DNA from: a virus
IMG/VR virus record: IMGVR_UViG_3300038408_000094
Span: 1-27,036 of that record
Direction: 5' to 3' (one strand)
Length of the DNA: 27,036 nucleotides
How positions within the stretch are numbered: position 1 is the stretch's first letter; the number at the start of each line of letters is the position of its first letter. A program made the translations under genes and the position numbers. Below the pieces are notes generated by a model. The model searched no databases and was not told the DNA's origin. It was given only the letters and a program-made list of their open reading frames with translations. This document shows positions 1-27,036 of this stretch, piece after piece.

Positions 1-1063
1 GGAGGAACCCAGGGTCTTCCTCGATGAGGGAGGGGTCTTGCATCAGCGCGTTGAGCTGTTCCGCATATCCCGCTCGGTATGGGCCGAAGGGATTATCCAG
101 CGCGGTAGCCCGCTTCATCTGGGCATCGGACTTGTTCTGGCCGATGATGGAATAGGCACTTCCGGCGAGCTTGGCGATTCCCTGCCAATTCGTCCCGCCC
201 GCCGCACCTGCCTCGGCGGCTCCGGCACCGCCAGCTCCGGCACCACCCGCAGCAGCTCCGCCTCCTGCTGCACCCCCGCCACCCGCAGCTGCTGCACCAC
301 CCGCGGCCGCTGCCCCACCTGCCGCAGCTTCCACACCAACCCCTGCCTCTGCGGCGGTAGCACCGGTAAGACCAGTCCCACCAGCGAAAGCCCCAAGACC
401 CGCCCCCGTTTCTGCGGTTGCTGCGGCGCCAGCTCCTGCGCCGGCTGCTTCTGCGGCAAGGCCGGCCTCTGCTGCACCCGCCCCTGCACCCGCGCCAGCT
501 CCGGCTTCCCCGGCGGCTCCCGCACCTGCTCCCGCGCCACTCGCTACACCAGCCGTGATCGCCGCCGCGCCAATCGCCAGGCCCAATCGCCCTCGGGCTT
601 CGCTTTTCTTTTCTTGTATCTTCGCGAGCTGCCTGCCTTGCTCCCTCACTGCAGGATCGTCGGATTCCTGCATGGCCTTGATCTGGCGGTTCTGCTTCCA
701 CTTCCTCCCCGATGGATCGGTCTCAATCGCATGGTGCTGCCGGAGAAGATTCCGCATCTTGTCGATGCTCTTCCAATCTCCCGACTTGAAAGCCTCCCCC
801 ATCATGGTCATCCCGGTGGACAGGCTGTATGCTGTCGCACCAGCCGGGTTGAGAGGACTTCGGTTGATTTGCTGAAGTGTCGCCGCGAGACCTTTGTGCT
901 TGGCAGCCTGCCTGTGGGCGGCTTGCTCGGCATCCCATTGATTCTGGAGACGAGCAACCTCATCCTGATCAGCCTGTGTAGCCCCTGGCCTGGACGCGCG
1001 GGCCTTGGCAGCTTCCAGATCTGCGATCATCTTCGCGCGGGCGGCTTTTACTCGCTTACCCAT
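1..1063 (-). CDS. Ala/Gly-rich internal virion (DNA ejection-type) protein, 3' end outside window
   Basis: Start is ATG at 1063, preceded by AAGGAG eight bases upstream; 354 codons are visible with no stop before the window edge. Residues 1-160 are charged and helical. Residues 161-290 are an extreme Ala/Gly low-complexity tract that begins with a hydrophobic stretch (AIGAAAITAGVA), so it may contact or cross membrane. From residue 291 normal composition returns, with TNWQGIAKLAGSAYSIIGQ and a DNPFGPYRAGYAEQL...LIEEDPGFL segment. The 'NPF-x-YR..YA..L..L..DPS....DPG' pattern recurs in phage proteins encoded beside tail genes and thought to be ejected with the DNA. That is family knowledge recalled without a search. 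It follows the tail fibre gene by 11 bases. The Ala/Gly tract creates long open frames in four other registers; those are shadows. Confidence 0.75.
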   Translation of the reverse strand, partial: MGKRVKAARAKMIADLEAAKARASRPGATQADQDEVARLQNQWDAEQAAHRQAAKHKGLAATLQQINRSPLNPAGATAYSLSTGMTMMGEAFKSGDWKSIDKMRNLLRQHHAIETDPSGRKWKQNRQIKAMQESDDPAVREQGRQLAKIQEKKSEARGRLGLAIGAAAITAGVASGAGAGAGAAGEAGAGAGAGAGAAEAGLAAEAAGAGAGAAATAETGAGLGAFAGGTGLTGATAAEAGVGVEAAAGGAAAAGGAAAAGGGGAAGGGAAAGGAGAGGAGAAEAGAAGGTNWQGIAKLAGSAYSIIGQNKSDAQMKRATALDNPFGPYRAGYAEQLNALMQDPSLIEEDPGFL

Positions 1064-1074
1064 AAGATGTCTCC

Positions 1075-1821
1075 TTAAGGAACCTGATATACAACAGTGC
1101 CAGCGAGCTGCATCGTTCCGCCGGTGGGTGTATCCGCAGCGGCGACGAGGGCGGAGGCAACGCCAGAACCACTAGCTCGCATTTGGATTTGACTCGGACT
1201 GGTCGCGACGACTTCATAAGCCATGTCGGTGTAGCCCGCCTTGGTAATGCCTCCCCAACTCCCCGATCCACTCGCAACGTAGTTAGCCGTCGTGATCGCG
1301 GCGGTGGTGAGACCTGTGAGGAGAAGATTCCCCGCTGCGGTGGTGTGGGTGAAGGAGGATGTGAGGAGGTTGAACGTCGCTACAATCATCTTCCCGATGG
1401 ACATGAGGAAGCCATTCTGGGTGGTGTAGGCGACCGCGAGGTCACCAGGAGTGGCGAACGTGAGAACGGGAGTCCACGTTCCCGTGACCATGTTTGTCTC
1501 GTACTGAGGATGTGGGTCGGCCGCTGCAAGGTGGGGAGCGATATCGATCGTTGGGTCCCCCGCCACTCCATCCCCATTCGTCACCCCCACCTGCACTGCC
1601 GTCCCCGTGATTGTCCTGCCGACATAGGCAGCAGTCGCGATCCTTGCTATCATCCCATTCGTAGTGGAAATGTCAATCGGCCCGCCTCCTCCACTGAGGG
1701 TGACGAATTTCGCCAGGTCGATGAACCATTTTTTCCAGATCGGATGAATCTCATCCGCATTGGTTCTTATGTTCTTGTGAAGAACCGGGACGCTGATGGG
1801 AGGGGGAGTGAAGTTAGACAT
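1075..1821 (-). CDS. tail fibre / receptor-binding protein
   Basis: A 248-aa protein. The N-terminal 40 residues (Pro-rich start, then HKNIRTNADEIHPIWKKWF) probably attach it to the tail. Residues about 68-110 carry RTITGTAVQVGVTNGDGVAGDP and then AADPHPQY; both patterns are common in phage fibre shafts (general knowledge). The C-terminal half, from GTWTPVLTF, is beta-rich with alternating Ser/Thr/Gly and resembles C-terminal fibre tip domains with a 'TWTP-L-F ... G-xYxx-G' layout. At 248 aa it is short for a complete fibre, so it may be a trimeric stub or needle-like spike. Its ATG overlaps the stop of the gp10-like gene (TGATG), indicating translational coupling. A tail needle cannot be excluded. 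Confidence 0.7.
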   Translation of the reverse strand: MSNFTPPPISVPVLHKNIRTNADEIHPIWKKWFIDLAKFVTLSGGGGPIDISTTNGMIARIATAAYVGRTITGTAVQVGVTNGDGVAGDPTIDIAPHLAAADPHPQYETNMVTGTWTPVLTFATPGDLAVAYTTQNGFLMSIGKMIVATFNLLTSSFTHTTAAGNLLLTGLTTAAITTANYVASGSGSWGGITKAGYTDMAYEVVATSPSQIQMRASGSGVASALVAAADTPTGGTMQLAGTVVYQVP

Positions 1822-3209
1822 CAGATCGATCCAAGATCTACCTGGAGTTCAACCGCCTTGATCCGAAGGCTCGTGTTCGCCCGGTGGCGGAAATGATAGG
1901 CCCGCTTGGAGAATGTCCCGCAGTTCTTCAGCCGCGGCCGCTTCTGGGAGAGATAGAGTCGGCGGAAGTTCGACCACGTTTGGTAATCATCATCGCTATT
2001 GCGAGCGAGGAGAATACTTCCCTCTGTCTGGTCGGCAACGACTTCTAGCATGGAGAGAACCTTCTTCCTCTTCGTCCCACCATCATAATTCGGAGTGATG
2101 ATATCGCAGGTAATCAACCCTCCATCATCGTTTGTGTAATCCATGTCAGCGTAATAAAGCTTCCCGTTCGTAGGATGCTGAAGGACATGCTTCAACCCAA
2201 TTGAAGCGACGGAGGAGATAACCGGAAAATAATTCCCATTTGTGTCTGTCCACTGGTGCCAGATACCCTCGGAGATGTCGTAGACGAGGGTGAGGTTGCT
2301 CAGTGGAAAGGTGAGAAAATACAGGTTAAATCCATGGTCCTGGAGGAGCCAAGAATAGACAGTAGAGAAATCCACCGCATCAAGCAACCGGTTGATGGCT
2401 TTGGTGGAGACCTCTTTGTACTGCAAATTCTGCATCATCATTACGCGAAGCTCGGAGGATTTATTAACCGCGAGCCAATAGATGATGTCGTCGGCAACCT
2501 GAACGGAATCCCCATTCGCACATCCCCAAGGGATGAGAGCGCCTTGGGCGGCAGAGAGGGGGGAGCCAACTGAGTTGGCCGCGTCGTAGAAACATTCGGT
2601 ATCCCATTGCTTGAGGGCAACGACGTAGGCGAGTTGCTTCGCCAGGGCAACTCCATCTCCTGCGAAGGCATTAGCAACGATGAGGTTGACCGCGGACCAG
2701 CTCGTCGGATCGTTAAGAGCTGATCCCCAAATGTTGGCCTGGGAATCCATGACGTAGAGAGTTCCGTCGAGGTACGCCCAACCTTTGACGAAGGAGGTCG
2801 GAAAGTCTGCGTCGGTGATTTGGGTAACGCTGCCGGAACCGGTGTAAGTGTATGCCTTCACCCCATTCCCAAACACGAGTCTGGGAGTGGCGCCGAGAGT
2901 CTCCGCGAAGGTGTAGATACCATTCGAGGTGTCAACCGCTCCTGTGAGTGCCACACCGTTCTTATAAACTGTTCCTCCAAAAATGGAATAGACATTCCCC
3001 TTCCATTGGTACGTCCCCCTTCCAGCGCCAGACTGAGTTTGGTAGGTGAGAATACCCGGGCGCTTGTAGACCCAATACTCCCCAAAGTCATCCTTCTGGA
3101 TGAAGCAGTTGACCAGCTTGGCATCCTTGTCGGTCGAGGTCCCCCGGTTGGAAGGAGGGGAAACAAGGGGAAGCCTCTTTGGGATTGTAACTGTTTGGGC
3201 TTGCGGCAT
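1821..3209 (-). CDS. P22 gp10-like tail hub / packaged DNA stabilisation protein
   Basis: A 462-aa protein, close to the length of P22 gp10 (about 470 aa). It opens with MPQAQTVTIPKRLPLVSPPSNRG and then 'DAKLVNCFIQKDD...YVYKRPG', an N-terminal layout typical of this family. The body is a series of beta repeats (LVFGNGVKAYTY, WAYLDGTLYVMD), then the highly characteristic KQWDTECFYDAAN..GSPL segment. This is followed by WLAVNKSSELRVMMM and, late in the protein, blade-like YDISEGIWHQWTDTNGNYFPV. In P22 the gp10 hexamer plugs the tail below gp4 and holds packaged DNA. The gp4-like gene directly upstream, overlapping in TGATG, matches the P22 gene order. The functional assignment rests on recalled family features and synteny. 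Confidence 0.8.
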   Translation of the reverse strand: MPQAQTVTIPKRLPLVSPPSNRGTSTDKDAKLVNCFIQKDDFGEYWVYKRPGILTYQTQSGAGRGTYQWKGNVYSIFGGTVYKNGVALTGAVDTSNGIYTFAETLGATPRLVFGNGVKAYTYTGSGSVTQITDADFPTSFVKGWAYLDGTLYVMDSQANIWGSALNDPTSWSAVNLIVANAFAGDGVALAKQLAYVVALKQWDTECFYDAANSVGSPLSAAQGALIPWGCANGDSVQVADDIIYWLAVNKSSELRVMMMQNLQYKEVSTKAINRLLDAVDFSTVYSWLLQDHGFNLYFLTFPLSNLTLVYDISEGIWHQWTDTNGNYFPVISSVASIGLKHVLQHPTNGKLYYADMDYTNDDGGLITCDIITPNYDGGTKRKKVLSMLEVVADQTEGSILLARNSDDDYQTWSNFRRLYLSQKRPRLKNCGTFSKRAYHFRHRANTSLRIKAVELQVDLGSI

Positions 3210-3925
3210 CAGCGGAAGCTCCCTCGGAATTGCCCGCCGCGGGAATCAACTTGGAAGAACGTCGGGGCATCTTCCACGTCCCAATCTTCCAGGGCGGCGA
3301 GATACACAGCCGCCTTCATCTCACACCTGTCGATGATTGCCTGGGGCTGGCCGGTGCATATATCCGCCGCGAGACCCCAGCGGAGGGCGATGAGCCATTC
3401 CTGGGGAAAGTTGACATCCGAAACGATCTCCGTCGCGTTGGTGATCTGCTGCTGGAGGATCAAATGACCTGTTCCCAGAGCAGCTTGCGCATCAGGGACG
3501 AGCCAGAAACTTACAGATAGCTCACTCTGAAGCTTGTTTACGAAGTATGAATTGATCGATCCTTGCTGGGTAACCTGGGACAGCCGGGTGTACTCGTCCC
3601 AGGAAAGCGGAGTCAATGGTGTCTTATTCCCCGAGGCGTCGAGGAAATAACCAGAAATCACCCGCAGGGGCTTGTCCATTGGCACATCACCACCTGGCTT
3701 GAGCGTGTAGGTGGCCTGCCCCGCGACGAGCGTCACCGACTTGTCGATCCAAACCCACAGCTTGATTCCCTTGGTTTGCCAGAAGTTAATCAAGTCGTGG
3801 ATGCGGTTGAGGTACTTTGCGTAGTCTTCCGAGGTCGGCTCATCACCATCCTGGAGCAACCCGGCGTCCTCCATCGCAGCTTGGATGATCCTGTCGTAAG
3901 AATGAAAGGAAGCAGGGGAGGTCAT
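3209..3925 (-). CDS. P22 gp4-like head-to-tail connector (tail accessory factor)
   Basis: A 238-aa protein beginning MTSPASFHSYDRIIQAAMEDAGLLQDGDEPTSEDYAKYL. This is the usual opening of gp4-type neck proteins: a short helix, 'a-x-x-dag', then a helix with 'R-x-x-d-l-i-n-x-W'. Residues 45-60 read LINFWQTKGIKLWVW, followed by a beta stretch (SVTLVAGQATYTL) and PLRVISGYFLDASGNKTPLTPLSWDEY. The C-terminal region, DVNFPQEWLIALRWGLAADI, is the conserved 'p.e...al...la..l' helix. The protein should bind below the portal ring and carry the gp10-like hub. It lies between a small virion gene (ATGA overlap upstream) and the gp10-like gene. It is longer than P22 gp4 (about 166 aa), as in many relatives. 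Confidence 0.75.
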   Translation of the reverse strand: MTSPASFHSYDRIIQAAMEDAGLLQDGDEPTSEDYAKYLNRIHDLINFWQTKGIKLWVWIDKSVTLVAGQATYTLKPGGDVPMDKPLRVISGYFLDASGNKTPLTPLSWDEYTRLSQVTQQGSINSYFVNKLQSELSVSFWLVPDAQAALGTGHLILQQQITNATEIVSDVNFPQEWLIALRWGLAADICTGQPQAIIDRCEMKAAVYLAALEDWDVEDAPTFFQVDSRGGQFRGSFR

Positions 3926-4413
3926 GACGGAGACCTGATGTGGCGGATGGAATAGTTTTCCAGCGTGATGGTTTCCCCCGCCGATGCCTTCTGTCCGGTT
4001 ATCAAGATAGGCACGTCCACGGCCGTGTTGATAGCAGTTGTGATTACACTCAGAGCGCTCGTTCCAAGCTGCGAGTTTGGGCTAGTCACCTGGGCCACGA
4101 GAGAATTTGCCGCTTGGATGTGCGTGACAAATCGCGATGTAGCGGTGGTCGTCACAACAATCCCAAGGACAGATGTTCCTCCGAACCGAATCCGCATGGT
4201 TTTGTTGTTCGCGGAGTTCGTGTGGGTCCACTGTGTCCAAATTTCGATAGTATCATTCGGGCCCGGCGTGCCGCCTGGGAGCGTGTAGCTCACAAGGGTA
4301 TTCTCGTTGGTGTTAGCGGGCGCAGAGACTGCCCCACCGAACTGTGCGAGAACCTGCATCCAAGGGGAACCCCCCGGTAGGGAAATCCCCGAACCGAAGT
4401 TTACGTTACTCAT
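3922..4413 (-). CDS. small virion protein, beta-rich, function unknown
   Basis: A 163-aa protein rich in Thr, Ser, Ala, Asn and Val, with short alternating hydrophobic stretches that suggest an all-beta fold (LVSYTLPGGTPGPND, MRIRFGGTSVLGIVVTTTATSRF). It has no signal peptide, membrane segment or catalytic motif. Its start overlaps the upstream gene in ATGA and its stop overlaps the gp4-like gene in the same way. It is therefore part of the coupled block between the capsid and neck genes. A head fibre, decoration protein or neck accessory would all fit, and the sequence does not choose between them. Confidence 0.65.
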   Translation of the reverse strand: MSNVNFGSGISLPGGSPWMQVLAQFGGAVSAPANTNENTLVSYTLPGGTPGPNDTIEIWTQWTHTNSANNKTMRIRFGGTSVLGIVVTTTATSRFVTHIQAANSLVAQVTSPNSQLGTSALSVITTAINTAVDVPILITGQKASAGETITLENYSIRHIRSPS

Positions 4414-4937
4414 CGATGCCCCTCAATGACGGTGAGGTCGACCGTCCCGGAAGTGTAGGCAGAAACGAGGAGACGAGTGGCGAAACAGGGGAAGGCGTAG
4501 TTTCCATCCGCTCGGGCGGTGAGAGAGGCCAGGGCGGAATGGGGGAACACCCGAGCTGTGTTGATGTTGCCGTATCCCAGGGAGAGGGAAGCTGCGCCAG
4601 TGTTCGCGACGGTGTAGGTGAAGACATCCGCCGAGGTAACCGACGCGACGGAATACTCCCCGTCGAAGGGAGTCCCCGCGTTGTAGACAGAAATCCAATC
4701 CCCCACGGACAGCCCATGACCTATCTTCGTCACCGTCGCGGTAGTGGTGACTCGAGCGATGGAGAACAACTGTGTCGTATCGTGGATGTCGTCGAAGGTA
4801 TGCTGGACGGTGTAGGTCAACACCGCACCGGAGGAAGGCATCACCGCGAGGGCGACCTTGAAGTCATACTGCAACCGATCGAGCTGAATCCACGACGAGA
4901 ACCCCGCCGCAGACATTCGGATCGTGACAGGGCGCAT
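4410..4937 (-). CDS. small virion protein with Ig-like/adaptor features, function unknown
   Basis: A 175-aa product. I chose the ATG at 4937 (MRPVTIRMSAAGFSSWIQLDR) because AAGGAGC lies eight bases upstream. A longer open frame upstream has a Pro/Ser-rich, out-of-character N terminus and overlaps the neighbouring gene. The segment FSSWIQLDRLQYDFKVALAVM followed by LTYTVQHTFDDIHD is typical of small phage virion proteins found near neck genes. 'LSVGDWISVYNAGTPFDGEYSVASV' resembles a beta-sandwich repeat seen in phage structural proteins. It is coupled to the next gene by ATGA. The precise role is unknown. Confidence 0.65.
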   Translation of the reverse strand: MRPVTIRMSAAGFSSWIQLDRLQYDFKVALAVMPSSGAVLTYTVQHTFDDIHDTTQLFSIARVTTTATVTKIGHGLSVGDWISVYNAGTPFDGEYSVASVTSADVFTYTVANTGAASLSLGYGNINTARVFPHSALASLTARADGNYAFPCFATRLLVSAYTSGTVDLTVIEGHR

Positions 4938-4947
4938 AGATAGCTCC

Positions 4948-5334
4948 TTAAGGTCTGAATTGCTTGGTGAATTCGAGATCGACGGTGAAGTGGGACAGGC
5001 CGGTCCATTTGGAGGTGGAGAGCTTGATGTTACCGGAATGCCCTTTGGGGCTGTGTCGGCCACTCATCCAATCGAAGTCGAACATCCCCCGTCCAGCCAA
5101 AGGAAGGATTAGCATATCCTTTTCCTTCCCTTCCCACCAAAGGAGGCAATGAAGCTTTTCCTCGATCGAATAGAGAATCCTGTCGAGGCGGATACTGGAA
5201 GGTCCTCCCTGCAGGCTCTTGATGTCTGTGATCAAGGTTGGCTTAACATCCCTCTCATCCAGGATGCCAATAACAGTCAAGACGACATTGACGTTGCCGT
5301 CTTGGCTGATAGTGGGAAGGAGAAGGTTGGTCAT
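4948..5334 (-). CDS. conserved-looking small phage protein, unknown function
   Basis: A 128-aa protein beginning MTNLLLPTISQDGNVNVVLTVIGILDERDVKP. It contains one Trp-rich stretch (LLWWEGKEKDMLILPLAGRGMFDFDWMSG) and ends LSHFTVDLEFTKQFRP. The first half looks beta-rich, the second mixed. No known domain is recognised. No clear Shine-Dalgarno precedes the ATG, yet a good promoter (TTGTCC-17-TATAAT on the minus strand) sits just upstream. A start from it would leave a leader of only about 13 bases. The gene therefore may be read from its own near-leaderless transcript as well as from the late operon. It is probably virion-associated from position. Confidence 0.6.
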   Translation of the reverse strand: MTNLLLPTISQDGNVNVVLTVIGILDERDVKPTLITDIKSLQGGPSSIRLDRILYSIEEKLHCLLWWEGKEKDMLILPLAGRGMFDFDWMSGRHSPKGHSGNIKLSTSKWTGLSHFTVDLEFTKQFRP

Positions 5335-5354
5335 TGATTAGACGGGGTTATCCG

Positions 5355-5383
5355 ATTATAACGTATCCCCAACTACCGGACAA
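5355..5383 (-). promoter_or_regulatory. internal promoter inside the late operon
   Basis: On the minus strand the bases read TTGTCC, a 17-base spacer, then TATAAT (5360-5355). The -35 box overlaps the stop of the upstream 241-aa gene. Transcription would start near 5347, about 13 bases before the ATG of the 128-aa gene. It would add transcript for the tail-side genes only. Confidence 0.55.
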
Positions 5384-6098
5384 TGTCCTGGGATGCCAGG
5401 TAGAGATCGATGTCCAGGTAGTTCGTCGCGGCGGCGCCATTGATGGTGTAGAAATTCTGCGCGAGATCGACCGTGGGGAGGTTGGTCAGCGTGGTGGTAC
5501 TGCCGAGGAGGACGTTGTCCTTGTAATAGTACAAGGTGCTCTTGCCGTCGTAGTAGTAGCTCCACCACGACCACGTCGCGTCGGCGAGGGTGCCGATGGC
5601 AGAAATGGTAGTGGATGTGCTGGCGGCCCGAATGACAAGGTTAACGTTGGCAGACCCTGCCGCGCAGGTGAAGTATACACCATCCGTAGCTGCCGTCGGA
5701 TCGGTCGCTCCACCATTCTGCAGGCCGAAGTAATACCCCGGCGTGGAAGCGAGTTGGGGATTGATCCGGGTGGTGTACCAGAATTGGTTCCCCGAGGAGA
5801 ACGTATGATCCGCCGAGGTGTGCTGGATGTTGACGGAGTTGTTGAGAACCGCGCCGGTGAGCAGACGGAGGATTCCGCCTTCCCCCGCAGAGAGCGACGA
5901 GGTCCCCGCACCGACGGCGGTTACTGTCCAGTCAACCGCCCGATAGGTGGCGAAGTCTTCCCATGCCTCGAACAGGCGACAGTGGCAGGGATTGGGGTAA
6001 TTCCACAGAGGGTGATCATTCCGGATCGCCCCACGGGAGCTGGTGGAGGTAACAACCGAGGTGTTAACGCCTGCGGTGAATCGGACTGGTGAGACCAT
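5373..6098 (-). CDS. virion surface protein with probable jelly-roll (concanavalin-like) fold
   Basis: A 241-aa protein placed directly after the major capsid gene. After a short N-terminal tail the pattern is FEAWEDFATYRAVDWTVTAVGAG, then GGILRLLTGAVLNN, GNQFWYTTRINPQ, YYFGLQNG, DGVYFTC, WSWWSYYYDGKSTLYYYKDNVLLGSTT and a closing NYLDIDLYLASQDIVR. This succession of aromatic beta strands is how LamG/concanavalin-like domains look in phage decoration and head-fibre proteins (family knowledge; inference from pattern). RBS AGGAG lies close before the ATG. It follows a cluster of three RNA hairpins, so its expression may be set separately from the capsid protein. Confidence 0.65.
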   Translation of the reverse strand: MVSPVRFTAGVNTSVVTSTSSRGAIRNDHPLWNYPNPCHCRLFEAWEDFATYRAVDWTVTAVGAGTSSLSAGEGGILRLLTGAVLNNSVNIQHTSADHTFSSGNQFWYTTRINPQLASTPGYYFGLQNGGATDPTAATDGVYFTCAAGSANVNLVIRAASTSTTISAIGTLADATWSWWSYYYDGKSTLYYYKDNVLLGSTTTLTNLPTVDLAQNFYTINGAAATNYLDIDLYLASQDIVR

Positions 6099-6111
6099 TT
6101 TAATCTCCTAA

Positions 6112-6170
6112 CGCCCTTGCGGGCGCACTTACGTGCGTTGGAAGATCAACGGGGAGGGGTTGCCTCCCCG
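6112..6170 (-). other. three successive mRNA hairpins downstream of the capsid gene
   Basis: Reading the minus strand after the capsid stop codon there is first an 8-bp stem CGGGGAGG/CCTCCCCG with a 5-base loop (6170-6150). Next is CGCAC-GTAA-GTGCG (6137-6124), then CGCCC-GCAA-GGGCG (6125-6112), whose ends overlap by two bases. Two of the loops are GNRA tetraloops. No T-run follows, so this is not an ordinary intrinsic terminator. mRNA 3'-end stabilisation or processing is more likely. Confidence 0.6.
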
Positions 6171-6177
6171 CGATTGC

Positions 6178-7095
6178 TTACGGACCGTTCGAGCCGAAGA
6201 TACCACGCGGGTCGGTATTCCCCACTGACATGCGGAAGTACGTTGCCGCCTTGGCATTCTTCGTGTCGAAATCGTTGTCCTGATCGAACGAGGGCTTCTC
6301 CCTCCAGAACATCTGCATCCCATTCGGGCAGTTCGTGCGGATGAACCACGCGTGAGGCGAGGTGAGGTAGTGGTTCATCTTGATGCCCTTGGGGAACGCA
6401 TTGGTCGCCTTGAGCACGTTGATGTCGTTGTTGGCAGTGCCGGCCTGGAGGACGGACTTCAACAGCCGATTCGCGTTGTACCACTCCTGGCGAGCGATGT
6501 GGAGGGACTGCGGCATCACGTTGATGAGCAGCCCACGATCCGTCGTCACACCCATGATCTGGATGGTGAGGTCCTCCATGCTCGCCTCGGACAGGTCGGC
6601 CGCCGGGGTGAGTGCATTGGAGAACGTACCACCAGTGGTTTGGACGTGGCTGGCGGAGACGAGAGGCTGGCCGTCGGCGACAGGGTAGCTGGCACTGAAG
6701 GCGTTGTTGTAGACCGCCGCGCAGACGTTCTCGATCGTTTGGTTGATGGAGAACGCGTTCGCCTTCGCCCGACGCATGGAGATCGTTTCGTAGAGGTTGT
6801 CCTTCAACTCCTCATACGTCACGATGTAGCCCAGCGCGTAGGCGAGGTGCGTGTACCGCGAGACGGGACCCTGGACTTCCGAGTCATAGGTGATGGGCGC
6901 ACCTTCGGCCTTGATCGGAGCCAGACCAAATCCGGTGATCTGGACATCCTCCTCATAAGCCTGCTCGGAGGACATGATGTCGAAGAGGTCGGTGTACTCG
7001 GTCGCATGTTCCGCGTAGACCTGCCCCCAGAAGGCATGCACCCCGGGCCAAAGAGCCTTGGGGTGGGAGCCTGTATTGATGACGCCTGCTGGCAT
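6178..7095 (-). CDS. major capsid protein (HK97 fold)
   Basis: A 305-aa protein beginning MPAGVINTGSHPKALWPGVHAFWGQVY. The segments VQITGFGLAPIKAEGAPITYDSE, SRYTHLAYALGYIVTYEELKDNLYE, MRRAKANAFSINQTIENVCAAVYNNAF and WYNANRLLKSVLQAGTANNDINVL match the order and character of small HK97-fold capsid proteins related to the Mu gpT type (recalled, not searched). There is no N-terminal delta domain of the cleaved kind, consistent with a separate scaffold. It is preceded by RBS AGAGGAG and lies downstream of scaffold and decoration candidates. Three stable hairpins follow the stop codon, as expected for the most highly expressed late transcript. Confidence 0.85.
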   Translation of the reverse strand: MPAGVINTGSHPKALWPGVHAFWGQVYAEHATEYTDLFDIMSSEQAYEEDVQITGFGLAPIKAEGAPITYDSEVQGPVSRYTHLAYALGYIVTYEELKDNLYETISMRRAKANAFSINQTIENVCAAVYNNAFSASYPVADGQPLVSASHVQTTGGTFSNALTPAADLSEASMEDLTIQIMGVTTDRGLLINVMPQSLHIARQEWYNANRLLKSVLQAGTANNDINVLKATNAFPKGIKMNHYLTSPHAWFIRTNCPNGMQMFWREKPSFDQDNDFDTKNAKAATYFRMSVGNTDPRGIFGSNGP

Positions 7096-7125
7096 GGGAA
7101 TTCTCCTCTTTCGTTGAGTGGAAGG

Positions 7126-7713
7126 TTATACCCCGGCCACGCCGGTGCGGAACCTGTGGTTGTTGATGAGGACGAGCCACTTGGCGTAAGTGCCAAAGGC
7201 GTTGTCCGGCCGCTGGACCAAGCCCAGAAGACGCATGTTGAGCGTGTTGGTCGTGTTCTTCGAGCTGTTGAGGATGCCGACGCCGGAGAGAGTAGCTGGC
7301 GTGCCGAAGTCGAAGTTTGCGTTGAGTCCGCAATCCGCAGCAGCGAGGGCAGTGCCAACTTCCTGGCACTCGAAGATCACGTTCGGGTCGTCCACGACGA
7401 GGGCGTAGTAGTCCACCGTCTTCGTCGCGGGCGCGTGAGTGGCGGTGAGGTCGGTCGGGTTGATGTACGGGCCACCCTTGGCGTTGATGCCAATTGCGAC
7501 GATCACACCGACGGAGGCCGCACCCGCCGAGGCCAGAACGACTCCCTGGATACCGTAATCATCCGAGGTGCCGCTCAGATCCACCGGGTCGCCGATGTAG
7601 AGGGCGGTGCCGTAGCCCGAATCGACGGAGTACATGTTACCTCCGCCAGTCCAGGGCGCACCATTGAGGTACTTGACCGGCGACAGGCCGGACAGCCGAT
7701 TTGCGTTTGCCAT
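7126..7713 (-). CDS. head protein next to capsid gene (decoration candidate)
   Basis: A 195-aa protein: MANANRLSGLSPVKYLNGAPWTGGGNMYSVDSGYGTALYIGDPVDLSG, then several beta strands (IQGVVLASAGAASVGVIVAIG, VDYYALVVDDPNVIFECQEVG). The C-terminal half ends with TNTLNMRLLGLVQRPDNAFGTYAKWLVLINNHRFR. The 'G-x-P-V-x-L-s-G' motif and the placement directly upstream of the capsid gene fit small capsid cement or stabilising proteins. A minor capsid role is the alternative. A good RBS (AGGAG) is present. No enzymatic motif is visible. Confidence 0.65.
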   Translation of the reverse strand: MANANRLSGLSPVKYLNGAPWTGGGNMYSVDSGYGTALYIGDPVDLSGTSDDYGIQGVVLASAGAASVGVIVAIGINAKGGPYINPTDLTATHAPATKTVDYYALVVDDPNVIFECQEVGTALAAADCGLNANFDFGTPATLSGVGILNSSKNTTNTLNMRLLGLVQRPDNAFGTYAKWLVLINNHRFRTGVAGV

Positions 7714-7723
7714 CTAGGTTCTC

Positions 7724-8221
7724 CTATTTGGAAAGGGGTGACTTCGAGGATGACATCTGGACGGTCTTGAGATAAGCCTGAGCCCAATCGAGCGCGTCGG
7801 ACTTCTCCGCGCCAACCTGCCCCCGCCGAATCGCATCCTCGATCTGTTTGTTGCGAGCTTGCAAAACTGCCTGATCTTCCTCGAACCATTCCTGTTTGAT
7901 CTTCAGGAGGACCAGCCGCTCAGGCTGGCCATCTTGACCTTGTCCACTGATAACGGAGACCCGGGAACCCATATCGGAGTTACCCGAGACATTGCTCGAT
8001 GTGCCGATGCCACGTTGGTTGAGGGCAATTTCCTTCGAGTCGACGAACTCGTAGCCTCCTTGAAGGGCCCGTTCCACGTTCCTTTCGACGAACCAGTAGA
8101 GCCGATATCCCGCGATGTCGGGAACCTCCAGCCGCCGCTGGGGCGTGGACATGGGGATGCGCTTCCGAGCGGCAGAACTCGCCGGAGCGACCTTGTTTGC
8201 AGGATTAACTGGCTCGGCCAT
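7724..8221 (-). CDS. head-region protein, unknown function
   Basis: A 165-aa protein with a Pro/Ala/Ser-rich N terminus. It continues STPQRRLEVPDIAGYRLYWFVERNVERALQGGYEFVDSKEI, then a Gly/Ser-rich linker with VSVISGQGQDGQPERLVLLKIKQEWFEEDQAVLQ, and ends in a charged helix. The 'GY-x-L-x-W ... R-x-x-x-A-x-x-x-G-Y-E-F-V' block is a pattern of conserved proteins encoded between portal and capsid genes in podophages (recollection). It lies two bases after the scaffold gene stop. A minor head protein or assembly factor is inferred from position only. Confidence 0.6.
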   Translation of the reverse strand: MAEPVNPANKVAPASSAARKRIPMSTPQRRLEVPDIAGYRLYWFVERNVERALQGGYEFVDSKEIALNQRGIGTSSNVSGNSDMGSRVSVISGQGQDGQPERLVLLKIKQEWFEEDQAVLQARNKQIEDAIRRGQVGAEKSDALDWAQAYLKTVQMSSSKSPLSK

Positions 8222-8223
8222 GG

Positions 8224-9069
8224 TTAGGCTCCTTCACCGAAGTAAGAATTAACGTAGTATTTCCGCCACTCAGCAACCGTCTTGAACGCCCGGTTGGGAC
8301 CGACGAGGCGGTCGACTTGGCGATCGCAGGCAGCTTTGGCATCCGCGGGAAGTTCATTGTAGGATTTCCCCGTGCCAGACCCCGCGCCATTCCGACCGCC
8401 CTCGACTTTCGAGGGGCGCTTCCCGCCGAAGACTTCCTCAACCTGCACGGCAATCTCGTCGAGGAAGTCCTTCCCGCGCAGGTCGGGTCGGCTGGCCCGG
8501 AGTTCCTCGCCAATGCCCATCGCAAGGGCGGTCCGGCGCTTGTCCTGGCCGAACCAGGAATTCTCTTCCCGCCACTGGACAAACCATTGCTCCTTGGTGA
8601 AGTCCTTCGCGGGAGCCGCGGGGGGTTTCCTCTCCGCCTCTGCCTCCGCTTCCATTTCACCTTCCGCCTCGCGGAGGTCGGCCAGACGATCATTCGCCTC
8701 AACCTCCGCAGAGACATCACCATCCTCGCGAGCTTTCTTAATCTGCTCGACGATTTCCTGCTTCGCCGCAGCGACCCGCTGCTTGATGTTCTCCGCGTGG
8801 AATTTCTTCAATTCCGCGACGGATTCCACGCTGTCCTTGACTTGACTCTGAAGTTCCGCATTCTGCTGGCGAAGGCTCTGGATGTCCTGCATCAGGCGCT
8901 CGTTGTTCTTCTTAAGAATCGGCATGACGGACTTTCCCCGCTCGAGGAAGGTCTTCGCGTCGATCCATTTCTCGGGATCGCCCTTGAATTCCTCCCGAGG
9001 GATATGCCCCATTGCCCTGGCCTCCCGCTCAACGGCAGCGTCATCACCACCAGTGTCATTCTCGCTCAT
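8224..9069 (-). CDS. putative scaffolding protein
   Basis: A 281-aa, strongly charged protein without membrane segments. Residues about 50-150 form a long coiled coil: MPILKKNNERLMQDIQSLRQQ, then heptad-like Glu/Lys/Gln helices. An acidic Ala/Glu-rich stretch (EGEMEAEAEAERKPP) leads to KDFTKEQWFVQWREENSWFG and a basic C-terminal region with GPNRAFKTVAEWRKYYVNSYFG. Long helical, acidic and charged proteins just upstream of the capsid gene are usually scaffolds. The Ser/Gly linker before a basic C-terminal capsid-binding helix is also typical. Its ATG overlaps the co-chaperonin stop. No protease domain is visible, so it is probably a reusable scaffold rather than a protease fusion. Confidence 0.65.
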   Translation of the reverse strand: MSENDTGGDDAAVEREARAMGHIPREEFKGDPEKWIDAKTFLERGKSVMPILKKNNERLMQDIQSLRQQNAELQSQVKDSVESVAELKKFHAENIKQRVAAAKQEIVEQIKKAREDGDVSAEVEANDRLADLREAEGEMEAEAEAERKPPAAPAKDFTKEQWFVQWREENSWFGQDKRRTALAMGIGEELRASRPDLRGKDFLDEIAVQVEEVFGGKRPSKVEGGRNGAGSGTGKSYNELPADAKAACDRQVDRLVGPNRAFKTVAEWRKYYVNSYFGEGA

Positions 9070-9386
9070 GATGCTTTCTCCTCAACAATAGCTGCAAAAA
9101 TGTCTCGATCATTTACCAACCTGTAGGTCTTCCCATCCGCCGGCCCGACGGTCATGTAGCCAGCCATCTTGGTGACCATTACCTTGTCGCCAGGTTGGGC
9201 ACGGGGCTGCTTTTCCTCACTCCAAGCCTCCGGCCCAACCTCCACCACAATGGCTCGTTGCTCGACCATCAACGTCCGATCTTTCACCAAGTCGGGAATA
9301 ACAATCACGCCTTCATTCCTCTCCGGTTCATACGGCTCGATCAGCACGGCTACACCAAGTGGCTTCAATCCTGACTTGTTAATCAT
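9066..9386 (-). CDS. phage GroES-like co-chaperonin
   Basis: A 106-aa protein, about the length of GroES. The order matches the Cpn10 fold: GLKPLGVAVLIEPYEPE (first strands), then NEGVIVIPDLVKDRT (residues 24-38) at the place of the mobile loop and its GGIVL-type GroEL-binding tripeptide. RAIVVEVGPEAW and AQPGDKVMVTKMAG follow, the latter equivalent to the GD-x-V-x-F strand. RLVNDRDIFAAIVEE corresponds to the C-terminal 'e-x-D-I-L-A-I' strand. It should cap the host GroEL ring and help fold a phage head protein, as T4 gp31 does for gp23. It lies between the portal and scaffold genes. Coupled starts (ATGA) tie it to head production. Confidence 0.85.
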   Translation of the reverse strand: MINKSGLKPLGVAVLIEPYEPERNEGVIVIPDLVKDRTLMVEQRAIVVEVGPEAWSEEKQPRAQPGDKVMVTKMAGYMTVGPADGKTYRLVNDRDIFAAIVEEKAS

Positions 9387-9627
9387 CGCTTAGCACCGAA
9401 ACAACTTGCTCGTAATCCATGTTGAGCAGATGGTGAATGATCTCACACTGCCCAATTCTCTTTGCGTTCACAATCGCCGCTTCGTACTGGCTCACATCTG
9501 TGAACTCCCCCCGTGACCAGCGGGCCTTAAGCTCCTCCTCCCATTGGGACAGGACTTGGAAGAGCGCCTTGGTCCCCGGGTGCTTTTGCCACTCCAGCCA
9601 TTCCTCTCTCTCCAGCATCTCGGTCAT
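9379..9627 (-). CDS. small conserved podophage-type protein downstream of portal
   Basis: An 82-aa, charged, helical protein: EREEWLEWQKHPGTKALFQVL, KARWSRGEFTD, NAKRIGQCEIIHHLLNMDYEQV. The 'EW..HP.T..L ... G.F' and 'A-x-x-x-G-Q-C-x-x-x-x-x-L-L-x-x-D-Y' patterns are, from memory, shared by small phage proteins encoded next to portal genes. The start at 9627 is supported by GGAGG 10-14 bases upstream. The frame overlaps the end of the portal gene by 101 bases in another reading frame, and no later Met precedes the conserved part. Function unknown; a role in portal or head assembly is possible from location. Confidence 0.65.
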   Translation of the reverse strand: MTEMLEREEWLEWQKHPGTKALFQVLSQWEEELKARWSRGEFTDVSQYEAAIVNAKRIGQCEIIHHLLNMDYEQVVSVLSDD

Positions 9628-11638
9628 TCTTCATTGCCTCCATCAAGGTTTCTGCCTGCTTAATCAAATTATCATTGTGAGTCTTAATTGCACCAATCGC
9701 CGCCTCGAACGCAGCGATGTCGTGACCTGCCTTGACACCGCCAGCCTGCTCCATCGCGAGAGTGGCTTTGGCGGTGAGTTCGAGAATCTTCGCGTCGTTG
9801 ATTCGTCTCTCTTCATGCAGCTCGACGATCCGAAGCATGATTTGGGCTTTCTGACGAGACTGGGCAGCCTGGGCGTCGATTTGCTTTCCTTGAAGCTTCA
9901 TCTGCTCCGCGACAACACGAGGGTGCGGAGCGGGCGGCTTGGCCTCGGTGCCGGGGAAATAGCGATCGGCGCCTTCGATCTTCAGCGCCCGGAGGAAGTT
10001 CCTCTCGACCAACTCGACATCATAGCCAGCGGACTCGCGGGCGGCCGCACGAAGCATTTGTGCACGAGCGATGTTCATCTCTTCCGAGGCGACGTTCGGG
10101 TCGGCTACGGGAACGACAGAGTTGGGATCGGCGAGGTAATCCTCCCTCAGCGCGATCTGCCCGTTTGGTCCGTAGGTCTTCTTCGTCGGGAGATAGATCG
10201 AATTGAGGATGTAGAGCTTCTTGAACTCTCCCTTCATCGACCGCCAGACTCGTTTGAAGATCACGGAGAACACCTTCATCCCCTGGGAAACCATATTGCG
10301 GGAGGTCTCGGCGGGGGTGTTCTGCCCAGGGTTCTCTCCGAGGATAACATCGGTCGTGCCGGGGATGCGATTGGCGTAATTGATCAAGAGAGCCAGAAGG
10401 TTGAACAATACCGGGCTGGGCTCGCGGACAGGGAGCGGATAGATTGCTTTGTTAAGGTCATCCACCGTTGCGTCGACTCGCTTCCACTCAAGCGGGGCGA
10501 AGGTGTAGACACCACCCCGAATCTTCGCCCCGCGGCCGAGGAACCCACCAGCCGTCGCAGACATAGTTCCTGTGTCGATGAGCTGGTTGATGAGGGAATT
10601 GACTGACTCGTTAAGCGGCCCGAGGAAGACACCGAATCCCAAATCGTAGATTCCTCCATCAGGGGAAGGGATGAAGGTGTATTTGGTGAAGTATTCCATC
10701 GGGCGGATACTGACTATCTCTCCGCGGATGTTGCGGAGGATGTCGCTCTCTCGATCGAAGCGAGTTACGATGCGGAGGACAGCTTTCGAGCTTTCTTCGA
10801 TTGTAATGATGTACGGCTCGGCGTAGCCGTCACCATCAAGATCGAGAGAGCAATGTTGCTCAAGGCCGACGAAGGGGGTGATCTCATCCGCCTGGGGTTG
10901 GTCGACACCGAGGCGCTTGTTAGCGGCGGCTTGCTGCTCGGTGACTTGGGGTGCCGGGGGCTCTTGGTACCAAGCAGCATCACGCAAGTCGCGGAATGTC
11001 CCCGACACCATCCTCTCGTGAAGGTCATTCCGGGAGAAGGGAATGATGTGGGTCTTCCTCCCGCAAGCCTCAACCGACTTGGCATAGTAATCCATCACGA
11101 GGTCGCGGGAGAGGACAAGCTCGCTGACGTTGTGGCCCAAGGTGGGATCGGAATAGGATTTCTTGAACGCGGAGCCGACGACCGGGAGGTTAATAAGCAT
11201 CCGGTCGGTCTGCTCTTCCCACGGGGCATCCTCCTCGAGAAGCTGGAAGCTCATATGCGCGGATATGCGGTCGGCACGAGCTTTGGCCTCACCATCCTTA
11301 TCCTCCCCTACCACCCGGCAGCGGACAACATCCGTTCCACTTATCAACGCGGGGTAAGCAATGGAGTGGAATTGCAGCACTGCCATGGTGATGATGGGGA
11401 AGGCGACATTGGAACAATCTGGCCAGGGGAAGGATTTGGTCTTCTGAATCTGGAGGGCAAGATCCATCCCAGCTTCATTCCGCCGTTCCCAGGCAGATCG
11501 GGAGGCCTTATCTCGCCGGTATCCATCGTAGACCCAATTCCCTATCGCGGTGAGGTCGTCAGCGGAGAATCGATCGCAGAGATTCGGCGACTCGATCGCA
11601 GATTTGTTCAGGCGGATATGGCTGGATAGGGTGAGCAT
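9527..11638 (-). CDS. portal protein
   Basis: A 703-aa protein, similar in length to P22-type portals (about 725 aa). The N-terminal third has ERRNEAGMDLALQIQKTKSFPWPDCSNVAFPIITMAVLQF. Mid-protein there is YDLGFGVFLGPLNESVNSLINQLIDTGTMSATAGGFLGRGAKI, then GTTDVILGENPGQNTPAETSRNMVSQGMKVFSVIFKRVWRSMKGEFKKLY. The latter, with its 'NTPAET....M.Q....' helix, is a hallmark of these portals. The C terminus is a long helix (residues about 590-690), as expected for a barrel. The dodecamer would form the DNA channel and dock the terminase. It starts one base after the TerL gene, whose own frame ends at 11640. High confidence. Confidence 0.9.
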   Translation of the reverse strand: MLTLSSHIRLNKSAIESPNLCDRFSADDLTAIGNWVYDGYRRDKASRSAWERRNEAGMDLALQIQKTKSFPWPDCSNVAFPIITMAVLQFHSIAYPALISGTDVVRCRVVGEDKDGEAKARADRISAHMSFQLLEEDAPWEEQTDRMLINLPVVGSAFKKSYSDPTLGHNVSELVLSRDLVMDYYAKSVEACGRKTHIIPFSRNDLHERMVSGTFRDLRDAAWYQEPPAPQVTEQQAAANKRLGVDQPQADEITPFVGLEQHCSLDLDGDGYAEPYIITIEESSKAVLRIVTRFDRESDILRNIRGEIVSIRPMEYFTKYTFIPSPDGGIYDLGFGVFLGPLNESVNSLINQLIDTGTMSATAGGFLGRGAKIRGGVYTFAPLEWKRVDATVDDLNKAIYPLPVREPSPVLFNLLALLINYANRIPGTTDVILGENPGQNTPAETSRNMVSQGMKVFSVIFKRVWRSMKGEFKKLYILNSIYLPTKKTYGPNGQIALREDYLADPNSVVPVADPNVASEEMNIARAQMLRAAARESAGYDVELVERNFLRALKIEGADRYFPGTEAKPPAPHPRVVAEQMKLQGKQIDAQAAQSRQKAQIMLRIVELHEERRINDAKILELTAKATLAMEQAGGVKAGHDIAAFEAAIGAIKTHNDNLIKQAETLMEAMKNDRDAGERGMAGVAKAPGDQGALPSPVPMGGGA

Positions 11639-11639
11639 G

Positions 11640-13094
11640 CTAATAGCCTGTTACCGCGCTGCGACCTAAGTGCTTGACCCGCTTGGCCCCGCGCTCAAAT
11701 TCTTCCTCTTCCTCAGTAAAGAAATCCTCCTGCTCGGGGATGGAGACGAGTTCGATTCCCTTGGCGAGGAGGGCCGCCGAGTCGAATTGGTCGTCGAGAG
11801 TGGCTTGGCCGTAGCCAGTGAACCGGCGAAGCTCGGTCTCGAAGCCAGGATACCATTCGGTTTCCTTGTTAAACCGACATCCCCCAGCGCGCATGCGCTT
11901 TTGAAGGGGCCGCCCACGGACGGCCTTATCCTTCACTGGATTGATCACCATGATATTGATGAAGATGCCACGGAGCTGCATCTCGTTGTATATCGTCGCC
12001 GAGATACCCCGCCAGATAACCCCACCCTCAACGAAGATGACTTCTGGGCGGTGGGCTAGCTGGATAGAGAACATTTCATCAATAATGGCGAGCTGGTCCC
12101 ATCTCCCAACCCTCTGGTCGAGGAAGTGGAGGAGATTCCTCGTGTCAATCCCGCCGATGGAGAAGGACGTGCGGTTGGCCGAGTCGGCGATGGAGATAGC
12201 GAAGTCGGCCGCGGCGTAGATGGTCTTGGGGATTTGGTAATCCTCATCCTCCATCGGGAGGAAATCCTCCCCACGTAGGTAAACATCGTCGTTGTCAAAT
12301 GGGTCGTTGAGGTATTCTTGTGAGTACCCCGCGGCATCCTGGTTGTCGATAAATTCCTGGCGGATGTTCTTGAGGCGGTCTGCGGAGAACTTCTCCGGCC
12401 AGAGGATGTTGGAGAAATCGTCAAATCCAGCGTGGGCGCGGTAGACGATGAACTTCCAGGTGCTGTTGCGGGTGAGCCGGGAGAGGAGGGAGTCCTCGTG
12501 GAGGATAGTCCCATGGACCCTGATGCGACCGCCATCGCGGAGGGCCTGCTTGGCCGCGCGGAAGAACCAGCGGGAGAACTTGCGTCGCCGGTCCTTGCTC
12601 TCAACCTGCTCGTCATCTTCCATATCGTCGCAAACGATGAGGCCGGGTCGTTTGCCATTCCACTTGCGCCCGCGGATTTTCTGCTCAGCGCCTCGAGCGA
12701 TGATGCGGAACTTGTGGCCGTCGGCGCACTCGACTATGATGTCGGTCTTTTGGTCGGTGATGAAACGGGCAATCTTGAACTCTCGAATGAGGTCTTCATT
12801 CTCGTGGAGTTCCGCCGAGATGTCCTGGAGATGCTCGATGGCCATTTCCTCGCTCGAGCCGACGATGATGGCGTAGTCATCCTGGCGGAAGAGAACATCC
12901 GCGAGGGTGAAATCGTGGGTGAAGCTGGTAGACTTCGCATGGTTGCGTGGGGCGGCGAGGCCGGCTTGGGGGGCGTCGGAGCAATAGAGTGCCCACCCGG
13001 CCCGGTGGAAGTCGGGCGTCGGCTGGGGGCTGTCGTACCGGGGGGAGAGGAACGTCCCCGAGAAAGCCTCAATGAGGTCGGCAGTGAGCTTCAT
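11640..13094 (-). CDS. terminase large subunit (ATPase and nuclease)
   Basis: A 484-aa protein. The ATPase has a deviant Walker A, APRNHAKST (residues 48-56), and Walker B GLIVCDDMEDDE (151-162), with coupling motif HGTILHEDS near 194-202. Then comes the YSQEYLNDP motif (258-265) that links ATPase and nuclease in many large terminases. The nuclease begins with YAAADFAIS (D297 as likely metal ligand), followed by VIFVEGGVIWRG and, near the C terminus, DDQFDSAALLAKGIE, which supplies another acidic residue. It packages DNA through the portal and cuts it. Its ATG overlaps the stop of the upstream 68-aa gene (TAATG). All catalytic blocks look intact. Confidence 0.92.
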   Translation of the reverse strand: MKLTADLIEAFSGTFLSPRYDSPQPTPDFHRAGWALYCSDAPQAGLAAPRNHAKSTSFTHDFTLADVLFRQDDYAIIVGSSEEMAIEHLQDISAELHENEDLIREFKIARFITDQKTDIIVECADGHKFRIIARGAEQKIRGRKWNGKRPGLIVCDDMEDDEQVESKDRRRKFSRWFFRAAKQALRDGGRIRVHGTILHEDSLLSRLTRNSTWKFIVYRAHAGFDDFSNILWPEKFSADRLKNIRQEFIDNQDAAGYSQEYLNDPFDNDDVYLRGEDFLPMEDEDYQIPKTIYAAADFAISIADSANRTSFSIGGIDTRNLLHFLDQRVGRWDQLAIIDEMFSIQLAHRPEVIFVEGGVIWRGISATIYNEMQLRGIFINIMVINPVKDKAVRGRPLQKRMRAGGCRFNKETEWYPGFETELRRFTGYGQATLDDQFDSAALLAKGIELVSIPEQEDFFTEEEEEFERGAKRVKHLGRSAVTGY

Positions 13095-13300
13095 TAGGAT
13101 TGCAAATCCGCCTGTCGGATGATGTCCGTCGGGGATCTCGTTCCATCCCTCACCCAGGAAAGTGCCATCAGCGCGCCGAGAACAAAAGGATCGTCGGCGA
13201 CTTGGTGGAGCTGGGTAAGCCGCTGCATCTCATCCGTGAGGGAGCAGTATCGTGTCTCCACGATGACTCGATTGCGGGGGAGGGTAGCTGCGCTGATCAT
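13094..13300 (-). CDS. small protein upstream of TerL, unknown
   Basis: A 68-aa protein: MISAATLPRNRVIVETRYCSLTDEMQRLTQLHQVADDPFVLGALMALSWVRDGTRSP in outline, i.e. a short N terminus, one amphipathic helix and a hydrophobic helix followed by a charged tail. Its start overlaps the stop of the upstream gene by 4 bases and its stop overlaps the TerL start (TAATG), so it is firmly coupled. No motif is recognised. Small proteins here sometimes assist packaging, but nothing in the sequence proves that. Confidence 0.6.
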   Translation of the reverse strand: MISAATLPRNRVIVETRYCSLTDEMQRLTQLHQVADDPFVLGALMALSWVRDGTRSPTDIIRQADLQS

Positions 13301-13608
13301 GTGAGCGGCCGGACGATGGTGAGGAAAGCGCTCTTCTGCAGGGTCTGCCCGAGGCTCGTGGTGATGGTGCAGAGGAGCTGGTAGATCACGCCGAGAACTC
13401 CGCCGGTGATCTTCTGAGTAACAACTGCACCCGAGGCGGAGGCGGCTCCACTGACAATAGACGAGGGAGAGGCGTCGGTGCCAGAGTAAACGGATGCGGC
13501 CACCGCCTGAGTGCTAATGGTTTCGCCGACTGCCAAGTCGGACGTGAAGTCGAACATCCGGTTCTCGGTCGAACCGGCGGGCTTCGGGGGGAAGATCTCG
13601 CGGGACAT
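13297..13608 (-). CDS. small beta-rich protein, unknown
   Basis: A 103-aa product if translation starts at the ATG at 13608 (MSREIFPPKPAGS), five bases after the upstream stop. A longer frame starting at 13701 would add 31 residues that overlap the upstream gene, and I consider it unlikely. The sequence FDFTSDLAVGETISTQAVAASVYSG, then ASASGAVVTQKITGGVLGVIYQLLCTITTSLGQTLQKSAFLTIV, looks like one Ig-like beta-sandwich with a final strand ending in Leu-Thr. Small 'FDFT..L..GE.I....' domains are common in phage structural regions (recollection). It could be a minor virion protein despite lying upstream of TerL. Confidence 0.6.
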   Translation of the reverse strand: MSREIFPPKPAGSTENRMFDFTSDLAVGETISTQAVAASVYSGTDASPSSIVSGAASASGAVVTQKITGGVLGVIYQLLCTITTSLGQTLQKSAFLTIVRPLT

Positions 13609-13612
13609 GGAG

Positions 13613-13906
13613 TTAGAATCCCAGCGGTCCGCCGAGGGGCCTCCCCCCAAGGGGGCTGCCGGTGGGGGACTGGCGAACTTGCATGTCGGGACCCAACTCA
13701 TATCCTTGTGACATGAGCCACTCTTCCCATTCGAGAGGGGTTTCCCCTGTGGCCTGGGTAGACATGTTGTATTCGTCGTAGAGCTTCCTCATGTGAATGG
13801 TCATCCCGGGAGACCCGCCGGCTCGGGGGTCAAGACCACCCTGCGATCCCCCCATCCCCGGTGATCCCCCTCCCCGCAGCATATCCATTATTCCCGCGCC
13901 GTTCAT
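13613..13906 (-). CDS. Gly-rich small protein, unknown
   Basis: A 97-aa protein. The first 35 residues are Gly/Met/Ser/Pro-rich (MLRGGGSPGMGGSQGG). The middle is a normal helix region with HMRKLYDEYNMSTQATGETPLEWEEWLMSQGYELG, and the end is again Gly/Pro-rich (GSPLGGRPLGGPLGF). Flexible ends around a short helix suggest an adaptor. The ATG overlaps the upstream stop in ATGA. No known family is recognised. Confidence 0.55.
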   Translation of the reverse strand: MNGAGIMDMLRGGGSPGMGGSQGGLDPRAGGSPGMTIHMRKLYDEYNMSTQATGETPLEWEEWLMSQGYELGPDMQVRQSPTGSPLGGRPLGGPLGF

Positions 13907-14055
13907 TTGCCCCTCCCTTTCTTCTTCGTCCGCTTAACTTCCCCCGCGTAGGATTTCCCGTTCTTGAAGCAAACGTGCATATACCGGCCAGCCTTGGGCT
14001 TCATCGTCCGGACCCGCCCGCCGGCGGAAACACATTTCTTAAACCCGGCGGGCAT
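13903..14055 (-). CDS. 50-aa basic protein
   Basis: Reads MPAGFKKCVSAGGRVRTMKP, then KAGRYMHVCFKNGKSYAGEV and a lysine/arginine tail. It contains two cysteines and a very basic C terminus. The stop overlaps the next ATG (ATGA), which supports it as a real coupled gene, but no clear Shine-Dalgarno precedes the start. The body 'RTMKP..GRY.HVC...GKSY.GEV' looks like a small beta-hairpin nucleic-acid-binding protein. That is an inference from charge only. Confidence 0.55.
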   Translation of the reverse strand: MPAGFKKCVSAGGRVRTMKPKAGRYMHVCFKNGKSYAGEVKRTKKKGRGK

Positions 14056-14170
14056 GGCGGCGGCCTAGGAAGAGGAAGGAGAGGGAGAGGGAGATGTCGG
14101 GAGAGGAATAACCCTGGTCGGAGAAGAAGCAACCCGGGGGGATTTGCGCCGACCAAAGGTCGGGGGTCAT
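14039..14170 (-). CDS. possible 43-aa protein overlapping its neighbours
   Basis: ATG at 14170 overlaps the stop of the 45-aa gene (ATGA) and runs to a TAA at 14039, overlapping the start of the 50-aa gene. The peptide begins MTPDLWSAQIPPGCFFSD and continues with Ser/Leu/Phe repeats. Coding character is poor and the first codons lie inside a hairpin repeat (14149-14163). It would bridge the only gap in an otherwise coupled series, which is the sole argument for it. Confidence 0.25.
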   Translation of the reverse strand: MTPDLWSAQIPPGCFFSDQGYSSPDISLSLSFLFLGRRHARRV

Positions 14171-14180
14171 CTCCCACCCC
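14149..14180 (+). repeat. dispersed hairpin repeat, copy E
   Basis: CCGACC-AAA-GGTCGG, followed by GGGTCAT..CCCACCCC. The same plan (CCGACC stem, 3-base loop, G-rich 3' stem, then CAT-x-CCCACCCC) is seen at 17781, 18085, 18375 and more loosely 18791. This is the only copy in the left arm. It covers the stop of the 45-aa gene. Confidence 0.45.
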
Positions 14181-14304
14181 TCCGCCGTTTCCACCGCATC
14201 GGCTTCCTCGCGATCTTCGTCGGCTCCCGGTAGCGAACCGGCCCGCCAACCCGACGACCTGTGGTGCCGCCGCTGCGGCCAGTGATTCGTCTCTTCATCA
14301 CCAT
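14167..14304 (-). CDS. 45-aa arginine-rich protein
   Basis: Begins MVMKRRITGRSGGTTGRRVG and continues GPVRYREPTKIARKPMRWKRR with a Gly/Arg end. It has about one basic residue in three and is probably nucleic-acid binding. It starts one base after the upstream stop. Small basic proteins between TerS and TerL may touch DNA in the packaging complex; this is inference from charge and place. A variant of the dispersed hairpin repeat overlaps its stop codon. Confidence 0.5.
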   Translation of the reverse strand: MVMKRRITGRSGGTTGRRVGGPVRYREPTKIARKPMRWKRRRGGR

Positions 14305-14305
14305 G

Positions 14306-14470
14306 TCAGCTCTCCCCCGCCATGCGCTTGTGCTGGCGAATCGGCGAGGCTTCCGTCGGTTCGAACTGCTGCTTCAGCGGGTTGGTCGCCGCGATGTCCC
14401 GACAGATGTAATGTCGGTCAACCTTTCGGCGGCTCTGGGGATACGTCGACGATTTCTTTTGCTTGGCCAT
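14306..14470 (-). CDS. 54-aa basic protein overlapping TerS end
   Basis: MAKQKKSSTYPQSRRKVDRH, then YICRDIAATNPLKQQFEPTE and a basic tail. The ATG at 14470 is preceded by GAGGAG at a good distance (10-15 bases upstream), the clearest RBS in this cluster. It overlaps the end of the TerS gene by 53 bases in another frame. The lysine-rich head and a single Cys are the only noteworthy features. Unknown function. Confidence 0.55.
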   Translation of the reverse strand: MAKQKKSSTYPQSRRKVDRHYICRDIAATNPLKQQFEPTEASPIRQHKRMAGES

Positions 14471-14981
14471 TGATGACACTCCTCTGTTTGTCCAGCAAGT
14501 TGACGAGGCGATTGCCCAGATGCTCGAGGCGATCGTATGTCGGGGCCGGCGGCTGGGGATCAATCTTCGCCCCATAGCCGAGCGCCCGGGTGGTAAGCTC
14601 TACCGTGCGGAGAGCCAGGTTATCCGGAATAACCGACGAGGGTGCGTTGAGTTTCTCCTGCAGCACCTCCATCGAGCGGAGGACGAGAGCTTTGAATCGA
14701 TCCTCAATCGTCGCCTTGATCGTCGGATCAACCAGCTCATCCCGCCTGGCGGCGAGCCGGGATTGAAAGGCATCACTCGCGATAACCTGGCAAACCCAGG
14801 CCGGCGTATAGCCAAACGCGGCGGCGAGCTGTCCCTGGCTTATCGCCGGGTTCGCCACGATAAGGTCAATCATCGCGTCGTGGGTGTAGCTGACCTTCCC
14901 GATCGCCTGTCTCCCCCCGAGCGAGGGAAGCATCCTCTGCCCCGCAACCTCTCTATCCAATTCCTCTAGTGGATCGCCCAT
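14418..14981 (-). CDS. terminase small subunit-like protein
   Basis: A 187-aa protein. Residues about 29-70 form a helix-turn-helix: YTHDAMIDLIVANPAISQGQLAAAFGYTPAWVCQVIASDAF. The rest is a helical oligomerisation region (RRDELVDPTIKATIEDRFKALVLRSMEVLQEKL) and a Pro-rich tail (PQPPAPTYDRLEHLGNRLVNLL). DNA-binding domain plus central helices is the usual small terminase plan, and the gene is the first of the packaging block. The start at 14981 has only a weak RBS. An alternative is the Met at residue 17, with AGAGG just upstream. TerS would select the packaging site on phage DNA. Confidence 0.72.
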   Translation of the reverse strand: MGDPLEELDREVAGQRMLPSLGGRQAIGKVSYTHDAMIDLIVANPAISQGQLAAAFGYTPAWVCQVIASDAFQSRLAARRDELVDPTIKATIEDRFKALVLRSMEVLQEKLNAPSSVIPDNLALRTVELTTRALGYGAKIDPQPPAPTYDRLEHLGNRLVNLLDKQRSVINGQAKEIVDVSPEPPKG

Positions 14982-15213
14982 CGCCTGATTACCCCATTAC
15001 CCGATGCCCCATCATCCCCCGATCCGCGAGGACTGGCAAGAGAGAGGGCCGCCGGACGATCCCTTTTTACATAACCGGGACACATAACGAGGGGGTAATC
15101 GGGGATAGAGAATTTGGAAGGTGGGAATGTGGGGGAATGGCTAGTATATGGTGGTGACGAATTTATTTTTTTCCCCCCACCCCCCTTCCCCGGTGGGCCG
15201 GTGGGGGGTGCCC

Positions 15214-15248
15214 GGTCAGGTGGTGGGGTCCGGGTCAGGTGGTGGGGT
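15214..15248 (+). repeat. two tandem copies of a G-rich 16-mer
   Basis: GGTCAGGTGGTGGGGT occurs at 15214-15229 and again at 15233-15248 (period 19), inside a longer G-rich strand that could form G-quadruplexes. Confidence 0.7.
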
Positions 15249-15292
15249 GGCGGGGTGGCCCGGTCGCCGGGGTGACCTGCAGGGGTAACGCA

Positions 15293-15323
15293 AATTGCGG
15301 CACTCGGTGACAATCTGCGGCAC
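15293..15323 (+). repeat. direct repeat, AATTGCGGCAC / AATCTGCGGCAC
   Basis: Two related copies at 15293-15303 and 15312-15323, 19-20 bases apart, i.e. about two helical turns. This spacing suits two protein-binding sites on the same face of DNA. CGGTGAC lies between them. Confidence 0.45.
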
Positions 15324-15504
15324 ATTATGCAAGGGGCATGCCAACCCGACCTGATGCCCCGGTGGCGCGGTGGCGGGATTGTGGGCCTTTCGGGCCGGCA
15401 TGGGCCGACGGGCGGGCATGGGGTCAGGGTGGATTGGCACGCGGGTTGCATATACCTAGGCATGGTCCGGCAATCCCGCCGGGCCGGGAAACGAGGGGGC
15501 AACA

Positions 15505-15657
15505 ATGCCAATTCAAATGTATGAAATCTGGTCGGCTGACGGGCAAACCCATATTGTGACCATATGGGCCGAGGATCAATCCACGGCCGACAGAATCGCC
15601 ACGGCACTCGGCGGGGTTGCGCATTATGAGCTGTCGGGCGTGGTGCGGCCGGAATGA
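15505..15657 (+). CDS. 50-aa early protein
   Basis: ATG at 15505 after GAGGGG six bases upstream; product MPIQMYEIWSADGQTHIVTI followed by WAEDQSTADRIATALGGVAH and a short end. The pattern (beta strand, beta strand, amphipathic helix, beta strand) looks like a compact folded domain. Such 'Y-E-I-W...DG..H.V..WA.....A..IA..L' small proteins are common in phage early regions (impression, not searched). It is the first gene of the rightward arm and is coupled by ATGA to a membrane peptide. Function unknown. Confidence 0.55.
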   Translation: MPIQMYEIWSADGQTHIVTIWAEDQSTADRIATALGGVAHYELSGVVRPE

Positions 15658-15740
15658 TTGACATGCTGACATTCGCGCCGGTTATGGCATACTTCGTCGT
15701 ATGGGCGGTTATCCTGATTGCCCGGTGGATCGGATGGTGA
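15654..15740 (+). CDS. 28-aa single-pass membrane peptide
   Basis: The ATG overlaps the stop of the 50-aa gene (ATGA). The product MIDMLTFAPVMAYFVVWAVI-LIARWIGW is almost entirely a transmembrane helix, with one Asp at the front and an Arg near the end. Small phage membrane peptides may act as superinfection exclusion or toxin-like modulators. Nothing here identifies which. Its frame shares 4 bases with its neighbour, supporting translation, but a peptide this short stays uncertain. Confidence 0.45.
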   Translation: MIDMLTFAPVMAYFVVWAVILIARWIGW

Positions 15741-15741
15741 G

Positions 15742-15771
15742 TTGACAGCGGCATGCCGGCCGTGGTAGGGT
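15742..15771 (+). promoter_or_regulatory. promoter for the 168-aa gene
   Basis: TTGACA (15742-15747), an 18-base spacer and TAGGGT (15766-15771). The -35 box is perfect and the -10 box poor. It lies about 45 bases before the gene's ATG at 15818. Confidence 0.45.
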
Positions 15772-15817
15772 CGGTATTCCGGTGGCAATCCTGCCGCCAA
15801 TAACGGAGGCTCAATCA

Positions 15818-16324
15818 ATGCAGACGAAACCGAAGGCTAATTCAGTCATTACCCATGAGATTGTGGGCGGGGAAATTACGTTTACCGTGCGGGATGCGGG
15901 CGCGGTTACCCTGAACGTTGCCAAACTATCCGATCGAGTCCGCGATCGGGCGATGCTGCACGGGATGATTCAACGCATATCCGACGCAGCCGCGCTGTCA
16001 CGCGATCCCGCGACGGGGATACCGGCGACGCCGGCGGACAAACTGGCATCAATGCGGGCACTCGTGGACCATTACGAAACGGGAACCGAGGAATGGAACC
16101 GGCGCCGGGCGGGCGGGGATGGAGGGGTTTTGGTGCGCGCACTCATGGAGCTCTATCCGACGAAAACCCGCGAGCAAATTGGGGAATTTCTCGCGGGGAA
16201 ATCCGCACGGGAAAAGGACGCGCTCAAACGGTCGGCGAAAGTCGCGCCGATTATCGAACGGATGGAACGGGATGCGGGGCGGGGGCTCGATGGGAATGCG
16301 ATGTTGGAAGGGCTGGAAGGTTGA
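15818..16324 (+). CDS. unknown early protein, paralog of the 188-aa protein, with C-terminal LEG tail
   Basis: A 168-aa protein; ATG at 15818 follows CGGAGG. An upstream in-frame start at 15782 lacks an RBS. Residues 10-45 are beta-rich, 46-90 helical. From residue 92 (EEWNRRRAGGDGGVLVRALMELYPTKTREQIGEFLAGKSAREKDALKRSAKVAPIIERME) it aligns residue for residue with the 188-aa protein at 19120-19686, which reads GEWSTKR...SILLRAVVEF...VKEFLKAKSPAEKMALRNSSKIKPIVERLE. Both end in a short peptide: here NAMLEGLEG. Soluble, charged, no catalytic motif. The gene stands alone between its own promoter and an intrinsic terminator. The 'KSAREKDALKRSAKVAPIIERM' helix could bind nucleic acid or a partner protein. 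Confidence 0.75.
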   Translation: MQTKPKANSVITHEIVGGEITFTVRDAGAVTLNVAKLSDRVRDRAMLHGMIQRISDAAALSRDPATGIPATPADKLASMRALVDHYETGTEEWNRRRAGGDGGVLVRALMELYPTKTREQIGEFLAGKSAREKDALKRSAKVAPIIERMERDAGRGLDGNAMLEGLEG

Positions 16325-16350
16325 TAAACCAGGGCCAAGGATTTACGGAT

Positions 16351-16393
16351 AATCCCCGCTGAATTTACAGGTTGACAAACAATCCCCGCTGAA
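16351..16393 (+). repeat. duplicated 13-mer feeding the terminator stem
   Basis: AATCCCCGCTGAA occurs at 16351-16363 and 16381-16393. Either copy can pair with GCGGGGATT at 16396-16404, giving two mutually exclusive hairpins. Confidence 0.65.
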
Positions 16394-16410
16394 AGGCGGG
16401 GATTTTTTTT
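16381..16410 (+). terminator. intrinsic terminator after the 168-aa gene
   Basis: Nine-bp stem AATCCCCGC / GCGGGGATT with a 6-base loop TGAAAG, running directly into an eight-T tract (16403-16410). Confidence 0.85.
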
Positions 16411-16724
16411 GACTGGGGAATGGGGAAAACCCGGCAACCACAACAACAACCACACCCCTACACACCCCTTCCCATCCCGACGCCAATTCAAAAACTCAGT
16501 CCGGTCGTTTCTGTTCATATATTTTTTTTTCTTTATAATTTAGAGGCTTAACGGAACTGGGAAACGAACGGACCTGGATAGAAATTATTTTCTCGCCGGG
16601 ATGGGATGGGGGGATGAACACGCCGGGCGGGGATGGGTAAATGATTGATTTAACGGGGGATTTTGTCCGTTTTGTTGTGGTATAATCATCCCATCGGGTC
16701 AACAACAGACAGGAGCTCCGGACA
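16411..16724 (+). promoter_or_regulatory. gene-free spacer with extended -10 promoter
   Basis: This holds a CA-rich stretch, a run of nine T (16522-16530) followed by an isolated TATAAT (16534-16539) without a good -35 box, and G-rich sequence. At 16678-16686 TGG-TATAAT forms a perfect extended -10 element. It would start a transcript near 16693 for the endonuclease VII-like gene (RBS GGAG at 16712). Minus-strand frames here have low-quality composition and are not called. Confidence 0.5.
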
Positions 16725-17111
16725 ATGACGGATAAATACAAGTTGAGGAGAAAGGAATACTACAGGAAGTGGGTGAGGAAGAATCAAGAGAAAGTGAGGG
16801 AATATCAAAAGCAGTATCGGTATCATAAAAGTGCATATTCCCTGGGGGATTATGGAAGGATGCTGGAGAAACAACAGGGGCTCTGTGCGATATGCGGGGA
16901 GGCGCCGGAGAAATTGGTAGTAGACCATCATCATAAGTCGGGAGTGGTGAGGGAGCTGCTTTGTTATAGCTGTAATTTAGGGCTTGGGAATTTCAGGGAT
17001 AATGCAGGGATATTGGAGAAGGCGATTGAATACTTGCTGAAACACGAGACGGCAAGGGAAATTCCACAAGAAAGAATCAACGCGATGCTTCAAGAGTTGG
17101 AGGGACTATGA
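16725..17111 (+). CDS. recombination endonuclease VII-like nuclease with C-terminal LEG tail
   Basis: A 128-aa protein. After a basic helical N terminus (residues 1-35) come LEKQQGLCAICGEAPEKLVVDHHHKSGVVRELLCYSCNLGLGNFRDN. Two CxxC pairs (C54/C57, C80/C83) bind zinc. D67-H68-H69 and N84 are the HNH/His-Me catalytic residues, as in T4 gp49 (endonuclease VII). It would resolve branched DNA before packaging. It can also be read as a free-standing HNH enzyme. Beyond the catalytic domain, IPQERINAMLQELEGL carries the tail seen on three other early proteins. Codon use is AT-richer than neighbours (AGA, ATA, GTA), hinting at acquisition. The next gene overlaps in ATGA. Confidence 0.85.
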   Translation: MTDKYKLRRKEYYRKWVRKNQEKVREYQKQYRYHKSAYSLGDYGRMLEKQQGLCAICGEAPEKLVVDHHHKSGVVRELLCYSCNLGLGNFRDNAGILEKAIEYLLKHETAREIPQERINAMLQELEGL

Positions 17112-17605
17112 CAAAGAGCGGCGGAATAAAATTCACGGCAGGACCAAAAAATCCTGGGGCGAAACTGACTTGGGATGTGGTGAGGAAGATGCGGGATGAT
17201 TATTCGAGGGGAGTGTCGCAGGGGAAACTTGCGGTGAGGTATAGGGTTTCTGTTAACACTGTGGGGAGGATCGTGAGGAATGAAAGCTGGCAAGAAGGAA
17301 CGAGGCCGCTGACGAGGAAAGTGGGAACGGAAGAGAAGACAAAGGAGGAAATCCTGGAAGGCTTGCTTCGTACGCAAAGGGAAGTGAACTTGGTGAATGA
17401 GTCGCGGAACTTCGCTGTGAAGCAGCTATCGCCAGAGGCAGCAGAAAGGGTAAAAGCAGTTGGCGGGGTGATTCCCCCACTTGAAGAGATAATGCGAAGG
17501 GAAGCGGAAGAGAGTCAAGCAAGGGATGAGGAACTGGCGAAGAGGCTGGGGGATAATCCACCCCTTGCGGGGGATGGCGGGCTGGAAGAGTTGATGAAGA
17601 AATGA
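17108..17605 (+). CDS. helix-turn-helix protein coupled to the nuclease
   Basis: A 165-aa protein; ATG overlaps the nuclease stop. Residues 19-61 (KLTWDVVRKMRDDYSRGVSQGKLAVRYRVSVNTVGRIVRNESW) form a HTH of the kind often found attached to or beside HNH homing endonucleases. The remainder is charged and helical: a segment LNLVNESRNFAVKQLSPEAAERVKAVGG (approximately residues 93-120), then PPLEEIMRREAEE and an end, GDGGLEELMKK, that loosely resembles the shared LEG tail. It may target the upstream nuclease to DNA or act as a regulator; both are inference. Codon use matches the nuclease, so the two probably arrived together. Confidence 0.65.
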   Translation: MTKSGGIKFTAGPKNPGAKLTWDVVRKMRDDYSRGVSQGKLAVRYRVSVNTVGRIVRNESWQEGTRPLTRKVGTEEKTKEEILEGLLRTQREVNLVNESRNFAVKQLSPEAAERVKAVGGVIPPLEEIMRREAEESQARDEELAKRLGDNPPLAGDGGLEELMKK

Positions 17606-17615
17606 TAACTCTTCA

Positions 17616-17644
17616 TTGACGGGGGGCATGGGTGGCGGTAGACT
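17616..17644 (+). promoter_or_regulatory. promoter before the membrane-protein cluster
   Basis: TTGACG (17616-17621), 17-base spacer, TAGACT (17639-17644). It lies 50 bases before the ATG at 17697, which has RBS AAGGAGG. Confidence 0.5.
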
Positions 17645-17696
17645 CGGCAACGATCCCCGCACAATGGGTGGGGGGAACTGGTAAGGAGGGAATGAA

Positions 17697-18062
17697 ATGA
17701 AGAAGCATGAATGGGCTGTACTGGCGGGCTGTGTTGCCGCCGTGGTAGTGGTCTCGGCGACGGATCACCTATTCGCCACGCCGACCGCCAAGGGCGGTGG
17801 CATATCCACCCCCGCTTCTGAGCTATGGACACTCAAAGATATTGATGGGGACGGGGAAGAGGAAGCGATCCCGCCGGGATGGGATGCGGCTCACCGCCGG
17901 GTCGCCAAGACCCATCTGCATTTCCGCGAGCATGAGTGGGATTGCACGACCGACCTGGAATGCGAGATGGAAGAGTGGAATCTCGAGCGCCGGCTCAAAC
18001 GAGCCCCCATCGCGATTCGCTGCACGGACGAAGGGGATTGCTTGCCGGTTTCGAAGGACTAA
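17697..18062 (+). CDS. 121-aa membrane-anchored protein
   Basis: MKKHEWAVLAGCVAAVVVVSA gives two Lys, then a hydrophobic helix (residues 7-21) with no clear signal-peptidase site. LAGC resembles a lipobox, but the hydrophobic part before the Cys is too short, so an N-terminal anchor with the rest outside is likelier. The outer part is acidic with four Cys (WDCTTDLECEME, AIRCTDEGDC), fitting two disulfides in the periplasm. A dispersed hairpin repeat (17781-17813) lies in frame and encodes PTAKGGGISTP. Envelope role, e.g. lysis accessory or host-surface modifier, is inferred from topology. No known family recognised. Confidence 0.65.
   Translation: MKKHEWAVLAGCVAAVVVVSATDHLFATPTAKGGGISTPASELWTLKDIDGDGEEEAIPPGWDAAHRRVAKTHLHFREHEWDCTTDLECEMEEWNLERRLKRAPIAIRCTDEGDCLPVSKD
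17781..17813 (+). repeat. dispersed hairpin repeat, copy A
   Basis: CCG-ACCGCC-AAG-GGCGGT-GGCATATCCACCCCC: 6-bp stem then a conserved tail. Inside the 121-aa gene, read in frame. Confidence 0.6.
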
Positions 18063-18084
18063 CCGACATGGGGGATGGGATACA

Positions 18085-18130
18085 CCGACCGCCCTTGGGC
18101 GGTGGCATACCCAGGTCGCATACCCACCCC
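18085..18130 (+). repeat. dispersed hairpin repeat, copy B
   Basis: CCG-ACCGCCC-TT-GGGCGGT-GGCATACCCAGG, with the tail GCATACCCA(CCCC) duplicated just after. It lies in the spacer between the 121-aa and 54-aa genes, followed by a CAA-rich run of repeats (18139-18163). Confidence 0.6.
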
Positions 18131-18183
18131 TTTCCTGCCAACAACTCAACAACTCAACAACTTAACCAAGGAACCAAGCCAAC

Positions 18184-18348
18184 ATGCCGCTCCATCCACG
18201 GAATTGTGATTGTCCCCTTTGTCGACAGGGAGGGGAGGAAGAGGTGGGGATGGTCCACTTCCTTCGAGTCTGTCTCGATATAGTTCTCTTCACCCTGGCG
18301 ACCGCCGTGGTCGTCGGGTTTGTCTTTGCACAATTCGCAACGAGATAA
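18184..18348 (+). CDS. 54-aa protein with Cys cluster and C-terminal membrane helix
   Basis: ATG at 18184 after AAGGAACCAAGCC. The N terminus MPLHPRNCDCPLCRQGGEEE has a C-x-C-x-x-C cluster that could bind zinc. The second half DIVLFTLATAVVVGFVFAQF is a transmembrane helix (residues 31-50), ending FATR. The topology is a tail-anchored or type III membrane peptide. The stop is followed at once by the RBS (AAGGAG) of the next gene, so the two are in one operon. Function unknown. Confidence 0.55.
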   Translation: MPLHPRNCDCPLCRQGGEEEVGMVHFLRVCLDIVLFTLATAVVVGFVFAQFATR

Positions 18349-18359
18349 GGAGCACACAG

Positions 18360-18770
18360 ATGACGAATGACGATCCGACTGCCGCAGGCAGTGGCATACC
18401 CACTCCCCCCTCGACCATCCCTTTGCCATCTTCCCCTCCATTCCAAGATTCCTTCCCCTTTCCGATCCCACCCCTCTCCGCGATTGAGAAGACCTTTCAC
18501 AAGGTTACCGTGGACCATCTTTGCTTTCGGTGGAAGCTTCTCGACCTGTCTCCCCCGGATACGCCGGAGGGACTCGCCGACTGGCACCGAGTGGAAAACC
18601 AGCTCCTCGGCGGGTGGTTCTGGCGGGATGATGAAGCGGCGGTGGAACTCATCTTCCTCTCGGATTTGCTTGTGACGAAGAGAAGCTTGATTACCGGGAA
18701 ATTCACCCAGGAAGCGGAAGCGCGATCGGTGACTTGGAAGAGGGAATGGCAGGAAGGAGAGAAGGAATGA
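18360..18770 (+). CDS. 136-aa protein, unknown
   Basis: ATG at 18360 with AAGGAG 8-13 bases upstream. A longer open frame upstream lacks an RBS and crosses the 54-aa gene. The N-terminal 45 residues are Pro/Ser-rich and disordered; the first part (DPTAAGSGIPTPPS) is encoded by a dispersed hairpin repeat. The folded part is IEKTFHKVTVDHLCFRWKLLDLSPPDTPEGLADWHRVENQLLGGWFWRDDEAAVELIFLSDLL and then a charged helix. It has no membrane segment. The next gene overlaps in ATGA. Not recognised. Confidence 0.6.
   Translation: MTNDDPTAAGSGIPTPPSTIPLPSSPPFQDSFPFPIPPLSAIEKTFHKVTVDHLCFRWKLLDLSPPDTPEGLADWHRVENQLLGGWFWRDDEAAVELIFLSDLLVTKRSLITGKFTQEAEARSVTWKREWQEGEKE
18375..18410 (+). repeat. dispersed hairpin repeat, copy C
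   Basis: CCG-ACTGCC-GCA-GGCAGT-GGCATACCCACTCCCCCC. The stem carries compensating changes relative to copy A (C-G to T-A pair), so pairing is conserved. In frame inside the 136-aa gene. Confidence 0.6.
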
Positions 18771-18991
18771 AGAAAGGGAATTCACGACCGCCGACCTCCG
18801 GTCGGGGCCTACGCAACCTCGCCTTCCTCACTCTCCTCTCCCTCTCTGGCTGCGGAGGCGGGGGAAGTGGGGAATCCCCTCCCCAGCCGCCCGCCTGCTC
18901 CTCCCAAGGCATCGCCTCCCTCGACCTATCCGGCAACCCCCGCGCCTGCCCGCAAGCCACCATGGGCGCGCTCGAAGCGGTGGGGGAATGA
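18767..18991 (+). CDS. small outer-membrane-type lipoprotein (o-spanin candidate)
   Basis: A 74-aa precursor; ATG at 18767 follows GGAGAGAAGG and overlaps the upstream stop. MKKGNSRPPTSGRGLRNLAFLTLLSLSGC has a basic head, a hydrophobic core (residues 18-26) and lipobox LSGC with the acylated Cys at 29. The mature part, GGGGSGESPPQPPACSSQG, is Gly/Pro-rich and about 46 residues long with further Cys. The size and proline content fit Rz1-type outer spanins, but no clear inner spanin with a coiled coil is visible beside it. The gene may equally be an envelope protein blocking superinfection. A fourth, divergent hairpin repeat sits in its 5' part. Confidence 0.6.
   Translation: MKKGNSRPPTSGRGLRNLAFLTLLSLSGCGGGGSGESPPQPPACSSQGIASLDLSGNPRACPQATMGALEAVGE
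18791..18815 (+). repeat. dispersed hairpin repeat, divergent copy D
   Basis: CCGACC-TCC-GGTCGG followed by GGCCTACGC. The stem is like copy E and the tail is weaker. In the N-terminal coding part of the lipoprotein gene. Confidence 0.4.
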
Positions 18992-19004
18992 CCTCATCCC
19001 TTCA

Positions 19005-19032
19005 TTGACCGATCGGGCAACCCGTGTATAAT
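19005..19032 (+). promoter_or_regulatory. promoter for the 188-aa gene
   Basis: TTGACC (19005-19010), 16-base spacer, perfect TATAAT (19027-19032). A leader of about 80 bases precedes the ATG at 19120. Confidence 0.7.
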
Positions 19033-19119
19033 TGCGCCTAATCGGCCGACAATTCGGACCCGATGGGGAAGAGGCAATCGCCCTTAAAGGATGCCAAACA
19101 ACCAAGGAGCAACCAGCAA

Positions 19120-19686
19120 ATGAACGATCAAGCAACGAGTGAACAGGCAACTGTCAAGCGCGAAGTCGAATCCGTCCGCATGTCGGACGGCAGGACGGTG
19201 GAATTCGTGGGGAAGCGGAAGCTTCTCAAGGAATCCATCATCGAGGGGGATAAGGTCTACGTCCGCCTGGATTACCGGAATGGGGAGACCCGAGTCTTCG
19301 AAGTCCCGACGATGCTCCTTCTCAAATTCGCTGGCCATGGCGCCGAACAGAAGCTCGGCGACGAGACCGCCGGCGTGCAGGACGTGGAAGACATGGTGCT
19401 CTATGTGGACGAGCTGATCGAGCGCCTCTCCCGCGGCGAGTGGTCCACCAAGCGCGAGGGCAGCCCCTTTGCCGGCGCGTCGATCCTCCTCCGGGCGGTG
19501 GTGGAATTCTCTGGGAAGTCGGTGGATCAGGTCAAGGAGTTCCTCAAGGCCAAGTCCCCGGCGGAGAAGATGGCCCTTCGCAATTCCTCCAAGATCAAGC
19601 CGATCGTCGAGCGGCTGGAGGCGGAGAAGGCGTCGAAGGCAGGGAAAGTCGATACGGATGCCTTGCTGAACGAGTTGGAAGGCTAA
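19120..19686 (+). CDS. unknown early protein, paralog of the 168-aa protein, with C-terminal LEG tail
   Basis: A 188-aa protein; ATG at 19120 preceded by AAGGAGC. The in-frame start at 19063 lies too close to the promoter. N-terminal domain: VRMSDGRTVEFVGKRKLLKE, VYVRLDYRNGETRVFEVPTMLLLKF, then GHGAEQKLGDETAGVQDVEDMVLYVDELIERLSRGEW. C-terminal domain (residues 107-168) aligns with the 168-aa protein (SILLRAVVEFSGKSVDQVKEFL, then AKSPAEKMALRNSSKIKPIVERLE). It ends KVDTDALLNELEG. Homologous hypothetical proteins occur in other phages as far as I recall, with no known function. It is a single-gene transcript with its own promoter and terminator, implying a dose-sensitive or abundant product. Confidence 0.78.
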   Translation: MNDQATSEQATVKREVESVRMSDGRTVEFVGKRKLLKESIIEGDKVYVRLDYRNGETRVFEVPTMLLLKFAGHGAEQKLGDETAGVQDVEDMVLYVDELIERLSRGEWSTKREGSPFAGASILLRAVVEFSGKSVDQVKEFLKAKSPAEKMALRNSSKIKPIVERLEAEKASKAGKVDTDALLNELEG

Positions 19687-19748
19687 CGGGCCGGCTGATT
19701 AGCCAGTCAAGTCCACGGGGGAATTGAGCCTCCGACCGTGGGCGCGGA

Positions 19749-19781
19749 GGGCAGAGGGCAATCCTCTGCCCTTTTGTTTTT
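19749..19781 (+). terminator. intrinsic terminator after the 188-aa gene
   Basis: Nine-bp stem GGGCAGAGG / CCTCTGCCC, loop GCAAT, then TTTTGTTTTT. Strong and canonical. Confidence 0.9.
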
Positions 19782-19817
19782 CCGCCGAAGAGTTGCGAGG
19801 CTATCCCCATCCCTTTG

Positions 19818-19846
19818 TTGACATTACCAAACCGGGGATATATTAT
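19818..19846 (+). promoter_or_regulatory. strong promoter for the recombination operon
   Basis: TTGACA (19818-19823), exactly 17 bases, TATTAT (19841-19846). It is the best-matching promoter in the window. Its -10 box is embedded in the left arm of a perfect inverted repeat. Confidence 0.8.
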
Positions 19847-19866
19847 GATCGCGTAATATATCCCCG
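19833..19866 (+). promoter_or_regulatory. operator-like perfect inverted repeat over the -10 box
   Basis: CGGGGATATATTA (19833-19845), spacer TGATCGCG, TAATATATCCCCG (19854-19866): 13 matching bp per arm, centre-to-centre distance 21 bases. It covers the -10 box and expected start site (about 19853). A transcript would contain only the right arm, so it should act as DNA, most simply as a dimeric repressor or activator site. Confidence 0.75.
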
Positions 19867-19886
19867 TTCAACCAAGGAGGCTCACC

Positions 19887-20510
19887 ATGTCATCCCCTAT
19901 CGACCCGCTTGATCTCTTGCTCAAAGACGCCCTCGTCCAGCAGGCCTGCCGGCGGAACCACAACCAAGCTCTCAAGCAATCCTCCCACGCGGAGGAGATG
20001 AAGAGCTTCCAATCTACCTACACCAACCCGGCTAACTGGCAACACGAGCGCAACCTCGCTCTCATCCACAAGTCTTCCGCCGGCTTGATGACCCTCCTCG
20101 GCACCTTCGCCGAGCACACGCACCTTCGGAAGAAGGGCGTCCGCAAGCTCACCCGAGTCGAGGGGATCGTGGAGATCTTCGGCGAGGAAATCGTCATGGG
20201 GGACTGGTGGCTCCGGGCGGAAGTCCGCGAGAGGATATCCCCTTCGGAAGAGGTCGAGGACATCCATCTCACCCTTCCCGAGGTATCCCTCAAGTCTCTC
20301 CACGTCTTCGCCCATTCGGTCTCCCTTCGTATCCGCCTCCTCCGCGGAGCGATTTTCCGGGTGGAGCTAATGTCCAACACCCAGTTTATCGACCCGACGA
20401 ACAACCATCTCTTCTTCTTCCCGCCCGGCTTGGACATCCTCGACGGGATGAGCTTCGAATCAAAGATAGCGATGAGGAAGCAATTGGATCACCTGCATGA
20501 CCCAGATTGA
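19887..20510 (+). CDS. first gene of the recombination operon, unknown
   Basis: A 207-aa protein with ideal RBS AAGGAGG before ATG at 19887. N-terminal half helical and basic: LDLLLKDALVQQACRRNHNQALKQSSHAEEMKSFQSTYTNPANWQHERNLALIHKSSAGLMTLLG. C-terminal half beta-rich (VEGIVEIFGEEIVMGDWWLRAEVRER and so on, LRGAIFRVELMSNTQFID). No membrane segment or catalytic signature. Being first after a palindrome-covered promoter, it could be an autoregulator or an early host-takeover protein. That is position-based guesswork. It overlaps the next gene by 14 bases. Confidence 0.65.
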   Translation: MSSPIDPLDLLLKDALVQQACRRNHNQALKQSSHAEEMKSFQSTYTNPANWQHERNLALIHKSSAGLMTLLGTFAEHTHLRKKGVRKLTRVEGIVEIFGEEIVMGDWWLRAEVRERISPSEEVEDIHLTLPEVSLKSLHVFAHSVSLRIRLLRGAIFRVELMSNTQFIDPTNNHLFFFPPGLDILDGMSFESKIAMRKQLDHLHDPD

Positions 20511-20736
20511 GCGGTTGCGGCAAAGGATTGCCTTCGTCCATTCTCTCTTGGAAAGAACTCTCCTCGACGAGACGCTCTCAGCGGACTCGTTCCTCAACAT
20601 CCACTTCGCCCGGATGACTTGTGAAGAACTCTTGGGGAACACGTCCTTCTGCACCTGTCTTGCTCACCCATTCCCCCACAAGCGGGGGAAGGAATGTCCC
20701 CTCAACATTGGATCTTCCGATGGCCCGTCATCCTAA
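20497..20736 (+). CDS. 79-aa protein, unknown
   Basis: ATG at 20497, 14 bases inside the preceding gene. The N-terminal 45 residues make two helices (IERLRQRIAFVHSLLERTLLDE, FARMTCEELLG). The rest holds three Cys (FCTCLAHPFPHKRGKECP) that might bind a metal together with His. Coding composition fits the neighbours. It overlaps the following gene by 17 bases. No family recognised. Confidence 0.5.
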   Translation: MTQIERLRQRIAFVHSLLERTLLDETLSADSFLNIHFARMTCEELLGNTSFCTCLAHPFPHKRGKECPLNIGSSDGPSS

Positions 20737-21001
20737 CATCATCCCCACGGAGGCAATCCGCTTCCACATCCCCCGAGACCTTCGGATGAAGGTTGACCTA
20801 TTCCTCTTTTCCACCGCGGAGAAGAAGATCCCCTACGCCGCACACCAGCGATTCTATTCCTCCCTCATCCGCTGGTTCTTCGACACGGAGGAGCTTGATC
20901 TCTCTCCCTACCTCGGCACCCCCCAGGGAATGGTTACGATCCGCGGCCGGCCAGAAGCAATCCGACAACTTGAAACGAAGCTAAAGGAGTCCCCACAGTG
21001 A
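20720..21001 (+). CDS. conserved phage protein, unknown
   Basis: A 93-aa protein from ATG at 20720 (MARHPNIIPTEAIRFHIPRD). The upstream in-frame Met at 20621 adds an out-of-character leader. The pattern 'lr..lp.dl..k.dl.lfs..e..iPy.ahq.f...lir.ff....ldL.pYlGtp.g...i.g..ea...L' resembles a small family I recall from podophage early regions, normally next to a gene like the 69-aa one that follows. This is memory, not a search. It overlaps the next start. Function is unknown. Confidence 0.65.
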   Translation: MARHPNIIPTEAIRFHIPRDLRMKVDLFLFSTAEKKIPYAAHQRFYSSLIRWFFDTEELDLSPYLGTPQGMVTIRGRPEAIRQLETKLKESPQ

Positions 21002-21207
21002 CACCAGAAATCCAGTCCAAGATCTTCCTATTCCGCCAGAAAGCGGCCGAGGGAACCCTCACCCAGGAGGACATGCGGGAGGCAATCCTCCTCCTCCGGG
21101 GCTCCCGGCGATCCGCCGCCGCTGCGTCCGAGACCACCCGCCGGACGAAGGCGAGGAAGGCGGTGAAGTCGGCGGATGAGTTGCTTAATGAGTTGGAGGG
21201 GTTGTAA
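20998..21207 (+). CDS. 69-aa phage protein with C-terminal LEG tail
   Basis: GTG start at 20998, overlapping the upstream stop (GTGA). MTPEIQSKIFLFRQKAAEGT, LTQEDMREAILLLRGSRRSA, then a flexible Ala/Ser/Arg/Lys linker and the end KSADELLNELEGL. Layout: helical hairpin, basic linker, acidic-hydrophobic tail peptide. Proteins of this plan are, as far as I recall, widespread in phages and uncharacterised. The tail is the clearest version of a peptide also ending the proteins at 15818, 16725 and 19120. A linker plus tail suggests a docking peptide for a shared partner. Confidence 0.7.
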   Translation: MTPEIQSKIFLFRQKAAEGTLTQEDMREAILLLRGSRRSAAAASETTRRTKARKAVKSADELLNELEGL

Positions 21208-21645
21208 ATGTCCTACGCAGACTACCTGCATGTAAAAGAGTCAGCAACGTATAACAGCTGGTGTAGCATGAAAGCTCGTTGCTTAAATCCACGCAATAAA
21301 GATTATAAAAATTACGGAGGACGAGGCATCACAATATGTAAGGAATGGGTAGATTCATTCGTAGTATTTTTACAGGATATGGGACCGCGTCCTATAAATA
21401 CTCAACTTGATCGTATGGATAACACTCGTGGTTATTCCAAGGATAACTGCCGGTGGACAACAATAATGAAGAATAGTCAAAACAGACGATCATCTAAGTT
21501 GGATCAAGAACAAGTAGTAGAAATTCGTAGATTGCACGCTAGTAAGCAATTTACACAAAAGGAATTAGCCAAGAGGTTTCACATAAGCAAGTCTATGCTT
21601 TGCTTAGTGGTAAACGGAAAGGTATGGAGGAATGTGCCACTATGA
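21208..21645 (+). CDS. free-standing HNH-type homing endonuclease with HTH
   Basis: A 145-aa protein. Residues 14-84: TYNSWCSMKARCLNPRN, KDYKNYGGRGITICKEWVDS, FVVFLQDMGPRP, then LDRMDNTRGYSKDNCRWTT. This Y-x-x-W-x-x-M-x-x-R-C ... YGGRGI ... LDR-x-D ... N-C-R-W plan is a common phage homing-endonuclease/DNA-binding family. Residues 96-145 are a HTH (EIRRLHASKQFTQKELAKRFHISKSML). Composition is visibly AT-rich with ATA, AGA and GTA codons, unlike the flanks. It fills precisely the space between the preceding TAA and the HAD gene start (ATGA overlap), as a selfish insertion would. Confidence 0.8.
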   Translation: MSYADYLHVKESATYNSWCSMKARCLNPRNKDYKNYGGRGITICKEWVDSFVVFLQDMGPRPINTQLDRMDNTRGYSKDNCRWTTIMKNSQNRRSSKLDQEQVVEIRRLHASKQFTQKELAKRFHISKSMLCLVVNGKVWRNVPL

Positions 21646-22139
21646 AGCTTCTCTTCCTTGACATAGATGGAGTTTTGAACCGCGAAGGCGTCCATCCGGA
21701 GAAACCTTCCTGGGCCAAGCATTGGCCGTTCAAGTGGGTCGAGGGCCGGCTCGTCCGCCAGCTCACCCCCCTGGTCGAAGCCCACCCGGAAATCCAGATC
21801 GTTGTCTCCTCCACTTGGAGGAAGTTCTTCACCCTCGCGGAACTTCGCACGATCTTGGGCGAGCATGAGAAGAAAGTCGGCGACCGCATCTGGACCATCA
21901 CCCCTGATCATACGGGTGGCCTGTGGACATCCTCCCTTCGGGGGGAGGAAATCCACGCCTTCCTCACCGACCTCCCCCGAGGGCAGGTCAAATCCTGGGC
22001 GATCCTTGATGATGTGGACGAACTCCTCCCCGGGCAACATGCCCACTTTATCCAGACAAATCCGCATGTCGGATTAACCGAAAGAAATGTCGACCGAGCA
22101 ATCACCATCCTCAACATGAAAAAGGAGAAACCCCAATGA
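21642..22139 (+). CDS. HAD-superfamily phosphatase-like protein
   Basis: A 165-aa protein from ATG at 21642; the longer in-frame start at 21600 lies inside the homing endonuclease gene. Motif I is FLDIDGVLN (D7 nucleophile, D9 acid/base), motif II VVSSTWRK near residue 54-61, and motif IV WAILDDVDELLPG near 126-138. A basic residue (K or R) for motif III is less clear. The layout resembles small HAD domains found in RNA-repair and phage 5'/3' end-processing proteins. The substrate, nucleotide or polynucleotide ends, is unknown. It is coupled to the downstream gene by ATGA. Confidence 0.75.
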   Translation: MKLLFLDIDGVLNREGVHPEKPSWAKHWPFKWVEGRLVRQLTPLVEAHPEIQIVVSSTWRKFFTLAELRTILGEHEKKVGDRIWTITPDHTGGLWTSSLRGEEIHAFLTDLPRGQVKSWAILDDVDELLPGQHAHFIQTNPHVGLTERNVDRAITILNMKKEKPQ

Positions 22140-22390
22140 AGCAATTCGCAATAGCCATAGCAACCGACGACGAACTCCGCCTCGAGATTATCTCAGCGCC
22201 GGACTGGCGGGAGGCAACCCTTGAACACAAGTGGGCTCCCTGGGATGGGTTGGAAGAGTCCGAGGAGGAAAACGAGGAAGATGAGGAAGAGATCATCTTC
22301 ACCGCCATCCCCCACTCCATCGACGAAGCAAAGGCCGAGGCTCATGACCTCGGCTATCTCTTCGACTGCATCGAGATCCCTTCCCCATGA
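22136..22390 (+). CDS. 84-aa acidic protein
   Basis: MKQFAIAIATDDELRLEIIS, then APDWREATLEHKWAPWDGLEE and a run of Glu/Asp (EESEEENEEDEEEII), ending AKAEAHDLGYLFDCIEIPSP. The acidic centre lies between two beta-strand-like ends. DNA mimicry is conceivable but the acid run is short. Overlaps the genes on both sides by 4 bases. The final 'A...A..LGYLFDCIEI' resembles small phage proteins with a ferredoxin-like strand-helix-strand end. Unknown. Confidence 0.6.
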   Translation: MKQFAIAIATDDELRLEIISAPDWREATLEHKWAPWDGLEESEEENEEDEEEIIFTAIPHSIDEAKAEAHDLGYLFDCIEIPSP

Positions 22391-23286
22391 ACTACTTCCC
22401 TGATGTTGTCGACTCCACCCTCCTCGCCGGGTGGAAATCCTGCCAGCGGAAGGCCGAGTTGGAATCCTTCCTCCATTGGAAGCCAAGGGAAATCTCCGTC
22501 CACCTTCACGCGGGCGCAGCGTTCGCCCGAGGGATCGAGGTCGCCAGGGAGGAATTCTTCGTCAAGGGCCGATCACCGGAGGAAGCTGGCGAGGCGGGCA
22601 TCGGCGCCCTCCTCACTGCCTACGGCACCTTCGAGTGCCCGGAGGATTCCCCCAAGTCCGCTACCCGGATGGCGGGTGCGCTTGAGTTCTATCTCTCCCA
22701 ATACCCCCTCGGGGAGGACGACTGCATCCCCATCACCCTCCCCGGAGGCAAGCGTGGAATTGAATTCTCTTTTGTCCATCCTCTCCCTATCAATCACCCG
22801 ACGACAGGGAATCCACTGCTCTACTGTGGTCGAATGGACGCGCTTTGCACGTTTGCTGGCGGAACCTTCATCGTGGATGAAAAGACCACCAGCCAGCTCG
22901 GCGCCTCCTGGTCGCGGCAGTGGGACCTTCGAAGTCAGTTTACGGGGTATGCCTGGGGTTGTCGCGAGGCCGGCATCCACGTTGACGGCGCTCTCATCCG
23001 GGGAATCTCCATCCTCAAGACCAAGTACGACACCCAGCAAGCGATCACCTACCGCCCGGAGTGGCAGATCGCCCGGTGGTTCGAGGAGACCCTTGAGACG
23101 ATCGAGGAAATGATCGTGGCTTGGAAGCGGGGTAGATTCCGCCATGACCTCGACCATGCTTGCGCGGAGTTCGGAGGTTGCCGTTACAGGCAAATATGTT
23201 TATCTCAAAACCCAGAACCATGGTTAGCGCAGTATTTTGAACAAAGACGCTGGGACCCTGTCACGCGAACGGAGACGAAGCTATGA
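22387..23286 (+). CDS. PD-(D/E)XK exonuclease (RecB/Cas4-like) with possible Fe-S cluster
   Basis: A 299-aa protein. E126 (GIEFSF), D151 (CGRMDAL) and D164-E165-K166 (FIVDEKTT) form the catalytic series. Q184-x-x-x-Y188 (SQFTGYAW) is motif IV of the RecB-type nuclease family. Four cysteines, C19 near the N terminus and C259, C265, C271 in the C-terminal ACAEFGGCRYRQIC, match the plan of the iron-sulfur staple of Cas4/AddB nucleases, although spacing differs somewhat. It would resect DNA ends for the Sak4-like recombinase downstream. From about 23180 the 3' end becomes AT-rich and joins a homing endonuclease gene (ATGA), so the last 25 codons may be recombinant. Confidence 0.85.
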   Translation: MNYFPDVVDSTLLAGWKSCQRKAELESFLHWKPREISVHLHAGAAFARGIEVAREEFFVKGRSPEEAGEAGIGALLTAYGTFECPEDSPKSATRMAGALEFYLSQYPLGEDDCIPITLPGGKRGIEFSFVHPLPINHPTTGNPLLYCGRMDALCTFAGGTFIVDEKTTSQLGASWSRQWDLRSQFTGYAWGCREAGIHVDGALIRGISILKTKYDTQQAITYRPEWQIARWFEETLETIEEMIVAWKRGRFRHDLDHACAEFGGCRYRQICLSQNPEPWLAQYFEQRRWDPVTRTETKL

Positions 23287-23741
23287 TAACTGATTCTATA
23301 TTGCAAAGATTCTGGAACTTGGTAATAGTAGACCAGGAAGATTTTTGTTGGAGATTTAAAGGATATAAGGATAAATTTGGGTATGGGCAGTTTTGGTATA
23401 ACGGCCATTATCATAAGCCACATCGTTTTATATACGAAGCTCTAAATGGCCCACTATCTGGAAATTTACAAGTAATGCACACTTGTAACGTACCAGATTG
23501 TTGTAACCCGAAACACCTGAAGGCCGTATCTCCGGAAGAAAACAGCCAATATAAATGGAAGTCCAATAGATTAAAGGCTGGTCCAACTGGATGTGTTGGT
23601 GTTGTATATGACGAGAAACGAAAAAAATTTCGGGTGAAAATATCAGAAAACGCAAAGAAGAGAACAATATATTGGGGAAATGATTTCTTTGAAGCTTGCT
23701 GCGCCAGAAAAAGTTGGGAAAGCTCACAATGCTGGAAATAG
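23283..23741 (+). CDS. HNH homing endonuclease fused to AP2 DNA-binding domain
   Basis: A 152-aa protein. An N-terminal half typical of HNH_3 enzymes: CWRFKGYKDKFGYGQFWYNG, HRFIYEALNGPL, then LQVMHTCNVPDCCNPKHLKAVSPEEN with H66, N75 and H78 and zinc-type Cys C68/C73/C74. An AP2-like domain follows (TGCVGVVYDEKRKKFRVKI...IYWGNDFFEACCA). Strongly AT-rich, with AGA/ATA/TTA codons, in contrast to flanking genes. The first 4 bases overlap the exonuclease stop. It is presumed to cut alleles of this locus lacking it, as for other phage homing enzymes. Confidence 0.85.
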   Translation: MITDSILQRFWNLVIVDQEDFCWRFKGYKDKFGYGQFWYNGHYHKPHRFIYEALNGPLSGNLQVMHTCNVPDCCNPKHLKAVSPEENSQYKWKSNRLKAGPTGCVGVVYDEKRKKFRVKISENAKKRTIYWGNDFFEACCARKSWESSQCWK

Positions 23742-23929
23742 AAAAATTTTTTCCTGTTTACGAAAGAGAATGTGAAATATGCGGGAATTCCCCTTGCGTT
23801 TCAGGAATAGCAGTAAGAGGCAAACGCCGGAAGCAAATTATATACCATTCTAATTTGTGCGGTCCTTGTTGCTTCGGCACTCCCGAATCGAGCGACCCGG
23901 ATACTTGGAACAACGAAGATGAAGATTAA
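23729..23929 (+). CDS. 66-aa zinc-ribbon protein
   Basis: ATG at 23729, 13 bases inside the homing endonuclease frame. Sequence shows CEICGNSPC, then 30 residues later LCGPCCFG, giving two Cys pairs for one zinc. The tail is acidic (NNEDED). The first 40 codons are AT-rich like the homing gene; the end is GC-rich like the flank. It may therefore be a resident gene whose front was exchanged together with the insertion. It overlaps the next gene by 11 bases. Function unknown. Confidence 0.55.
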   Translation: MLEIEKFFPVYERECEICGNSPCVSGIAVRGKRRKQIIYHSNLCGPCCFGTPESSDPDTWNNEDED

Positions 23930-24353
23930 CCAAACCATCCATCTCTTCGGCCACCCGGATTCTCCTTGGGTAATCCAGAGGAATCATTCCTGGTCATCCG
24001 AGGGCAGCCTTCCCGACCACGTCGCCCAGTCCCTCATCCTCATCTGCCCGCATTGTCTCAAGACCTGGGCGATCCTCGAGATCGAGGGAGATCCCTTATT
24101 TGACGCCCGGATGGTCCCGTGCCATAATCACCCGCCGGTCGAGCCCTTCGCACCAGTGCCGGGGAGCATCCTCACCGAGGAGGGCATCGGCCGGATCGAC
24201 ATTGAGTTACTTGCAGTCCTCCCGCCCGAATTGCTTGAGCGGGAATTTCACCTTCACTTCAGCCAGGAGCAAGCCAGCCATGCAACCAAGTCAGCCATCC
24301 CCCCTTCCCGCAGCAACAGCAAGTTCACTCAACTCTGTTCTCCCAGGAGTTAA
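23919..24353 (+). CDS. 144-aa protein with small metal-binding motif, unknown
   Basis: MKINQTIHLFGHPDSPWVIQ, then SWSSEGSLPDHVAQSLILICPHCLKTWAILE with a CPHC knuckle and VPCHNHPPVEPFAPVPGSIL, which supplies a further Cys and His. This is the look of a zinc-stabilised small phage protein of the DNA-metabolism region. The C-terminal 60 residues include LAVLPPELLEREFHLHF. Its last 74 bases overlap the Sak4-like gene start in another frame. Not assigned to a family. Confidence 0.6.
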   Translation: MKINQTIHLFGHPDSPWVIQRNHSWSSEGSLPDHVAQSLILICPHCLKTWAILEIEGDPLFDARMVPCHNHPPVEPFAPVPGSILTEEGIGRIDIELLAVLPPELLEREFHLHFSQEQASHATKSAIPPSRSNSKFTQLCSPRS

Positions 24354-25155
24354 CGTCCTCCTCGAAGGTCCCACGGGGACCGGGAAAACCCATTCCCTCG
24401 GGACGATCGCGGACGCAGGGGTAGAGCTGTTCTGCCTCTTCACCGAATCGGGACTTGAGACTCTTCTCGGCTATTGGACCGACAGGGGGCTTCCCATCCC
24501 TCCCAACGTCCACTGGCATGTCCTCGAGCGCCCGCAGGGAAGCTTCCTCACCCTTGCGGAATCCGCCGACCGGGTGAACCAGCTTACCCTCGAATCCCTC
24601 GCCAAGATGGTCGACCCGAACCGGGGCAAGCACAATCAATTCACCACCATGCTCCGCGCGCTGGCGAATTTCAAGGACCAGCGCGATGGGAAGGAATACG
24701 GCGCGGTGGATAGTTGGGGGCCGGATCGTTGCCTCGCCTTGGATTCCCTCACCGGGATCAACCCAATCGCGCTTTCCCTCGTCGTCGGCGGGAAGCCCGT
24801 CAAGTCGCAAAGCGATTGGGGCATCGCCCAGGATCAAATCGAGAAGGTCATCCGCCAGCTCTGCGACGGGTGTCGCTGTCACTTCGTCCTCACCGCCCAC
24901 GTTGAGCGGGAGACCGACCAAGTCTTCGGCGGGGTAAAGATCACCGTGTCCACCCTCGGGAGGGCCCTCGCGCCTAAGATCCCCCCGATGTTTTCCGACG
25001 TGATCCTCTCCTATCGGGAGGGAACCAAATTCCTCTGGTCCACCGCGAACGCGCAGGCTGATCTCAAGGCCCGCAACCTTCCCATTGCGGATGGAATCCA
25101 GCCGACGTTTGAACAAATCTTCAACAAGTGGAAATCCCGAGGGGGGAAGGTATGA
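24280..25155 (+). CDS. Sak4-like RecA-fold ATPase / single-strand annealing recombinase
   Basis: A 291-aa protein; ATG at 24280 is preceded by AGGAGC. Walker A is EGPTGTGKTHS (residues 29-39), a Walker B-type CLALDSLTGI with D155. A sensor-like motif HFVLTAHVERETDQ (201-214) follows, and TVSTLGRALAPKIPPMFSDVIL is a conserved stretch of AAA_24/Sak4-type proteins. Phage Sak4 proteins promote ssDNA annealing or strand exchange together with a phage SSB. The flanking exonuclease, SSB-like gene and helicase make a coherent recombination set. A longer frame upstream (from 24100) reads over the previous gene and lacks an RBS. Confidence 0.82.
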   Translation: MQPSQPSPLPAATASSLNSVLPGVNVLLEGPTGTGKTHSLGTIADAGVELFCLFTESGLETLLGYWTDRGLPIPPNVHWHVLERPQGSFLTLAESADRVNQLTLESLAKMVDPNRGKHNQFTTMLRALANFKDQRDGKEYGAVDSWGPDRCLALDSLTGINPIALSLVVGGKPVKSQSDWGIAQDQIEKVIRQLCDGCRCHFVLTAHVERETDQVFGGVKITVSTLGRALAPKIPPMFSDVILSYREGTKFLWSTANAQADLKARNLPIADGIQPTFEQIFNKWKSRGGKV

Positions 25156-25397
25156 AGCAATATATCTGTGATAAATGCGGGGATACTTCCGAGACAAGAG
25201 ACTCGTACCTCTCACCAACAGGATGGTCGCAAGTACGGTGTGAAGGGTACATTTCCTTCAAGGTGGGATCAATCAAATTCTCTGTTGATCTTTGCGAGAA
25301 ATGCGTCCAGTCAATAGCACAAAAACAAGAGGAAAGTGATGTGGAGGCGGCCCTCAAAGATTTGATTCTCAAATCAATCCCCTTGGTGTCGCCATGA
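25152..25397 (+). CDS. 81-aa zinc-ribbon protein
   Basis: MKQYICDKCGDTSETRDSYL carries one CxxC; 35 residues later DLCEKCVQSIAQ carries the other, a typical one-zinc ribbon. The middle, RCEGYISFKVGSIKFSVDL, is a beta sheet and the end a helix. The start overlaps the Sak4-like stop by 4 bases. The first 40 codons are richer in AT than the operon average. Probably a nucleic-acid-binding accessory, but no family is recognised. Confidence 0.65.
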   Translation: MKQYICDKCGDTSETRDSYLSPTGWSQVRCEGYISFKVGSIKFSVDLCEKCVQSIAQKQEESDVEAALKDLILKSIPLVSP

Positions 25398-25603
25398 AGA
25401 CCTCCCGCTACGCCGTCTCCGTCCAGTGGGGCAACTGGCTCCACTATTTCATCCGGTCGGACTTTAACTCTCGCCGAGCGGCCGAGTCATTCGGAAAGTC
25501 CTACATCCGCCGGTTATCCCGGCACCTCGCTGCGAGGGGAACCAAGCCGAAGGTATTCGTCTGGGTTCGGGCGAATAGTTTCTCCGCCGTGAAATCAAAG
25601 TAA
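25394..25603 (+). CDS. 69-aa basic protein
   Basis: MKTSRYAVSVQWGNWLHYFI, RSDFNSRRAAESFGKSYIRR, LSRHLAARGTKPKVFVWVRA. A beta-alpha-beta unit with about a quarter basic residues, resembling small phage proteins of RRM-like shape. ATGA overlap with the zinc-ribbon gene. It might bind nucleic acid, inferred from charge alone. Confidence 0.55.
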   Translation: MKTSRYAVSVQWGNWLHYFIRSDFNSRRAAESFGKSYIRRLSRHLAARGTKPKVFVWVRANSFSAVKSK

Positions 25604-25663
25604 AGGCCCGAGGGGAGCCTCAATCCCCTTAACAAGTCAACCATTCAACCAAGGAGTTATCAA

Positions 25664-26116
25664 ATGTCATCATTCGATCCGGAAGCCTTTCTCGACATCA
25701 CTCTCACCGAACCGACGGTCAAGCGCCCTCCCATTCCCGTAGGAGATTACCACGGAATCCTCGGGGAAATCAAGTCCCGTGCGTGGCAGGGGAAGAAGGA
25801 CCCCTCGAAGTCCGGCATCGCCTGGGATGTGCCGATCGAGATTGAGCTTCCCCCTTCCGTCGCCACGATGGTCGGGCAGCCGACGATCAAGGTCACCGAC
25901 AGCATCATGCTGGATATCACCGATTCGGGAAGCCTCGACAATTCTCCGGGGAAGAACCGGCGGCTCCGCCTCTACCGGGAGGCCCTCGACATGAACAAGC
26001 CGGGGGATAGCTTCTCCGCTCGGGCGATGTCGGGCCGTCCGGTGTTGGTGAAGATCAAGCACGAAGAGTATGAGGGCGACCTGTACGAAAGGGTCGATGC
26101 GGTAGCTCGGGCGTAA
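25664..26116 (+). CDS. putative phage single-stranded DNA-binding protein
   Basis: A 150-aa protein. FDPEAFLDITLTEPTVKRPPIPVGDYHGILGEIKSRAWQGKKDPSKSGIAWDVPIEIEL looks like the N-terminal part of OB-fold phage proteins found beside Sak4 genes (DUF669-like; recollection). The rest has KVTDSIMLDITDSGSLDNSPGKNRRLRLYREALDMNKPGDSFSARAM and ends VLVKIKHEEYEGDLYERVDAVARA, again OB-like strands. No acidic C-terminal tail of the bacterial SSB kind is present. RBS CAACCAAGGAG precedes the ATG. It should cover ssDNA for the recombinase and helicase; the assignment depends mostly on synteny. Confidence 0.62.
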   Translation: MSSFDPEAFLDITLTEPTVKRPPIPVGDYHGILGEIKSRAWQGKKDPSKSGIAWDVPIEIELPPSVATMVGQPTIKVTDSIMLDITDSGSLDNSPGKNRRLRLYREALDMNKPGDSFSARAMSGRPVLVKIKHEEYEGDLYERVDAVARA

Positions 26117-26120
26117 GTGT

Positions 26121-26203
26121 AGTCCCGTAAGGGTGTGAGGAGGGACTGGCTGCGATAATCCGGCGAAAGCCGAAGTACCGTACTTACACGGCCAGCCAGT
26201 CCC
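26121..26203 (+). ncRNA. candidate structured RNA between the SSB-like and helicase genes
   Basis: CCC-GTAA-GGG (26124-26133) is followed by an 11-bp outer stem GGGACTGGCTG (26142-26152) / CAGCCAGTCCC (26193-26203). This encloses CGGC-GAAA-GCCG (26161-26172) and AAGTA-CCG-TACTT (26173-26185), directly abutting. The result is a three-way junction with two GNRA loops overall. AGTCCC at 26121 can replace the copy at 26198 in pairing with GGGACT at 26142, so the fold has two exclusive states. No T-run, so not an intrinsic terminator. Cis-regulatory leader or independent RNA are both open. Confidence 0.55.
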
Positions 26204-26237
26204 GAATCGCACATCAACCAAGTCAGGAGTCTCCCCG

Positions 26238-27036
26238 ATGAAACAATGGTCCCCTCAGCAATCCAAAGCCCTCACCGAGGTAGGCGAGTGGCTCCAAGGC
26301 CCGCTTGATCAAAAGGTATTCTACCTCGCCGGGTTCGCCGGGACGGGGAAGACCACCCTCGCCCGACACCTCGCCCAGGATTATTGGACCCTCTTCGCCG
26401 CTTACACCGGCAAGGCCGCGCTCGTCCTCCGCAAGTCCGGCGTCCCCGAGGCCAGTACGATTCACTCCATCCTCTACGATTACATCCCGCCCAATCGAGC
26501 GAAGATTAAAGAACTCGAGGCCAAGCTCGCCCTGTCTCCTTCCGCGGAATTGAAGAAGGAACTCACCAAGCTCCGCCAACCACAATTCGTCCTCAAGGAA
26601 GATTCCCCCATCGCCGATGCTGAGTTGCTCGTCCTCGACGAGTGCTCTATGATTGATGAATCCATAGCGAAGGATATTCTGTCCTTCAAGGTCCCCATCC
26701 TCGTACTCGGTGACCCGATGCAGCTCCCCCCGGTGAAGGGGACTGGATACTTCACTTCGAAAAAGCCCAATGTCACCTTGACAGAAATCCACCGCCAAGC
26801 TCTCGACAACCCGATCATAGGGCTATCCAAGCGGGTCCGCGAGGGCGGCGACATCCCTATGGGATTCTCCGACAAGGCCAAGAGAATTCCCCGGAGCGAA
26901 TTCACTCCCGAGATGGCGCGGGATGCCTCGCAAATCCTCACCGGGAAGAACGAGACGAGGCGGCTGTGGAACGACAAGATGCGTAGGGCTTATGGGAGGA
27001 AAGAAACCTACCCGGAGGTTGGGGACAAGCTCATCT
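26238..27036 (+). CDS. SF1 helicase (RecD/Dda/Pif1-like), 3' end outside window
   Basis: 266 codons visible. Motif I GFAGTGKTT (residues 32-40), Ia AYTGKAALVL (55-64), STIHSILY (73-80), II VLDECSM (132-138), III LGDPMQLPPV (157-166), and the EIHRQALDNPI motif (183-193) characteristic of Dda/RecD2-like helicases. An insert of charged helix (residues 86-117) lies between Ia and II. It unwinds duplex DNA, probably 5' to 3', in replication or recombination. The start ATG 26238 has GGAG 11 bases upstream and lies behind the structured RNA. The C-terminal motifs V/VI are outside the window. Confidence 0.88.
   Translation, partial: MKQWSPQQSKALTEVGEWLQGPLDQKVFYLAGFAGTGKTTLARHLAQDYWTLFAAYTGKAALVLRKSGVPEASTIHSILYDYIPPNRAKIKELEAKLALSPSAELKKELTKLRQPQFVLKEDSPIADAELLVLDECSMIDESIAKDILSFKVPILVLGDPMQLPPVKGTGYFTSKKPNVTLTEIHRQALDNPIIGLSKRVREGGDIPMGFSDKAKRIPRSEFTPEMARDASQILTGKNETRRLWNDKMRRAYGRKETYPEVGDKLI

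Follow-up and report, generated by a model that had tools for sequence, protein, structure and literature searches.

Why should unrelated early proteins of one phage end in the same short peptide? The question is raised by a window of 27,036 bases, which is the whole of a virus record. A sequence-only reading had claimed that four proteins encoded there, namely P1, an endonuclease VII-like enzyme, P4, and P5, share a C-terminal tail (Table 1). All four C-termini read from the sequence exactly as claimed. P1 and P4 are indeed homologous, as diverged members of one family, and P5 and the endonuclease VII-like enzyme are unrelated to them. The record itself is apparently incomplete at its end, because in relatives the ssDNA-binding-like gene, at which the window stops, is followed by genes for a DNA polymerase and a methyltransferase.

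Table 1. Tail-bearing proteins, their tails, and associated genes in the window. Scores are those of the tail profile.
Feature	Coordinates	Strand	Remarks
P1	15818..16324	+	168 aa; P1/P4 family, nothing significant in Pfam, PHROGs or NCBIfam
P1 tail DGNAMLEGLEG	16289..16321	+	profile score 17.2
Endonuclease VII-like nuclease	16725..17111	+	128 aa; PF02945 at residues 38-105; C-terminal extension not kept in compared orthologs
Nuclease tail-like end INAMLQELEGL	17076..17108	+	score 9.5; possible, alone not significant
P4	19120..19686	+	188 aa; paralog of P1; AlphaFold2 model
P4 tail DTDALLNELEG	19651..19683	+	profile score 24.2
P5	20998..21207	+	69 aa; GTG start; helical hairpin, basic variable linker, tail; weak H-NS oligomerization-domain likeness
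P5 tail SADELLNELEGL	21169..21204	+	profile score 18.2
PD-(D/E)XK exonuclease	22387..23286	+	without tail in this phage; with tail in a related clade
Sak4-like ATPase	24280..25155 (longest ORF 24100-25155)	+	without tail; candidate receptor
OB-fold ssDNA-binding-like protein	25664..26116	+	without acidic C-terminal tail; candidate receptor

The PF02945 catalytic domain of the nuclease is clearly present (74.6 bits against a cut-off of 23.6) and was the sole match in a defence-system library. P5 had nothing significant in Pfam or PHROGs. Relatives were gathered by searches with P4, P1, and P5, used singly or as alignments; for P5, single-protein queries gave no matches at first and alignments were required. 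These searches recovered phage ctMlz233 (MW202489), Microcystis phage Mel-JY34 (PP438425), and about 95 IMG/VR loci. The host of one relative is the cyanobacterium Microcystis. A scan of a genome collection with P5 found no prophage.

The tail is not private to this phage. Its absence from orthologs in related phages had been named as grounds for abandoning the idea, and orthologs with the tail do exist there. The core can be written [DNS]-x-[DE]-x-[LM]-L-x-[EG]-[LF] and is present in 58 of 63 distinct P5 homologs. A strict core ending occurs in 31 of the 79 members of the P1/P4 family, and 58 distinct members reach a profile score of at least 6 for a core placed no more than about 30 residues from the end. 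In both families, the region preceding the tail is variable and the tail itself is better conserved, its second core leucine almost completely so. Many P1/P4 members have a lysine-rich linker, rather than a helix, ahead of the tail. Some members have no tail, and it is thus not indispensable on every carrier. The core is followed by 0 to 20 residues among homologs. Because as many as 20 residues can trail it, a free C-terminus is not required, and the claim that the peptide always lies at the extreme C-terminus does not hold generally, with 6 to 20 residues after the core in several homologs. The literature that we searched contains no description of such a shared tail or motif; neither the motif nor its occurrence in four or more families seems to have been described there.

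We also find the tail on other proteins. A profile built from 87 P5 and P1/P4 tails was run against 1525 further distinct proteins from the related loci, at their C-termini. The scan returned 21 matches at a score of at least 9 and 0 at two internal control offsets, which is above chance. Most of the 21 are the PD-(D/E)XK exonuclease and the DNA methyltransferase of one phage group, where the exonucleases end in GDDLMQELSDMGSL or DALGGELRDLMN and the methyltransferase in EALGNELKNLLGGL. In each case, the catalytic domain is followed by a flexible linker and then the tail, whereas orthologs in other phages, including the exonuclease of the window, stop directly after the domain and have no tail. 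In a leave-family-out test with exonuclease tails alone in the profile, 12 methyltransferases and 7 P5 proteins outscored all internal controls; with a methyltransferase profile, 8 exonucleases and 4 P5 proteins did so. With the four families removed, no clear excess is left among 1833 proteins (8 C-termini at a score of at least 8, against 2 and 6 at internal offsets). Carriers beyond the four families appear to be singletons at chance level, and we treat them as candidates only; in relatives they include a 169-aa protein (IDTDALLSQL), an 88- or 189-aa protein (LDADEMLSELLEGL), and a 165-aa protein (VEGMLEELG).

The nuclease of the window is likewise only a candidate. In five other phages the orthologous proteins either stop short of its extension or finish in unrelated sequence. 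As a single instance, this would be consistent with a recent gain; the copy is suggestive, though not significant by itself. Of the four proteins originally grouped together, P1, P4, and P5 now have strong outside support as tail carriers, and the nuclease copy is only plausible. An HTH protein whose end, GLEELMKK, had been offered as a degenerate copy scores only 1.6 and has no tail; motif-like stretches in its homologs are internal.

Families with the tail and core proteins without it together make up one module in practically all of the 30 whole or near-whole records. P1/P4, the ssDNA-binding-like protein, Sak4, and the exonuclease are each found in all 30; polymerase, methyltransferase, and P5 are each found in 29 (the window's record ends before the polymerase); and a 72-aa protein that looks like a ribbon-helix-helix protein is found in 28. 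This is an early replication and recombination module, and the suggestion that the tail might be a packaging or sorting tag found no support. An AlphaFold2 model of P4 (pLDDT 88.9, pTM 0.55) has a beta domain, helices, and, after a break, a separate tail helix at residues 179 to 187, which a helix and a turn precede. Foldseek with this model found no solved relative, only unnamed viral homologs. The ssDNA-binding-like protein is modeled as an OB fold (pLDDT 89.7) whose last element is a strand and which lacks an acidic tail. Its best Foldseek match is the SSB PrgE (E = 1.4e-04), with Ff gene V protein entries next, below significance. Having the OB fold of solved SSBs, the model points to a putative ssDNA-binding protein.

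Tails differ between phages and tend to agree within them. Tail classes include LF (phage G015), AKF (G010 and G014), GFM (G007), and GLM/SLM/AGL (G013 and G016), with EL in many others, and the P5 and P1/P4 proteins of one phage tend to have the same class even though the two families are unrelated. Among 32 non-redundant phages, the mean BLOSUM similarity of P5 to P1/P4 tails was 23.8 within genomes, compared with 19.9 +/- 0.78 when permuted (p = 0.0002); the profile that located the tails had been trained on the two families together, but it constrains the anchors to the same degree in each genome and so is not expected to produce matches within genomes. The co-variation remains after thinning to 17 and 11 divergent phages (p = 0.0002 and 0.003, respectively). 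When blocks of nine columns were taken from other core families and paired as controls (400 pairs), z had a mean of 0.03 and a maximum of 3.5, compared with about 5 for the tails.

That the tails within one genome are the most alike is also what would result if a DNA cassette had recently been copied, or transferred by gene conversion, from one gene end to another. Synonymous divergence argues against it, because at tail positions with the same residue the codons are identical in 90 of 212 cases, close to the 78 that codon usage predicts. The likeness therefore appears to be kept at the protein level. The linkers, moreover, differ, and we regard DNA copying as very improbable. Gene organization provides another possible source of the shared ending: the final LEG(L) could be a coincidence that reflects the Shine-Dalgarno sequence of the next gene, as P5 and the nuclease of the window end in GGAGGG or GGAGGA directly 5' of the next start codon. 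However, no adjacent downstream start follows P1 or P4, the next gene lies 20 to 103 nt after P5 in most relatives and yet the tail is kept, and the core sits upstream of LEG. This explanation is largely refuted, and hardly credible for the tail as a whole, although such an overlap may have shaped the last three residues in this phage.

Co-variation would also be predicted if the tails bound each other, or the P1/P4 C-terminus, as a self-association helix like that of H-NS site 2, gluing the module together without a separate receptor. When the P5 profile was compared with all PDB sequences, only H-NS matched at E <= 0.1 (best E = 0.0045), and H-NS scored above all of 1000 phage proteins, the best 14 of which were P1/P4 members. 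Alignment of P5 with E. coli H-NS by hhalign covers 64 columns of the oligomerization domain (site 1 and site-2 helix 4) at 33% identity (P = 2.9e-05 against the single sequence) and lays the P5 tail SADELLNELE on IDPNELLNSLA, which lies within the site-2 helix-turn-helix (residues 57 to 83; PMC6936261). The best match of the P1/P4 profile, itself weak, is the same H-NS segment, and the P4 model has its helix and turn ahead of the tail helix. Against a small H-NS family profile, however, the probability for P5 falls to 28.6% (P = 6.1e-04); the lysine-rich linkers of many P1/P4 members leave no helix before the tail; and self-pairing of a helix of nine residues would give a weak contact. Unlike H-NS, P5 homologs have no Pfam match to the DNA-binding domain PF00816, for which nothing exceeded the cut-off in 18 phage records, and the tail is common to unrelated enzymes. 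We take the weak, marginally significant similarity as a lead, not as membership of the family, and consider self-association unlikely. In a more speculative form, which we rate as a long shot, P5 would be an H-NS-type oligomerizer minus its DNA-binding domain, and P1/P4, the exonuclease, and the methyltransferase would enter its oligomer with the site-2-like helix as their C-terminal plug, so that unrelated enzymes would be gathered on a phage-made scaffold. The same resemblance, of an oligomerization domain without a DNA-binding domain, could instead mean that the tail acts on a host protein, by recruiting or blocking it; examples would be an H-NS-family silencer, the replisome of the host, and a protease (with the tail as a degron). 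Precedents exist, as phage T7 gp5.5 targets H-NS site 2 and the truncated H-NST antagonizes H-NS (PMC8501957, PMC6936261). Nevertheless, exonuclease and methyltransferase carriers would not be expected to act on H-NS, and a degron with a free C-terminus fits poorly with the residues that may come after the core. One relative infects Microcystis, moreover, a cyanobacterium in which we know of no H-NS. We therefore think a host target improbable.

We consider it likely that the tail is a short linear motif for docking on one shared, putative partner. This reading is best supported because the tails of unrelated proteins co-vary, follow variable linkers, and occur on different enzymes in different phages. 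Docking on a shared partner had been proposed from the sequence, and that part of the proposal holds up as the best reading, with the nuclease copy not established. The tail would form an amphipathic helix of 9 to 12 residues that carries the core, and would bind as such. Its carriers would be accessory proteins of the conserved replication and recombination module (P5, P1/P4, and, in one clade, the exonuclease and DNA methyltransferase) that use a linker-borne tail to attach to one common partner. Such an arrangement of many carriers to one hub would account for a tail that is found on unrelated proteins, sits behind linkers, comes and goes on enzymes, and changes in step within a genome.

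By analogy, this kind of element would belong with known C-terminal docking motifs. The acidic C-terminal tail of T7 gp2.5 contacts the gp5 DNA polymerase. So does that of gp4 (PMC12593628). These tails act by charge on basic patches, whereas the motif described here has a fixed leucine core and is also found on a nuclease and a methyltransferase. The likeness lies in replication-protein tails that dock on a family-A polymerase hub, and the phages studied here share one conserved DNA polymerase, which we take to be of family A. The SSB C-terminal tip (DDDIPF, or NDYPPF in phage HK620) is likewise a short peptide, acidic and hydrophobic, that organizes DNA-maintenance proteins; in HK620, it is needed for Sak4 to bind SSB-covered DNA (PMC5928155). 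There, one carrier has many binders, whereas here there are many carriers and the module's ssDNA-binding protein has no tail, which is the opposite polarity. Nor are the tails of the SSB type, with acidic residues and a terminal Pro-Phe or Phe, as their ends vary, with 0 to 20 residues after the core. The PIP box and the bacterial sliding-clamp motif are short, often C-terminal, and common to many unrelated replication, repair, and methylation proteins that use one hub. The tail resembles them in being one short motif on many unrelated DNA proteins. Those motifs have Gln three residues before Leu/Met, however, and Gln is rare at every position of the 87 tails, in which positions 3 and 4 are mostly D/E and A/D/S. 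No sliding clamp was recognized in the module.

If one protein is the receptor, our tentative first candidate would be the OB-fold ssDNA-binding protein of the module. That protein has no tail, and such a role would reverse the customary scheme, where SSB bears the tail. PolA would be a less likely choice, and P1/P4 itself, through tail-to-tail or helix-turn-tail association, an equally uncertain one. A host protein seems less probable again, and Sak4 the most doubtful of the five. Correlating tail distance with protein distance made no family stand out when the tail-less core was compared with structural controls, and tail distance hardly tracks protein distance (r of 0.05 to 0.32). Similarly, in column association, tail features were no more strongly linked to residues of SSB, PolA, or Sak4 than to those of structural proteins.

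C-terminal docking peptides such as the SSB tip, the PIP box, and the T7 tails organize replisomes, and the phage examples are few and come from model phages. Sequence analysis alone revealed the present tail across a broad set of uncultured phages, where four or more unrelated families of one module carry it and where it varies in concert within each genome. It offers a handle on how a polymerase/Sak4 replication-recombination machine may be assembled. P1/P4 and P5, both unannotated, gain a testable role, and the peptide could be used to fish for the hub.

Some members of the P1/P4 family of paralogous phage proteins have an altered or lost version of the leucine-rich C-terminal tail, a proposed docking motif (related loci L025 and L086-L096; for example, DADAELANI and SDEFDDFLG). 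The phages concerned retain the normal tail on their P5, the 69-aa tail-bearing protein.

An OB-fold ssDNA-binding-like protein is encoded by all 30 whole or near-whole related phages. Its AlphaFold2 model is similar to the SSB PrgE, its DUF669 match is only marginal, and the protein in the window lacks an acidic C-terminal tail. In two relatives (G015, locus L161; G027, locus L170), the DNA polymerase gene appears as two separate matches broken near residue 333 of 779, perhaps reflecting a mobile intron or a genuine split polymerase. The public record of another relative, phage ctMlz233, labels an ORF (MW202489.1, 80-259) 'class d beta-lactamase oxA-58'; because this ORF encodes only 59 aa, the label is very likely a mis-annotation.

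Features of the window: neighbors of P5, and the ssDNA-binding-like protein
Coordinates	Feature	Remark
20720-21001 (ORF 20621-21001)	short protein, putative ribbon-helix-helix	directly upstream of P5
21208-21645	HNH endonuclease, C-terminal part HTH-like	directly 3' of P5
25664-26116	OB-fold ssDNA-binding-like protein	AlphaFold2 model

The P5 stop codon immediately abuts the start of the HNH endonuclease. The short upstream protein, which looks like a DNA-binding protein, is kept by 28 of the 30 phages, where P5 is frequently its neighbor, and it is a candidate partner of P5.
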